A stretch of DNA of 64,000 nucleotides from Burkholderiales bacterium (GTDB taxonomy: Bacteria > Pseudomonadota > Gammaproteobacteria > Burkholderiales > Usitatibacteraceae), in NCBI GenBank assembly GCA_025359985.1, contig JANYDB010000039.1, forward strand, positions 1 to 64,000, written 5' to 3'. Both the position numbers and the translations under genes were made by a program. Numbering within the stretch: the stretch's first letter is position 1; each line of letters starts with the position of its first letter. Of the stretch, positions 1 to 64,000 are shown piece after piece. The notes beneath the pieces are model-generated. The model was not told the origin of the DNA and made no database searches. It saw nothing but the letters and a program-made list of their open reading frames with translations.

Positions 1-114
1 AGCCAGTTTGAGCGCGCGTGCAACGTCGACTTGATCGAGCCAGCTAACGACAACTTATCCACAGCGACAATGCAAAACAGCCAATCCGCTCGGCTGACAA
101 AAAGAGCGGCTTAA
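1..114 (+). CDS. C-terminal end of an unidentified protein (5' truncated)
   Basis: Frame 1 is open from the first base of the window to a TAA at 112-114, giving 37 residues ending in LTKRAA. There is no start inside the window, so the ORF track omits it. The composition (polar, basic C-terminus) is plausible for a protein tail, but the piece is too short to recognise. It could be chance: a minus-strand frame with a GTG near position 62 is also open to the window edge. Confidence 0.3.
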   Translation, partial: SQFERACNVDLIEPANDNLSTATMQNSQSARLTKRAA

Positions 115-435
115 ACCCTCCATGAAAAGTGGACAGGATCATCAAACTAAATTAAATGATAAATACGAGCAAAAATATCGGCAGAAAAATTTGCCTTGAG
201 ACCATTCCTTGGCGATACGCTGACAATACGCGAACCTATTGTCAGACAAGACAAGTGCCCGTCCAGCTTGCCGTTTAAGCCAAAAAAGCTTGAAAATGCC
301 CGTGGATAGGGGAGTTTATTTTTTTATTTGATGACGGGTCGCAATACAAAAAGTAATTGAAAAAGTATTAAATGTACTGCGGTCGCATATTCCGACTAAA
401 ATAATCTCAACAAAACCTGAGCGGAAAGATATTTC
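115..435. other. Intergenic region upstream of the response regulator
   Basis: No convincing gene is seen. The region is AT-rich and contains a perfect 9-bp inverted repeat (220-245, listed separately). A purine-rich GGAAAG about 8 bases before the ATG at 436 is the likely ribosome binding site of the response regulator. No clear sigma-70 promoter was identified by eye. Confidence 0.6.
220..245. repeat. Perfect 9-bp inverted repeat, possible operator or hairpin
   Basis: CTGACAATA and TATTGTCAG are exact reverse complements separated by 8 bases. The site lies about 190 bp upstream of the response-regulator start, so it may be a binding site for a dimeric regulator, possibly the regulator itself. 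No poly-T tract follows, which argues against a simple terminator. Confidence 0.5.
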
Positions 436-1143
436 ATGAGAATTGCACTGCTTGAAGATGATGTTGATATTGGATCTGCGATGCTGCAATGGCTTGAGGG
501 AGCGGGCCATACAATCCATCATTTTGTGTCAGGCAAAGCGATCGTGCGTGAGGCCGGGCGTGAAAGCTATGATTTATTTATTCTCGATTGGCATGTGCCC
601 GATCTTTCAGGAGAAGAAGTGCTTAAGTGGCTGCGTGAAAAACAGCAATCCACCACGCCGGTTTTATTTGCAACCAGTCGCGATTCTGAAGAAGACATTG
701 TTTCCGCGCTGACTAACGGCGCAGATGACTACATGATCAAGCCCGTGCGTCGTCTGGAATTGCTGGCACGGGTAGAAGCGTTATTGAGGCGCGCGCGCCC
801 GAAAGCGGCAGAAACTGATGCAGTTGAGATCGCGTCTTATCGGATTGATGTGGTTAATCGCTTGGTCAATTTTGATGGCAATGATGTTGAAATGACCGAT
901 AAAGAATACGACCTCACATTGTTTTTGTTTAGAAATATAGGTCGTTTATTATCCCGGGGCCACATTTCTGAAAGTGTCTGGGGCCGTAGTGCCGAGGTTC
1001 AGTCGCGTACGGTCGATACGCATATCAGCCGAATCCGTAAGAAACTTGAATTGGGATCAGAGCGCGGTATAAGGCTGACGCCAGTCTACAATTTTGGTTA
1101 CCGCCTTGAGCGCGTTACGGTTGCCGACAAGCCTGCTATTTAG
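436..1143 (+). CDS. OmpR/PhoB-family response regulator
   Basis: A 235-residue two-domain regulator. The receiver domain (about 1-120) has the acidic cluster E7-D8-D9, the phosphoacceptor D51 in FILDWHVPD, and the conserved lysine K102 in IKP. The C-terminal part (about 130-230) is a winged-helix DNA-binding domain ending in the family motif VYNFGYRLE. The length is typical of the OmpR family. The likely partner is the CHASE2 histidine kinase encoded at 2981; a secreted LysM-FecR protein gene lies between them on the same strand. A strong hairpin directly after the stop suggests that transcription is modulated between the regulator and the downstream genes. Targets are unknown. Confidence 0.93.
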   Translation: MRIALLEDDVDIGSAMLQWLEGAGHTIHHFVSGKAIVREAGRESYDLFILDWHVPDLSGEEVLKWLREKQQSTTPVLFATSRDSEEDIVSALTNGADDYMIKPVRRLELLARVEALLRRARPKAAETDAVEIASYRIDVVNRLVNFDGNDVEMTDKEYDLTLFLFRNIGRLLSRGHISESVWGRSAEVQSRTVDTHISRIRKKLELGSERGIRLTPVYNFGYRLERVTVADKPAI

Positions 1144-1144
1144 C

Positions 1145-1177
1145 GGCTACCGGCATCGCGTACCGATGCCGGTAGCC
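1145..1177 (+). terminator. Strong hairpin directly after the response-regulator stop
   Basis: A perfect 14-bp stem (GGCTACCGGCATCG with its complement) and a 5-base loop start two bases after the TAG. No T-tract follows, so it may be an mRNA 3'-end stabiliser or partial attenuator rather than a classical rho-independent terminator. Confidence 0.6.
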
Positions 1178-1256
1178 AGATTGATATACAAGTGTCCGTT
1201 GAGTGCATCCATTGCCGTCGGCTATTAAGATAATTGTTCTTTCAATGGAAACCCCC

Positions 1257-2882
1257 ATGCTCAATTTCAGGCCGATGTATAGGGCGCTTTATCTGCTGCT
1301 TCTGAGCTTGAGCCTATGGTTTAGCAGTGGCATTAAAGCGCAAGAGCCTCGTTACTATATTCATACCGCGTTACAGAGCGATACCTTGATCGGTATCGCC
1401 AACCGTTATTTAATTAAACGTAAGGATTGGCAGGCCATAAAGTCGGTCAATAAAATCGAAAACCCTAACCGTATTCCGGTGGGCACGCGCATCAAGATTC
1501 CTGTTACGTTGATGCGCACCGAGCTCATCAACGCTGAAGTGATCGCGTTACAGGGACAAGTGGAATCAAGCAATGGCGTGTTGGCGGTCGGTAGCCGCGT
1601 AGGCGAAGGCGACAAACTTAAAACGGGCAGCAACGGCTTTATCAGCATTCGTCTTGCCGATGGCTCGATACTTAAGGTGCAGTCAAAATCGTCGATTCAG
1701 CTTGAGAATGCACGTCAGCTTACTAATACCGGTGGCATAGGCGATACCGTGGTGAAGCTGGAACAAGGCCGCGTCGAGACCAGCGTGACCAAGCAAAAAG
1801 GGTCCGGTGCACGTTATGAAATTCGTACGCCCACTTCCAACATGGGCGTTCGTGGCACGGTATTTCGTGTGGGCAGCGATGACACCGGACGTCGTGCATT
1901 GAGCGAAGTAGTGGAGGGCATGGTTGATGTCGGCTCAACGGGCCAGGCAAAGATATTGCCGCTACCAGCTGGTTTCGGTACGGTGGTTGAAGCGGGCAAG
2001 CCGCCATCCGCGCCTATTTCGTTGCTGCCCGCGCCTGATTTAAGCGCGGTGGCCACTGTTGCATCAAAACCTCAGATTCGTATTCAATTTCCGGCGCTAG
2101 CGCTCGCACAGGGCTATCGAGGGCAGGTCGCTACCGATGCGGCATTTACGAATTTGATTATGGATGTAACCGCTATGTTGCCCATAATCGATTTGGTAAA
2201 TCTGCCAGATGGTCAATTGTTTTTGCGGGTGCGAGGGTTTGACCAGAATGGTTTGGAAGGTATAGATGCTACTAAATCCTTGCTCCTCAAAGCCACGCCC
2301 AGGCCGCCATTGCTTTTGTACCCGGCAGATAATGCCCAAGTAAGTTCCGGTCAGGCGCGCTTTGAATGGATAAATGCGGTAGAGGCTATCGGGTATCTTA
2401 TCCAGATTGACCATAACGCCGCTTTCACCACGCCTCCTATCAATAAAAAAATAATAGCGGGCCGTGTATTTACACCTGAAACACCATTAGTGCCTGGCCA
2501 ATATCAGTGGCGCGTGGCCACCGTGCGAGGCAATGGTGATGTGGGACCGTATAGCGAAGCTCAATTTTTTATGGTGCGCGATGCCGCCATTAAGCTTGAT
2601 ACCCCCAATATTAAAGGTGGTGATGCACGCTTCTCCTGGAGTGGAAAACCCGGGCAATTCTATCAATTCCAACTATCACGTACCGAACGATTTAGTAAAA
2701 TCGTGGAAGATCGGGTAGTTGATAAAACCGAAGTAGCCATCGACGGACTGGCAAAAAATGTCTATTACATTAGAGTCCGCGCAGTCGATAAGCCCGCCGC
2801 AAAATCAACTGACGCCGCCGCGGAATATAAAGGTGTGTGGAGCGATACCGCCCAGGTTGAAATCTACGGTTCAATATTCTGA
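1257..2882 (+). CDS. Secreted LysM and FecR domain protein
   Basis: From the ATG at 1257 the protein has 541 residues. It starts with a signal peptide ending near GIKA|QEP (residue 28). A LysM domain (about 32-85, with DTLIGIANRYL and NPNRIPVGTRIKIP) predicts binding to peptidoglycan. A FecR-type domain follows (about 110-215, SNMGVRGTVFRV is the hallmark). The C-terminal half holds fibronectin-III-like beta repeats. The ORF track starts at GTG 1203; I prefer 1257 because GGAAA precedes it and the signal peptide then begins correctly, though ATG 1275 is also possible. It sits between a response regulator and a CHASE2 kinase, so a periplasmic accessory or sensing role is inferred. Unlike classical FecR it has no transmembrane anti-sigma segment. 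Confidence 0.85.
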   Translation: MLNFRPMYRALYLLLLSLSLWFSSGIKAQEPRYYIHTALQSDTLIGIANRYLIKRKDWQAIKSVNKIENPNRIPVGTRIKIPVTLMRTELINAEVIALQGQVESSNGVLAVGSRVGEGDKLKTGSNGFISIRLADGSILKVQSKSSIQLENARQLTNTGGIGDTVVKLEQGRVETSVTKQKGSGARYEIRTPTSNMGVRGTVFRVGSDDTGRRALSEVVEGMVDVGSTGQAKILPLPAGFGTVVEAGKPPSAPISLLPAPDLSAVATVASKPQIRIQFPALALAQGYRGQVATDAAFTNLIMDVTAMLPIIDLVNLPDGQLFLRVRGFDQNGLEGIDATKSLLLKATPRPPLLLYPADNAQVSSGQARFEWINAVEAIGYLIQIDHNAAFTTPPINKKIIAGRVFTPETPLVPGQYQWRVATVRGNGDVGPYSEAQFFMVRDAAIKLDTPNIKGGDARFSWSGKPGQFYQFQLSRTERFSKIVEDRVVDKTEVAIDGLAKNVYYIRVRAVDKPAAKSTDAAAEYKGVWSDTAQVEIYGSIF

Positions 2883-2980
2883 ATGTGGTTGCTCTGCCGT
2901 CAAGCTCGCGCCGTTAAAGTTAAAGCTGAGGCTCGTTAAGTGCATGTTATGTTGATGTCACATTTACGCTCAGCGCGCGC

Positions 2981-5464
2981 GTGAAAATCCCCGCTGTCCT
3001 GAACACGTTACGTCATCCTGTCATTCGTGAGTGGTTAGTGATTTTGCTGCTGCTGTCGTCAGCGGTATTATTTTCACTGCGAGGTGAATGGTTTTCACGT
3101 CTTGATCAAACTCTTTATGATCAGGCAATCAGCCTCTGGCAGCGTCCCGCGCAGCGCGATATTGTGATTATCGGTATTGATGAGGAAAGCCTGCGGCAAT
3201 TTGGACGCTGGCCATGGCGGCGAAACATTCATGCAACCCTGCTCGAATACCTGGCAACGGCAGGTGCAAAAGTAGTGGCGCTGGATATTATTTTGTCCGA
3301 AGCGGATCAGCGAGATGCGCCCAGTGATATGTTGTTGGCCCAGGCCATAAAGCATAATCAACGGGTAATATTGCCTGTAACCGCCCGCACCAGCGATGAA
3401 AATTTGACGGGTGAATCGCAACCCATACCGGAATTTTCTCAGGCCGCAGCCCGGCTCGGACACATCACCACGCAGTTTGATTCAGACGGGGTGGTGCGCA
3501 TGGTTTTTTTGCGCGCTGGGATGACGTATCCGCGCCATGATCTGCTGGCACTGGCGGCGCTCGCGGTTGCGGAGCCTGAACGCTGGACCAATTCCATTGC
3601 ATTGCCCGGCGAGTCCGTGCCACAAAACCGTGCGCGTGGAATTTTATGGGCAGCCGATCATGCCTATTTAATACCTTACGCTGGGCCGCCGGGACATTTC
3701 AAGGCGCTGCCCTATTTTACGGTGCTCCGCGGCGATTATCCGCCCACATTTTTCAAAGATAAAATCGTTTTGGTGGGCATGACTGCATCTGGTTTAAGTG
3801 ATGAATTTCCGACACCTGTTTCGGGCCTTGAGAGGGCGATGTCAGGAATTGAAATTCATGCGAATGTGCTGCAGGCGTTACGCGAGGGTGTTGATCTCAG
3901 GCGCATGTCGCTGCAGCTGTCAGCTACGCTCAGCGTCTGTATTCTGCTATTTTTAATGCTGGCCTATTTATGGCTAAGCCCTCGTCAGTCTATTGTGCTT
4001 ACCGCGATGCTGGGTATCGCAATTATTTTATCGACCCTGCTTCTATTTCGCTACGGCGCTATATGGGCGCCGCCCGTACCCTTGCTGTTTGGCTTAATCT
4101 TGGCCTATCCAATCTGGAGTTGGCGCAAACTGGAAGCCACCCAACGCTACCTCAATGAGGAACTCGTCAGCCTAGAACGCGAGCCAAGTTTTGTTGCATC
4201 AGAAACAGCGCAGGCGCTTTTATCACTACCGCCATCGCCCATCATCTTTGTGCCTGATGTGGTCGAGCAGCGTATTGTTGCGTTACGTATGGCTACCCAA
4301 CGGCTGAGAAACCTGAATAGATTTGTCGTCAACAGTATGGAAAGCTTGCCGGCGGCCGCGCTGGTAACGGATTTCAAAGGCAAAGTGATGCTGGCCAATA
4401 CCGGCGCGGATCGTTTATTTGATGCTGGTGTTGTCTTGCCAACGCAAACGTCAGCGCAACCGCAGCCGCTACTGAAGTTACAGCCATTGAATGGACTTGA
4501 TGTATTTGACCTCATGGCCGATATTTATCATCACGAAAACCGCAGTTGGCGAGAGCTGTGGGCCGGTGTTGCGAACAATATGAGCGTGATTACGGTAGAG
4601 GCTACAGGTCGCGATGATCATGAGTACCTGGTGCAAATAGCGCCATCGTTTACAAACAGCGGTGTACATACCGCGACGATTGTGACGTTGACGGATATTT
4701 CATCGCTGCGCGAATCCGAGCGCCGTCGTGACGAGGCGTTGCGCTTCCTTTCGCATGATATGCGTTCACCACAGGCATCCATTCTCACGCTGCTGGAAAT
4801 GCAGCGCGATGACCCCGGCAGCATGACAAACGAAAAACTGTACGATCGGATTGGCCGTTACGCGCGCCGCACCCTGACGCTGGCCGATGATTTTTTGCGG
4901 CTGGCTAAAGCGGAACGGTCCAGGCCGCAGGATTTCGATCCGCTGGATTTGAGTGAGCTGTTGCTGGATGCCACCGAGGAAGGCTGGTCGCTGGCTACGG
5001 CGAAGAATATTCAGGTGGTGAGTGATGTTCCCATGGATGAGGCATGGGTGAGTGGCGATCGTGATTTGCTCACACGAATGCTGGTGAATCTGTTGTCTAA
5101 TGCCATTAAATATAGCCCCCCGCACACCACCGTGTCATGTCGGCTGCATCTGGAATCTGCATCGTGGGTTATGGAAATTACCGATCAAGGCTATGGGATT
5201 GCAGCGGCCGATATCTCAAAACTCTTTACACGTTTTGCCCGCATTCGGCAGGAAGGACAACCCGAAGAAGAAGGCATAGGTCTGGGCCTGGCATTCGTGA
5301 AGACCGTCGTGTTACGTCATAACGGGTCTATTTCAGTGAAGAGTAAAACAGCCGCTTTGGGGGATGCTGTTGAAAGCGCAGCGATTGCTACCATTGAACA
5401 TGTCCGGCGCTGTGGCACCACATTTACGGTAAAGCTGCCGGCGATTGATCGGCCCGCAAATTAA
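2981..5464 (+). CDS. CHASE2-PAS hybrid sensor histidine kinase
   Basis: An 827-residue membrane kinase. An N-terminal transmembrane segment (about 18-36) is followed by a periplasmic CHASE2 domain (about 40-310) and a cluster of three helices (about 315-380). Then come a PAS-like region (about 445-580), a HisKA domain with phosphoacceptor H592 in FLSHDMRSP, and a HATPase domain. The ATPase part has the N box NLLSNAIKYSPP, the G1 box DQGYGI and the G2 box GIGLGLAF. The start is GTG with no strong Shine-Dalgarno. It lies 98 bp after the LysM-FecR gene and is presumably the partner of the response regulator at 436. The ligand is unknown. The next gene is convergent, only 12 bp away. Confidence 0.92.
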   Translation: MKIPAVLNTLRHPVIREWLVILLLLSSAVLFSLRGEWFSRLDQTLYDQAISLWQRPAQRDIVIIGIDEESLRQFGRWPWRRNIHATLLEYLATAGAKVVALDIILSEADQRDAPSDMLLAQAIKHNQRVILPVTARTSDENLTGESQPIPEFSQAAARLGHITTQFDSDGVVRMVFLRAGMTYPRHDLLALAALAVAEPERWTNSIALPGESVPQNRARGILWAADHAYLIPYAGPPGHFKALPYFTVLRGDYPPTFFKDKIVLVGMTASGLSDEFPTPVSGLERAMSGIEIHANVLQALREGVDLRRMSLQLSATLSVCILLFLMLAYLWLSPRQSIVLTAMLGIAIILSTLLLFRYGAIWAPPVPLLFGLILAYPIWSWRKLEATQRYLNEELVSLEREPSFVASETAQALLSLPPSPIIFVPDVVEQRIVALRMATQRLRNLNRFVVNSMESLPAAALVTDFKGKVMLANTGADRLFDAGVVLPTQTSAQPQPLLKLQPLNGLDVFDLMADIYHHENRSWRELWAGVANNMSVITVEATGRDDHEYLVQIAPSFTNSGVHTATIVTLTDISSLRESERRRDEALRFLSHDMRSPQASILTLLEMQRDDPGSMTNEKLYDRIGRYARRTLTLADDFLRLAKAERSRPQDFDPLDLSELLLDATEEGWSLATAKNIQVVSDVPMDEAWVSGDRDLLTRMLVNLLSNAIKYSPPHTTVSCRLHLESASWVMEITDQGYGIAAADISKLFTRFARIRQEGQPEEEGIGLGLAFVKTVVLRHNGSISVKSKTAALGDAVESAAIATIEHVRRCGTTFTVKLPAIDRPAN

Positions 5465-5476
5465 TTATTGCTCGCG

Positions 5477-6589
5477 TTATGCAATGGCCTGAAAGACGTA
5501 AATCCCGTTTTCAGCTTGTATTCGTTTGGCACGACCCGCGTACCAAAGATAATGTAAGTGCGCGATGGCCTCTCCCATTGCAAACACCAGTTGATGGTTA
5601 TCCAGCTCGCGCTTGAACAGTACGGGTAAAATTTCCGCCGCTGATTTAGGTTCACGAATAGCCACCATTAATTCCGCCAGCCGTTGTTCGTGATGCAGCG
5701 CCAACTGTGCAATTCGTTCATGTACACCCGTAAATACACGGTCATGCGAAGGCAATACCAGCGTCGCTGCGGGCAACGATGAAAATTTATCCATGCTGTC
5801 AAGGAACTGCTTGAGCGGATTGGCTTCCGGCTGATTGCCCCACACGCCGACATTGGTGGTGATGCGTGGCAGCACCTGATCGCCCGAAATCAGCACACTG
5901 TCACCGTTTAAAGAGTCAGTTGAAGAGCCGGTCGAAAACAATACCGCATGCTCAGGCGCATGACCCAAGACGGTCTTCACCGTCCAGTGCCGCGTACCAA
6001 TGCGCAAGCTGTCGCCGTCAATAAGCCGATGATATTGGCGGGGTAGCGTTGGGACACCGCGCTTGTAAGCATTGCTGCGTTCATTTTGTGCCACCGCAAA
6101 ATCAGGACGAATGCGGGCGAGTCCGTGCGCGATAAAAAACGCAGCCGTAGTGGCGCGGTCAAAGCCTGATGTGTCCTCGGCCGCCGCGTGAGCTGATAAA
6201 AATTCAGTGGCCGTCATCCATACTGGTGCGCCGGTACGCTCATGCAGCCATGCCGCGCAGCCGACATGGTCGGGGTGATAGTGGGTAACGATAATGCGCT
6301 TGACGGGCATACCCTGCATGGTCTCAACAAAGTGCCGTTCCCACCATGTGTGAGTCTGGGCCATGCCGTAGCCCGTATCGACAATCGTCCAGCCTCGGCC
6401 TTTTATTTCACCTCCACCATCCCCTGCCCCATCGCCCATCAGATCGCCATCCGCATCATGGTCTTCCAGCAACCATAAATTAATGTGATCAAGCTTGAAC
6501 GGCAGCGGCATGCGAATCCAGTAAATACCGGGTGCGACCAGAATGGATTGGCCAGGTGCTGGCGGGGTTCCATGAGGATAGGCAATCAT
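5477..6589 (-). CDS. MBL-fold metallo-hydrolase, LACTB2-like
   Basis: A 370-residue protein with the metallo-beta-lactamase zinc motif THYHPDHVG, the later SGDQVLP metal-binding region and PSHDRVFTG. The C-terminal ~90 residues resemble the winged-helix tail found in LACTB2-type hydrolases. Such proteins act as esterases, thioesterases or nucleases; the substrate cannot be told here. An unusual acidic, glycine-rich insertion (DHDADGDLMGDGAGDGGG, residues ~43-60) sits between early core strands. It begins like a calcium-binding DxDxDG loop. The gene is convergent with the CHASE2 kinase gene and stands alone. No strong Shine-Dalgarno is seen before the ATG. Confidence 0.85.
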   Translation of the reverse strand: MIAYPHGTPPAPGQSILVAPGIYWIRMPLPFKLDHINLWLLEDHDADGDLMGDGAGDGGGEIKGRGWTIVDTGYGMAQTHTWWERHFVETMQGMPVKRIIVTHYHPDHVGCAAWLHERTGAPVWMTATEFLSAHAAAEDTSGFDRATTAAFFIAHGLARIRPDFAVAQNERSNAYKRGVPTLPRQYHRLIDGDSLRIGTRHWTVKTVLGHAPEHAVLFSTGSSTDSLNGDSVLISGDQVLPRITTNVGVWGNQPEANPLKQFLDSMDKFSSLPAATLVLPSHDRVFTGVHERIAQLALHHEQRLAELMVAIREPKSAAEILPVLFKRELDNHQLVFAMGEAIAHLHYLWYAGRAKRIQAENGIYVFQAIA

Positions 6590-6686
6590 CGATGGTGTAC
6601 TCGGTTCCGCCTATTCAAAAAGCTTGCTTAATCGCACACTCAAATGCAAACTCATGCAGAAAGTCAAATTAACCACCATAAAAATA

Positions 6687-8960
6687 TTACTTGGTCATCG
6701 CCACAAACACACCGTCCCAGTTTTTGCCGGGAGGTTTGATCTTGAAATTCGCAATGCGCTGGAGATAAACTTTATAAACCTTACGCTGCGGATCGGATTG
6801 CGCGAGCACCGTCAACATTTGCTCAGCATCATCCCAACGCTGCTCTTTGTAACGATCCAGCGCGCGGTGAAAACGCTCAATTTCATCAAGTATTTGATCA
6901 ACAATTTCACCTTTTAAGCCTACCGGTTCAAAAATAGTGATGGGTTCCAATTTACCTTTGACGCGGATACGATCAAGCTCACGATAGACCACTAGCGGCA
7001 CAGTATTAACGATATTTTCAGAAACCAGAATACCGACGCCATATTCCTTGGTCTGCCCTTCAAGTCGCGCAGCCAGATTGACGGCATCGCCCATCACGGT
7101 GTACGCGCGACGGAACGTAGAACCCATATCGCCGACGCTCATAATTCCGCAATTAAGCCCCACGCCAATTTCTAGTTTCGGCCAGCCGCGTTTGAGATAT
7201 TCGGGGCCAATTTCCTTGATCCTTTTTTGCATGGCCAACGCCGACAAAAGCGCGTGCTCGGCATGCTTTTCATCCTTCAGTGGCGCACCCCAAAACGCCA
7301 TAATGGCATCGCCGATATATTTGTCAATGGTGCCGCGTTGTACCTGAATCGTTTCGGTCATCACCGTGAGATAGTCATTCATCATCGCGGTAAGTTCAGT
7401 TGCAGACAAACCTTCGGAAATAGACGTGAAATTACGCACATCGGAAAACAGCACCGTCATGTCGCGGCTTTCGCCTTGAGTGGAATAGTTGGCTGGATTT
7501 TTAGCCATTTCTTCCACCAGTTCTTTCGGTACATAGGTGCCGAAAATACCGGTGATCTGGCGCTTGGAGCGGGCCTCAATAAAAAAGCCGTAAGCCATGT
7601 TAAATAAGTAAAGTATGCCGATCATGAGCAGTGGCATTGCGAGCGGCAGTATCAGATTTTGGCCCCACCAGTATAGGTTAAACGCAATCAGCAGCGCGGC
7701 GGTTGCCACCACCGTAACTGTTGACCATATAGGATTTAATTTTACGAGGGCTACGGCAAGTATCAAACCGATTAACAAAATCATGCATATTTTGATGGCG
7801 GCTTCAAAGTGGGGCTTGCGTTTGATATTGTTATCCAGATAGCCGGAGATCATATTGGCATGGGTCTCGACCCCCGGATAAATCCGATCAACCGGCGTAT
7901 TGCGTAAATCAAACAAGCCTTGAGCCGAGGTGCCAACGAGTGCAATTTTCCCGTCCAGCTCGCCCGTTGTTAGTTTCCCCTGCAGTACATCAGTTGCGGA
8001 AATATAACGAAACATCGGCGAGCCACCACGGTAAGGAATGAGCGCGGTACCGTCATCATCGATGGAAACTTTCGTTTTATTGCCAAACTGAACATTGTCT
8101 AGACGAGCGATACCATCGCCTTCATCGTCACGCATTTTGACGCGGATCGCTTCGTTATCAAGATAGGTCCGATAGACCGCAGTTGAGAGCGATTCATAAA
8201 AGCCGTCTTTGTATTTAATAAAGATTGGCACTCGCCTCAGTACGCCATCAAAATCTATTTGCGGCAAAATATGGCCGGTCGCGGAGGCAGATTCCTGTAA
8301 CGGTTTAAGGTTGCCACTGTAACCGATGATTGCCTGCGAGAAAAAAGGCTTGCCATTAAACGTGCTGCTGGTGAAAGTAGATGCCGGCAATACCCCTAAT
8401 TCAAGAGATGCTGATTTATCGTTGCTTTGGTTACTGCCAGCTGCAAACGCCAACACTACGGAGTGTTTCGCAATTTCATCGGCAAAGCGCGCGTCAAAAT
8501 CGAGTGCGGGACGAATTTCTGCTAATTTTTCCTGAAATTCCGTGTTGGATTTCAGTTCATTTTTACTAAGTGATTCTAATTTTTGCAGTCCCGAGCTGGT
8601 GTCTGCTTCCGGAAAAAGTATGTCGAATCCGACCACCTTTGTCTTGTAATCATTAAACAGTTTCTTGACTAAAAGTGCCATTTTGTCCCGACCCCACGGC
8701 CAGTGACCCTCAGCTTCCAGACTCTTTTCGTCAATATCGATGATGACAATACGGGGGTCAATTGTTTCCGGCATGGTCGCCCGCAAACGGGTGTCATAGG
8801 TTTGAAGCTCTAGCCGCTGAAAAAAGGTCAGTGGCTCGCCGAATATATAGTTCAGAACAAACAGAGCAACGATGGCAATGCCGAGACCGGCGCGGATCGC
8901 GACGTTGATAGAAGAAAAATATTTTGTCCAGATCTGTCTGATATCAAACTTGGCGTTCAT
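6687..8960 (-). CDS. CHASE2 domain class III adenylate cyclase
   Basis: A 757-residue membrane cyclase: N-terminal transmembrane helix, periplasmic CHASE2 sensor (about 40-340), a block of helices (about 370-450), then a cytoplasmic cyclase catalytic domain (about 475-660) and a short helical tail. The metal-binding aspartates are seen in LFSDVRNF and YIGDAIMAFW. The lysine before YIGD and the aspartate in VMGDAVNLAARLE are the residues typical of ATP-specific enzymes, so cAMP is the expected product. I chose the start at 8960 because GGGGAAG lies 5 bases upstream; the ORF track start at 9038 has no such signal. It is the second CHASE2 protein in 9 kb. Confidence 0.9.
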   Translation of the reverse strand: MNAKFDIRQIWTKYFSSINVAIRAGLGIAIVALFVLNYIFGEPLTFFQRLELQTYDTRLRATMPETIDPRIVIIDIDEKSLEAEGHWPWGRDKMALLVKKLFNDYKTKVVGFDILFPEADTSSGLQKLESLSKNELKSNTEFQEKLAEIRPALDFDARFADEIAKHSVVLAFAAGSNQSNDKSASLELGVLPASTFTSSTFNGKPFFSQAIIGYSGNLKPLQESASATGHILPQIDFDGVLRRVPIFIKYKDGFYESLSTAVYRTYLDNEAIRVKMRDDEGDGIARLDNVQFGNKTKVSIDDDGTALIPYRGGSPMFRYISATDVLQGKLTTGELDGKIALVGTSAQGLFDLRNTPVDRIYPGVETHANMISGYLDNNIKRKPHFEAAIKICMILLIGLILAVALVKLNPIWSTVTVVATAALLIAFNLYWWGQNLILPLAMPLLMIGILYLFNMAYGFFIEARSKRQITGIFGTYVPKELVEEMAKNPANYSTQGESRDMTVLFSDVRNFTSISEGLSATELTAMMNDYLTVMTETIQVQRGTIDKYIGDAIMAFWGAPLKDEKHAEHALLSALAMQKRIKEIGPEYLKRGWPKLEIGVGLNCGIMSVGDMGSTFRRAYTVMGDAVNLAARLEGQTKEYGVGILVSENIVNTVPLVVYRELDRIRVKGKLEPITIFEPVGLKGEIVDQILDEIERFHRALDRYKEQRWDDAEQMLTVLAQSDPQRKVYKVYLQRIANFKIKPPGKNWDGVFVAMTK

Positions 8961-9178
8961 TTTGCTTCCCCGCTTATGTTTTTTTGTGAAAAGCCATTTG
9001 TTAAATTGGGCTAATCGTTTTTTGATAGACGGCGGCATATTAGGAACGCTGACACTTGCAGCGAGATTATGCCTCCCAAGCTAGGGATTGTTGCATATTT
9101 GCATGTGGGGTTGGGAATCCTCTGAGTGAGGTAGCAGAATTTTTGGATTTACCGGTCTATTATGGCTAACCTAAACGG

Positions 9179-9212
9179 TGCAGGCCAGCTTAAAACATTA
9201 GGCTGGCCTGCA
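9179..9212 (-). terminator. Hairpin downstream of the phoX-like gene
   Basis: A perfect 11-bp stem (TGCAGGCCAGC with its complement) around a 12-base loop lies 30 bp after the stop of the PhoX-like gene, on its transcribed side. The T-tract is weak, so terminator efficiency is uncertain. Confidence 0.55.
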
Positions 9213-9242
9213 TCAAAGACAAACTAAAACCGGATGACAAAA

Positions 9243-11213
9243 CTACTTGGACAACTTCATCTGTGCCGCTTCAGCCGTGAGATAGCCTACACAAGCGCCA
9301 AAGCGGCCTTTGAAATTAGCGCGAACCAAAGGATCCAGTATTGGTTTTACAATATCGTGCAAAGGCGATTCCCAGTCACCTGGGTGCTGAAAATTACTCA
9401 TGATGTAAGTCCAGCCGTTGATTTCGTCCACCGCATGTAACCCGGTTGATTCCGCACCCGCAGGACATGACAGCACTCGCGATAATGCTTTGGTATCCAC
9501 GTTGTAGGCCCACAAAAAATTGTTGACATGGGTATTGCTGTCCTCACCGATAAACAGTGTGCGCATCTTCTCGGAAAATTTCAAATTGTCAGGGGTCGCG
9601 ATTTTATCTGCATTGGCGAAGTTACCCAGCATGTCCTGCTGCTTGAATTTACCGCCGCCGAGGTCTTCACTGATGAGCGCGGGCACAGCGGTCATATCAA
9701 CCGGTACCCAGTCGCTCGGTATTGCGGCGCCGCTTTTGTCAGCCTGACCGCCACGCAGAGTTTGCGCATAGACCGCGCCTGAATACGGGCCTTCAACCTG
9801 CACACCGCCTGAACCGTTGGTCATGGCGGTTTCAATGCGTGACATCGCGACATAAGCAATCTTGTCTTTGGCATTCAGGGTCGTGCCTTCCCATTTGGTA
9901 AAGCCCATGCTCCCGCCCATCAGCGCGGCATAACGATGTGTTTCCAGAAATATGGCGGCCTTTTCCATGCCGGGTTTTACCTTGATCCAGTTGAATTTTC
10001 CAGCGTAGGCAATCTTGGTATATATCGCGTCGGCTGGATCGCTCGTCTTCACATCCATGATGTCAGACGCTTTAATGCCGCTATTTACCAGTGCGCGAAT
10101 TTCTGCGCTGGTTGCGCTGCCCAGTTTGATCCACAACAGCGTAGCCGCACCTGGGCCTGTGCCAGAGGTTTGATTCCACTTGGCAACATACAAAGTGCCA
10201 CTGGAGAGATCGCGCGCCTGGTCGGCAATGAACATAAACGCGCCGCCGTTAGTCCAGTCATCACCCATCAGCACTGTGCGCTCGTCTGGCATCACTTGCA
10301 CCAGCTCGTGGGAAATACGGCCCATGCAGTAATGTTTTTTGATGCTGCCCGTGCCATCAGGATTCACGGTGACTTCAGGCAGGTGGCCGTAATGATAGGG
10401 GCTTGCCTTGTTTGGATCACCATATAAATTTTTGCTGAACGCTTGTAGTTGTGAATTGGCGGCACCGACCAGTGTCGCATCCGGCTCATACTCTTCGCTC
10501 GACAGATGCGTATTCCAAGGCGAAAGGCTCGCGCCGCAGGTAATCCATAAACCATTTACGGATGAAGTATCGACGTTATGGTATTTGACAACGCTCAGCT
10601 TGCCCGTCGCTTGATCCTGATCCAGCGTGATCACCGCGATGGGCGAGGGCAGCAGGCCGTACATTGAAATAAGACTTTGGTCGCGCGTGGTGTATTCAAA
10701 CTGCACCACCGCAAATATGGCTTTGCCTTTCACCCCTGTAACTGTCGGATTATCCAGCTTCAATAGCGAGGTGCCATCCGGCGAATCTGAGAAAAACTGT
10801 CGCTCCAGGCCTGATATTGAGCGGTCGATAATCGGCTGATTATTGATATCGTAGTAGCCACCTGACAGAATCGAGCCACCTTTGCCATCGGCCACCTGAT
10901 CACCTGTGACAAAGAAAGGCTGATAGGCGAGCCGCCAAGCCTGTGTGCTGCCATCGCTAAAATTAGTGGTCAATGTTGAACTTACCGAGGTCGTGGCCAT
11001 TGCCGCAGGGTTTGTCATGTTGGGTGCGGCCATGGACTGGAAGCTGACGTTATTGAAACTCGGCTTGTCTAGGAAGGGGTTATCGCTGCCGCTATTACAA
11101 GCTGTCAGTAGCGTAACCGCTGACAGTGAAGACGCCAGAGGCAAGATTGGCGCGCCAGCCAGCATTTGCAGGAAATGACGACGTGACTGGTGAGAAGGGG
11201 ATGTATTATTCAC
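9243..11213 (-). CDS. PhoX-like DUF839 phosphatase, Tat-exported
   Basis: A 656-residue protein that starts with a twin-arginine signal (SRRHFLQ, then a hydrophobic stretch ending near LLTAC), so it is exported folded. The Cys after LLTA also resembles a lipobox. The rest matches the PhoX/DUF839 family of calcium/iron-dependent alkaline phosphatases: WITCGASLSPWNTHLSSEE, MGRISHELV, MGDDWTNGGAF and AFMFIADQ are family-like. It probably releases phosphate from organic phosphoesters in the periplasm, but members of this family vary and the exact substrate is not shown. The start is GTG. The gene is divergent from the AsmA-like gene, with a ~350-bp shared regulatory region. No Pho box was recognised by eye. 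Confidence 0.85.
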   Translation of the reverse strand: MNNTSPSHQSRRHFLQMLAGAPILPLASSLSAVTLLTACNSGSDNPFLDKPSFNNVSFQSMAAPNMTNPAAMATTSVSSTLTTNFSDGSTQAWRLAYQPFFVTGDQVADGKGGSILSGGYYDINNQPIIDRSISGLERQFFSDSPDGTSLLKLDNPTVTGVKGKAIFAVVQFEYTTRDQSLISMYGLLPSPIAVITLDQDQATGKLSVVKYHNVDTSSVNGLWITCGASLSPWNTHLSSEEYEPDATLVGAANSQLQAFSKNLYGDPNKASPYHYGHLPEVTVNPDGTGSIKKHYCMGRISHELVQVMPDERTVLMGDDWTNGGAFMFIADQARDLSSGTLYVAKWNQTSGTGPGAATLLWIKLGSATSAEIRALVNSGIKASDIMDVKTSDPADAIYTKIAYAGKFNWIKVKPGMEKAAIFLETHRYAALMGGSMGFTKWEGTTLNAKDKIAYVAMSRIETAMTNGSGGVQVEGPYSGAVYAQTLRGGQADKSGAAIPSDWVPVDMTAVPALISEDLGGGKFKQQDMLGNFANADKIATPDNLKFSEKMRTLFIGEDSNTHVNNFLWAYNVDTKALSRVLSCPAGAESTGLHAVDEINGWTYIMSNFQHPGDWESPLHDIVKPILDPLVRANFKGRFGACVGYLTAEAAQMKLSK

Positions 11214-11559
11214 AGGGCAAAATTCCAGTATGAAAAATGTAGATAGAATATTTTTAGTTCAGCATCAACCGTTAGAATTTTGCCTGCGCGGTGTGTCGGT
11301 TTGATGACGTCTTAGCGAAATTGACTGCGACAATATAGCGGATCGATAATCAAGCTCGTTTGTTCTCAGCTCAGCGCTTCTGCGTAAAAAAGGGTGTGGG
11401 CAAATTACTGCTGATTTTTTACCTTATGTTCGTTACCGCACCGCCTGTTTCGGCGGGCCAACGTATTTTTAACTTTTTGGCAATATGACTTATGACTGTT
11501 AATTCCGATAGTCTGCACGGCAAAGACAAAACCCATAAAAGATTCGAGACCTTCAACGC
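11214..11559. other. Divergent intergenic region between phoX-like and AsmA-like genes
   Basis: No gene is seen. A good sigma-70 promoter pointing to the AsmA-like gene is present (11321-11350). Further right is a small GC-rich hairpin (ACCGCC/GGCGGG near 11440-11458) inside the predicted ~200-nt leader. No clear ribosome binding site precedes the AsmA-like ATG. Confidence 0.6.
11321..11350 (+). promoter_or_regulatory. Sigma-70 promoter for the AsmA-like gene
   Basis: TTGACT and GATAAT are separated by 18 bp; each matches the consensus at five of six positions. It lies about 210 bp before the ATG at 11560. Confidence 0.5.
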
Positions 11560-13659
11560 ATGACTTCCAAGCATCCTGAAACTATTAAAGTTGATACCTT
11601 GCCTCCCCCCGACAAGGGTTGGCGTTCGCAAAAATGGTGCGTACGTGCTGCCGTCGCGACGCTACTGTTGTTGACGTTAATCGTGGTGATCATCATTTTT
11701 TTTGATTGGAACTTATTGCGTGGCCCGATAGCGCAAAGGGTGACTGCCTTAACCGGCAGAAGCTTTGCGATTAATGGCGATCTGACGGTGCACCTTTCGT
11801 TACACCCACGCATCATCGCCAATGATATTGTGCTCGGCAATAAGGCCGACAGCGATGAGCCGAATATGGCTCAGATCAAGCGCCTCGATTTCAGGGTTAA
11901 TCTCTTGGAGCTCCTGGCTGGTCATTTGGTATTGCCGGAAATAGCGTTGTCCGAGCCTCGTGTTTGGCTCGAAATAGATAGCGATGGCGCGCCTAACTGG
12001 ATTTTTAACCCAAAGCGCAAGCCAATGGAATTTCCAGAGATTGGTGCGCTGACGATTGATCAAGGTAGTGCGACCTATCGCGATCTAAAACACCATACTG
12101 ACCTCGTGATGGCTGTCAAAACCTTGGCCGATGGCACCGATAAATCTGATTTTCGCCTTGAGGTTACGGGCAAAGGACGTTTTAAAGGTATGCCTATGTC
12201 ACTACAGGGACGAGGTGGGGCGCTATTGAGTTTGCGCGATGCCGCCCATCCTTATCCGCTGCAGGTAGCAGCCATGATGGGGACTACCAAAGCGAGTATT
12301 AATGGCACGCTGGTTGACCCCTTGAATCTCAAATCCGAGAAGCTGAACTTCAAACTGGAAGGCAGCGATTTGGCGTTACTGTTTCCGATTATCGGTGTGC
12401 CGATTCCGCCAACACCTGCTTACAAACTCGCCGGGTTCCTGGATCATGCAGACCAGGTATGGACTTTTCGCCGTTTTAAAGGCGTCGTGGGACAAAGTGA
12501 TATCAGTGGTGATTTTGCGGTTGATCATAGCCAGCAGCCGCAAAAAATAACCGCTAATCTGGTTTCGCAAAAACTACTGATGCGTGACCTTGGCGGTTTC
12601 ATTGGCGCGGATCGTGGCACCCGGCGCAGCGAGGCACCACCACCCAGCGACAGGCTGATGCCGACCGAGCCTTTCAGCCTAGAAAAAATACAGGCTGCAG
12701 ACATGGATGTGGCTTTTCGCGGTGAACACATCGTGACTGAATCTATGCCAATTGAGAAAATGAGTGCTCATCTTCTTGTCAACAACGGAGTGCTAAAACT
12801 CAAGCCGCTCGATTTCTGGATGGCCGGCGGACATCTGGTGTCGCAAATAGAAATGGACGGTAGCCAGAAAAATATCATCACCCGTGCAGATATTGTCGCC
12901 AAAGGACTTAGGCTCGATCAGATGTTTCCAAATTCCAAGCTCGCCTCGGCTGATACGGGCACTATGGGTGGCCGTGCCAAGTTGGTAGGCAAGGGTAATT
13001 CAATGGCGCAATTACTTGGCTCGGCAAACGGCGAAGCAGCGTTGATTATGGACGGTGGCTCGGTTGGTGAATTATCGCTGCGGCTCGCGAACCTCGATAT
13101 TGCGAATTCGCTCAGGCTGCTTTTTGCCGGCGATAAACAAACGCCGATTGGTTGCATGGTCGGCAATTTTAAAGCAGTTAACGGCGATTTCATCGTGCAG
13201 GATTTGGTGCTTGATACGCCTAAGGTTAATGTGACCGGCAGTGGCGATATCAATTTTATTGATGAATCGCTACACATCAGGCTAGTGTCTCGTTCGAAAG
13301 GTTTTAGCCTGGCAAGTTTACGTGGCCCGGTCAACATTGCGGGCACATTCAAGAACCCAGCGGTGCGGCCTGAATTAGGCGGTGCCATTATTCGCGGCGG
13401 TCTCGCAGCTGCACTGGGTGCGGCCACGGCTGGCATTGGAGCGTTAATACCGCTGCTTGATTTTGGTAAAAATAAGGACAGCAATTGTGCCGCGCTTATC
13501 AGTCAGGCCAAATCCGACGCGGGCGTGAAAACAAGTGATATAACGTCCAAGGCAAAAAAGTCTACAGCACCTCCCGCAGCATCGAATAAATCCGTAAAGC
13601 CGAGGGCGACTGGCAAATCTGCACCGTCGAAAGAATCCATATCACAACCAGCACCGTAG
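11560..13659 (+). CDS. AsmA family protein
   Basis: A 699-residue protein with one N-terminal transmembrane helix (about 30-50) followed by WNLLRGPIAQRVTALTGRSF, typical of AsmA proteins, and a long periplasmic beta-rich region. The C-terminal third has the usual AsmA features (NLDIANSLRLLF, GDINFIDESLHIRL, SLRGPVNIAGTFKNP). Known AsmA-like proteins are inner-membrane-anchored bridges that influence phospholipid or outer-membrane homeostasis. The last ~45 residues are a Lys/Ser/Ala/Pro-rich low-complexity tail that may be disordered. It is a single gene or the head of a unit with the esterase 100 bp downstream. Confidence 0.88.
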   Translation: MTSKHPETIKVDTLPPPDKGWRSQKWCVRAAVATLLLLTLIVVIIIFFDWNLLRGPIAQRVTALTGRSFAINGDLTVHLSLHPRIIANDIVLGNKADSDEPNMAQIKRLDFRVNLLELLAGHLVLPEIALSEPRVWLEIDSDGAPNWIFNPKRKPMEFPEIGALTIDQGSATYRDLKHHTDLVMAVKTLADGTDKSDFRLEVTGKGRFKGMPMSLQGRGGALLSLRDAAHPYPLQVAAMMGTTKASINGTLVDPLNLKSEKLNFKLEGSDLALLFPIIGVPIPPTPAYKLAGFLDHADQVWTFRRFKGVVGQSDISGDFAVDHSQQPQKITANLVSQKLLMRDLGGFIGADRGTRRSEAPPPSDRLMPTEPFSLEKIQAADMDVAFRGEHIVTESMPIEKMSAHLLVNNGVLKLKPLDFWMAGGHLVSQIEMDGSQKNIITRADIVAKGLRLDQMFPNSKLASADTGTMGGRAKLVGKGNSMAQLLGSANGEAALIMDGGSVGELSLRLANLDIANSLRLLFAGDKQTPIGCMVGNFKAVNGDFIVQDLVLDTPKVNVTGSGDINFIDESLHIRLVSRSKGFSLASLRGPVNIAGTFKNPAVRPELGGAIIRGGLAAALGAATAGIGALIPLLDFGKNKDSNCAALISQAKSDAGVKTSDITSKAKKSTAPPAASNKSVKPRATGKSAPSKESISQPAP

Positions 13660-13760
13660 ATTATTTAACCATCATGATTTTGCAGCCGCTATTTGTTTCA
13701 CGGTATGGCGCTTGTGAGTTATGAAATGCAAAATAATATCTTTACCGTAGGCAAAAAAAC

Positions 13761-14675
13761 ATGTTGCGTATAACGCTGGCTGCTATTGCACTGCTAATAT
13801 TGGCCGTGATTGTTTCGGCATGCTCGCCGTTGAGAATTGTTAATGGGTTAACGACCACCGACACCTATAGCGCAACAGTTAATATTGAATACGGTCCAGA
13901 TGCGCGCAACAAGCTGGATGTGTATCAACCCAAGCTGCCTCCGCAATCTGCGCAAGTCGGCTTTCCGGTGGTAGTATTTTTCTTTGGCGGATCGTGGGTG
14001 AGCGGGGATCGTGCCAGTTATCGCTTCGTTGCTGAAGCATTGGCTGCCAAAGGCATTCTCGTTATCGTGGCGGATTATCGGCTTTATCCCCAGGTTCGTT
14101 ATCCGGATTTTCTTAACGACTGTGCGCTCGCCGTCGCCTGGGTGCAGCGCGAGGGGTCGCGCTTCGGTGGCGATACCAAACGTTTGTATTTAATGGGGCA
14201 CAGCTCCGGTGCGTATAACGCCGCGATGCTGACTCTTGATCCGCGCTGGCTCACGGCAGCAGGCGTAAAGCCGTCGGCAGTGGCGGGCTGGATCGGTTTG
14301 GCCGGGCCATATGATTTTTTTCCGATGACCAATAAGCAGGCCCAGCCGGTATTTAATCATCCTGATTATCCAACCGGCTCCCAACCAATCGACTACGTTA
14401 CCAAAGCTGCGCCACGCACTTTTCTGGGCGTGCCCGCCACCGATGATGTAGTCAACCCGGAACGTAACACCAAACAGCTCGCCGAAAAGCTGCGTGCGGT
14501 GGGTGTGCCGGTCACGTTGAAGGTATATACCGGCGCCAGTCACGCTTCGTTGATTGGTGCCTTCGCGTGGCCGCTGCGCCGCATAGCACCGGTACTGGAT
14601 GATGTTGCGCAGTTTGTGCTGGATGAAGGTGCTGCTTCGTCCGCATCTTCGACCCTACCGACGATAACGCATTGA
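13761..14675 (+). CDS. Alpha/beta hydrolase, esterase-like lipoprotein
   Basis: A 304-residue protein whose N-terminus is a lipoprotein signal (VIVSAC, Cys21). The hydrolase part has an oxyanion-hole region FFFGGSWVSGDR, the YRLYP motif and the nucleophile elbow GHSSG with Ser148. The expected acid is in the VPATDDVV segment and the histidine is in GASHASL. This resembles the carboxylesterase/BD-FAE (kynurenine formamidase-like) group, which hydrolyses carboxylic esters. The substrate is unknown. It follows the AsmA-like gene on the same strand with a ~100-bp gap. Confidence 0.85.
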   Translation: MLRITLAAIALLILAVIVSACSPLRIVNGLTTTDTYSATVNIEYGPDARNKLDVYQPKLPPQSAQVGFPVVVFFFGGSWVSGDRASYRFVAEALAAKGILVIVADYRLYPQVRYPDFLNDCALAVAWVQREGSRFGGDTKRLYLMGHSSGAYNAAMLTLDPRWLTAAGVKPSAVAGWIGLAGPYDFFPMTNKQAQPVFNHPDYPTGSQPIDYVTKAAPRTFLGVPATDDVVNPERNTKQLAEKLRAVGVPVTLKVYTGASHASLIGAFAWPLRRIAPVLDDVAQFVLDEGAASSASSTLPTITH

Positions 14676-14704
14676 TTAAACACAACCCAAACCAAATCAA
14701 ACGC

Positions 14705-14842
14705 ATGCAACCGTTACGAGCAATATTGAAGTGGATATTTGGAGCAAGCTTTCTATCTGCCAGTGCAAATCATTTTATCCATATCGATTTTTATGTGAGT
14801 ATCTTGCCGCATCCATCCGAAGAAATTTACTTAGATAAATGA
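14705..14842 (+). pseudogene. N-terminal remnant of a DoxX-like membrane protein
   Basis: This 45-codon ORF is absent from the ORF track. Its first ~37 residues (WIFGASFLSASANHFIHIDF, then YVSILP) look like the start of DoxX-family proteins, in which one helix with a conserved NHF is followed by PDFY and LP. Intact family members have about 120-140 residues and four helices; here the homology stops and a TGA follows after a few unrelated residues. I read it as a truncated remnant. It lies 29 bp after the esterase gene. Confidence 0.45.
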
Positions 14843-14935
14843 ACAAGTTGTCTCAAATCGCTAATAAATATTTGATAATTTAAAAAATAGCTTTAAATTA
14901 GTTATCAAATATGTAACTTAATTGTCAGGTGCTAA

Positions 14936-15964
14936 ATGAGAACAACTGCGCAAATATCTCGATGGAAAATAATCACAGCGTTGTTTGTTGCGGTTCTTTG
15001 TGTAGGTAGCTGGTTCATTTTTTTTGCGCCTGCTGCCATCAACAACGAAACATCAGCCAATTCGGTGCCTAGCGGTGTTGCTGCTCGGGCTAAATCAGTA
15101 GTCGCAGCGCGCAGTGACCAGCCTCTGCGCCAAGCAGATCAGATTGTCGTTCCGACGGCGGGCAGTAAAGACTTCCGTGTTGAGTATGAAACCGCCGCCA
15201 ATATTTATGACTATTATCAGAAATACATTAAAGGGGATGCTACCAACCAGTATTACGCCATGTCAGCCGCATGGAGATGTGTGGATGTTGTGGGTGATAA
15301 GGGGCGAATAAAGCTCAACTTATGGGTAGAGCGTGCGAGGGGAACAAAAGACGAGCCCCTTAGAAAGGCAGCCTTGCTCAAAATTATTTCAGCCTGTTCC
15401 GGATTTGATGAATTACTAATGGCAAGCATCGAGTCGAAATTCACTGAATTTCAAAATGAGAGCGCGGCAAAAGGCGTAATTGCGGCGAAGCTTGCATTGT
15501 CTCGGCCTTCCCCATTTTCAAAAAATCCGGACGACTTTGCGAACGGGATATTAACCTTCACAAACGCTCTGCAACAGGATATGTCAAGGTTGACAGCTGC
15601 TGAAGCCGCGACATACATCCTGCTAGGGCGTAATAACTATGTTTGGGAAATTGGTGACGAGAAGCTCCCCGTATCGAGCAAAATTTTAATCGCTGCACTC
15701 GACACGATTGATTGTTCTGCAGCTGCGATGTGCCCAATAAGCCCTTTAACAGAGGCTAAGATGTGCCTCATAGGTACTTGTGGCGTCACTGATCGGGCGC
15801 AGAATATCCAGCAGTACAAACTGACGCCGGCTGAGTATGAAGTATACGAACGGCTGCGGCCTCAATTAACGGCTGGCGCACTAACGGGAAAATGGCCAGA
15901 AGGGCTACTCAAGCCCATATCGCTTAGTCCGCCAATTGTGAATGTATCTAAAACCGATAAGTAA
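14936..15964 (+). CDS. Hypothetical membrane-anchored periplasmic protein
   Basis: A 342-residue protein of unknown function. An N-terminal transmembrane or signal-anchor segment (about 12-32, IITALFVAVLCVGSWFIFF) is followed by a Ser/Ala-rich linker and a mostly helical soluble domain with several cysteines (WRC, SACSG, DCSAAAMC, CLIGTC). I do not recognise a family. The AT-rich upstream DNA differs from flanking genes. It is followed by a frameshifted secreted-protein gene; the two may form a small accessory unit. Confidence 0.7.
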   Translation: MRTTAQISRWKIITALFVAVLCVGSWFIFFAPAAINNETSANSVPSGVAARAKSVVAARSDQPLRQADQIVVPTAGSKDFRVEYETAANIYDYYQKYIKGDATNQYYAMSAAWRCVDVVGDKGRIKLNLWVERARGTKDEPLRKAALLKIISACSGFDELLMASIESKFTEFQNESAAKGVIAAKLALSRPSPFSKNPDDFANGILTFTNALQQDMSRLTAAEAATYILLGRNNYVWEIGDEKLPVSSKILIAALDTIDCSAAAMCPISPLTEAKMCLIGTCGVTDRAQNIQQYKLTPAEYEVYERLRPQLTAGALTGKWPEGLLKPISLSPPIVNVSKTDK

Positions 15965-15992
15965 ACAAATCTTAAATAACAGGGGTCGTAAA

Positions 15993-16482
15993 ATGAAATT
16001 TTTGCAATGGTTTAAAAAGCCTGTTTTTTGCATATTATTGTTGTCATGTTGCATTGCAATAGCGGGGCCATTACTTAACATTACTTAACATTGGTCTTGC
16101 ACATACGGCATCCAATCAAGATAGGGCGAATGCCATTATTAACGCCCTCGATTCTTATCTGACTTCGATAGGGCAGACGATCCAAAGACTAGATTTTTGG
16201 GAGGTTACAGCAAAATATAGTGACGGATGGCAGCAAGCTGCCGTTGTGATTGGTACAGATGGACAAAAATCTAAGTTAGGTAACATTACTCTGGATCAAA
16301 TGAAGGCCCCGGTAATGGTTGGTGGAGATTATCAACTTGGTAGTTGCTATTATTCACCCCCCCAGACATTGCATTTGTGGCTTAACACGATCTGGTATTG
16401 GCCGTCCACAGGTGAAGTTGATCATATTGATTCCACGCCATTCGATTTGAATCTCAGCAATGGCGGTCAGATGTGTGTTTAA
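15993..16482 (+). pseudogene. Secreted hypothetical protein, frame broken by a 10-bp duplication
   Basis: An ATG at 15993 with AGGGG 7 bases upstream opens a signal-peptide-like frame (FCILLLSCCIAIAG) that stops at a TAA at 16086. The stop is created by an exact tandem copy of TTACTTAACA at 16071-16080 and 16081-16090. Removing one copy joins the frame to the ORF ending at 16482 and gives a continuous 159-residue exported protein with three C-terminal-half cysteines or fewer and a Trp/Tyr-rich middle (CYYSPPQTLHLWLNTIWYW). The ORF track shows only its 3' half (16246-16482). The family is not recognised. This could be a true recent mutation, a phase-variable site or a sequencing/assembly error. 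Confidence 0.7.
16071..16090 (+). repeat. Exact 10-bp tandem duplication inside a gene
   Basis: TTACTTAACA occurs twice in direct succession. The repeat shifts the frame of the surrounding gene and introduces a stop in the second copy. Confidence 0.95.
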
Positions 16483-16675
16483 GCATATGTTCTAAATCAA
16501 CTTAGAAACATAATTTTAAAAGTCTCTCATCCTGGCCTTCCCCGGGCGATGGGCTTTTCCCAGTTCGCCTCCAAGGTAGGTTACATCCACGGGCCGTTTG
16601 GGCTATTTCTGCCCCTAAAAAGCCCGCCAGTGCTTGAGTTTAGTTTCTGAATTAACACCGCTGAATGTAGCGCAA

Positions 16676-18793
16676 TCAATCCTCCAACAAGCCTTTCTTG
16701 CGCAACATCGCCGTCACGGTCGGCTCTTTGCCGCGAAACGCGCGATAGGCTTCCATCGGTGGTCTGGTATTGCCGCTTGCATAAATATATTTCAGCAGTC
16801 GCTTGGCAATGACGGGATCAAACGGATCACCGGCTTCGGTGAAGGCTTCAAATCCGTCTGCGTCGAGCACCGCAGCCCACAGATAAACATAATAGCCGGA
16901 CGCATAGCTCGAGCTAGAAAACAAGTGCTGGAAATGCGCGAAGCGATGCCGCATGACGATTTCTTTGGGCATGCCAAGTCGCGTGAGCTGTTCGGTTTCG
17001 AATTCATTGAGATCAAGTCCGTCCATATTGCGGCGGCTATGCAGCGCCATATCGAGCAACGCTGAAGCGACAAACTCGACATTCTCAAAGCCCTGATTAA
17101 AGGTGCGAGCTTGCTTGAGTTTGGCTATGAGCTCATCGGGAATCGGCTGGTGAGTTTGATAGTGTCGCGCGAAGCGCTTGAGTACCTCTGGCTCGCTGAG
17201 CCAGTGTTCAAACAACTGCGACGGCAGTTCAACAAAATCGCGCAGCACGCGGGTACCGGCCAGACGTTCGTAATGCACATTTGAAAGCAGGCCATGCAGG
17301 CCGTGGCCGAACTCATGGAATAGGGTGCGTGCATCATCAAAGCTCAACAGCGTCGGCTCGCCTTTAGCGAAATTATTGTTGTTGACCACAATCGGAATAA
17401 CCTCGCCGTCGATCCTGCTCTGCGAGCGATAGACGCTCATCCAAGCGCCGCCGCGTTTGGTGGCGCGGGCAAAATTATCGTGCAGAAAAATCCCGATCAG
17501 TTTGTTATCAGTATCGTGAACTTCGTAGGTTTTGACATCCGGATGGTACGACTTGATGTCGGGCTGCTCAGTAAAACGAATGTTGAACAAGCGTTGTGCG
17601 CAATCGAATATCGCCTCGACCATGCGATGCAGCGGAAAATAAGGTTTGATCTCGGCATCCCGTAAATCATAGCGAGCGGCGCGAACTTTCTCCGCATAAT
17701 AGCGCCAGTCCCAAGCTGCAATGTCTTCAATGTGATCGTCGCCCGCGATGGTTTTTAGTGCCACACATTCTGCTGCGGCTTTTAATTTGGCGGGCGTCCA
17801 AAGTCGCATTAACAGATCATCGACAGCTTGTCGTGTGCCGGCCATCATGTCGGCGAGGGCATAGTCAGAATAATTATCAAAACCATGCAACTGCGCTTGT
17901 TCAAGGCGTAGCTTCATGATTTCAACCGCGACCAGCAGATTGTCAGTTTCACCTGACGAGCTATTATTTGCGCTTGTGTTGGTGTTCGTTTCCACTTCAG
18001 GGCTCCGACTGCCGCGCTGAGTCCAGGCCTTGAATGCCTGCTCACGCAAATCACGGCGGTCCGAAAAAGTTAAAAACGGCACTATCAGTGAGCGTGAAAG
18101 AGTGATGACGTAACCTTCTTCGGCGCCCCGTTCTTGCGCGGCTTGCCTGGCCGATGCGATGACGGCATCCGGTAATCCGGCGAGATCGCCCGGCCCGAGC
18201 CGCAATTCATACGCCGCTTCGACTGCTAATAAATTCTGCGTAAATCGGGTCGTGAGTTCGGCCAGTTGTTCCATGATTTTGCCGTAGCGCGCTTGTGCTG
18301 CGACTGAAAGCTGTGCGCCGGCGCGAAGGAAATCGAGATGAATGCGCTCCAGCAGGCGTGCTTGCTCAGTATTAAGCCCTAAACCACTGCGCTGCTGATA
18401 CAAATCATCGATGCGTTTAAACAGCGATGCATTCATGTACACCGCGTTGCCGTGCGCAGCCAGAGGCGCGGACATGTCACGTTCAACGGCTTGCAGCGCA
18501 GCCGATGTTTCGGAAGCCGTCAGGTTTTCAAACAGGGCTTCGATGCGATTCAACAGGCGACCGCTTTTATCGAATGCGACGATGGTGTTGTCAAATGTAG
18601 CTGCTATGGGATTGAGCGCAATGGCAACCAGCTCATCATCATGTGCCTGCAGCGCGACCGTGAATGCAGGCTGAAAATCAGCCGCTGAAAACTCGCCAAA
18701 CGGTGGCAGTGCATAAGGGGTAGTCCAGGTTTGCAGCAGCGGGTTGGCAATATTCTCAACGCTAAGATTAAGATGTGTGTCCATGTCGATCAT
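16676..18793 (-). CDS. prlC: Oligopeptidase A (M3 family zinc peptidase)
   Basis: A 705-residue cytoplasmic metallopeptidase. The M3 zinc motif HEFGH starts at H493; the third ligand glutamate follows in LRDFVELPSQLFEHW, and the substrate-binding Tyr/Gly-rich SYASGYYVY is near the C-terminus. PrlC-type enzymes degrade short peptides, including cleaved signal peptides. The protein is about 25 residues longer than usual, partly because of an Asn/Thr/Ser-rich insert (TNTNTSANNSSSGETD) around residues 265-285. The start at 18793 (MIDMDTHLN) could also be the second Met at 18784. It is flanked by long intergenic regions, so it is probably monocistronic. Confidence 0.92.
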   Translation of the reverse strand: MIDMDTHLNLSVENIANPLLQTWTTPYALPPFGEFSAADFQPAFTVALQAHDDELVAIALNPIAATFDNTIVAFDKSGRLLNRIEALFENLTASETSAALQAVERDMSAPLAAHGNAVYMNASLFKRIDDLYQQRSGLGLNTEQARLLERIHLDFLRAGAQLSVAAQARYGKIMEQLAELTTRFTQNLLAVEAAYELRLGPGDLAGLPDAVIASARQAAQERGAEEGYVITLSRSLIVPFLTFSDRRDLREQAFKAWTQRGSRSPEVETNTNTSANNSSSGETDNLLVAVEIMKLRLEQAQLHGFDNYSDYALADMMAGTRQAVDDLLMRLWTPAKLKAAAECVALKTIAGDDHIEDIAAWDWRYYAEKVRAARYDLRDAEIKPYFPLHRMVEAIFDCAQRLFNIRFTEQPDIKSYHPDVKTYEVHDTDNKLIGIFLHDNFARATKRGGAWMSVYRSQSRIDGEVIPIVVNNNNFAKGEPTLLSFDDARTLFHEFGHGLHGLLSNVHYERLAGTRVLRDFVELPSQLFEHWLSEPEVLKRFARHYQTHQPIPDELIAKLKQARTFNQGFENVEFVASALLDMALHSRRNMDGLDLNEFETEQLTRLGMPKEIVMRHRFAHFQHLFSSSSYASGYYVYLWAAVLDADGFEAFTEAGDPFDPVIAKRLLKYIYASGNTRPPMEAYRAFRGKEPTVTAMLRKKGLLED

Positions 18794-18942
18794 GTTTGCA
18801 ATTGAGGTTGAGAGTCTGGCACGCTTATGTATAAGTAAAAACCAACTGATAAAAACAAAACGATAAAAATCTCATCATAAAAACATGATGTATCGGGTTG
18901 TGTTATCAACCCCCCGCTTCATCACTTTTTTCTACGCTTGTC

Positions 18943-18984
18943 GTTATCGTTGCCGTTGCCGTTGTCGTTATTGTTATCGTCACC
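18943..18984. repeat. Imperfect hexanucleotide tandem repeat (GTTNNC-type)
   Basis: Seven successive 6-mers read GTTATC, GTTGCC, GTTGCC, GTTGTC, GTTATT, GTTATC, GTCACC. There is no ORF across the array. Confidence 0.8.
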
Positions 18985-19004
18985 AATGCCGCTCGTCAGC
19001 TAAG

Positions 19005-19031
19005 TTTGCAAGTTTAACAGGGCGCTATAAT
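19005..19031 (+). promoter_or_regulatory. Putative promoter of the carboxyltransferase-ligase pair
   Basis: A perfect -10 box TATAAT (19026-19031) has a weak -35-like TTTGCA 15 bp upstream. It is 80 bp before the ATG at 19112. Confidence 0.4.
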
Positions 19032-19066
19032 CTTGCTCGAACCACTAATCCGATATGAGGTGAGTG

Positions 19067-19079
19067 CCTGGACACCAGG
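19067..19079. promoter_or_regulatory. CCTGG-ACA-CCAGG inverted repeat, possible operator
   Basis: A perfect 5-bp inverted repeat with a 3-base spacer lies between the putative -10 box and the start codon, where a repressor could block transcription. The regulator is unknown and none is encoded next to it. Confidence 0.35.
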
Positions 19080-19111
19080 TTTTCGGTTCATGTTATTAAC
19101 TTGCCACTTAC

Positions 19112-20380
19112 ATGACGCCCACTGAAACGCTACAGCTTTTAAAATCCACTACTGGCTTCACGCCGTTAGGCGAGGCGACGGGTAATCTCACGCTCGGACG
19201 GGGGACGTTAAATGAGAGTCCGGTGCATATTGCACTGGTAGAAAACAAAATTGCTTCAGGCTCAATTGGCGTCAAAGAGTGCGATAAGTTGGCGAGTTTG
19301 TTTCGGATCGTAGGCGCACAAAAAACTCCGCTACTACTTTATCTAGATTGTGCCGGTGCACGTGTCTCAGAAGGGCTGCCTGCGCTGGGTGCGTTTCGCC
19401 AAATGTATCGTGCAGCACTCGAAATGACGCTGGCTGGCGCGCCGATGACCGCGTTGCTCGGCACGCATTGCTATGGCGGAGCCAGCATGTTGGCGGCGTT
19501 GGCGCAGCAGCGGGTGTTCTCCGCGAATACACAATTAGCCATGTCCGGCCCTACAATTTTGGCTGCGGCTGCGGGTGTCTCGGCGTTGGACGAAAGTTTT
19601 CGCGCCATCGCCAGCGCAGGCATTGGGGCAGCGGCACGCGCAAAGCTTTCGCCACAAAACGTATTAGTGTGGGACCACACGGCAATATCCACTTTGAGCG
19701 CTTCGCCAGGCAGCCGACACGCGCAGCATCAGAAACTGGCTACGCATCCGACGGTTGCTGCTGCACTGGCGTTGGCCACTTCACAAGGTGACACACGTCA
19801 AGATGTGGTGCAACGTAAAGATGTGGCGGCGTTGTATCCGCTGGGCTATCAAGGATTTGAGTCAACTATCGCATCATCCAAAGTATTTTTTGGTAAAGCC
19901 AAAGATTTGAGCGGGGGGATTCGATTGCTCGGCCTGATTGATAAACGCCTGTTGGGTGCGGCCCGCACCTGGGCACTGGCCGATCAGGTTTGGGCGCTGG
20001 GTGCTAAATTCGCCGCCAAGGGAGTCGAGCGTGTGCATGTACTGGTGGATTGCGAAGCGCATTCCGCACAGCTCGATGATGAGCGCGCGATGTTGTCCTG
20101 CTATCTGGCCGATTTATCAATTGCGCTGATGACGTTGGCAAAAATGGGTGCGATGGTTGAAACCACCGTACTGGGTCGCGTGGGTGGTGGTGTATATGTG
20201 GCGCTGGCGGCGGCTTCGCACAAAGTGAATTTGCTGCATGGCGCGGATATTCAATTGCTGCCGAGCAAGGCCGTCGCCAGCATTCTGGGCGACGCAGACG
20301 CGGCCCAATATGGGCTGGCTGATTATGTGAAGGCCAGGGTCGCGGATGATGAATTGAAGGTGGGCTATTTGCGTGATTAA
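19112..20380 (+). CDS. Single-chain carboxyltransferase-fold protein, malonate decarboxylase beta+gamma-like
   Basis: A 422-residue protein with two carboxyltransferase/crotonase-type halves. The N-terminal half carries LDCAGARVSEGLPALGAFR, the oxyanion-hole region known from malonate decarboxylase beta and from acyl-CoA carboxylase subunits, then GGASMLAALAQQ. The C-terminal half has a second glycine-rich motif (GRVGGGVYVALAA) as in the gamma subunit MdcE. Known MdcD plus MdcE total about 500 residues, so this is a compact fusion. No acyl-carrier subunit, MdcA, MdcB or MdcG is encoded nearby. Directly downstream is a malonyl-CoA synthetase-like ligase, so I infer decarboxylation of a malonyl thioester, perhaps malonyl-CoA itself. 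The activity is not shown by the sequence alone. Confidence 0.75.
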   Translation: MTPTETLQLLKSTTGFTPLGEATGNLTLGRGTLNESPVHIALVENKIASGSIGVKECDKLASLFRIVGAQKTPLLLYLDCAGARVSEGLPALGAFRQMYRAALEMTLAGAPMTALLGTHCYGGASMLAALAQQRVFSANTQLAMSGPTILAAAAGVSALDESFRAIASAGIGAAARAKLSPQNVLVWDHTAISTLSASPGSRHAQHQKLATHPTVAAALALATSQGDTRQDVVQRKDVAALYPLGYQGFESTIASSKVFFGKAKDLSGGIRLLGLIDKRLLGAARTWALADQVWALGAKFAAKGVERVHVLVDCEAHSAQLDDERAMLSCYLADLSIALMTLAKMGAMVETTVLGRVGGGVYVALAAASHKVNLLHGADIQLLPSKAVASILGDADAAQYGLADYVKARVADDELKVGYLRD

Positions 20381-20446
20381 TTTACGTAATTGATTTTTGT
20401 GACTGATTTTTATGTACATGCACGTGCGCAAACGCTATTAAAAAAC

Positions 20447-22099
20447 ATGAACCAGAATTTATTTGCACTTTTTGCATCCCGCTTCCCAGCAGATAAATCG
20501 CGTGTATTCATTGAGGGCGATGGACCGGGGACGGTCCGACGTATTATTACTTTTGCTGAATTTGAAGCGACGATTTCGCAATACGCGAACCTCATTTTGG
20601 CGCTGGCGATTGCACCCGGCGAACGGGTAGCGGTACAGATTGAAAAATCGCCCGAAGCGTTGATGCTATATCTCGCCTGCCTTAAAGCGGGCGTGGTTTA
20701 TGTGCCGCTTAACAGCGCCTATCGTGAAGGCGAGGTACGCTATTTTTTAGAGGATGCAGAACCGAAGTTGATGATTCATGCGCCGCAGGATGCGCATTGG
20801 ATTGGACCGCTGTGTGCTGAGCTGAATATTGCACGGCGCTACACTCTGAATGAAGCGGGGGGCGGCTCCTGGAGCATAAATGCCTCAAACGCTTCATCAG
20901 GCCTAGAGTTTAATTCAGACACTGTGCTGCGTCGTGATGACGATCTTGCCGCAATCCTCTACACCTCTGGTACCACCGGCCGCAGCAAAGGCGCGATGAT
21001 TACGCATCGCAATTTGAGTTCAAACGCGCTTACGCTGCATCAGCATTGGGGCTTTAAGTCAGGCGATGTGTTGCTGCATGTCCTGCCACTGTTTCATGTG
21101 CATGGGCTGTTTGTCGCGGCGCATACGGCGTTGCTCAATGCGTACCATGGTGGGCGCATGATTTTTCAGAATAAATTTGAAGCGAAGGCGGCCTTGGCTG
21201 CGCTTGAACACGCCACCATTTTTATGGGTGTGCCCACCATGTACACGCGGCTACTCGCGGAGCCCTCTTTTCAGCCGGAAGTGTGCAGCCATATGCGGCT
21301 ATTCATCTCGGGCTCCGCGCCTTTATTAGCCCAGACCTTCAGTGAATTTCAAACCCGCACTGGCCACACTATTCTCGAGCGCTACGGGATGACCGAGACC
21401 GGTATGCTCACATCTAACCCATTGGTGGGCGCGCGCAAGGGCGGTACGGTAGGCCAGCCGCTGCCGGGTGTGACGGTGCGTATCGTGACCGCCGCTGATG
21501 TTGATCATGAACACGTCAACACCCGCTTTACGGCTGCCAGTCTTCATGAAATGGGTTCATTACAGGTGGGCGTGTTACAGGTAAAAGGCCCCAATGTGTC
21601 GCCTGGCTACTGGCGCATGCCTGAAAAAAACCAGGAAGAATTTACTGAGGATGGTTTTTTCAGGACCGGCGATTTGGGGGTGAAGGATGCCGATGGCTAT
21701 ATCAGCATCGTCGGGCGCTCTAAAGATTTGATTATTTCAGGCGGCTACAATATTTATCCCAAGGAAATAGAACTGCTGATTGACGCGCTGCCTGGTGTGA
21801 TTGAAAGTGCGGTCATCGGTTTGCCGCATCCTGATTTTGGTGAGGCGGTGACGGTGGTGATTATGCCCAACATTATGCCAAACGCGGCTCTGGGCGGGGG
21901 TTTTAAGGCGGTAGCTGCGGCAGGTGAAGTTTTGGAAGTGGTGTCAGAGGCACACATCATCGCCGTACTAAAATCAAAACTCGCCCATTTCAAAGTCCCC
22001 AAACGAGTCTTTATCGTTAACGATTTGCCACGTAATGCGATGGGTAAAATACAAAAAAATGTATTGCGAAAGCAATACGCGTCCACTTTTATGCCGTAG
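20447..22099 (+). CDS. AMP-forming acyl-CoA ligase, malonyl-CoA synthetase-like
   Basis: A 550-residue ANL-superfamily enzyme with the P-loop-like ILYTSGTTGRSKG, the GMTETG motif, FFRTGDLG, the hinge GRSKDLIISGGYNIYP and a C-terminal catalytic lysine in NAMGKIQKN. The N-terminus (MNQNLFALF) and VPLNSAYREGEVRYFLEDAEP match MatB-type malonyl-CoA synthetases, which convert malonate, ATP and CoA to malonyl-CoA. The ORF track starts at TTG 20390, but family alignment supports ATG 20447. It is slightly longer than the usual ~505 residues because of an insert near residues 460-490. It probably forms an operon with the preceding carboxyltransferase-fold gene. Confidence 0.82.
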   Translation: MNQNLFALFASRFPADKSRVFIEGDGPGTVRRIITFAEFEATISQYANLILALAIAPGERVAVQIEKSPEALMLYLACLKAGVVYVPLNSAYREGEVRYFLEDAEPKLMIHAPQDAHWIGPLCAELNIARRYTLNEAGGGSWSINASNASSGLEFNSDTVLRRDDDLAAILYTSGTTGRSKGAMITHRNLSSNALTLHQHWGFKSGDVLLHVLPLFHVHGLFVAAHTALLNAYHGGRMIFQNKFEAKAALAALEHATIFMGVPTMYTRLLAEPSFQPEVCSHMRLFISGSAPLLAQTFSEFQTRTGHTILERYGMTETGMLTSNPLVGARKGGTVGQPLPGVTVRIVTAADVDHEHVNTRFTAASLHEMGSLQVGVLQVKGPNVSPGYWRMPEKNQEEFTEDGFFRTGDLGVKDADGYISIVGRSKDLIISGGYNIYPKEIELLIDALPGVIESAVIGLPHPDFGEAVTVVIMPNIMPNAALGGGFKAVAAAGEVLEVVSEAHIIAVLKSKLAHFKVPKRVFIVNDLPRNAMGKIQKNVLRKQYASTFMP

Positions 22100-22222
22100 T
22101 CTGCGTTCTTAATTGATGGGTTAAATTAACCTCTAGCGATAAGCACCTTGAAGATCTATAAGTCATCGCCATTTACAATAGATAAAATTCGCCGTTGTGA
22201 GTCCTTAATTTTTGAGAGTCTA

Positions 22223-22762
22223 ATGATTGTTTTTAATTTATCGTGTTCCGAACAGCACAGCTTCGACGGCTGGTTCCGTTCGGCAGAAGACTATGATCGT
22301 CAAGCCACAGGTGGCCTGGTGGAATGTCCTCTTTGCGGCGACAAGCACATTACCAAACAGCTTTCGGCACCACGTATTAATTCGGGCGCCTCAGTTTCCC
22401 GCAGTCATGGCGGCAATGGCGGCGACGGTAGTGGCAACTATAGCGACGATAACGATAGCGCAGCATCACAACTCCGCACGGGCCAACGACGTTTAATCGA
22501 AGGGCAAGAAGTACTGGCCGCCTCGATGATGCCGGGCTTGCAGGAACACATGTTGCGGCAGTTTAAAAATTTTGTATTAAGCAATACCGAAAACGTCGGC
22601 ACTGAATTTGCTGAGACCGCCCGCCGGATCCATTACGGTGAAGAATCGCAGCGCAATATTCGCGGTCGGGTGTCCATTGATGAAGCAATTGCCTTGCGTG
22701 AAGAGGGCATTGAAACGGTATCGTTGCCGCCTGGCGTGGTGCTGGACGAGGCTATGCAGTAG
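22223..22762 (+). CDS. DUF1178 family protein
   Basis: A 179-residue protein starting MIVFNLSCSEQHSFDGWFRS, the recognisable DUF1178 N-terminus, followed by ECPLCGDKHITK. The cysteines at the start and in CPLCG could form a small zinc ribbon. The function of the family is unknown. I chose ATG 22223 rather than the ORF track start at 22148 because the family begins here and GAGAG lies just upstream. A Gly/Asn/Asp/Ser-rich stretch (GGNGGDGSGNYSDDNDSAAS, about residues 65-85) lies between the conserved halves. It is convergent with the MFS gene. Confidence 0.85.
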   Translation: MIVFNLSCSEQHSFDGWFRSAEDYDRQATGGLVECPLCGDKHITKQLSAPRINSGASVSRSHGGNGGDGSGNYSDDNDSAASQLRTGQRRLIEGQEVLAASMMPGLQEHMLRQFKNFVLSNTENVGTEFAETARRIHYGEESQRNIRGRVSIDEAIALREEGIETVSLPPGVVLDEAMQ

Positions 22763-22783
22763 GGAGAGTTTTTGTATGAAGAA

Positions 22784-22800
22784 GCTGAGTTTAGCTCAGC
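22784..22800. terminator. Small hairpin between convergent genes
   Basis: GCTGAG and CTCAGC are separated by 5 bases, in the 42-bp gap between the DUF1178 gene and the MFS gene. It is short and lacks a clear T-tract on the plus side, so it is a weak candidate for a shared terminator. Confidence 0.3.
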
Positions 22801-22804
22801 GATC

Positions 22805-24034
22805 TCAGTGATGTGACGCGCCAGGTTTCAGCATTAGCGCTAATGCAGCCATCGCCAGCATTAACAGCCCGCCTGCAACAAACGGGGCCTTAACACCCAC
22901 CGCCTCGGCCAGTGATCCTGCCGCCGCCATTCCGGCTCCCAACCCGCACACAATAAAAGTCGCTGACCAAGTAAAGGCTTCGGTCGCATATTTGGCGGGC
23001 GCCAGACGCGATACCATTAATGCCTGTGCTGCAAACGCCGGCGAAATCGTAAAGCCCGCAATAAAAGCAATAAACGCAAAGCCGAGCCGATGATCAATCA
23101 CGCCATGTAACATCAGTGGCACGGCGAACATCGCCAGCAATAACGCAAACTGCCGCTCAACCGGTTTCTGGAGATGTAAGCCACCGTAAATCGCGCCGCC
23201 AAAGACGCTGCCAACCGAATTGAGCGATAGCAACAGCCCTGCGAAGGCAGGGGTTGCCATCGCGGTAGCATAGGCAGGGTAACCCACCTCCATTAAGCCG
23301 CAGGCCGTGGTCAGGCCGAATACGGTGACGAACAGCAAAATTAATTTTGATTCGGTTAGCGGGCCTAAAAAATGCCGTTCGGTGGGCTGTTCCTGCTGCC
23401 AGTATTTGAGCGCGGGTGAACGTAGAAAAGCCACGATCGAAAGAGTTACCACACCCCATGCGATCAAAATGGCAGCACGCGGATTACTGAACGCGAGAAT
23501 AATGCCCATGAGTGCTGGCCCAATGGTGAAATTCATTTCCATCAGTATTGAGTCGACTGAAAATGCCATGCGCCGATCCGCATCATTTTTAAAACGGTGT
23601 CGCCACAAGGTACGCGTGAGCACCGTGATCGGTGGCGAGAAAATCCCCATTAGCACAACTGACGTGAATACGGCAGCCAGTGGCCAGCGCCACCACAGCG
23701 ACGCGATAAAAAGCGCGAATGCAAGCGGCTCAGTTACGGCAGTTATGCGCAGCGGCAGCAGCGGGCCGATCCGGTCAATAATACGGCCCTGTACTGGCGC
23801 GGCAACCGCCATCGCAAAAAAATATACGCCCAGCACGCTGCCGGCAATTTTGAAATTTCCCAGCGATTCGCGCAAATACATCACCATCGACAACCCCATC
23901 ATGCCAATCGGCATGCGCGACAAAAACGTGATGATTAGGGTCGTGCCGACATCAGGAAGAGCCAGAAAATCACGGTAGGGCGTAAAAAATCGGGCAAAAA
24001 ACTTCGGCGAAAAATATGATGATACTTTCAACAA
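22805..24034 (-). CDS. MFS transporter
   Basis: A 409-residue membrane protein with about 12 predicted helices and the MFS pattern of two six-helix bundles; the loop after helix 2 contains GRIIDRIGPLLPLR, similar to the family motif A. The substrate is unknown; the arrangement resembles drug or metabolite exporters. The start is TTG (24032-24034) and no upstream alternative is possible before a stop; the next gene ends 9 bp upstream. It is the last gene of a minus-strand run beginning with the glutamate dehydrogenase gene. Confidence 0.8.
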   Translation of the reverse strand: MLKVSSYFSPKFFARFFTPYRDFLALPDVGTTLIITFLSRMPIGMMGLSMVMYLRESLGNFKIAGSVLGVYFFAMAVAAPVQGRIIDRIGPLLPLRITAVTEPLAFALFIASLWWRWPLAAVFTSVVLMGIFSPPITVLTRTLWRHRFKNDADRRMAFSVDSILMEMNFTIGPALMGIILAFSNPRAAILIAWGVVTLSIVAFLRSPALKYWQQEQPTERHFLGPLTESKLILLFVTVFGLTTACGLMEVGYPAYATAMATPAFAGLLLSLNSVGSVFGGAIYGGLHLQKPVERQFALLLAMFAVPLMLHGVIDHRLGFAFIAFIAGFTISPAFAAQALMVSRLAPAKYATEAFTWSATFIVCGLGAGMAAAGSLAEAVGVKAPFVAGGLLMLAMAALALMLKPGASHH

Positions 24035-24043
24035 AATTTCACA

Positions 24044-24484
24044 CTAGGCATCCACGGGGTTTTTATTCAAAATCGCAATGGTGATGCGTGAAACGGCGAC
24101 GAGTTTGTCGGCTTCATCGGTGATCCGGATTTCCCAAATATGAGTGGCCCTGCCGATATGCAGTGGCCGTGCCGTGCCGATCACAAAGCCCGCACGCACG
24201 CTGCGAATATGGTTAGCGTTTATTTCAAGGCCGACCACATTATGCTTGCTGCTATCCACCACTAAAAACGCCCCCGTGCTGCCCAGAGTTTCAGCCAAAG
24301 TCACTGAAGCGCCGCCATGCAGCAAGCCCATTGGCTGATGGGTGCGATGATCCACCGGCATCTTCGCTTTCAGATAATCGTCGCCGACTTCAATAAATTC
24401 AATACCGAGCTGCGCGTTCATCGTCGGCGTGGGCTGGTTCAGTTCTGCAAGAGTCGGGCGGCGATACCAGATGGGTTGTGTCAT
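24044..24484 (-). CDS. Hotdog-fold acyl-CoA thioesterase (YdiI/EntH/PaaI-like)
   Basis: A 146-residue single hotdog domain with HRTHQPMGLLHGGASVTLAETLGS, the signature of the PaaI/YdiI thioesterase group; the Glu in TLAE is the likely catalytic base. It hydrolyses an acyl-CoA, perhaps an aromatic or hydroxyaroyl one; the substrate is not determined. It is 49 bp after the DUF3429 gene and 9 bp before the MFS gene, so co-transcription is likely. Confidence 0.87.
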   Translation of the reverse strand: MTQPIWYRRPTLAELNQPTPTMNAQLGIEFIEVGDDYLKAKMPVDHRTHQPMGLLHGGASVTLAETLGSTGAFLVVDSSKHNVVGLEINANHIRSVRAGFVIGTARPLHIGRATHIWEIRITDEADKLVAVSRITIAILNKNPVDA

Positions 24485-24533
24485 ACTCGATTGGCTTTAA
24501 AAAATAAATAAAAATTTATGCAGTTACTACCGG

Positions 24534-25049
24534 CTACAAACCAGGCAGGGCCTGAATTTTGACTACCGCGATGAGTAGCGTAATGATCACCATCGCGGTA
24601 ATAACTGAACGTAGTTTATAGAACCAGAGCGGAATCAGCTTCTGTAAATTCAGCAGGGTATCAATAGCCCACACAAAGCCGAATAAAAAGATGGTGACGA
24701 ATATGCGTGAGGTGGGGTGCGACACAAACAGCATCGCCCATGCCAGCAGCGATGGCACCACAGAAAGATAAAAAAGGGTGGTGGCGCTGCGTGGCGCTGA
24801 TTCGGAAAAGCCGATACCGATACCCCATTGGATGCCGCCGAGAAACGATAAAATCACCGCCGCATAGGTGGTGAGGAGCTGCAAAGCCAGCGCTGTTTGC
24901 GACTTGTCGTAAGACTGACGGCGTGACACATCATACGACTCGCCTATAAACAGCATGCCAGCTAACACCACAAACGGAATTGCCCCTGCCAGGGTTAGAA
25001 GCCGCGCGGTTCGCTGTGCGCTGCTGGAGGTGGGCTCTTGAGTCATCAT
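24534..25049 (-). CDS. DUF3429 family membrane protein
   Basis: A 171-residue protein with about five transmembrane helices and the DUF3429 hallmark ILSFLGGIQWGIGIG. The biochemical role of the family is unknown. It starts one base after the dsbB stop, showing tight translational coupling. Confidence 0.82.
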   Translation of the reverse strand: MMTQEPTSSSAQRTARLLTLAGAIPFVVLAGMLFIGESYDVSRRQSYDKSQTALALQLLTTYAAVILSFLGGIQWGIGIGFSESAPRSATTLFYLSVVPSLLAWAMLFVSHPTSRIFVTIFLFGFVWAIDTLLNLQKLIPLWFYKLRSVITAMVIITLLIAVVKIQALPGL

Positions 25050-25050
25050 G

Positions 25051-25578
25051 TCAGGTGCTGGCTTTTGTTAATGCGGCCGCACGGCTGGCTCGCATGGCTT
25101 TCGCAATAAGTGCGAGTGAAAACGCGGCAAATAATCCGAACCACAACAGCGACCATGCGGCCACCGTGATGCCGAGGATTGGCGGGTATTTATCAGCACA
25201 GCCGCCGGTCGCAAAAAAATACTCGGGCCACCAATTTGCACTGGGCAAGGTGTTGACAAAATTGCCTAACGGATCTGCCAGACATGATTGCATGGTGTCA
25301 CCTTTGCTGAGCTGCCACATTGCACAGCCTGCGCCGACCAAAGCAAAAATGGCAATGATGGCGTTATAGAACATGCCTGCCGTTCTACGCGGGCCGTGTA
25401 TTGCGCCTATTAACGCAACCAAAGCAATGCTAATGTAAGCATAGCGCTGCAGGATGCATAACGGACAGGGCTGTTGGCGTTGTGCACCGTATTGCAATTG
25501 ATATGCTGTTAACAGTAGAGCGATGCAAATAAGTGCGATAACTGAAAAAACGGCGCGTGCGGAGAGTTTGATAACCAT
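25051..25578 (-). CDS. dsbB: Disulfide bond formation protein B
   Basis: A 175-residue inner-membrane protein with four predicted helices. The first redox pair is in QPCPLCILQRYAY and the second periplasmic pair is formed by Cys in MQSCLADP and GGCADKYPP, as in DsbB. It reoxidises DsbA and passes electrons to quinone. It starts 11 bp after the glutamate dehydrogenase stop and is followed one base later by the DUF3429 gene. No dsbA is in the window. Confidence 0.92.
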   Translation of the reverse strand: MVIKLSARAVFSVIALICIALLLTAYQLQYGAQRQQPCPLCILQRYAYISIALVALIGAIHGPRRTAGMFYNAIIAIFALVGAGCAMWQLSKGDTMQSCLADPLGNFVNTLPSANWWPEYFFATGGCADKYPPILGITVAAWSLLWFGLFAAFSLALIAKAMRASRAAALTKAST

Positions 25579-25589
25579 GTGTTTACGTC

Positions 25590-28500
25590 CTAGGCCAGTA
25601 CACGAAGTTCGCGCAGCAACACCGATAGCATCGCCAGATCAGATTCTCTGGCGTGTTTTAGATCGGCCATGACTTCACGCATGCGGGCAAGCGCTTTTTC
25701 ATGATGGCTAGACCATGCATCGATGAGCACCGTGGCATCATTTAATTCGGGCGACAAATTCAATACTCCCGCTGTCAATTGTCGCTGCAGATTGGCAATA
25801 TCATCACGCATGGCGGCGCGGGCCATCGATTGCCAGTGCGTGTCAGCGGGCAAAGCGGCAATCTGCCCCGATGCCCAGCGCAAGTCGAGCTTGCCCACCA
25901 ATGCAAAATAAACCGCAGCAGCAAGTGGCACCCCCCGTTTTTTTTCAAGCGAGACTTCAACAATATCCAGTACCGAATACAACGCATCCAGTTTCGCAAT
26001 CGCGCTGGATAATGCCGCCGGCACGCCGCGCTCTGCCAGGTGAAATTCAGCCTGCTTAATAGCCGCGAGATCTTCAGCTGATAAAAATTCGCTCAGTCTC
26101 GATGAAACCGCTGCCACGCCGGGGGCAAAAAAAGCCAGCACTTGTGCAATCGGCATTTGCTCCGAACGACGACGTAAAAACCACAGTGTGGCACGCACGA
26201 CCAGCCGACCGACTTCAATAGTCATCTCATTTTGAATCGATGCGGGTACTTGATTGTCGAGCGCATCAACAGCTTGCCAAAGCGGCAATAAACCAAACAC
26301 ATCGCGCGCCAGAATATAGCAACGCACCACTTCGGATGCGGACGCACCGGTCTCTTCCTGCATGCGATTTACAAACACACTGCCAGTGCGGTTGATGGTA
26401 CCGTTAGCGACTACAGTGGCAATAATTTCGCGCTTTAGCGGATGGCGCGGCATGATCGCCGCGAAGCGTTTTTGGAGCGCAGTGGGAAAATAAGTAATCA
26501 GTTCTTTGACGACATATTCATCATCGATCAGACTCGATTTCAGCAGCACGTCAGACAGTTCCATCTTGCTGTAGGCCAGCAGCACCGCGCGTTCCGGTGA
26601 GGTGAGGCCTTTTTTATTAGCTTTGCGGCTTGCGATTTCCTCATCATCAGGCAAATATTCCACGGCTCGATTGAGTCGACCGGCTTTTTCAAGGTGGCGA
26701 ATAAAGCGGGATTGCGCATCGAGTAATTTTTCTGCGCGCACTCCGGAAACCGACAGAGTTTGGGTTTGAAAATAATTATCCTGCAGCACCAGTGCCCCGA
26801 CTTCATCCGTCATTGACGCCAGCAGCTCGTCACGCTCGTCGATTTTCAAAGCGCCTTGGTCAATGATTGCATCGATTAGAATCTTGATATTTACTTCATG
26901 GTCAGAGCAATCCACACCAGCTGAATTATCTATGGCGTCGGTGTTGATACGCACGCCATTCATGGCGGCTTCGACCCTGCCTAGCTGAGTCGCGCCCAGG
27001 TTGCCGCCTTCAGCGACGACCTTGCAGCGCAGCTCATTACCGTTAATGCGCAACGGATCGGTGGCGCGGTCGCCGACTTCAGCATGGCTTTGATAGCTGG
27101 CTTTGATGTAGGTGCCAATGCCGCCGTTATAAAATAAATCTACGGGAGCCTTCAAAATGGCGCGCATCAATTCTACCGGCGTCATATTGTCATTACTAAT
27201 AGCTAGTACGTTTTTGACTTCTGTTGAAATCGCTATCGATTTTGCGCCACGCGGGAACACACCGCCGCCTTTGGAAATCAAGGCTTTGTTGTAATCTTCC
27301 CAGCTTGAACGGGGGAGGGCAAACAGGCGCTCGCGCTCGTTGAAACCAATAGTTGAATCCGGTTTAGGATCCAGAAAAATATGGCGATGATCAAACGCGG
27401 CCACCAAACATATATGCCGCGAAAGCAGCATGCCATTACCGAAAACATCGCCTGACATATCGCCCACACCCGCTACCGTAAAGTCAGTGGTTTGAGTGTT
27501 GAAATCGGTCTCGCGGAAATGCCGCTTGACGCTTTCCCATGTACCTTTAGCGGTAATGCCCATTTTTTTATGGTCATAGCCGACTGAACCACCAGATGCG
27601 AAAGCATCACCTAGCCAGTGGCCGTATTCTTTTGAAATGGCGTTCGCATAATCCGAAAATGTTGCGGTACCCTTATCGGCGGCAACCACCAGATAGGGAT
27701 CATCTTCATCATGGCGTACCACCTGTTTGGGCGGAATTAGTTTGCCTTTAACCAGGTTATCCGTCAGATCCAAAAGCCCACGCAGGAAGGTTTGATAGCA
27801 AGTAACACCTTCCTTCATATACGCCTCGCGCTCGGCTGCCGGCGGTGCGGCTTTAAGAACAAAGCCGCCTTTGGAGCCCACCGGTACGATCACTGCGTTT
27901 TTGACTTGTTGCGCTTTGACCAGACCCAGTACTTCGGTGCGGAAATCTTCCGGGCGATCAGACCAGCGCAAGCCGCCGCGCGCGACTTTTCCAAAGCGCA
28001 AATGAATGCCTTCAACGCGCGGTGAATAAACAAAAATTTCAAATAACGGTTTGGGTTCAGGCAGCTCCGGCACCTTGGCGGATTCAAGTTTTAGCGAAAG
28101 GTAGGGCTTGCGCTTCCCTATCGTGTCAGGTTGATAATAATTGGTACGAAGAGTGGCCTGGATCACGGCTAAAAAGCGCCGCAAAATACGGTCTTCATCG
28201 GCATTGCTGACAGTATCCAGCAGCGCTTGAATATGCTTGACGGTTTCAGCGCTGGCCATTAGCGTGGCTTGGAGTGCAGGGTCGAAGCGCTGATGAAAAA
28301 GTGCAACCAGCGCCTGTGTAACGGCAGGGTTATTGGCAAGCGTCTGCTCGATATAGCTTTGGCTGTATGTAAATCCTGCCTGCTTTAAATATTTTGCATA
28401 AGCGCGGATCATCACGATCTCTTCGTTCGCCAGCGCCGCCGCCAAGGTCAAACGATTAAAGCCATCGTTCTCAACCTGACGTGCCCAAATGCGGCCAAAT

Positions 28501-30413
28501 GCAACTTCAAATTTCGTTTTGACGTTTGCAAGATCAAGATCTTTGAACGTATGTACCAATCCGAAATCATGAATATGAATCGCAGGATTGCTGTGACGCT
28601 CAATCGTATATGAACGTTCGCTGTCCACTTTGACCCCCATGTTTTCAAGCATCGGCAAACTCGCTGACAGTGGGATCGCGGCTCCTAGCTGGTATAGCCG
28701 GAAGTGTAGGGTGTCGGCGGCGGATTCGGTTGCTTGATAGAGCATCATCGCCAGCCGATTATCCGGCGATAGCTTTTGTGCCATCGCAAAATCCTGCACG
28801 GCTTCGTGCGCAGAAACATCTTCCCGATAGGCAGCCGGGAAGGGCAATACAAAGTCACGTCGTGCGGCGTTGGCGGCGGCTTCTCCGCGGGCGCTGTTAA
28901 GCGCTAAAAATACACCGTCTTCCCAGCGGCTGATGGCAGCCACGATTTCGGCCTCCAGCGCTTTTAAATCAACCTGGGTGCTGACAGTCGGTGACGTACG
29001 CACCAGCATATGAACACGCGCCAAGACGGATTCGGATAATTGCACATTGAATTCTGCGCTGGTGCCATTAAAAGCCCGTTTCAGAATTTCCTGGAGTTTT
29101 ACACGGACCTCGGTGTTGTAATTTTCACGCGGTAAAAAAATCAGGCACGAATAGAAACGCGCATAAACATCGCGGCGCACGAACACCCGCGTCCGGGCAC
29201 GCTCGCCCAATCGCAGAATGCCCATCGCGGTTTCAAACAGCATTTCCTCACCGATCTGGAATAATTCATCGCGCGGATAAGTTTCGAGAATTGAGAATAA
29301 ATTTTTGCCTGCGTGGCTTGAATGCGGAAAGCCGGCACGCGCCATCACCCGCTGAATTTTTTGCCGCAATAGCGGAATATCTTGTGGATTGGCGTGATAG
29401 GTGCTGGACGTATAAAGCCCCACGAAACGACGCTCGCCGATGACTTGGCCGTCTAAATCAAAACGTTTGATGCCGAGATAATCCAGATAGCCCACGCGAT
29501 GCACGGTAGCGCGTGAATTGGCTTTGGTGAGCACCAGTAATTGTGGGTTGCGGGCGAGGGCGCGAATTTCCGGCGGTAATTCAGTGAAACTCGCTGAGAC
29601 CCCGCCAAGCTTGGGTTCGCGCAAGATACCGAGCCCGGATTTGGAGACGATTTTAAGCACGTCCTGGCCATTTTGTTCGGTCAATTCATAATCGCGATAG
29701 CCCAAAAACGTGAAGTGATTATCGCCAACCCAGGCTAAAAATGCGCGAGCCTCATCCAGCTCTTCGATCGGAACTACTTTTACAGCACCGCTCATGGAGC
29801 CCAAAATTTCAGCGACTTTTGCTTTCATTTGCGGCCAGTCTTCAACGGACGAACGCACGTCGCCTAACACTGCGACCAAGCCATCACCCAGCGCCTTGAT
29901 ACGCGCCGGATCGCTGATGCGTTCAACCTCAACATGAATCCATGATTCGAGCTTTACACCGTCATGCGGATTGTCTAGGAAGGTGAGCTGGCCGTGTTTG
30001 TCACGCAATGCATCAAATAACGGATGAATCACAAAGTGGGTGGCAATTCCCTGGCGATTGATTTCCATGGCAATTGAATCCACCAGAAACGGCATATCGT
30101 CATTAACAAATTCTATGACCGTGGTTGATGCAGTCCAACCATGTTCGTCGGTCTTCGGACTAAAAATGCGCATTTTCGCAGCGCCAGACTGAAACTCCTG
30201 GCCAAACTGCAGATGGTTAAGCGCAATTTCGCACCAGGTGGCAGCGCCGCGCATTGTAAAATCTTCAGGATCCATTTCCTGGTAGTAGCTGGCCGCAAAA
30301 GCTTTGGCAGCAGACTGTTCTTTGGCAGGCACTTTGCCGTCAATGAGCTGGTTAATTTCATACAGGAGAATGGTTTTGCGCTGTTCTGCAGTCGTTGAGA
30401 TTGATATCGTCAT
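25590..30413 (-). CDS. gdhB: NAD-specific glutamate dehydrogenase, large (~180 kDa) type
   Basis: With the start at 30413 the protein has 1607 residues, the size of the large bacterial NAD-GDH class. The catalytic part shows [21 protein letters not shown], the catalytic-lysine region [10 protein letters not shown], and [15 protein letters not shown]. A long N-terminal ACT-like regulatory part and a C-terminal domain flank it. It converts glutamate and NAD+ to 2-oxoglutarate, ammonium and NADH, usually for glutamate or amino-acid catabolism. The ORF track starts 27 codons earlier; [13 protein letters not shown] fits the family better and has AGG about 8 bases upstream. It is the first gene of a tight minus-strand run with dsbB and the DUF3429 gene. 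A TATAAT lies ~45 bp upstream. Confidence 0.93.
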   Translation of the reverse strand: [1607 protein letters not shown]

Positions 30414-30456
30414 GGAGTATGGCCTGACGCAGCAGGCAATTATTCGTGGAGCCCGC

Positions 30457-30462
30457 ATTATA
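30457..30462 (-). promoter_or_regulatory. Putative -10 box for the glutamate dehydrogenase gene
   Basis: On the minus strand TATAATGCGGGC is a perfect -10 hexamer about 45 bp before the chosen start codon. No good -35 at 16-18 bp was found, so the call is tentative. Confidence 0.35.
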
Positions 30463-30551
30463 GACTTGTCGTCAATTCTGGCTCTTGAATTCATGCAAAA
30501 AAATTATGCGCGTTGTGCATAGTTATGCAAAGGCGAGAAGGAGCTAACCTT

Positions 30552-31040
30552 TTATTCGACTACGCATCGGTCGTGCATAACAGGCATCGTCGGTGTTGGC
30601 CAGCTTTGATAAGTGTAAATTGATTGCGGAAATTCAACGCCAGATTGCAATGGCCTTCCAAACTGCATCGGCCCCAGAGACCGTGCGGTTTCATATCCCA
30701 GACGTTTCCAGAACGCCATGGCGCGAGGATTGCTCCTCATGGCTGCCATCAGTATGCGTTTGCCGCGCTGTTCGCGACCATAATGCTGTAACGCTTCAAC
30801 CACCTTGTTGCCGTAACCCTTCGCGCCCATTTCGAGCTTGAACATCATCGATTCAATATACCAATCATGTTTATTGGGCTGGTGTTGGCGGATGATCAGT
30901 ATGCCAATGAGTGAAGATGAAAAATCAAATATCCCAATGCATGAACCTTGAACTGGAATAGCAGAGGGCAACGCCGATTCAGTGAGTAATTTGTTTGCGG
31001 CATCTGCACCAGGATCAATGCCAGTGAGCTGCAGCGCCAT
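30552..31040 (-). CDS. GNAT-family N-acetyltransferase
   Basis: A 162-residue protein with the acetyl-CoA binding motif A (MFKLEMGAKGYGNKVVEAL) and motif B (NPRAMAFWKRLGYE), typical of GNAT enzymes. It transfers an acetyl group from acetyl-CoA to an unknown amine. The N-terminal ~25 residues are not typical. It is upstream of gdhB on the same strand with a 138-bp gap that carries its own promoter-like sequence, so it may be separate. Confidence 0.8.
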   Translation of the reverse strand: MALQLTGIDPGADAANKLLTESALPSAIPVQGSCIGIFDFSSSLIGILIIRQHQPNKHDWYIESMMFKLEMGAKGYGNKVVEALQHYGREQRGKRILMAAMRSNPRAMAFWKRLGYETARSLGPMQFGRPLQSGVEFPQSIYTYQSWPTPTMPVMHDRCVVE

Positions 31041-31405
31041 ATCATCGCATTGCGCTCAAAGATTCTATAATGCAGGTTCGTCATGTTCATTCAACAAACG
31101 ACCTTAACCCGCGTTAAATTTAAGAACTCGTTTTACATTATTTCAAAAACGTAAGATTGAATACAATTTATTTATATTACGAAAAATAATTTTGACGAGC
31201 GATTTATATCCTAGGCGATTAAAAGTGTACCGACTCGTTGCTGCGGCTTGTTGATGGCGGCTTGATCTTTCACGATTAGTCCATAACGTGTGCATGTCAC
31301 GCGCGTCCGTTTCGTGCTGGCACGCCGTCGTTGTTCCGCTACAATAAGTTTGTTATCGAGTTGAGTTAATTTTCATCCAACCAGCAAACCAAAAAGAGCT
31401 ATCGC
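31041..31405. other. AT-rich intergenic region before the sigma factor-kinase unit
   Basis: No gene is seen in 365 bp. The left part is very AT-rich. A promoter-like pair is at 31317-31345; a TATAAT at 31066-31071 lacks a partner. AAGAG upstream of GTG 31406 is the likely ribosome binding site. Confidence 0.55.
31317..31345 (+). promoter_or_regulatory. Putative promoter of the ECF sigma-kinase operon
   Basis: CTGGCA (-35-like, four of six) and TACAAT (-10-like, five of six) are spaced by exactly 17 bp, about 60 bp before the GTG start. It could instead be an ECF promoter of different consensus. Confidence 0.4.
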
Positions 31406-31993
31406 GTGGAGCCGTTAAATTCATCCAGTCAGGTAAGTGAATTGTTGGCCGAAATAAAGGCCGGAAACGCAGGCGACAGCAGCGCATCAGCGCGACTGTA
31501 TTCATTGTTGTATCCCGAGATAAAACGGCTTGCCCGTTCCCGTTTGTACGCGGCGGGTGGTGTTACCAGCCTCAATACGACCGCCCTGGTTAATGAAGGT
31601 TTTTTACGCATGGCGCAACGAGAAGGGATGGCCGGTGAGTCACGCCTGCAGTTTTTCGCTTATGTAGGCAAAGTATTGCGCTCGGTGGTGCTGGATCATT
31701 TGCGCGCCGAGACTGCCGAGAAACGCGGTGGTAATCAAGTGCAGGTCACACTTTCGCAGGCAGAGTCGATTGCAGTTGCAGGGCGTGACAACTGGTTTTT
31801 GCTTGATCTGGCGTTAGAGCAGCTCAAAGACATGGATTACGCGTTGTATGAGTTGGTTGAGCTGCGCTATTTTGCGGGGTTGACCGTGAGCGAAATTGCG
31901 GCTTTGCGTAAGGTTTCTACCCGCACTATTGAGCGTGACTGGGTCAAGGCGAAAGCCATACTCGAAGAAATGGTCGAACATGCGCCCGAATAA
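31406..31993 (+). CDS. ECF-type RNA polymerase sigma factor (TIGR02999-like)
   Basis: A 195-residue sigma-70 factor with region 2 (LYSLLYPEIKRLARSRLY, LNTTALVNEGFLRM, YVGKVLRSVVLDHLRA) and region 4 (VELRYFAGLTVSEIAALRKV, STRTIERDWVKAKA). The spacing and the TTALVNE motif match the group usually encoded next to Ser/Thr kinases. The start is GTG. It is followed after 9 bp by a kinase-TPR gene, so the kinase probably controls this sigma factor or is controlled with it; no anti-sigma gene is seen. Its targets may include the exported-protein genes downstream, which is inference. Confidence 0.92.
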   Translation: MEPLNSSSQVSELLAEIKAGNAGDSSASARLYSLLYPEIKRLARSRLYAAGGVTSLNTTALVNEGFLRMAQREGMAGESRLQFFAYVGKVLRSVVLDHLRAETAEKRGGNQVQVTLSQAESIAVAGRDNWFLLDLALEQLKDMDYALYELVELRYFAGLTVSEIAALRKVSTRTIERDWVKAKAILEEMVEHAPE

Positions 31994-32002
31994 AGAGCTG
32001 GT

Positions 32003-35000
32003 GTGAATATTACTGACTGGCAACGCCGTTCGGCACTGTTTGACGAGGTGGTTGATTTGCCAGTAGAGGCGCGCGAAGAATGGCTGGCCGCGCTTGCTAA
32101 AAATGCTCCGCAGCATTTGGCTGCCGTGACAAAAATGCTGCTCGATTACGATCAGACCGAACCTGATCGCACCGCTGCACCGATGATTGGTGGTTTAGGA
32201 ACTGTCGAATTTGAATCCCGCTTGGATTGCGCCACGATGCCTGCAGATATGCAATTAAAATCTGGCGCGCTGATCGGCGCCTGGCGATTAGACCGAAAAA
32301 TTGGCGAAGGCGGCATGGGCTCGGTGTGGTTAGCCGCGCGTCAGGATGGACACTTTAAAGGCAGTGCGGCGATTAAATTTTTACGCACCGGTTCAGGTAA
32401 CACTGAGGTAGTGGAACGTTTTCTGCGCGAACGTCGTCTGCTGGCACGCTTGATTCATCCCGGTATTGCCCGCCTACTGGATGCGGGCACTCATGCGGGC
32501 GAGCCTTATCTGGTAATGGAATACATAGACGGCCAACCCATCACCGCGTGGGCGGCAGCGCATGCGCCACGTGTTGCTGACCGGATTTCACTGATGCTCA
32601 AAGTCTGTCGAGCTGCCGAATACGCACACAGCCAACTGATCGTACATCGCGACTTGAAACCGTCAAATGTGCTGGTAAACCGTATGGGCGAACCATCACT
32701 GCTGGATTTCGGTATTGCCAAGCTCATTGATGCAGCAGATGATGATTACGCGACTGCATTAACCCGCATTACCGGTCGTGGTTTCACTTTGGGCTATTGT
32801 GCGCCGGAGCAGATTACCGGTGAGCCAACGGGTGTGGCGGCTGATGTATTTTCGATGGGCGTGCTGTTGTTTGAATTACTGACCGGTACGCTGCCGTTTC
32901 GGCCCCAACAGGAAGGCCGTGCTGCACTTGAACACGCCATGGTGCATGCAGATGCGCGCAGCATTTCAAAAGCCCTTGACGAAGCTGCTGTATTGCCCGG
33001 CAATTTGCCCAGTAATCGCCCAGTGGATGCAGAGCGCACGAAAGGTGATCTTGAAGCCATTGTGGCCCGTGCGTTGCGCAAAAAACCGGCTGATCGCTAC
33101 CCGACTTTGAGTGCGTTTGCTGATGACCTTGAGCGATGGCTGAATAATTTGCCAGTCGCGGCACGACGCGGGAACTGGCAATACATGACCCTGCTGTGGC
33201 TCAAGCGCAATCGCGCACTGGCCGTCGTCGGGACGGCAGCGTTTATTGCCGTCAGTACCGGTATGGTCACGGCAATCTGGCAAGCTGAACGTGCCAGTGA
33301 AGAGGCATTGCGTGCAGACCAGGAAAAAGAAGTTGCGGTCGAGCAGCGTCGGCGCGCCGAGATCGCCACCGCACAGGCGACTGCCGCCTTGGCCGAAAGC
33401 GATCAGGCGAAGCGTTCCGCGTTGCAGGCCGGGCAACTGGCAGAGCGCAGCGCGTCACTGGCACGGCAGTCTGAACAGACGGCGATGCAAAACGAATTAC
33501 GCTCGCGGCAGGCAGAGGCCGACGCCGCCACATCCAGTCGCAATGCGCAGAAGGAAGCGGCCAAAGCCAAAGCGGTAAATCAGTATCTGGTCACCCTGTT
33601 TGAGAGCGCCGACCCGGAACGTATCAAAGGAGAAAAACTCACGGCTCGCGAATTGCTCGATTCTGGCGCGAAATCACTGACCACACAATTCGCGAATGAC
33701 CCGCAAACATTGGCGGAATTGCAAGCGGTGTTGGGACGGACTTATGTTGGCTTGTCACAGCCGAAAACAGCGATTCCGTTGCTTACCGAAGCGGCTGCAA
33801 CGGTGGCAACAAAATATGGGGATCGCTCAGTCGAGCATGCACGAATTCTCTATTCGCTGGCGCGCGCGGAATCGGAAATTGATAATTTTCCGGAAGCGCA
33901 GAAGCACTATCAAATAGCGCTGGACATACTGGAACCTTTAGACGGGATTGCAAGTGAGACTATTGTTACCGGCAAAACATATCTGGCCCATGCGCTACAA
34001 AAACAGGGGAAGTTCGCCGAAATTGATTCGTTGCTTGCGCCCGTGCGGGCCGCCATCATCGCGCAGCTGGGCGACCAGAGCTGGCTATTCGTCGAGATCG
34101 AAAATGCGCGCGCAGTGGCTCTGTCGGGTCAAGGCAAGATCAATGAAGAACACCGTATTCTGCTGAGTATTGAACCACTTCTAAAAGCACCGCCGCCCGG
34201 CAAACGCGCCGATGCGCTGGTGATCCGTAACAATCTGGCGATTGCTTTTGCGCGCATTGGCAATCTGGCTGAAGCGATTCCGCGAGCCAATGCAGCGGTT
34301 GCGGGCTTTATCGAGCACCTCGGGCCTGACGCCGAGCAAACACTAAAGACAATGTGGTTTTCAGGTGAGCTACTGCGGCAAGCCGGCCGCTATGCGGATT
34401 GCGCAACGCAGTATGAGCGTGTGGCGGAAATCCGGGCGCGGGTTACCGGCGAAACCCATCCACTAACGGTTGATGTGTTTTCAAAAACCGCTTCCTGTGC
34501 ACAACTAACCGGCAATGAAGCGCAGGCGGCGGCCTACACAGCACGTGCGCTGGCAGCGTTGGCGCCCACCGATCAGCCGCCGCAACGCAATGTGCTGCGT
34601 ACTCTGCTGACTTTGCAGCTATATATGCTTGATCGTGCTGACACTCCACGAGCGCGGACTTTGCTGCTGCGAACAAAGGCGCTTGCAGTGGCACTGAATC
34701 TTTCTGCAACCTCACCGGAATCATTATGGATCACGGTCGTTGAGGCTTGCACTGCAGCGCGGGCAGGCGACGTTAAAGCAGCCCTGCGTGGAATGGACGC
34801 GCTATTAGTAAAGGCACCTATGTTCACAAATCTGCCCGCTGTCAGATCGCTGTATGCGTACTTTCTGGTACTGGACGGTCAATTTGAACATGCACAGGCC
34901 GAGATGATTGAAGCCCGCAAGTTGGCCGCATTGCGCATGACGGAAACACACCCTGTTTACCTCACTTTTAATTATGTAGATGCGCTCATTGCTCGACCCA

Positions 35001-35089
35001 AAGAGGGCGCCAGCGCACTACGCGCGCTTGAGACGGGTGCCGGTAGAGCTGCGCGCCTGCCGTTGGCACCGAACTGGTTTGGGCTATGA
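32003..35089 (+). CDS. Membrane Ser/Thr protein kinase with TPR repeats
   Basis: A 1028-residue protein. The kinase domain (about 90-375) has the glycine loop GEGGMGSVW, the lysine in AAIKFL, the catalytic HRDLKPSN (Asp near residue 214) and DFGIAKL. One transmembrane helix follows (about 398-420). Next is an Ala/Glu/Gln-rich coiled coil (about 425-530) and then a C-terminal half made of TPR-like repeats, presumably periplasmic or extracytoplasmic. This domain order is typical of bacterial Pkn kinases co-encoded with ECF sigma factors. The N-terminal ~85 residues contain a small helical region (LFDEVVDLPVEAREEWL) common in this group. The start is GTG, 9 bp after the sigma gene. A very long hairpin lies downstream. 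Confidence 0.92.
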   Translation: MNITDWQRRSALFDEVVDLPVEAREEWLAALAKNAPQHLAAVTKMLLDYDQTEPDRTAAPMIGGLGTVEFESRLDCATMPADMQLKSGALIGAWRLDRKIGEGGMGSVWLAARQDGHFKGSAAIKFLRTGSGNTEVVERFLRERRLLARLIHPGIARLLDAGTHAGEPYLVMEYIDGQPITAWAAAHAPRVADRISLMLKVCRAAEYAHSQLIVHRDLKPSNVLVNRMGEPSLLDFGIAKLIDAADDDYATALTRITGRGFTLGYCAPEQITGEPTGVAADVFSMGVLLFELLTGTLPFRPQQEGRAALEHAMVHADARSISKALDEAAVLPGNLPSNRPVDAERTKGDLEAIVARALRKKPADRYPTLSAFADDLERWLNNLPVAARRGNWQYMTLLWLKRNRALAVVGTAAFIAVSTGMVTAIWQAERASEEALRADQEKEVAVEQRRRAEIATAQATAALAESDQAKRSALQAGQLAERSASLARQSEQTAMQNELRSRQAEADAATSSRNAQKEAAKAKAVNQYLVTLFESADPERIKGEKLTARELLDSGAKSLTTQFANDPQTLAELQAVLGRTYVGLSQPKTAIPLLTEAAATVATKYGDRSVEHARILYSLARAESEIDNFPEAQKHYQIALDILEPLDGIASETIVTGKTYLAHALQKQGKFAEIDSLLAPVRAAIIAQLGDQSWLFVEIENARAVALSGQGKINEEHRILLSIEPLLKAPPPGKRADALVIRNNLAIAFARIGNLAEAIPRANAAVAGFIEHLGPDAEQTLKTMWFSGELLRQAGRYADCATQYERVAEIRARVTGETHPLTVDVFSKTASCAQLTGNEAQAAAYTARALAALAPTDQPPQRNVLRTLLTLQLYMLDRADTPRARTLLLRTKALAVALNLSATSPESLWITVVEACTAARAGDVKAALRGMDALLVKAPMFTNLPAVRSLYAYFLVLDGQFEHAQAEMIEARKLAALRMTETHPVYLTFNYVDALIARPKEGASALRALETGAGRAARLPLAPNWFGL

Positions 35090-35165
35090 CGAGTCATTGT
35101 TTTCATAACGGCTGAGCATGCGCAGATATAAACATATCAGCCACATAAATTAAAAACTGAAGAGT

Positions 35166-35232
35166 AAACCCCAGCATTAAAAGGCATCTTGAAGCATTTT
35201 TGCTCCAAGATGCCTGTTAATGCTGGGGTTTT
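35166..35232. terminator. Very long hairpin (31-bp stem, TTTT loop)
   Basis: Two 31-base arms (35166-35196 and 35201-35231) pair with only two mismatches around a 4-base loop. The arms start AAACCCCAGC and end GCTGGGGTTT. It lies 77 bp after the kinase stop and about 100 bp before the next gene. The end T-run supports terminator function on either strand, but the stem is far longer than usual and resembles a mobile palindromic element. Confidence 0.7.
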
Positions 35233-35329
35233 GAAATTTAAATTAATCAACAGAGGTAAATGTCGTACTTTCCAGATGGCCTGCGTCTGATAGGTTGATG
35301 CATATTTCCGCCATCGATTGGGAGAAAAC

Positions 35330-36319
35330 ATGAAGCCTGTCAACATGATTGAAATCGCCAAACTCGGGTTGGCCACCATGAGCTTAATTACGGCAAGTTG
35401 GGCGGTGTCAGCCCAAAGCCAGCTCACCCCGCCAACTCCACTCAAGCCGCCCACACCGGCTGGCACGGGTGACAGCACCACCCCTCTTTCAACCGGGCTT
35501 GCCAAGCCCAACGCGCCACTACAGATGGACAAATTATCGACGAATAATCTACGTCCGCAAAATATAAAAATTGGTAGCGAAACAATCGCTTTGCACATGC
35601 TGCCCGATACACAGATTTTCAAGGGTGCTTCCGGCAGAACCATAAGCGTGGCACGTTTGAAGCAATTGCAGGCGTTGCTGGACCCCAGCCTGCCTGCCGA
35701 AATTAAAGCGGGTGGCCCGATTGTTAAGGCGCAGCCTGGTCAGTCGCTCGCCAGCATGGCAGCGCTGCCTGCCAATACGCGTATCACGCTCGCCAATGGC
35801 CATATCGCCAGTGCAGGGCAGTTGAACGAAATTAAAGGCTTAATCAACAAGATGAACCAGCCGCGCACCATTACGCCGGTGCCAATAGTGCTGGCCAATT
35901 CGCAGGCGCGGCTAACAGTAGGCCCTACGCTTACGTTGGCAGACGCATTAAAGCGGCCTGCCAGTGAACCTGTCAGGGTGGGTAACTACACTTATACAGC
36001 TGAACAATTGCGGCTTATTGACAGTAAGCTTCGCGCCAGCAAGGTTGATCCACGCGGCCTGGTTGAACGGGAGCGAGGCAGTGGCACGTCAGTTACCAAT
36101 AAACCAAACCTTAATGTGATTCCTTCTGGCCCTCAAATAAAAATAGCTCGTGGCTCATCCATGGTTTCAATGCTGGATAAGCCGGATAGCGCGGTGCTGG
36201 TTTCCGCCAATGGCAAAGTCACCACGGTCGGCGCACTCAAACAATATTTGCGCGAAAAAAACCTGACGGCTGCGCAATTTGATGCGCAGAAAAATGCCAA
36301 AGTACGGCCCACAAAATAA
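35330..36319 (+). CDS. Exported protein with four ~45-residue internal repeats
   Basis: A 329-residue protein of unknown function. The signal peptide ends near AVSA|QSQ (residue 28). A Pro/Thr-rich linker follows (about 33-75). Four copies of a ~45-residue module then occur at about 79-121, 132-176, 192-238 and 270-311. Each has a hydrophobic L..M/A..L-P, a variable loop with Gly, then T/S-x-A/V..LK..L (for example ISVARLKQLQALL and VTTVGALKQYL). The ORF track begins at 35318; I use ATG 35330, which has GGGAG 6 bases upstream. I do not recognise a family. It is the first of seven consecutive genes for exported proteins. Confidence 0.8.
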   Translation: MKPVNMIEIAKLGLATMSLITASWAVSAQSQLTPPTPLKPPTPAGTGDSTTPLSTGLAKPNAPLQMDKLSTNNLRPQNIKIGSETIALHMLPDTQIFKGASGRTISVARLKQLQALLDPSLPAEIKAGGPIVKAQPGQSLASMAALPANTRITLANGHIASAGQLNEIKGLINKMNQPRTITPVPIVLANSQARLTVGPTLTLADALKRPASEPVRVGNYTYTAEQLRLIDSKLRASKVDPRGLVERERGSGTSVTNKPNLNVIPSGPQIKIARGSSMVSMLDKPDSAVLVSANGKVTTVGALKQYLREKNLTAAQFDAQKNAKVRPTK

Positions 36320-36353
36320 CGGCGCTAATTAGAAAATAGAGAGGGATTTCATC

Positions 36354-38507
36354 ATGAATCAGTTTTCAAAATTAATGCGCATTGAGCATTCGCGTTTCCG
36401 GTATTTCATGACACGCATATCGAGTTCATTTCTGCTGGCGTTGGGCTTCAGCTTTGCCTCGATGCCGCCTGCGCATGCCATGGGTGCAGTTGAAGCCATT
36501 GAAAAGGTATGCAATGCCACCAATGGATTATGCGGACCTGATTTTTCCAGTTTGTCTACACACTGTTTTCATGCCGGAAAAGGTGACGAGGTTAGCTGCG
36601 CTATTGCCATCATCTCAGCCATCGCTGGAGTCGGCCAAGTCGGCAGTGCAATCGACACCATCGTCATGTGCGCAAAAGACGTCAAAAATTTAAATGCCAT
36701 TCAGGGTAAATGTAAACAAGCGCTGGATGGACTAGGCCTGCCCGCAGACAAATACAACGAGGCGATTGTTATTGTCAAACGCTGTGCGGCGATCAAAGAC
36801 GTGGATGACACCATCATGTGCGCCGATTATTTACTGAATTCATCCTTCGCGGCCGACGCCGGTGTGACGGTTCCGTCGTGGGTTTATTTTTTGTTTGACA
36901 TATATGACGACATTAAAGCCAAAGACTATTGGGGCTTGGTTTATCATGTCGGTGCCACGATAGCCTGTATCGCTGCGGAATATTTCAGCGGCCTGGATGT
37001 TTGCAGTTTCCTGAAAGATCTTGTTGCCCTAGGGGTGGCTATCTATGACGCGGCAGGTGCCGTGGTCGATTTTATTAGCGACACCTTTAGCTCCGAAAGT
37101 AGCAACATGCCGCCGAGCGATTACTTCGCTCAGAATTGGGCACCTCAGGTAGAAGAGTACGCACAAAACATGTTCCAGTACCGCACAAACGGTTATTGGG
37201 GCGGGCCGCACACCGGTCCTGAAGGTATGCGGGATAACTGCTACGACTATTTCCACGGTCACACCGTTGGATCTGCAAATGCCAATAGTGTTTGTGATGC
37301 GATGCTCTCGGGTAGCGGCGGCAGCGGTGGCGCCTTTATTCAAAAGGGATTTTCGCAAATGGTGGCGCGCCGTGGCGCACAATATTTGTTACCGAATCTG
37401 GTCAGGGCCGCCGTCAAGGCAAAACATGCCGAACTCAATGCCAAAGGTATAAAAGTAGCGTTGGAGGACGTTTCCGCGATATACGGTTATTTTTTCAACG
37501 GGCCGGTTAATCCCGACGCATACAGTGCAACCTTTAAATATTACCAACCGGATAATTGGCCCAAAGGAAGCGTTGCCGCCTTAGCTCACGATATGCTCAC
37601 CGCGGCAACGGATTTGCCCGCTTACCGGCCGCTCACCGTTCAGGACGGCGAGACGCTGGCCAAGAGGAAGCTGGCTGAAGCTGAAAGTAAAGTCGACATT
37701 TCGGCCCAGGCGCTGATTAAAATTAAAAATGCGCAAGTGACAGCAGCCAAGACGGCCGAAGCAAATAAAAAAAATGCGGAGAGTATAGCCGCATGGTTAG
37801 CCAAACCCCTGAATGAATTGATCGCGGGCTGCAAGCACAAGAAAGATCCTAAGACAGTTTGCGAGGCGGGTGTGAAGGCGTTGTATGAAGATTGTAGCGC
37901 GCAGTTTTTCGCCTTCGCTAACACGCATCCGTTAGTGGATGATTTTGATAACTCTGCCAGCAAGCCGCTTGTAAAACAACGCGCCGAAGATTACGACAAA
38001 TGTATCGCATCAATACGCGGCTACATCAAATCCTTACCCGATTATAAAAACGCCGATATTCACGACAAGATAAGCGATCACTTGTCCGCTGCCGCTCCTA
38101 CCGTATCGAATCTGCCGCCTGCCAACAAAGTGACGCTGAAGCCATCAACCAACCTGCCGTCGGGAACAGCGATAACGGGCAATGCGACCTCTACCCACAG
38201 CCCAACATCGCTCGGCGGCGCTATCGGCGCAAGCAGCGGCAACGCATTCAACGCGCAGAATTTAGTTGGCAAGACGCCACCTGCAGCTCTGACATCACTT
38301 GCGCCGCCATTGTCGTTGTCATCGCCGAAAAGCGATGAGGCTGACCCCGCATTGAAGCACTGCAAGCCATATGAGAAACGTAAAGATGAGGCTATTTGCA
38401 GTAACGCAAGCGGATTCAGAGCCTGCCAAGCGTTGGTCAATGCGGGCAAGGCCAAGTCCTGCCGATTGAAAGGCTCGGCGGAGATTTATATGAAACCGGC
38501 TCGCTAG
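36354..38507 (+). CDS. Large cysteine-rich exported protein, unknown family
   Basis: A 717-residue protein. The signal peptide ends near PAHA|MG (residue 42). By my count the mature part has 20 cysteines, clustered in the first ~230 and last ~230 residues. Two hydrophobic stretches (about 80-100, AIAIISAIAGVGQVGSAIDT; and about 200-245) could insert into a membrane. The middle has an Asp/Tyr/Trp-rich segment and a coiled-coil-like Lys/Ala-rich region (about 440-490). A Ser/Thr/Pro-rich linker (about 590-665) precedes a short cysteine-containing tail. The ribosome binding site GAGGG fits ATG 36354. No homologue family is recognised. It is preceded by the repeat protein with a 34-bp gap. Confidence 0.78.
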   Translation: MNQFSKLMRIEHSRFRYFMTRISSSFLLALGFSFASMPPAHAMGAVEAIEKVCNATNGLCGPDFSSLSTHCFHAGKGDEVSCAIAIISAIAGVGQVGSAIDTIVMCAKDVKNLNAIQGKCKQALDGLGLPADKYNEAIVIVKRCAAIKDVDDTIMCADYLLNSSFAADAGVTVPSWVYFLFDIYDDIKAKDYWGLVYHVGATIACIAAEYFSGLDVCSFLKDLVALGVAIYDAAGAVVDFISDTFSSESSNMPPSDYFAQNWAPQVEEYAQNMFQYRTNGYWGGPHTGPEGMRDNCYDYFHGHTVGSANANSVCDAMLSGSGGSGGAFIQKGFSQMVARRGAQYLLPNLVRAAVKAKHAELNAKGIKVALEDVSAIYGYFFNGPVNPDAYSATFKYYQPDNWPKGSVAALAHDMLTAATDLPAYRPLTVQDGETLAKRKLAEAESKVDISAQALIKIKNAQVTAAKTAEANKKNAESIAAWLAKPLNELIAGCKHKKDPKTVCEAGVKALYEDCSAQFFAFANTHPLVDDFDNSASKPLVKQRAEDYDKCIASIRGYIKSLPDYKNADIHDKISDHLSAAAPTVSNLPPANKVTLKPSTNLPSGTAITGNATSTHSPTSLGGAIGASSGNAFNAQNLVGKTPPAALTSLAPPLSLSSPKSDEADPALKHCKPYEKRKDEAICSNASGFRACQALVNAGKAKSCRLKGSAEIYMKPAR

Positions 38508-38628
38508 TAAATCAGAGAAGACGATGAGGGATGAGGCATTGTCGGTATGTATAACCAGCTTAAATCGTTGCGTCAAAAACTTAAATTTTTATGGGCTGTT
38601 TTTTAAAATTAAATCACGGAGAAACAAC

Positions 38629-39222
38629 ATGAAGCATCGCAAATTAATCACACTCATTGCTGGGGCTGTCATTTCGGGGAGCGCTATGCAGGGCCAAGCA
38701 CAGCAGAGCCAGCTTGGTGCGCCCGGGGCGGCGCGGTCACAGTCCAACACCCTAGCGCCACCACCCGCCTTGAAGGTGCCGGATACTAGCGATACCAATC
38801 GGCCGATTATTCGTATTCCCGGCAAGCCTAACGTGGATCTGACCATCATCACCTCCGGCGAGCGCGCTCAAGATGTATATTTCGCGACCATCAAGAATAT
38901 TGGTACGAGCACGTCCGGGGTGTCCAATCTTTATTGCGCTGCAAATATATCAACACCTGGCGGCGGTGGCTATGTGATCGAGCGTGTGTATGTCGCGAAG
39001 CCTCTGGCGCCTAATGCCATTCATGTTTTCACTTGCGACTTTAAGGCCAGCAAAGGCGAGTTTAATTCCTCCCAAGGCGCAGTCAAGCCTGGCGAAAAAA
39101 TATTTGATGTGCATTTCATTATTAATAATCACAAACAGATTGTTGAGACCAATTACAACAACAACGATGTACACGTAAAGCCCGGTATTTTTGGCCAGCC
39201 GGTCAAGCCTGGCAAAGATTGA
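38629..39222 (+). CDS. Exported CARDB-like beta-sandwich protein
   Basis: A 197-residue protein with a signal peptide (LITLIAGAVISGSAMQGQA|QQSQ). A Pro/Ser-rich linker is followed by one beta-rich domain (about 80-190) with VDLTIIT, YFATIKNIGTSTSG and ETNYNNNDVHV. This pattern resembles CARDB/adhesion-type Ig-like domains, where a conserved NN motif ends the domain. The ORF track starts at 38524, but ATG 38629 has CGGAG 8 bases upstream and begins the signal peptide. Binding partner unknown. Its QSQL after the signal peptide also occurs in the repeat protein two genes upstream. Confidence 0.75.
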   Translation: MKHRKLITLIAGAVISGSAMQGQAQQSQLGAPGAARSQSNTLAPPPALKVPDTSDTNRPIIRIPGKPNVDLTIITSGERAQDVYFATIKNIGTSTSGVSNLYCAANISTPGGGGYVIERVYVAKPLAPNAIHVFTCDFKASKGEFNSSQGAVKPGEKIFDVHFIINNHKQIVETNYNNNDVHVKPGIFGQPVKPGKD

Positions 39223-39437
39223 TGCGATACAAACGGCCTTTCATTATCAGAATTCATGTTCAGAATTCCACGCTATAAAAAATAAAAATTGGCTACAGAC
39301 GGGCGTTTCAAGGTAAAAGTGCCTGGAGATGCCCGCCATTAGTAGTGTTTCATTAAAAATAATGCAGCACCCAGTTTTTTCATGGCGATGCGCAGTGACT
39401 TGAGACTGGCCTGTGTTTTTTAAGAAGGCGTAAATCG

Positions 39438-40028
39438 ATGTATCAAAACGCAATAATGGCGGTGAAAAGGTTGGCGTTGGCGGGCGTCTGGTTGATGGTC
39501 GTCACCGAGGGATTAAGCTCTTCATGGGTAGCCGCGCAGATGCCGTTCGGGTTAAAACAAATGCCATCGATCAATACGGAAATCCCATCCGCCGCCACTT
39601 CTTCATTACTTACACCCTCGCTAAAAAAATCGAGCAAACAACCGGCCATTGAGGTGAGATCACTGGTCTTAAAGCCCGGTGAATTTCCACCGGCGAGCCC
39701 TGCTCAATACAAAGTGGCTTTTGAATGCACCATCCGCAATATTCCGCCACAAACCGATTTCGATCTGTTCCCGCGTTATCGCTGCGATCTGGATAAGGTG
39801 AGAACGGCGGAGGTCAACAGGCTGCCCATTTATCGCATCGATATTTTTCCCTCTGCAGATGGCATCACCACCAAAATCGTGCTCATTGCAAATAAAAACC
39901 CCAAAGATATGACACTGCCAAACCACATTCGTGCCGCGTTGCAGCTTTATCGTGATCAGTCCGCAAAAGAGAGCGTGTCAGTGCTTAAAGATTTTTTTTA
40001 TGCCGATGGCTTGCTGGAAAGCAAATAG
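39438..40028 (+). CDS. Exported hypothetical protein
   Basis: A 196-residue protein with an N-terminal signal peptide (about 1-34, ALAGVWLMVVTEGLSSSWVAA|QM), a Ser/Thr/Pro-rich linker and a mixed alpha/beta domain (about 75-196) with two cysteines (FECTIRN, YRCDLDK). I recognise no family. AAGAAGG upstream of ATG 39438 is a plausible ribosome binding site with rather long spacing. It lies within the exported-protein array, after a 215-bp gap. Confidence 0.7.
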   Translation: MYQNAIMAVKRLALAGVWLMVVTEGLSSSWVAAQMPFGLKQMPSINTEIPSAATSSLLTPSLKKSSKQPAIEVRSLVLKPGEFPPASPAQYKVAFECTIRNIPPQTDFDLFPRYRCDLDKVRTAEVNRLPIYRIDIFPSADGITTKIVLIANKNPKDMTLPNHIRAALQLYRDQSAKESVSVLKDFFYADGLLESK

Positions 40029-40275
40029 AAAATATTTGCCCGCTAAAGATAATCGTTGTCGGTTGTCGCATTTGTGGGTCAGCTTGCGTCTGTGTAGAAG
40101 TGAGGCTTAATCCGACGGAGGCTAGATCGTGCAAGCCGTCAGAAAATCGTTACACATAACCAAGCGGCGTCACTGACGGCGCTGCTGCCAAGTCATAAAT
40201 AGACAGCACAAAATGCCGGCTAATTTTCGGTACGAATCAATATAAATCGAATCATCACCATTAACAGGAGCAGTT

Positions 40276-40722
40276 ATGTACCTAAACCTCAATCGTTTTA
40301 CCGCAGTCCGTTTATTGATGCCATCACTTCTGGCTGCTGCCTTCACCGCCACTTTGGCCGTCACGGCTAGCGCCCAGAATTTGAAGCCTGGCCAATACGA
40401 ATACACCACGAAAACAGAGGTATTCGGCATTTCGATACCGATCAATTTCAAGCAGTGTGTTACGCAAAAGGATGTGGATTCCAACAACGCTTATGTCAAC
40501 AAACAAGGCTTGGACGGTTGTACGCCTCCCGATGTCAAGCGCAAAGGCGGCGATATCACCATTAAATATTCCTGCGCCAAACCAAAGATGACGGGCGAAG
40601 GTAAAGGCACAGTGACGGAGGATACTTTTACGATGGATATGAAAGTCATCCAGCACGATATGGGCGATAGCGTAGTGAAGACCGCACTCACTGCCAAGCG
40701 TCTTGGCGAATGTGCCAAATAA
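40276..40722 (+). CDS. DUF3617 family exported protein
   Basis: A 148-residue exported protein with a signal peptide ending near TASA|QNLKPGQYEYTTKTE. LKPGQYEY and the four conserved cysteines (FKQCVT, LDGCTPP, KYSCAKP, LGECAK) match DUF3617, a periplasmic family of unknown role. AGGAG 8 bases upstream fixes the start. It is followed 17 bp later by the CsgG-family gene. Confidence 0.85.
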   Translation: MYLNLNRFTAVRLLMPSLLAAAFTATLAVTASAQNLKPGQYEYTTKTEVFGISIPINFKQCVTQKDVDSNNAYVNKQGLDGCTPPDVKRKGGDITIKYSCAKPKMTGEGKGTVTEDTFTMDMKVIQHDMGDSVVKTALTAKRLGECAK

Positions 40723-40739
40723 TTTCTGGTGGAGATGAT

Positions 40740-41510
40740 ATGAAATCCCTAAAACAGTTTTTGATCAAAATGTCCTGCGTTGGCACGTTGGCTTTATCCG
40801 GTGTGGCCGCTGTTAGCGCAGCATATGCCGAAGGTAAAGACCCGGTTTCTGACCGTTCATCCACCACTAAAAAATTGGAAAGTCTGGGCAAGGTTGATAT
40901 GGCCACGCGTCCGCTAGTAACAGTGTATGAGGTAACGTCGAATGTGGGCGAGATTGATGCTCGCGCTGCAACGGCGATGTTTACCACCGCATTGGTCAAG
41001 AGCCGTCAATTCCGGGTGCTGGAGCGCAATAAAATCATGGGCGGTGTCGCCAAGGAACGCGAGATGAATCAAAGCGGTGTCAGCTCCGGTAATAGCGCGA
41101 CCCGCCAGATCAAGGGAGCCAATGTTATTTTTGAGGCCACTTTCTCGGAAGCAACCGCGTCCAAAAAAACCTCATCTGGTGGCTTTTCTATTGGAGGTTT
41201 GCAGTTGGGCGGAGGATCGAATCAGGATGAAGTAGGTATGGATGTGCGCGTCCTGTCGGTCGGCACAGGTGAGGTGCTGGACGCCATCAATGTGCGCAAA
41301 GCGGTGGAGTCGAGTCAATCAAGCGTAAGCGGGATTGGTGCGCTGGTGGATACTATTGCGTCGGCTAAAGGCAAGAATTTAAAAGGGTTTACGCCAGACG
41401 CAAATTTCCAGTCAGCACGTAAGGAAAGTATGGATCGCGCATTGCGTGCGTTAATTGAGCAGGCGATTTTTGAGTTGGCCAAGCGTGCCGGTGAGTGGAC
41501 AGATGATTAA
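40740..41510 (+). CDS. CsgG/HfaB-family exported protein
   Basis: A 256-residue protein with a signal peptide (about 1-33, ending SAAYA|EG). The mature part has CsgG-family features: a strand near RPLVTVYEVTSN, FTTALVKSRQFRVLERNKI, an Asp/Gly-rich middle and VGMDVRVLSVGTGEVLDAINVRK. CsgG forms the outer-membrane pore for curli secretion. Here no lipobox Cys is seen, so it is probably periplasmic or anchored differently, and no CsgA/B-like curlin is nearby. ATG 40740 has GGTGGAG just upstream; the ORF track start at 40710 lacks support. It overlaps the next gene by 8 bp. Confidence 0.82.
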   Translation: MKSLKQFLIKMSCVGTLALSGVAAVSAAYAEGKDPVSDRSSTTKKLESLGKVDMATRPLVTVYEVTSNVGEIDARAATAMFTTALVKSRQFRVLERNKIMGGVAKEREMNQSGVSSGNSATRQIKGANVIFEATFSEATASKKTSSGGFSIGGLQLGGGSNQDEVGMDVRVLSVGTGEVLDAINVRKAVESSQSSVSGIGALVDTIASAKGKNLKGFTPDANFQSARKESMDRALRALIEQAIFELAKRAGEWTDD

Positions 41511-42276
41511 ATTGGGCGCCACGCGGCCATCAACACGAACGTCAGATTTGGCGCGTGCCATTTCGCACAGCGTGTCCGGGTTTGGATTATTGGTTGCATT
41601 AGGCTCGGGGGCTGCCTCATTTGCGCAGACTATTCTGGAACAGCCCACACTGGCTGGCGCTACTGCGCCCCTGCCTAGCCAAGGGGGGGGCAGCCTGCAT
41701 CTTTCGTCACGCCGTGAAGGCGCTTTTCCGTATCTGCCCAATGCCGCTTATGTCATCACCATCAGGGTGCCTGAGGAGGCGTCAAGAGAGGGCTGGCGTT
41801 GCTGCTGGATTGAAGCTTATTCAAGAGAAACCGCAAAATTACTGTCTGCGCGATACCGCAAAACGGTAATAGGAAACGATCCGGATATGATTTTCGATGC
41901 GGCTCGAACAGAGGCTTCTATCAGGCAAATTGCACCAGGTATTTACGAGGGCTATTTGGCGTTGGGCGGGACGCGTATTGCCCGTAACTATGCAGCACGG
42001 CTTTATATACATTTATATCGACTCGGCGGCACGGTCGATGGGCTCGATGTTGCGCAAGGTGAAATGTTATTTGCTGCGCGTACACATGACCGGGTGGCGC
42101 GCAATTTTCTTAATGAGCCGGTATTGAATGTGCGGTTTATGTATCAACCTCGTAACGGCTGGGATAATGAAAATGGCAGGCCTTACGGGCAGCCGGATTT
42201 AACCGGTTCGCCGCCTTCGCAACTTCCGAATTACGCACCGCCGTCGCAACTCCACGATCAGCGGCCTCCAAGATAA
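41503..42276 (+). CDS. Exported hypothetical protein coupled to the CsgG-family gene
   Basis: A 257-residue protein. Its ATG lies inside the end of the preceding gene (ATGATTAA), an 8-bp overlap that shows translational coupling. A long N-region (ISHSVSGFGLLVALGSGAASFA) is a signal peptide. The mature region has a beta-rich domain with IRVPEEASREGWRCCWIEAYSR and a Pro/Gln-rich tail. I recognise no family. The coupling implies a shared job with the CsgG-like protein, for example a partner or substrate. It is the last gene of the array; a rho-independent terminator follows. Confidence 0.72.
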   Translation: MIKLGATRPSTRTSDLARAISHSVSGFGLLVALGSGAASFAQTILEQPTLAGATAPLPSQGGGSLHLSSRREGAFPYLPNAAYVITIRVPEEASREGWRCCWIEAYSRETAKLLSARYRKTVIGNDPDMIFDAARTEASIRQIAPGIYEGYLALGGTRIARNYAARLYIHLYRLGGTVDGLDVAQGEMLFAARTHDRVARNFLNEPVLNVRFMYQPRNGWDNENGRPYGQPDLTGSPPSQLPNYAPPSQLHDQRPPR

Positions 42277-42716
42277 TGTGGCATAAGCCTGAATAATTAT
42301 TTCAATCGGTGCGGCATCAAAAGACAGCCTGGCTTAATATGATCAGGCTATTTTTTACACGCTGCCCAAGCATATTCAGTCTGCTTCGGGCGCACCGCTA
42401 ATTGATCTTCAGCAGGCGGGAACGCGGCTGCGCCGCATTTATCTTTGATCAATTTATGGTTATTAAATTGGACCTGGCAGTAATGGGCGTTATTCGCATA
42501 TAGACGCATTCACAGAGCGGGGCCAAATTCAGTAAATTACGGAATAAAAACATTGAGCTTGCGAGCGACCACCACATTGGCGGTTTAGGGAAGTATTGCG
42601 CCCAGCAACACCATGGTTTGATTTGATCGACCTCGCCATCGAGCGGCGCTGCTAAATCAACGCGACGTTTTGCGTAAACCATTGCGCTTGGAATTTGAAT
42701 ACGCTTAATATTCGTC
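42277..42716. other. Intergenic region between the exported-protein array and the DUF3422 gene
   Basis: About 440 bp. It begins with a terminator (42326-42356). The minus-strand ORF at 42449-42847 overlaps the start of the DUF3422 gene and has no family signal, so I do not call it. A short plus-strand open stretch (to 42448) shows protein-like composition but has no start. Confidence 0.5.
42326..42356 (+). terminator. Rho-independent terminator closing the exported-protein array
   Basis: AGCCTG and CAGGCT are separated by 12 bases and followed by ATTTTTT. It is 50 bp after the last stop codon of the array. Confidence 0.6.
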
Positions 42717-44060
42717 ATGAATTCCACGCCACTAGATGTTTTTACGAAAGCGGCAGCTCTTCCGCCGGATGACCCGTTGCGCATCACGCTGCATAACGAG
42801 GTGCATGCACGACCAATGGCGCGTGTAAGGTTGCCAGCACTCATCATTTACGTGGCTGTGCTGAACGCCGAGGTAACGCGAGAGCAAGAGTGTGGACACC
42901 TGCGAAACTTGCCCAATCAACACGCGTTATCGTTGGATAGCTTGAACAATAATTTTTTGCGGTTGCGCTTTGAAGGCTATACCGTCAAATGGGAACGGCA
43001 TACCGAATTTACCCGTTATAGCATCGTGCAGCCGTTGCCCGCCGCCGCCTTACTGGGAGTGGGCGCATCTGATCCGGAATTGCTATCTGCTTTGGTGATT
43101 GCGCCTGAATGGCTGCGTAATATTCCGGGGCGCACGGTAGCTGCCATTCAGCTCGCCATCGTGAATGGCGATCTCAGCAATGAAATAGCCCTGATGGCTC
43201 AGGCGCATACCTGGTTTGGCAGACGTGCGGTGGTGGCTTCGCAAATGGGCAATGGGCATTCATGGGCGATAACGGAATTCTGTATCGGCGCAGACGGCTA
43301 CGAGCGCATGCTGGTAATCGCGCCGCCCGGCACCAGCGAAACGCGTGCCGGCCGCATCACCCATCGCCTACTAGAGCTTGAAACCTATCGCCTGATGGCG
43401 TTGCGTGGCTTACCTGCGGCTAAACAGCTGGGGCCGATGTTGGCAGATGCGGAAAGCGGGCTGGCGGATATCACCGCGCAACTTGAAAACAAGACCGCCA
43501 TGGATCAGGATTTATTGGATACGCTGGTGTCACTGGCGGCGCGGGTGGAGCGTGCCACTGCGCTGCATGTGTACCGTTTTTCGGCCACACGCGCTTACGA
43601 TACGCTGGTGAGCCAGCGTATCGCCGAGCTGCGCGAAAAGCCGATTCCTGGTACGCAGACGATTGGTGAATTCATGCAGCGTCGCTTATCACCCGCCATC
43701 GCGACCGTGGCAGCTACCGCGCAACGGCTGGCCTCATTGTCCGAGCGGGTTTCACGCACCAGCGCGTTGTTGCGGACCCGAGTGGATATTGCCACCGAAG
43801 TGCAAAATCAGCAGTTGCTGGAAAAACTCACGCGCGGTCAGGCGCTTCAGCTACGTCTGCAATCGACAGTAGAAGGCCTATCGATCGCGGCTATTTCGTA
43901 TTACGTGATCAGCTTATTGCTCTACTTAAATAAAGCGCTCAAAGCTGTTGGTATGCCAATCGATCCTGAGATCATCACCGGCGCAATGATTCCGCTGGTG
44001 CTATGGGCCGTCTGGCGCACCACACGGCGCATTCACGCCAAGCTGAAAGCAGGAGATTAA
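42717..44060 (+). CDS. DUF3422 family protein
   Basis: A 447-residue protein with LHNEVHARP near the N-terminus, the DUF3422 hallmark, and a C-terminal pair of transmembrane helices (about 390-440). It ends in a basic tail. The family is widespread in proteobacteria and has no assigned biochemical role. It stands alone between two long intergenic regions. Confidence 0.88.
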   Translation: MNSTPLDVFTKAAALPPDDPLRITLHNEVHARPMARVRLPALIIYVAVLNAEVTREQECGHLRNLPNQHALSLDSLNNNFLRLRFEGYTVKWERHTEFTRYSIVQPLPAAALLGVGASDPELLSALVIAPEWLRNIPGRTVAAIQLAIVNGDLSNEIALMAQAHTWFGRRAVVASQMGNGHSWAITEFCIGADGYERMLVIAPPGTSETRAGRITHRLLELETYRLMALRGLPAAKQLGPMLADAESGLADITAQLENKTAMDQDLLDTLVSLAARVERATALHVYRFSATRAYDTLVSQRIAELREKPIPGTQTIGEFMQRRLSPAIATVAATAQRLASLSERVSRTSALLRTRVDIATEVQNQQLLEKLTRGQALQLRLQSTVEGLSIAAISYYVISLLLYLNKALKAVGMPIDPEIITGAMIPLVLWAVWRTTRRIHAKLKAGD

Positions 44061-44596
44061 TCTGATGTTTGAAATTGTGTTGCACTTAGTAGTGCAGTAG
44101 GAGGATCAAAGTCAAACACAGATGACTGTCAAATATGGGAAAAACCACAAATGAAAGTCTAGCAGCGGCGCTAATCATGGCGACAAAATGCCTTGCAATC
44201 CCCGTGGATAAACGAGATAGTGCTTTTTCGGATATGATTTATGCGCTACTCGGTCTATTTTGTAGATGCTGCCAAATAGCGGCTCTGCTGACGAAAATCT
44301 GGGTGCGCCCACGAATATTTGATCAATTCATGAGTGGCAAATAGTCAAAAACGATAATGACTATGCACTACAGATTTATACTTTTACTGAAAATTCATAT
44401 TGCGCTGTCAAGTCAAAAGTAAAAAATAATTGCTTGGTTAGCTTGGCCTAGCACGGCGCTGTGCATTGTTCAGTGTTGGTCATGCAGGGAATGGATTGTG
44501 ACTCGCGGCGAGCCTGACCGACACCAAAAGTGGCGAAGCGACGCTGAATACCTGTAAAATCAAATGTTTTGTAATGTAAATCAAAAACCAAGCGGC
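44061..44596. other. Long intergenic region upstream of hisS
   Basis: About 535 bp, AT-rich. It includes a possible decayed gene (44241-44451). The small ORF at 44135-44344 is not supported. A TAAAAT box about 35 bp before the hisS start may be part of its promoter. Confidence 0.55.
44241..44451 (+). pseudogene. Possible decayed gene fragment
   Basis: An ATG at 44241 opens RYSVYFVDAAK, then a TAG. Shifting one base gives SADENLGAPTNI, an in-frame TGA, then a long natural-looking stretch (EWQIVKNDNDYALQIYTFTE) to a TAG at 44449. Amino-acid composition is protein-like and no start suits it as an intact gene. I infer a degraded coding sequence with one frameshift and one stop. The family is not recognised. 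Confidence 0.3.
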
Positions 44597-45910
44597 ATGA
44601 GTAATTCTCCCCAGCAGCTCGCGAAAGCCAGCAAAGCCACGATTCAAGCCGTCCGCGGTATGAATGACTTACTGCCCAAAGATGCGCCGCTTTGGCAATT
44701 TTTGGAAGACGTCACACGTGAAGTATTTGAGCAATATGGCTATTGCCTGATGCGCACGCCTATAGTTGAGCCGACCCCGCTGTATGTGCGTTCGCTGGGT
44801 GAAGTGACTGATGTGGTCGAAAAGGAAATGTACTCCTTCGAAGACGGTCTAAGCGGCGAAAAGCTGACGTTGCGTCCCGAGGCGACTGCTGGCCTAGTGC
44901 GTGCGGCGATTGAGCATAACCTGCTTTATGATGGCCCCAAGCGTATCTGGACATGGGGGCCGATGTTCCGGCACGAACGTCCACAGAAAGGACGCTACCG
45001 ACAATTTCATCAATTTGGTGTTGAAGCGCTTGGTTTTGCCGGCCCCGATGTTGATGCCGAGCAGATTACGATGCTGGCGCGACTTTGGAAGCGGCTTGGT
45101 TTTTCGAATATCGAGCTACAAATTAATTCGATCGGTGATTTGGCCGCCCGTAAAGCGCATCGTGATGCGCTGGTGGTCTATTTTGAAGCGCATCAGGATC
45201 AGTTGGACGAAGACGCAAAGCGCCGCCTGTATACGAACCCGCTGCGTACGCTGGATAGTAAAAATCCAAAAATGCAGGATTTGGCCAACGCGGCACCCAA
45301 GCTCGCTGATTATCTGGGTGAGGCAGAACGCGCCCACTTTGACGGCGTTAAATCACGACTCGATGCGGCGGGCGTGGTTTATCAGGTTAATCCACGTCTA
45401 GTGCGCGGTTTTGATTATTACAACCGCACCGTGTTCGAATTCATTGGGCGCGGCAATGACTGGGAACTAGCTATCGCCGGCGGCGGCCGCTATGATGGTC
45501 TGGTTGAGAAAATGGGTGGCAAACCGGCCCCTTCGTGCGGGTTTGGTATTGGTGTTGAGCGCGTCATTATGTTATTGCAGGAAACCCGGCAGCCCTCGTC
45601 ATCTATGTTGGATGCCTACGTTGTTTATGCAGCAGAGGCTGAAGCTCAGGCTTGCGGCATTGCAGAACAGTTGCGGGACTGCGGTTTGGCCGTTGCGGTG
45701 CACGGCGCTGCCGATGGCGGGATAGGCAGTTTTAAATCGCAAATGAAGAAAGCGGACGGAAGTGGCGCGCGCTTTGCTATCATCTTGGGTTCAGATGAAT
45801 TGGCAACCGGTAAAATCAGTCTTAAAAATCTGGCTGATGGCGAACAAGCCTTGGCTACTCTTGACGAAGCCATTTTATTGTTACAAAGCATTTCATCACC
45901 AAGCACTTGA
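44597..45910 (+). CDS. hisS: Histidine--tRNA ligase
   Basis: A 437-residue class II aminoacyl-tRNA synthetase that charges tRNA-His. It has the motif 2 region FRHERPQKGRYRQFHQFG, the histidine-binding LVRGFDYYNRTVFEF, motif 3 GFGIGVERV, and a C-terminal anticodon-binding domain. The ORF track starts at 44564; MSNSPQQ at 44597 is preferred. The gene opens a conserved run with yfgM, bamB and der. Confidence 0.97.
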   Translation: MSNSPQQLAKASKATIQAVRGMNDLLPKDAPLWQFLEDVTREVFEQYGYCLMRTPIVEPTPLYVRSLGEVTDVVEKEMYSFEDGLSGEKLTLRPEATAGLVRAAIEHNLLYDGPKRIWTWGPMFRHERPQKGRYRQFHQFGVEALGFAGPDVDAEQITMLARLWKRLGFSNIELQINSIGDLAARKAHRDALVVYFEAHQDQLDEDAKRRLYTNPLRTLDSKNPKMQDLANAAPKLADYLGEAERAHFDGVKSRLDAAGVVYQVNPRLVRGFDYYNRTVFEFIGRGNDWELAIAGGGRYDGLVEKMGGKPAPSCGFGIGVERVIMLLQETRQPSSSMLDAYVVYAAEAEAQACGIAEQLRDCGLAVAVHGAADGGIGSFKSQMKKADGSGARFAIILGSDELATGKISLKNLADGEQALATLDEAILLLQSISSPST

Positions 45911-45969
45911 ACGTTCGATTATTCGCAAGCTCCTCCTAAACTATTTTTAGTAATTAGTGAAAGTTTTAC

Positions 45970-46731
45970 ATGTCAACTTATGATTTAGAAGAACAAGAAC
46001 GTATCTCAGCCCTTAAAGACTGGTGGGATAAATGGGGTAATTGGGTGACGGCTGGGGTAGTGGCGACGCTGGTAGGCGTGGTTGGCGTACAACTTTGTCG
46101 CTACTATCAAAAATCTCAGAGTTTACAAGCTGAAACGCTTTTCAAGGGCGTCAAAAAAACGGGCGAAGAAGTTGCTGCCGGTAAAGATGCTGCCAACAAA
46201 GAAGGCATCAAAGATAGTAAAAAACTTTCCGATGCAGTGAGCGCGATGGTCGATAAATTCCCCGGCACGTTTCAGGCGACAGAAGCTCAGTTGATGGCTG
46301 CCAAAGCCGCTTTTGAGGCGGGTGATTTTGCGAGTGCAAAAACGCAATTGCAATGGGTTATCGATAACGGCCGTGATACACATCGCACACTGGCCCGAGT
46401 GCGCCTTGCCGCTGTCATGCTTGAAACCAAAGATTATGATGGCGCATTGAAGACGCTTGACGGCGCAAAAGATGAAGCGTTTCAATCGGTCACGGCAGAT
46501 TTAAAAGGCGATATTTATGCAGCACAAGGCAAACGCGCAGAAGCTCGTGCGTCATATCAGATCGCGGTTGAAAAAGCCGACGCGCGCAGTTCCTTGAAAG
46601 CCATTTCTCAAGCCAAGCTGGATGCGTTTGGTGGCACCGATGAAAGTAAAAAAGTGGCCATCAGAGATGATGCAAAATCAGGCGAAAAAAATGCTAAAGA
46701 TGGTAAAGACAGTAAAGGAATCACGAAGTGA
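45970..46731 (+). CDS. yfgM: YfgM-like membrane-anchored TPR protein
   Basis: A 253-residue protein with a short cytoplasmic N-terminus (YDLEEQERISALKDWWDKWG), one transmembrane helix (about 22-42) and a periplasmic TPR domain. YfgM in E. coli associates with the SecYEG translocon and PpiD and helps chaperone exported proteins. The C-terminal ~25 residues are Lys/Asp/Gly-rich and may be disordered. Its end overlaps the bamB start by 4 bp. Confidence 0.9.
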   Translation: MSTYDLEEQERISALKDWWDKWGNWVTAGVVATLVGVVGVQLCRYYQKSQSLQAETLFKGVKKTGEEVAAGKDAANKEGIKDSKKLSDAVSAMVDKFPGTFQATEAQLMAAKAAFEAGDFASAKTQLQWVIDNGRDTHRTLARVRLAAVMLETKDYDGALKTLDGAKDEAFQSVTADLKGDIYAAQGKRAEARASYQIAVEKADARSSLKAISQAKLDAFGGTDESKKVAIRDDAKSGEKNAKDGKDSKGITK

Positions 46732-47906
46732 GTAAGTTATCGGCATCAGCTTTTTACTCAACTTCAAAACCGAGTTCAGCGTTTGGGTTAACCTGTGTTG
46801 CCATGGCGGCTATATTGTGCACTGCGGTGGCAGGTTGCGGTTTGTTCAGCGGCAGCAAGCTAAAACCGGCGGTATTGCCAGATTTAAAAAACTCTGATCT
46901 TGCGATTGTCTGGTCATCCAGTGTGGGTAAATCTGCGGGCTATTTATTTACGCCCGCATTTGCCGATAAATTAATTTATGTAGCGACACACAAGAGCGGC
47001 ATTGTGGCGTTATCCGACGAGGGTGGTCGCCAAGTCAGCCAAATTGAAGCCGGCATTCCTTTGGCTGGCGGCGTCGGCATTAGTGACAACACGGTTGTGG
47101 TGGCGAGCAATAAAGGTGAGGTGCTGGCATTTGATTCCGCCGGACGTTCGGTCTGGAAAAGTCAGGTTAGTGGTGAAGTGCTGGCGGCGCCGGTGATCGT
47201 TGGCGCCAACGTTATTGTGCGCACTGCAGACGGACGAATTTTTGCGTTGAACCGTGCCGATGGCAAACGTAAATGGGTGTTTCAACGGGCTACTCCGGCC
47301 CTGACCCTGCGCACCAACGCCAGCGTGGTGGTGAATCGTGGCACCATTTATGCAGGCTATGCAGGCGGCAAAGTGATTGCGATTGAAGCAGAAAGCGGCA
47401 AACCCACATGGGAAGCGACTATCTCTACGCCGCGCGGTTCGACCGAGCTTGAGCGTGTAGCCGATGTGGCAGGGATACCTGTTCTGGATGATTCACGTAT
47501 TTGTGCTGCCGTTTATCAAGGCCGTACAGGTTGTGTGGAAGCGTTGAATGGCAATGTACTGTGGTCGCGTGAAATTTCAAGTGCAGATGGTGTCGCAATC
47601 GATGCCAAATATTTATATGTGGCCGATACTGAGGGCAATGTTTATGCGCTCGATAAAACATCCGGCGCAACGGTCTGGAAACAGGATAAATTACAACGTC
47701 GTGAGCTGGGTGCGCCATTAAGCTTTAAAGGCAAGGTTCTTGTCGGTGATGCTACTGGTCTAGTGCATCTATTGTCACCGGAAAATGGCGAATTGATTGG
47801 CCGCGTCAGTACCGATGGCAGCGAGGTTGTCGCGCTGCTGCAAAATGGCGATAAGGCCATTGTGCAGACTGCTAAAGGCGGTGTTTACGCGCTTTCAGTC
47901 AGGTAG
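46728..47906 (+). CDS. bamB: Outer-membrane assembly lipoprotein BamB
   Basis: A 392-residue lipoprotein (lipobox VAGC at about residue 36) that folds as a beta-propeller; repeated PQQ-like blades are visible (GRSVWKSQVSGEVLAAPV, DGKRKWVFQRATPAL, ATVWKQDKL). BamB is part of the BAM complex that inserts beta-barrel proteins. The start is GTG, overlapping the yfgM stop by 4 bp. Confidence 0.94.
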   Translation: MSKLSASAFYSTSKPSSAFGLTCVAMAAILCTAVAGCGLFSGSKLKPAVLPDLKNSDLAIVWSSSVGKSAGYLFTPAFADKLIYVATHKSGIVALSDEGGRQVSQIEAGIPLAGGVGISDNTVVVASNKGEVLAFDSAGRSVWKSQVSGEVLAAPVIVGANVIVRTADGRIFALNRADGKRKWVFQRATPALTLRTNASVVVNRGTIYAGYAGGKVIAIEAESGKPTWEATISTPRGSTELERVADVAGIPVLDDSRICAAVYQGRTGCVEALNGNVLWSREISSADGVAIDAKYLYVADTEGNVYALDKTSGATVWKQDKLQRRELGAPLSFKGKVLVGDATGLVHLLSPENGELIGRVSTDGSEVVALLQNGDKAIVQTAKGGVYALSVR

Positions 47907-48001
47907 TCTGAAACACCAGTTAAAAATTATTTTCGAATATATTTTTCGAAAATTTTGATAGCAATCACAGCGCGGCTGCCGGTCGTGCTGACCCGGGTTT
48001 A

Positions 48002-48025
48002 AGCAGTTTCCATAGCAGTTTCCAT
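48002..48025 (+). repeat. Exact 12-bp tandem duplication upstream of der
   Basis: AGCAGTTTCCAT occurs twice in direct succession, about 45 bp before the der start codon. It is in the gap between bamB and der, possibly within the 5' leader. Confidence 0.9.
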
Positions 48026-48067
48026 GTCCGGCTCTCCCAATATAGCGAGAGTATTAAGCGCAGAAAA

Positions 48068-49474
48068 ATGAAACCCACCATTGTTATTGTTGGACGTCCT
48101 AACGTCGGCAAATCTATGCTCTTCAATCGCCTCACCAAAACCCGTGATGCCTTGGTTGCGGATATGCCGGGCTTAACGCGTGACCGTCATTACGGACACG
48201 GACGTGGTGCCTCCAAACCCTATTTATGCGTCGATACGGGCGGCTTTGAGCCCAAGGTGACCGACGGCATATTGCATGAAATGGCAAAGCAGACGCTGCA
48301 GGCTATTGCTGAAGCGGATGCCGTCATTTTTGTTGTAGATGGCCGGCAAGGGCTGACGCCGCAAGACAAAATTATAGGTGAGCGTTTACGCCGTGATGCT
48401 CAGGGGCGCGGTATCCCGATGGCGATTGCCGTCAATAAAGCCGAAGGGATGAATGAAGAAGTTGTTTGTGCCGAATTTCATGAATTGGGTTTGGGCGAGC
48501 CTGTTGCCATCTCTGCAGCACATGGTGAGGGCACCCGACAACTCATAGAAGATGTGTTGGAGCATTTTCCGGATGCTGAAGAAAATCTCGATCCCGATAC
48601 GCCGCGCGTGGCTATTGTAGGCCGTCCCAATGTCGGCAAATCGACACTGGTGAACCGCTTGCTGGGTGAAGAGCGCGTGATTGCTTTTGATGAGCCCGGA
48701 ACCACCCGTGATTCGATTTATATTCCGCTGACGTTCCATGATAAAAATTACACATTGATCGACACCGCGGGGATTCGTCGCAAAGGCAAAGTGTTCGAGG
48801 CGGTTGAGAAATTTTCAGTCATTAAAACCCTGCAAGCGATTGAAGACGCTCATGTGGTGGTGTTGTTGCTAGATGCGCGCCAGGAAGTTTCCGATCAGGA
48901 TGCGCATATTGCGGGTTTTGTACTGGAATCCGGCCGGGCAGTAGTGGTGGGCATCAACAAATGGGATAACCTGGATGATTACACCCGTGAGCGCACCAAG
49001 AGTGATTTTGATCGCAAGCTGCATTTTCTAGATTTTGCGCGCATGCACACGGTTTCAGCCAAAGACGGAATGGGATTGGCACCCCTATTCAAGTCAATCG
49101 ATGAAGCTTTTGCGGCAGCCATGTCCAAGCTTTCCACACCCAAGCTTACTCGCGCATTGATGGCCGCTACTGCCGCCCATCAGCCGCCCATGAATGGTTT
49201 GCACCGCCCTAAACTGCGCTATGCCCACCAAGGTGGTCACAATCCACCGATTGTGGTTATTCACGGCTCCGGACTGGATGGATTGGCTGATAGCTATGTT
49301 CGCTATCTGGAAAACACTTTCCGGGATGCGTTCAAACTTAAAGGCACGCCGTTGCGGGTTGAGCTAAAAAAGAGTCACAACCCCTACGCCAATCGTAAAC
49401 CGCAAGTGTTGACGGCAAGTCAAGAAAATCAGCGTCGTCGCGGGCGCATCCGCATGAAACGTAAATTTGCCTGA
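48068..49474 (+). CDS. der: Ribosome-assembly GTPase Der (EngA)
   Basis: A 468-residue protein with two tandem GTPase domains, each with its own P-loop (GRPNVGKS at about residues 8 and 184) and G3/G4 motifs (DTGGF, DTAGI, NKAEG, NKWDN), plus a C-terminal KH-like domain ending in basic [11 protein letters not shown]. Der is needed for 50S subunit maturation. The first G4 reads NKAEG rather than the usual NKxD. The length is as expected. It follows bamB with a 161-bp gap. Confidence 0.96.
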
Positions 49475-49805
49475 TTTTTGCATAAAACTAACTTGTTTTG
49501 CTGATTTTGCGTTTCATTACTTGAAAAGCATCCTCTGCGCCTGCATATCCGTATAGAAATTGTTGGGTTGGTGCACAAAATGGCCAATAAATTGAAACGG
49601 CTTAGCCAATATGCGCTACCAAGGAACCTAGATGAAATTTTCCGGTCTGTGCTAGGGCTAGAGATATTAATAAAGTTGATAAATCCGGTTAAATGCTTTT
49701 GTCAAAACGATTTAAAACAAACAATTCCTTGTTCACGTATCATCATTATTCGGACGCTAATTTACTGCGTTGTTGTTAACTAAAACGAGAAGCTGGAGAA
49801 TAAAA
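49475..49805. other. AT-rich intergenic region upstream of hfq
   Basis: About 330 bp between der and hfq. ORF 49568-49783 has no recognisable domain and no good ribosome binding site and is not called. CTGGAG 7 bases before ATG 49806 is the hfq ribosome binding site. No clear promoter was found. Confidence 0.55.
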
Positions 49806-50045
49806 ATGAGTGCAAAAGGGCAACTATTACAAGACCCATTCCTTAATATTTTGCGTAAGGAACATGTCCCGGTTTCGATTTATCTGGTCAATGGCATCAA
49901 GTTGCAGGGCCAGATCGAATCCTTCGACCAGTACGTTGTGTTGTTAAAAAATACTGTCACGCAAATGGTTTACAAACACGCCATTTCTACTGTTGTGCCA
50001 GCGCGTGCGGTTTCAATTCCATTTGAAGCGCCCAGCGAAAGTTAA
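49806..50045 (+). CDS. hfq: RNA chaperone Hfq
   Basis: A 79-residue Sm-like protein with [20 protein letters not shown], the Sm1 region [18 protein letters not shown] and the Sm2 motif YKHAIST. It forms a hexamer that pairs small RNAs with mRNAs. The ORF track starts 12 codons upstream, but the conserved MSAKGQ start and the Shine-Dalgarno fix ATG 49806. It heads the conserved hfq-hflX-hflK-hflC cluster. Confidence 0.97.
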
Positions 50046-50186
50046 TATTTTGTTTGAGCATCGTTACTAGGCATTGTTTGCAAGCGGTGGCTTGGTGACG
50101 AAATTGGATTGTGGATTGGTAATGTCCTCGCGTCGTCATGATGCGAGCACAACTACGAGCACACAAAGCTCATTCTTGTTAAAACG

Positions 50187-51422
50187 ATGAAACCTAATTT
50201 TGCCGATTCTGCATCACCGCAAGGCGCCGCTGTGCTTGTTGGAATTAATTTTGACGATGTGTATTTTGAGGCACAGCTTGCGGAAGCGCGCGAGTTGATA
50301 TCAAGTGCAGGCGCCAGGGTTGCGTCGACTTTAACCGGCAAGCGTTATAAACCCGATCCGGCCACCTTTGCGGGCAGCGGCAAAATTGAAGAAATAGCCG
50401 AAGCTGTTTTGCAAACCAATGCATCGCTTGTGGTGTTTAATCACCAGCTTTCCCCAATCCAGATTCGTAATATCGAAAAAATTGTTGGCGTTCGGGTAAT
50501 TGATCGCACCGATTTAATTCTTGATATTTTTGCCCAGCGTGCGCGCTCCGCTGAAGGCAAGCTGCAGGTTGAATTGGCCCAAATGCAACATTTGATGACG
50601 CGCCTGGTGAAAGGCTGGACTCATCTGGAGCGGCAACGCGGCGGCATTAGTGTGCGTGGCGGCCCCGGCGAATCTCAGCTTGAGTTGGATCGCCGCATGG
50701 TGGGTGACAAGGTAAAAAAGCTTAAAGAAAAACTCAAAAAATTAGGACGTCAGCGTAATACCCAGCGCGCCAGTCGCCGCCGTGCAGGAACTTTTTCAGT
50801 CTCGATTGTCGGTTATACCAATGCTGGTAAATCAACCCTGTTTAATCGATTAACGCGCTCAGGTACTTATGTGGCAGATCAACTATTTGCGACGCTCGAT
50901 ACCACCACTCGCCGCTTGTATATTGCGCCCAATATTAATGTAGCTCTGTCTGACACGGTCGGGTTTATTCGCAACCTTCCGCATGGCCTAGTGGCCGCAT
51001 TCCATGCAACGCTGACCGAAGCGGTTGAGGCGGATCTGTTGCTGCATGTAGTGGATGCTGCGAATCCGGCACGCGAAGAGCAAATAGCCGAAGTTAATAA
51101 AGTGCTTGCAGAAATTGGTGCAGAGTTAATTCCGCAAATTGTTGTGTATAACAAAATCGATCTACTCGAGACGGGAACTTTATTTGCGCCTGCTTCTGCT
51201 GCATTGCGTGATGAGAGTGATAAAATTATTGAATTACGTGTAAGTGCGGTGTCTGGCGTCGGCATGAATCTAGTGCGCGACACCATTCATGAATATGCAG
51301 AAATGTTGCACCATCGGACTGACCTGGCCGCTGATTTTGATGAGCGTTTCCAAGTCGGCTATGAAAATGAAGTTGTTTCGATTGATCAAGCGCAATCTTT
51401 TGCGCACCTCGGAGTGAGTTAA
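50187..51422 (+). CDS. hflX: GTPase HflX
   Basis: A 411-residue ribosome-associated GTPase. The N-terminal ATP-binding part contains GKRYKPDPATFAGSGKIEEI, the linker GGPGESQLELDRR is diagnostic, and the G domain has GYTNAGKSTLFN, DTVGFIRNLP and NKIDL. HflX splits stalled or heat-damaged ribosomes. Its stop is 2 bases before the hflK start. Confidence 0.95.
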   Translation: MKPNFADSASPQGAAVLVGINFDDVYFEAQLAEARELISSAGARVASTLTGKRYKPDPATFAGSGKIEEIAEAVLQTNASLVVFNHQLSPIQIRNIEKIVGVRVIDRTDLILDIFAQRARSAEGKLQVELAQMQHLMTRLVKGWTHLERQRGGISVRGGPGESQLELDRRMVGDKVKKLKEKLKKLGRQRNTQRASRRRAGTFSVSIVGYTNAGKSTLFNRLTRSGTYVADQLFATLDTTTRRLYIAPNINVALSDTVGFIRNLPHGLVAAFHATLTEAVEADLLLHVVDAANPAREEQIAEVNKVLAEIGAELIPQIVVYNKIDLLETGTLFAPASAALRDESDKIIELRVSAVSGVGMNLVRDTIHEYAEMLHHRTDLAADFDERFQVGYENEVVSIDQAQSFAHLGVS

Positions 51423-51424
51423 GT

Positions 51425-52789
51425 ATGTTGCGACTTTTGCAATTGCTGGATAAACGTGCGTTGTTATGGCCATTGACGATTCTGGCCTACCCTGTTATCC
51501 GGTTGGGTTATCAGATCAAAAAAATACGCGCCCCGTTTCCGGCGACAGACGGCCTGAATAATACGGCCGAGATGTCACTTAATGATCCGCAATGGGGCAA
51601 ACGCGGCGGGAATAAAAATGATGGCCCGCCTGACCTCAATGAAATTTTCAATAAATTTAGTCAGAAGCTCAACAATTTGCTCGGCAAAAAAGGCAATAAC
51701 GGTCAAGGCGGCAACGATAACGATACTGGTGGTCCCAGTAAAGCCGCCATGGGTGGCGGCATATTACTAGCCGTCGGCCTCGCACTTGTCGTCTGGTTGG
51801 GTAGTGGTTTTTACATTGTAGAAGAAGGTAAACGCGGGGTTGAATTGCGTCTGGGTAAATATACTCAAACCACCCAGCCGGGCCCGCGCTGGCGTATTCC
51901 GTATCCGTTTGAATCGGTAGAAATTGTTAATGTGTCGCAAGTTCGCGCGATCGAAGTGGGGCATCGCAATAATCAGAAGACCAAAGTCCCGGAAGAGTCG
52001 CTGATGCTGACTGAAGATCAAAATATTGTTGATGTTCAGTTTGCTGTGCAATACACCTTGAAGAGTCCTGAAGATTTCCTGTTTTTTAATCGCGAACCCG
52101 ATGAAGCGGTGCGCCAGGCTGCAGAAACCTCGATGCGGGAAATTGTCGGCAAAAGCAAGATGGATTTTGTGCTTTACGAAGGCCGCGCTGATATTGGTGC
52201 TCGAGCCAGGGCGCTGATGCAAATTATTCTGGATCGCTACAAAACCGGTATTCAGGTTTCAACTGTCACGATGCAAAACGCGCAGCCGCCACAACAAGTC
52301 CAAAACAGTTTTGATGACGCAGTGCGCGCCAAGCAGGATCGAGAGCGCCTAAAAAACGAAGGCGAAGCCTACGCTAACGATATCTTACCGAAGACAAAAG
52401 GCGCTGCGGCACGCTTGATGGAAGAAGCGCAGGGTCACAAGCAACGTGTTATTGCGAACGCACAGGGCGATGCATCACGTTTCACGCAAGTGTTGACAGA
52501 ATACGAAAAAGCACCGGGCGTTACTCGTGAGCGCATGTACCTTGATGCCATGCAGCAAATTATGCAGAGCGCGAGCAAAGTTCTGGTTGATCAAAAAGGC
52601 GGCCAGAACCTGCTGTACCTTCCGCTTGATAAGCTGATTCAATCGACGGCACCTTCAATAGCACCTGTTAACAGCGATAATTCAACCCCACGTAATGTTG
52701 CTGCAGGGGCCGTAGACGCACCGACTGCGCCAGCCACTATTACGGCGCCGACTGAGCCTTCGCGGGCTACTTCGCTGCGCAATCGCTGA
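51425..52789 (+). CDS. hflK: HflK, subunit of the HflKC membrane complex
   Basis: A 454-residue band-7 (SPFH) protein. A long Gly/Asn-rich cytoplasmic N-terminus (about 45-110) is followed by one transmembrane helix (about 115-135) and a periplasmic SPFH domain (GKRGVELRLGKYTQTTQPGP, then TEDQNIVDVQFAVQY). HflK and HflC form a large cage around the FtsH protease and modulate it. The Gly-rich N-terminus is typical of HflK. It is in an operon with hflX and hflC. Confidence 0.95.
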   Translation: MLRLLQLLDKRALLWPLTILAYPVIRLGYQIKKIRAPFPATDGLNNTAEMSLNDPQWGKRGGNKNDGPPDLNEIFNKFSQKLNNLLGKKGNNGQGGNDNDTGGPSKAAMGGGILLAVGLALVVWLGSGFYIVEEGKRGVELRLGKYTQTTQPGPRWRIPYPFESVEIVNVSQVRAIEVGHRNNQKTKVPEESLMLTEDQNIVDVQFAVQYTLKSPEDFLFFNREPDEAVRQAAETSMREIVGKSKMDFVLYEGRADIGARARALMQIILDRYKTGIQVSTVTMQNAQPPQQVQNSFDDAVRAKQDRERLKNEGEAYANDILPKTKGAAARLMEEAQGHKQRVIANAQGDASRFTQVLTEYEKAPGVTRERMYLDAMQQIMQSASKVLVDQKGGQNLLYLPLDKLIQSTAPSIAPVNSDNSTPRNVAAGAVDAPTAPATITAPTEPSRATSLRNR

Positions 52790-52848
52790 GCGCCCCATTC
52801 TTGAATCCTGATCATTGCTGAACACCCAGAAATAACGAGATCAAAATT

Positions 52849-53727
52849 ATGCAAAAAAATATCCCGGCTATTGTTATCAGTCTCATCGTGCTGTTGCTGG
52901 TACTGGTGTTATCGGTTTATACCGTTGACCAGCGGCAGGCGGCAATTAAATTTCAGTTAGGGCAGGTGGTTGCCATCCAGACTACGCCTGGGCTATATTT
53001 TAAAGTGCCGTTCATTGAAAATATTCGCTTATACGACACACGCATTCAGACGCTGGACAGCAAGGATGCAGAGCGTATCCAGACCAAAGAAAAAAACAAT
53101 GTGTTGGTTGATACCTATGTTAAATATCGCATCGTCGATGTAAAACAATTTTTTGTATCAACAGGCGGTGATTTTGCCCGGGCTGAGGTGCGGCTCTCGC
53201 AAAGTGTGAACGATGATTTGCGCGCAGAATTCGGTCAACGCAGTCTGGCGGAAGTGATCTCGGGTGAACGCAATAAAATTATGGAAAATCTTCTCGTCAG
53301 AACCGATAAGGATGCGCGCAGCATCGGTATCGAGGTGCTCGATGTGCGCTTGAAGCGTGTTGATCTAGTGCCCGAGATCAGCGCTGATGTGTATCGTCGT
53401 ATGGATTCAGAGCGCAAACGTGTAGCCAATGAGCTGCGCTCCACGGGCTCAGGTGAAGCCGAAAAAATTCGCGCCGATGCCGAGCGGCAGAGAGAAATTA
53501 TTTTGGCTGAAGCGTTCCGCGATGCCCAAAAAATCAAAGGTGAAGGCGATGCTTCAGCAGCGAAAATTTATGCGCAGGCGTTCAGCAAAAATGCGGAATT
53601 TTATGCTTTCTATCGAAGCATGGATGTGTACAAAAACAGCTTTCGCAACAAGACCGACTTGATGGTGCTGGATCCCAGTTCTGATTTATTTAAATATTTA
53701 AAAAACCCCAACAAGAGCGGCAAGTAA
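52849..53727 (+). CDS. hflC: HflC, subunit of the HflKC membrane complex
   Basis: A 292-residue SPFH protein with one N-terminal transmembrane helix (about 4-24) and the family pattern YTVDQRQAAIKFQLGQV, DVRLKRVDLVPEIS, then a helical region with ADAERQREIILAEAFRDA. It pairs with HflK. It is 59 bp after hflK. A strong terminator lies ~80 bp downstream. Confidence 0.95.
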   Translation: MQKNIPAIVISLIVLLLVLVLSVYTVDQRQAAIKFQLGQVVAIQTTPGLYFKVPFIENIRLYDTRIQTLDSKDAERIQTKEKNNVLVDTYVKYRIVDVKQFFVSTGGDFARAEVRLSQSVNDDLRAEFGQRSLAEVISGERNKIMENLLVRTDKDARSIGIEVLDVRLKRVDLVPEISADVYRRMDSERKRVANELRSTGSGEAEKIRADAERQREIILAEAFRDAQKIKGEGDASAAKIYAQAFSKNAEFYAFYRSMDVYKNSFRNKTDLMVLDPSSDLFKYLKNPNKSGK

Positions 53728-53793
53728 ATCAGGATGGGTAGCAATAAATATAGCGCTAGGTTAAGCTAAATCAGCAGAACCGAAAAACTTCCG

Positions 53794-53799
53794 TATAAT
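53794..53799 (+). promoter_or_regulatory. TATAAT box directly upstream of a terminator
   Basis: A perfect -10 hexamer stands 5 bases before the hairpin listed next. No convincing -35 is seen. If functional, transcripts would start inside or near the hairpin's left arm, so it may be the hisZ promoter or chance. Confidence 0.3.
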
Positions 53800-53804
53800 C
53801 CGTC

Positions 53805-53838
53805 AACGGCGCGTCCTAAACAGGGACGCGCCGTTTTT
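53805..53838 (+). terminator. Rho-independent terminator after hflC
   Basis: AACGGCGCGTCC pairs perfectly with its complement (12 bp) across a 7-base loop and is followed by five T residues. It ends the hfq-hflXKC unit and separates it from hisZ. Confidence 0.88.
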
Positions 53839-53932
53839 GCGTCCTGAGGTTGAACAAAGTGCTGAATAAGCCGACGAGGCAGATGTTAAAAAACGCTGCT
53901 TGAAATAATTAAATGAAATATAAGTGAAGCCG

Positions 53933-55120
53933 ATGAGAACTTGGGCATTACCTGAACATATTGAAGATATGTTGCCGCATGATGCGAAAAAGCTTGAGCA
54001 TATTCGCCGACTGGCGCTGGATATGTTTGCCCGGCATGGCTACGAGCTGGTAGTACCGCCGCTCATGGAATATGTAGATTCATTATTAAGCGGCACCGGT
54101 CATGATATGGATTTGGCGACCTTCAAGCTGGTTGACCAGCTATCCGGCCGCACGATGGGGATTCGCGCCGATACGACGCCTCAGGTGGCGCGCATTGATG
54201 CGCATGTGCTGAACCGGCAGGGTGTATCCCGCCTTTGCTACGCTGGGAGTGTGCTTCATACCTTGCCCTTTGGCTTGGGCAAGAGCCGCCAACCTTTCCA
54301 GGCGGGTGCTGAACTGTATGGCCACGCGGGCCTCGAAGCCGATATTGAAATTCAGCAATTAATGATCGATGCGCTGGCCGCAGTAGGCGTAAAAGCGGTG
54401 CAGCTTGATATAGGCCACCCAGCCATTTTTCGTGCGCTGATTGATCTGGCCAAGATTTCTCAAGCGGTTGCAGATGATATTTTTAAGGCCACTGAGGCCA
54501 AGGATACGCCCAGTCTCAAAACTGGGATGGCCAAGCTTAATTTGCCGAGCCAATTGGTCGAAGCGTTCCTCAATCTGCCAACACTTTATGGCGACGCTAG
54601 CGTGCTGGAACGCGCCACCGCTGCACTACCGCAGGATGAGCGCATCACCAGCGCGCTTGCACAACTGCGCACTATCGCCCAACATTTTTCCGCGCAAGGC
54701 ATTGCCGTCAGTATCGATTTGGGTGAATTGGGCGGATTTAATTACGAGAGCGGTATTGTTTTTGCAGCTTTTGCCAAAGGCGCATCAGATGCGGTAGCGC
54801 GTGGTGGTCGTTATGATCAGGTTGGCAAGGCGTTCGGTCGTGCAAGAGCGGCAACTGGTTTCTCCATGGATTTAAAATCATTGCTGCCGCTGATTGCGGA
54901 TCAGGTTACGTCTGGCGCGATACTGGCTCCGCTGACAATTGACCAGGCTGCACAAACAATCATTAACCAATTGCGTGCTGGCGGTGAAGCCGTGATTGCG
55001 CACTTACCCGGACATGATGCGCATACGCATGAGCTTGGTTGTGACCGTCAACTTATATACAAAGAAGGTCGCTGGACAGTCATTCCATTCGATAATCCCG
55101 GCAATTCCAGCAATCGGTAA
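53933..55120 (+). CDS. hisZ: ATP phosphoribosyltransferase regulatory subunit
   Basis: A 395-residue HisRS-like protein without tRNA-charging role, starting MRTWALPEHIEDMLP. It has the class II core (GIRADTTPQVARIDAH and GGRYDQVGKAFGRARAATGFSMDL) but lacks a C-terminal anticodon-binding domain. HisZ works with the short form of HisG as the first enzyme of histidine synthesis. The ORF track uses GTG 53924; ATG 53933 is the better match to family N-termini, but no clear Shine-Dalgarno decides. It is followed by purA, as in other betaproteobacteria. Confidence 0.93.
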   Translation: MRTWALPEHIEDMLPHDAKKLEHIRRLALDMFARHGYELVVPPLMEYVDSLLSGTGHDMDLATFKLVDQLSGRTMGIRADTTPQVARIDAHVLNRQGVSRLCYAGSVLHTLPFGLGKSRQPFQAGAELYGHAGLEADIEIQQLMIDALAAVGVKAVQLDIGHPAIFRALIDLAKISQAVADDIFKATEAKDTPSLKTGMAKLNLPSQLVEAFLNLPTLYGDASVLERATAALPQDERITSALAQLRTIAQHFSAQGIAVSIDLGELGGFNYESGIVFAAFAKGASDAVARGGRYDQVGKAFGRARAATGFSMDLKSLLPLIADQVTSGAILAPLTIDQAAQTIINQLRAGGEAVIAHLPGHDAHTHELGCDRQLIYKEGRWTVIPFDNPGNSSNR

Positions 55121-55215
55121 ACGGATAATTCGTGTGTTCACCCTTATTTCCGCGGCACTTTCCACGCCTTTCCCATGCGCTGTCCACGCGTTTTGGTTAC
55201 ACACTCATTTAATAG

Positions 55216-56529
<1,314 letters not shown>

Positions 56530-56580
56530 TCCTGGATTAGCGCTTTGACTCACAAGCTGGACCAGCGCGCGGGATAACAC

Positions 56581-57543
56581 ATGATTGTCGTGGACTCATC
56601 ATCGCATTCAAAATGGCTGCGCTATGCGGTGCTAAGTCTATCCGTGCTGATGGTATCAAGTGCGGCAATCATGATTCGCTACGCACAAGCGGAGAATGTT
56701 TCTTCCCTGGCCATTGCAGCCTGGCGTCTCGGTATCGCTGCCGTGGTGCTGGTGGTCGTGGTGGCGGTGAAATCCGATGCGCGTGCGGAGCTCGCAAAAA
56801 TTAGCAAACAGGATTATCTGCTTGCCGCTGCCTCAGGCGTTTTTCTGGCAGCACATTTCGCTTCCTGGATTTCATCGTTAAGCTATACCTCGGTTGCCAG
56901 CAGCACCGCGCTGGTGACCACCAATCCGATCTGGATTGCGCTTGTTTCGTGGCTGGTGTTTCATGAAAAGCTGGGCAGATGGTTAGTCATCGGCATCATC
57001 GCCGCCATTCTGGGCAGCGCATTAATTTTCGCTTCTGATGCGCGTTTGACGGTGAGCGGCAGCGATACTAATCCATTGCTGGGCAATATGCTGGCACTCA
57101 TAGGCTCATTCGCAGTCTGCGGCTATTTATTAATCGGTCGGCGTCTTCGAAAAACGATGGCGCTGTTGCCGTACATCCTGCTCACCTATGGCAGCGCTGC
57201 GTTGGCTTTGTTGATGGCTGCTTTAGCAACCAACCAACCGTTGGCAGGCTATTCAGGCCTTGCCTGGCTGTGCCTGCTGGGGCTGGGCTTAGGGCCACAG
57301 CTCATCGGGCACAGTGGCATTAACTGGGCGCTTAAACATATCCCGGCTACTTTTATTGCCATCGTTATTTTGGGCGAGCCTATCGGCTCCTCGCTGCTCG
57401 CATGGTGGATATTTGGCGAAAAATTTGCCCTTCTTCAGTTGCTGGGGTTTACGGTATTGTTGTCGGGGATTTATTTCGCATCCCGCGACGTCGGTGCGTC
57501 TGCTCGCCCCTCCGCTCGCTCTACTATTAGCTCGGCAAAATGA
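56581..57543 (+). CDS. EamA/DMT-family transporter
   Basis: A 320-residue inner-membrane protein with about ten helices in two EamA repeats; SSLSYTSVASSTALVTTNPIW in the first half and GHSGINWALKHIPATFIAIVILGEPIGS in the second are characteristic. The substrate is unknown. GGGA before ATG 56581 is the ribosome binding site. It follows purA with a 51-bp gap. Confidence 0.87.
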   Translation: MIVVDSSSHSKWLRYAVLSLSVLMVSSAAIMIRYAQAENVSSLAIAAWRLGIAAVVLVVVVAVKSDARAELAKISKQDYLLAAASGVFLAAHFASWISSLSYTSVASSTALVTTNPIWIALVSWLVFHEKLGRWLVIGIIAAILGSALIFASDARLTVSGSDTNPLLGNMLALIGSFAVCGYLLIGRRLRKTMALLPYILLTYGSAALALLMAALATNQPLAGYSGLAWLCLLGLGLGPQLIGHSGINWALKHIPATFIAIVILGEPIGSSLLAWWIFGEKFALLQLLGFTVLLSGIYFASRDVGASARPSARSTISSAK

Positions 57544-57625
57544 AAGTATCACGGGCTCGCTTATAATCTTAAGCTTGAATATATGCTTAACCGAGCACAT
57601 TCCATTCCCTTTTTAGTGACCTTCC

Positions 57626-60600
57626 GTGACCACAGCCGTTTCTGCTATTTCCATTGAACACGATACCCAGGAACGTAATGCCGCTCTGGCGCGTTTAGCG
57701 TCCTCCACGCTGCCAAAAGTCGTTTTTATCACCCATGCGCTGGGTGGTGGCACTGAGCGTCATATTCAGGATCTGGCGCTGATGTTAGCCGATACCCATG
57801 AGGTATTGATTCTGAAACCGGCTGGCCCGGACGTGCTCTCATTGCAATGGGCTAGGCAAAGTGAAAAATTGACCGCTTATTTTTCCGGCACTGCAGAGTA
57901 TCCGCAACTGGTCGAGTTTTTAAGATCGTTGGCGATTTCGCGGGTTCATTTGCATCATGTAGATGGCTTGCCGAAAGTCATTCTAGATTTGGCCGCAGCA
58001 CTGGATGCAGCGCTCGACATTACCCTGCACGATCATTTCCCGATAACGCCACAATACTACCTGGATGAAGGTGGTGTGGTGCCGACGCGCAGGATTGTTC
58101 ATGCGTGGAATTTGTCAAACGATGAGTGGCGCGGCCAGATGCATCAGCTTCTCAAAGCCGCTGCGCGGGTTATTTGTCCATCGCGCTATATCCAAGAGCG
58201 TATCGCGGAATATTTCCCCGATATTAAAACCTCGGTGTGGCCGCATCCGCAAGCGTTCATCCAACATAGTGGCAGTGCAGTACCTACAGTTAAGGTTATC
58301 GTGCTTGGCCGTCTGACGCCCAGTAAGGGCCTCGGGATCATTGAAGCTTGTGCGCTTGATGCCAAAACGCGTAATCTGGCGTTGGAGTTCGTGGTGTTGG
58401 GGCCAACGGTCGTGCCATTGTCCTGTTTCCCAGCATTACCGATTACCGTACACGGCAGTTATGAAGAGCATGATTTGCCTGAACTTGTCGCGCTTGAGCG
58501 CGCCGATGCGTTTATATTTCCTTCGCAAATTCCGGAGAGTTTTTCATACACCCTGAGCATTGCGCTGGCCTCAGGGTTGCCGATTATTGCTTCTAGACTA
58601 GGCGCATTTATCGAACGGCTTGAAACGGTACCGCAAGCCAAAATGCTGGATTGGAATAGTGCCGCGAACATCTGGAATGACGCGCTGCTCACTGCCGCTA
58701 ATGCGCCGCCCATCCCTAAAAATAATGTAACTGCTCAAACTATTTCACGCGCCCAATATTTTGCACAATATACGGCGGTGAGCGTTGCCACCCATGCCAC
58801 TAATGCTGCCACTACGACCGCCGCTACAAACGCGTCTACAACAAACACCCCTCGATCAGTCACATTGAAAGTGGCATTTTTTTATCCGCCTAAAAAAATA
58901 TCGACAGACACAATATATTCAATGCCGGATTTATATAACCTCGGTGTGGTCTGCGGGCAGGCTGAAGCCCGGCATGAGTTAGTACGCCGCATTGATGAAG
59001 CCGAGCATGAAATCGTGTCCGCCAGAGAATCCGCCGAAGCCGCCCATATCGCCTTACGTGAACGCGATCAGGATGTTGATGATCTCAATTTAGCGCTACA
59101 ACAAACCCAGGCGGATTATGGTGTCCTACAACGCCACCAGGAAGAATTGGCTGCGGCTCTTGATGAAACCCGCGTGACGCTGGAGGGTGAGCGTGATGTC
59201 GCCAGAGCCGCTTATCATGAAATCGACGGTAGTCGATTCTGGCGCATGACAGCCCCATTGAGAACGGTTGCGCACTTTATTAAATCATGGGTATACCGCG
59301 CAAAAGATGCCCGGCTTAGCACCCGGCAATTACCCCACCGGCTCGCGGTCGCTTCACAAATATTGAAAGAGGAAGGGGCTGTTGCGCTAGGCAAACGCGT
59401 TCATGAAAAGCTCACACGTCGTATGGAAACCCCGCGCGAAACCAAGCCGATTTATGAACTGGAAGCAGGCATTACGCCGCTCGTAGTCCCGCATCATGCC
59501 GCGCCGCGTTTCACCATCATCATTCCTGTCTATGCACAGCACGTCATGACGTTTACCTGCCTTAAAAGTATTGCGGCAACCTGTGCGGACCTTGCTATTG
59601 AAGTCATCGTTATCGATGATTGTTCACCCGAACTGGCGTCCGAGGCATTGGCCGCCGTAACCGGCATTACCATTGTGCGGAATACGGTCAACCTGGGCTT
59701 TTTGCGCAACTGCAATAAAGCCGCACAACTTGCACGCGGCGAGTATTTGGTAATCCTGAATAACGACACCATTGTGACCAAAGGTTGGCTAGCGGAAATG
59801 GCGGCGGTGTTTGATGGGCAAGCCGATGCTGGCATGGTGGGTTGTAAATTAATTTATCCGGATGGCACTTTACAGGAGGCGGGGGGCATTATTTGGCGCG
59901 ATGGCTCAGCCTGGAATTATGGTCGCAATGATAAAGCCGACAAACCCGAATACAATTATTTACGCGAAGTTGATTATTGCTCCGGCGCGTGTTTGCTGAT
60001 TCGCCGTGATTTCTGGAATGAGCTGGGCGGCTTTGATGAAGCCTATGCACCGGCTTATTATGAAGATGGTGACTTGGCGTTTCGGGTACGCGCAGGTGGC
60101 AAACGGGTGTTTTACCAGCCGCGTGCGGTGGTGGTACATTTTGAAGGCAAGAGCTCGGGCACTGATTTAACGCAAGGCATCAAAAAGCATCAGGTTATCA
60201 ACCAGGGAACATTTGTGAACCGCTGGTGCAACGTGCTTGCCAAGCATCGTATCAATGGCCTGTCACCGCAATTGGAGCGTGATCGTTACAGCAAGCGCCG
60301 GGTGCTGGTGCTTGATGCCTGCATGCTTACCCCTGATCAGGATGCAGGCTCGTTACGCATGTTTGAGATGCTTAAAATTATGGCGGGCATGGGCTGCAAA
60401 GTCACGTTTGTGGCGGATAACCTGGAATATCGATCTCCTTATACGCAGCAGATTCAGTCGCTTGGAGTGGAGGTGCTATGGCATCCGTTTTATGCATCCG
60501 TGAGCGCGTTGCTGGAGCGCACCGCCGCGCAATACGATGTGGTCATGCTATCGCGGGCTACGGTGGCGGTAAAGTATGTTGACCTGGTTAAACGCGTCGC

Positions 60601-61408
60601 GCCGCGTGCCAAGCTGGTATTTGATACGGTTGATCTGCATTTTCTGCGTCAGCAGCGGCTAGCGGATTTAAACCCTGAAAACCCTGATCCTGCATTGCTT
60701 GCCGCCGCCGAGGCCATGAAAAAACAGGAGCTGGACATCATGTCGAAAGCAGATGTCACGCTCGTCGTCAGCTCAGTGGAGCAAGCGCTGTTGGACACAT
60801 TAGCGCCGCAGGTGCGCGTCAATATTGTGTCCACCATTCATGACGCCACGCCCGGCCCAAAATCATTTGCTGAGCGGAGCGGTATTTTGTTTATTGGTGG
60901 TTTCCGTCATCCGCCCAACCTGGATGCCGTGATCTGGTATTGCGAATATGTATTGCCAATTATTCGGCAAAAAGCACCAGGACTTATCACCACGTTGATT
61001 GGCAGCAACGCACCGCCTTTACTGCAAAAATTTGCCGCGCCGGATTTTGTGATTGCCGGTTTTGTGCCCGATGTTTCGCCCTATTACCAAAGTGCACGCC
61101 TTTCTATTTCACCGTTGCGCTATGGGGCCGGTGTCAAAGGTAAGATCAATATTTCGATGCAATACGGGGTGCCGGTGGTGGCGACGACGGTTTCCGTTGA
61201 AGGCATGTTTTTGCATGATGGTATTGAAGCCCTGGTGGCAGATACGCCAGAAGCGTTTGCGGATGCGGTCATACGTGGCCACACCGATGAGACGCTTTGG
61301 AATGCGCTGTCTAAAGCGTCGCTACTCAATCTCGAAACCTATTTTTCAAGCCGTCGTGCCCGTGAATCATTGGCCGGCGTGCTTGATTTGGATCTGGTTC
61401 AGGTTTAG
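57626..61408 (+). CDS. Three-domain glycosyltransferase (GT4-like, GT2, GT4)
   Basis: A 1260-residue cytoplasmic protein. The first ~375 residues form a GT4-like domain ([20 protein letters not shown] at the start). A Thr/Ala/Asn-rich insert (about 388-410) and a coiled coil (about 450-530) lead to a GT2 domain (about 625-850) with [19 protein letters not shown] and the metal site LNNDT. The C-terminal ~350 residues are another GT4-like domain ([35 protein letters not shown]). Such multi-domain enzymes often build repeating surface polysaccharides. The start is GTG. It is convergent, 22 bp from a GT9 gene. Confidence 0.88.
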
Positions 61409-61430
61409 ATTTAAATTTAAGTCGATATAT

Positions 61431-62528
61431 TTATAACCTGATCCCCGGCGGTGCCATACCCAAAAACCGCGAAGTTACGCCAGACAAGGCGTCCGCTACC
61501 CGTTCCCAAACCATATCAACGGTGATATCGGCCATCGGTACCGTTGCATCCGCAGTGATGCCTGCCAGCGGATGATCGACTACATACAGCGCTGGATGTT
61601 GCAGCGGCTTGTAGAGCGCGCTGGGCAGAGTAGGGTGGTACATCGCCACCATCGGTTTGCCAAGCGCGCCAAATAAGTGCGTTGGTCCGGTATCAACACC
61701 GATGTACAAATCAAGTTCATGCATGATCGCGGCGGTCTCGCGCAGCGATAACTCACCTGCGTAAACGGTAGTGTTGTCCGGCAATAAATTTTTGAAAATA
61801 GCAGTGCGTTCACGATCATCCGGCCCGCCGAATAAACAAAAATGCGCGTGCGGATATGATTTGATAACCCGCACGCCCAGTGCAATAAATTGCTCAATCG
61901 GCCAATCCCGATACGCCTTGGTGGGAAAGCTGGCGACTTGCAGACCGATGACGGGTTTTGAATTCATGCCAAGGTCACGCGCCAGCCGTGCCTTGGCTGC
62001 TTGCAGCTCGCGGCCCGTAGCAACATAATCCAGACCGTAATCATTAGCCACAATACCGACAGAAAGTGGTAGTGCGAACTGCATCGCCACGCCGTGCAGG
62101 CTATACAGCGTGGGCTCGATCGCCATGTGATGAAGCAATTTATTTAGCGCCTCATTTTTTTGCGCATAGCCCACCACCCGATCTGCTTTACGCAATGCAT
62201 ATTGATGTAGTGCTTCATCATGGCCCCAGACAAAAGCCCAATCGTAGCGCTCGCCCGTGAAGCTTCCGATCAAGTTGCCCAGCCGCCCGCGATACAGCGC
62301 AGACCGCTTGTCAATTTCGCCTACTTTGGTTAGATAAGGCAAATGATTCAGCACCTCAACACGTTTGACGTGGCCGAGGCACGTAATCGCCGCGTTCGGA
62401 AAATGCCGGGCGATGGCACGAATCGCAGGCGTGTTCAGCAGCGTATCGCCGATGCGCGTTACATTGATAATCAGAATCCGTTTGACGGCCAGCGCTTCTG
62501 CACTACCGATCAAAGGCGCGGTTTTCAT
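61431..62528 (-). CDS. Glycosyltransferase family 9, heptosyltransferase-like
   Basis: A 365-residue GT-B fold protein starting RILIINVTRIGDTLLNTPAIRAI, the GT9 N-terminal signature, with the C-terminal donor region VDTGPTHLFGALGKPMVAMY. GT9 enzymes transfer heptose from ADP-heptose in LPS core synthesis, but some act in other glycans, so substrate is inferred. It overlaps the GT4 gene by 4 bp. Confidence 0.9.
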   Translation of the reverse strand: MKTAPLIGSAEALAVKRILIINVTRIGDTLLNTPAIRAIARHFPNAAITCLGHVKRVEVLNHLPYLTKVGEIDKRSALYRGRLGNLIGSFTGERYDWAFVWGHDEALHQYALRKADRVVGYAQKNEALNKLLHHMAIEPTLYSLHGVAMQFALPLSVGIVANDYGLDYVATGRELQAAKARLARDLGMNSKPVIGLQVASFPTKAYRDWPIEQFIALGVRVIKSYPHAHFCLFGGPDDRERTAIFKNLLPDNTTVYAGELSLRETAAIMHELDLYIGVDTGPTHLFGALGKPMVAMYHPTLPSALYKPLQHPALYVVDHPLAGITADATVPMADITVDMVWERVADALSGVTSRFLGMAPPGIRL

Positions 62529-63694
62529 CGCACTGCTTTCATCGCGTTACTGTTATTTTTGCTGGCTTCCGCAAAAATACTTTCCATTTTATCGAGCATC
62601 ACATCAATGCCGAAGTGCTGTTGAGCATAGGTATAACTGGCCGCTCCCATTTGCGTGCGCAAAGCATCGTTATGCATGAGCTTGGCGAGCGCTTCGGCCA
62701 ATGCCTCTGGATTACGTGGGGCGATCATGTAACCGGTTACGCCTTCCTGCACCGCTTCGTTGATCGCCCCGACTGTGGTGGAGACCACGGCCAGTCCGCA
62801 CGCCATACCCTGCATGATGCCTTGTGGCACCCCTTCCGCACCATACGAGGGCAGGGTGAGTAGATCCAGCGCAGACAACCATTCCGGCACATTTTCTTGA
62901 TTGCCAACCATGTGCACTACGCTTTGCAAATTCAGCTCTTGAATACGAACGTGAAGGCGTTCACGCTCCGGCCCATCGCCGATGATAACGAGGCGCCAGG
63001 TTTGCAAGTCCGGAAATCGTTCGCGCAATAAAACTATCGCATCCAGTAAATCGCGATGACCTTTCCAGTCGCGCAGCGTTGCCAGCACGCCGAGCGTAGG
63101 CGCATTTTCTAATCCCAGTTTGGCGCGCATAGCGGATTTATCGATTGGTTTGTAGCGTGTCAGATCGATCCCGGTTCGCACGGAAGTCATGCTCGCCAAC
63201 GCGTAACCGTTGTCACGATGCAGCTGCTGGCGTAGCGCTTCGCCGGCGGTCACGATATGCGCAGTCGCTTTGGTGTAAAGCCAGCGTGTCGAAAAATGAT
63301 TATTGATCGGGGTTGAGACATGCCGTGTGCGCACCATGGGCGGCGTATTGGATGCACTCGCTAAGGTCGCTAAAGCCACTGCGGCCAACCAGCTATCGGT
63401 AGAACTGTGAGTATTAATAACATCATATTCGCGGCCATGCCGCGCCAGCCACGAACGCAGGCGGAACAGCGGGCCCAAGCGTTTTTTTTCAATATCGATG
63501 GCGGTGGTTGGGATTCCCATGCGTTGGGCCGCCGGTAAAATTTCAGCGCTGGCCGGGGTCAGCAGCATCACCTGATGGCCGCGATCCAGCATGCCGCGTG
63601 CTTCGGTCAGAATCCGAATTTCCTGGCCGCCCCAGCCAGTGGAATTTTCGGTATGCAGTATGGAAAACGGGCGTGAGTTATTTTTGTTGGGCAT
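62525..63694 (-). CDS. Glycosyltransferase family 4 protein
   Basis: A 389-residue GT-B enzyme with the N-terminal HTENSTGWGGQEIRILTEA and the C-terminal nucleotide-sugar site LPSYGAEGVPQGIMQGMACG containing the EX7E-like pair. It probably adds one sugar to a surface glycan or lipid acceptor. It lies between the asparagine synthetase-like gene (4 bp upstream) and the GT9 gene (4-bp overlap), so these three are one operon. Confidence 0.88.
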   Translation of the reverse strand: MPNKNNSRPFSILHTENSTGWGGQEIRILTEARGMLDRGHQVMLLTPASAEILPAAQRMGIPTTAIDIEKKRLGPLFRLRSWLARHGREYDVINTHSSTDSWLAAVALATLASASNTPPMVRTRHVSTPINNHFSTRWLYTKATAHIVTAGEALRQQLHRDNGYALASMTSVRTGIDLTRYKPIDKSAMRAKLGLENAPTLGVLATLRDWKGHRDLLDAIVLLRERFPDLQTWRLVIIGDGPERERLHVRIQELNLQSVVHMVGNQENVPEWLSALDLLTLPSYGAEGVPQGIMQGMACGLAVVSTTVGAINEAVQEGVTGYMIAPRNPEALAEALAKLMHNDALRTQMGAASYTYAQQHFGIDVMLDKMESIFAEASKNNSNAMKAVR

Positions 63695-63698
63695 ATTT

Positions 63699-64000
63699 TT
63701 ATAATTTGAAATCAGGCTGATGTCGCTTGAACCAAAGCTCCAGCACCGTCAACGCCCACAGGCGACCAGCGTGGTTGCTGCGGCCTCGCCGGTGCTTTGC
63801 TAACAGATTTGGTAACGCACCATCGCGGAATAAACCGCGCTTTTGCAGGCCATTGATACCGAGAGAAGATTCCATATGTTGCTTGAGCCCGCCTTCCAAC
63901 CACGGCGATAGCGGCATTACAAAGCCTTGCTTGCCACGGTGAACAATAGAATCGGGCAAATATTTTTCCGCTAATTTCTTTAATAAATATTTGGTGGTCT
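63699..64000 (-). CDS. Asparagine synthetase (glutamine-hydrolysing), C-terminal part, cut by the window end
   Basis: The last 100 residues are visible. TKYLLKKLAEKYLPDSIVHR and GKQGFVMPLSPWL are the conserved end of the asparagine synthase domain of AsnB-type enzymes. In polysaccharide loci such enzymes often amidate glycan precursors. Gene start and amidotransferase domain lie outside the window. The usual GKQGFGVP reads GKQGFVMP here. Confidence 0.88.
   Translation of the reverse strand, partial: TTKYLLKKLAEKYLPDSIVHRGKQGFVMPLSPWLEGGLKQHMESSLGINGLQKRGLFRDGALPNLLAKHRRGRSNHAGRLWALTVLELWFKRHQPDFKL

Follow-up and report, generated by a model that had tools for sequence, protein, structure and literature searches.

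Exported repeat proteins that belong to no family are common, and when a gene in the 64,000-nucleotide stretch of DNA analysed here (the window) was described from its letters as encoding an exported protein with four copies of a module of about 45 residues, the questions it raised were whether the repetition is real and, if so, what such a protein might do. Here a syntenic relative, a module model of fair confidence and a conserved promoter-like element back the repeat, and our verdict is that it is a real repeat in a good regulatory setting, with a narrow distribution. The features discussed below are collected in Table 1.

Table 1. Positions in the window of the repeat gene, its modules, the neighbouring genes and the elements between them.
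Feature	Position	Strand	Details
ECF sigma factor	31406-31993	+	PF07638, TIGR02999; ECF43-like
Hanks-type Ser/Thr kinase	32003-35089	+	PF00069 1.5e-41, TPR_12 1.7e-17; apparent membrane segment, TPR region
Long hairpin, then T-rich stretch; terminator-like	35166-35232	+	between kinase and repeat genes; z -9.7
ECF-type promoter-like element	35261-35290	+	TGTCGT-N16-GCGTCTG; 39 nt before ATG of repeat gene, after hairpin
Repeat-module protein ORF	35330-36319	+	ATG start, 329 aa; GGGAG ribosome-binding site before ATG
Module 1	35564-35692	+	IKIGSETIALHMLPDTQIFKGASGRTISVARLKQLQALLDPSL; leave-one-out profile 13.2 bits, 0/5000 shuffles
Module 2	35723-35857	+	VKAQPGQSLASMAALPANTRITLANGHIASAGQLNEIKGLINKMN; leave-one-out profile 21.4 bits, 0/5000 shuffles
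Module 3, probable, very diverged	35903-36043	+	QARLTVGPTLTLADALKRPASEPVRVGNYTYTAEQLRLIDSKLRASK; helix-strand-strand-helix order predicted as in other copies
Module 4	36137-36262	+	IKIARGSSMVSMLDKPDSAVLVSANGKVTTVGALKQYLREKN; leave-one-out profile 22.2 bits, 0/5000 shuffles
717-aa exported protein	36354-38507	+	conserved Cys-rich C-terminus; next gene of unit after repeat gene
232-aa exported protein	38524-39222	+	CARDB-like below cut-off (PF07705 E 0.09)
196-aa exported protein	39438-40028	+	by eye similar to L039:6629-7282
Second copy of promoter-like element	40064-40093	+	before DUF3617 gene
DUF3617 protein	40276-40722	+	PF12276 9e-18
CsgG-family protein	40710-41510	+	PF03783 1.5e-21, 77.2 bits vs cut-off 20.8

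The repeat and its inheritance

The residue ranges given for the four copies in the preliminary description follow the numbering from the ATG and match the DNA exactly (35564-36262); an alternative, longer frame of the gene starts with TTG at 35318. The product consists of a signal-like N-terminal segment, a Pro/Thr-rich linker and then the modules, and it appears to be exported, with a mature form of pI 10.5 that contains neither Cys nor Trp. We used composition-preserving shuffles as the measure of chance resemblance. A de novo search of the protein for four similar windows gave a score of 105 (shuffled 34.0, s.d. 13.4), which none of 150 shuffles reached, and the windows that it chose take in copies 1, 2 and 4, not copy 3. 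Leave-one-out profiles likewise recovered copies 1, 2 and 4 (Table 1), for which the summed pairwise global scores were z 6.7, 9.1 and 9.0, respectively. Copy 3 was not recovered by its leave-one-out profile (1045 of 5000 shuffles reached its score), and its summed pairwise global score of z 1.5 was reached by 145 of 2000 shuffles. The internal tandem repeat in this exported protein is real at the coordinates of Table 1, and copies 1, 2 and 4 are beyond chance. What stands of the proposed four-copy module is therefore these three, with their significant scores; the sequence score of copy 3 is not significant, but the predicted order of its fold is like that of the others, and it is a plausible, even likely, fourth module, short of proof. 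That there might be no true repeat, only low-complexity drift in a basic, Ala/Leu/Pro-rich exported protein, fits the failure of copy 3 in the leave-one-out test and the modest best single self-alignment, which falls inside the shuffled range (63 against 39.9, s.d. 7.3, with a maximum of 66 in 40 shuffles), but it is disfavoured already by the repeat tests, since the multi-copy score is never reached by shuffling, three copies pass leave-one-out and the cross-profiles described below beat all 5000 shuffles, and we give it hardly any credence.

The repeat gene is present in three of the 28 genomes of the family, in one of them as a decayed copy. A pairwise search of these genomes with the repeat protein matched the decayed copy (in genome G017) and nothing else, and the other relative, in genome G011 of the same genus, came to light when the neighbouring 717-aa protein was used as the query. 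There (locus L039) an exported protein of 268 aa with three modules lies in the same gene order, behind the same kinase gene, its mature form again basic (pI 10.4) and free of Cys. Its three copies were found de novo (z 7.0 and 9.4 at two window lengths). A profile of the modules of our protein scored 14.1 bits against it, where 5000 shuffles gave at most 10.0, and the reverse profile, of the G011 modules against our protein, scored 12.6 bits, where the shuffles gave at most 8.7. Because a relative at the same place has three copies, the repeat architecture is inherited, and the suggestion that the duplication is old agrees with the finding that the G011 protein carries this module at just ~25% identity. 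The copy in G017 has lost its start codon and carries stop codons and a stretch of short tandem repeats, with the text of modules 1 and 3 still recognisable, the GGGAG ribosome-binding site conserved and the promoter motif kept. The short tandem repeat in this decayed gene (L004 about 200-1230, minus strand) is expanded and TTGGCACA-like, and the gene adjoins a broken transposase-like gene.

A full-length profile run over 399 relatives gave credible matches in genomes G000, G011 and G017 only. Pairwise searches of 399 genomes of the order, plasmids and phages, together with a pattern scan of contigs, found no relative of the repeat protein outside the genus. We rejected the full-length-profile matches in G007 and G153 as antisense or ribosomal frames, and a match in G374 (L005) as antisense to another gene; the module-profile matches that we opened in the order proved to be unrelated frames, among them a FlgA-like and a metallo-beta-lactamase-like protein, and the weak full-length-profile matches in G314 and G342 are metallo-beta-lactamase-like proteins that the module profile had brought up already. 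As far as these searches reach, the repeat protein seems to be confined to part of one genus, and distant relatives may have been missed because its sequences diverge fast.

Family and fold of the module

The first reading of the sequence knew of no domain with this pattern, and the libraries agree: the repeat protein belongs to no family in Pfam, NCBIfam or PHROGs, it has no sequence match and no significant fold match in the PDB, and Foldseek returned nothing significant for either the module or the full-length model (best E 1.4 and 0.62). The module thus appears to be undescribed as far as the searched libraries go. SpoA/YscQ was rejected as a relative at E 1.3 only.

We modelled a single module with AlphaFold2 from an alignment of seven modules in which module 2 was the query row. 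The model (pLDDT 80.5, pTM 0.52) has the elements E4-6 H13-17 E24-26 E32-34 H35-48, which predicts, with fair confidence, a beta-alpha-beta-beta-alpha fold. LysM, suggested by the text 'pGqSLasmA', was rejected, the predicted fold not being beta-alpha-alpha-beta. The full-length AlphaFold2 model was made from two sequences, without any module-to-module alignment as input, and is of low confidence (pLDDT 48.5). In it each of the four copies ends with strand, strand and long helix; the short first helix is seen as well in copies 2, 3 and 4. The predicted structures are of similar element order in all four copies, not four different folds.

Regulatory setting and gene cluster

The hallmark of ECF43 sigma factors is a TTA motif, with a phospho-acceptor Thr, in place of DAED (PMC8999054), and they are switched on when a neighbouring kinase phosphorylates a Thr in them, as in the known pairs EcfP/PknT of Vibrio parahaemolyticus and EcfK/PknS of Xanthomonas citri (PMC8999054; PMC13147305). 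The sigma factor encoded upstream of the repeat gene reads NTTA at the DAED position (SLNTTALVNEGFLRMA; compare STTA/QTTA), and with this motif and a Hanks-type kinase as its neighbour it looks, by sequence, like a member of the ECF43 type. By analogy with the known pairs, the kinase would activate it through phosphorylation. The window resembles EcfP-PknT and EcfK-PknS in having a sigma gene beside a kinase with TPRs and TTA replacing DAED; it differs in its predicted targets, which are lineage-specific exported proteins, whereas those of the known pairs are polymyxin resistance or T6SS. It offers, beyond Vibrio and Xanthomonas, an ECF43-like sigma/kinase pair with a candidate regulon and a predicted promoter.

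The promoter-like motif was noticed by comparing the window with the G011 locus, in a first form TGTCG-N18-CGTCTGA that was refined to TGTCGY-N16-GCGTCTK. The window has exact matches to the refined motif at 35261 and 40064, against none in 100 shuffles, a count that overstates the surprise, as the motif received its definition afterwards and its first sites are not independent. Four exact sites lie in L039 (4825, 7253, 11756 and 15954) and precede the repeat gene, the sigma gene, a 217-aa gene and the DUF3617 gene. The decayed copy in G017 has one site upstream (L004 1272-1300), which was found, like that at 40064, with the first form of the motif. The related loci L071, L152 and L153 have two sites each, found with a relaxed form before the motif had its final wording, and L071 has three further sites with a single mismatch beside gene starts. 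Upstream of the window's own sigma gene there is no site within 2 mismatches. Since the motif recurs through the cluster and related loci, the ECF43-type sigma factor probably controls the repeat gene directly, and TGTCGY-N16-GCGTCTK is probably the sequence that this factor targets.

A counterpart of the hairpin in Table 1 occurs at the same place in G011 (L039 about 11786-11880, z -12.1) with a different sequence, so that the kinase and repeat genes are parted in both genomes by very stable long hairpins that are unlike in sequence.

The neighbours of the repeat gene are apparently exported as well. The cluster can be recognised in G011 (L039), in L071, a metagenome-assembled genome (MAG) carrying the label Rhodoferax, and in two complete genomes, L152 and L153, that belong to the family. 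We saw no gene for a repeat-module protein at L071, L152 or L153, and L152 has another exported protein, 157 aa long, in the position behind the kinase gene. Because these clusters appear to do without it, the repeat gene is dispensable for the cluster's role. The 717-aa protein has no Pfam match, and its family was found, in the searches made, only in genomes of the same bacterial family and in the MAG L071; in its alignment the L152 row covers the C-terminal part only. The apparently kinase/ECF-controlled cluster also includes a CsgG-family protein in which we saw no lipobox by eye, the signal ending AAYA-EGKDP with no Cys there.

Possible functions of the repeat protein

The repeat protein has the look of a lineage-specific component of the envelope that is as yet uncharacterised. 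Strongly basic, and with a number of similar small domains joined by loose linkers, it is most simply read as binding weakly and multivalently in the envelope, and we tentatively propose that this exported, basic, multi-module protein, made under a kinase-activated ECF43 sigma factor, acts as a multivalent envelope adaptor. The transmembrane Hanks-type kinase would sense an envelope condition and then phosphorylate the neighbouring ECF43-type sigma factor, which in its phosphorylated form would read the TGTCGY-N16-GCGTCTK promoters of the cluster, leading to production of a protein with a signal peptide, a Pro/Thr-rich linker and three or four beta-alpha-beta-beta-alpha modules on loose linkers. 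In the envelope or on the surface, each module might make a weak contact with an anionic polymer or with a partner from the cluster, and several such contacts would jointly hold the assembly. Of this proposal, the data show the repeat, its inheritance, the order of the genes and the motif that they share; export, the fold of the module and the regulation are inferred, with a full-length prediction of low confidence, and the binding function and the partner are a guess.

Another way to view the protein is as a cargo or accessory of CsgG-type outer-membrane export that builds an extracellular matrix in the manner of curli subunits. A CsgG-family gene lies in the clusters of the window, G011 and L071 (by Pfam) and of L152 and L153 (by sequence), and the repeat protein is itself exported and repetitive. 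We consider this unlikely, however, because the CsgG-family protein of the cluster has no lipobox by eye, the modules are unlike curlin repeats, PF03783 also includes proteins unrelated to curli, and some clusters with the CsgG gene have no repeat gene. The protein might instead feed back on the kinase, binding its periplasmic TPR region and switching it off or on: the two genes adjoin, the repeat protein would be exported to the compartment of the TPR region, and it is apparently under the sigma factor that the kinase should activate. Kinases of the same layout in L071, L152 and L153 have no repeat protein as a neighbour, however, and we regard such feedback as improbable.

The protein could also be a multivalent extracytoplasmic sensor or binder made of a new small repeat domain with a CBS-like half-fold, under a kinase-activated ECF43 sigma factor that reads TGTCGY-N16-GCGTCTK, though we think it decidedly unlikely that all of this holds together. 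The modules could also be minimal CBS-like motifs in pairs, so that the four copies would form two ligand-sensing, Bateman-type units outside the cytoplasm. The predicted beta-alpha-beta-beta-alpha order agrees with this, there is a weak by-eye likeness at the T/S-x-x-D/E-L end, and CBS chains are prominent among the VIA-align matches of the 49-residue module model, where they account for 8 of the 19 entries listed at Z 2 or above (the best being 3i8n_A, with Z 3.6, 45 residues and 2.5 A). A Z under 4 for so small a model may, however, reflect only a common arrangement, and the odd copy number of the G011 relative (three) does not suit pairing. Moreover, hhalign of the modules against ten CBS motifs from the same genome gave a probability of 1.4% over 13 columns, and Pfam gives no CBS match, so CBS (PF00571) homology is not supported, and we hold the paired arrangement to be very improbable. 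The modules share with the CBS motif a predicted order of elements and a weak structural overlap, but they are shorter, exported and without similarity by profile or Pfam. Because the profile comparison lends no support to kinship, we report the module as having a CBS-like order of elements and not as a CBS domain; it is an unclassified small module, and its structure should be easy to solve.
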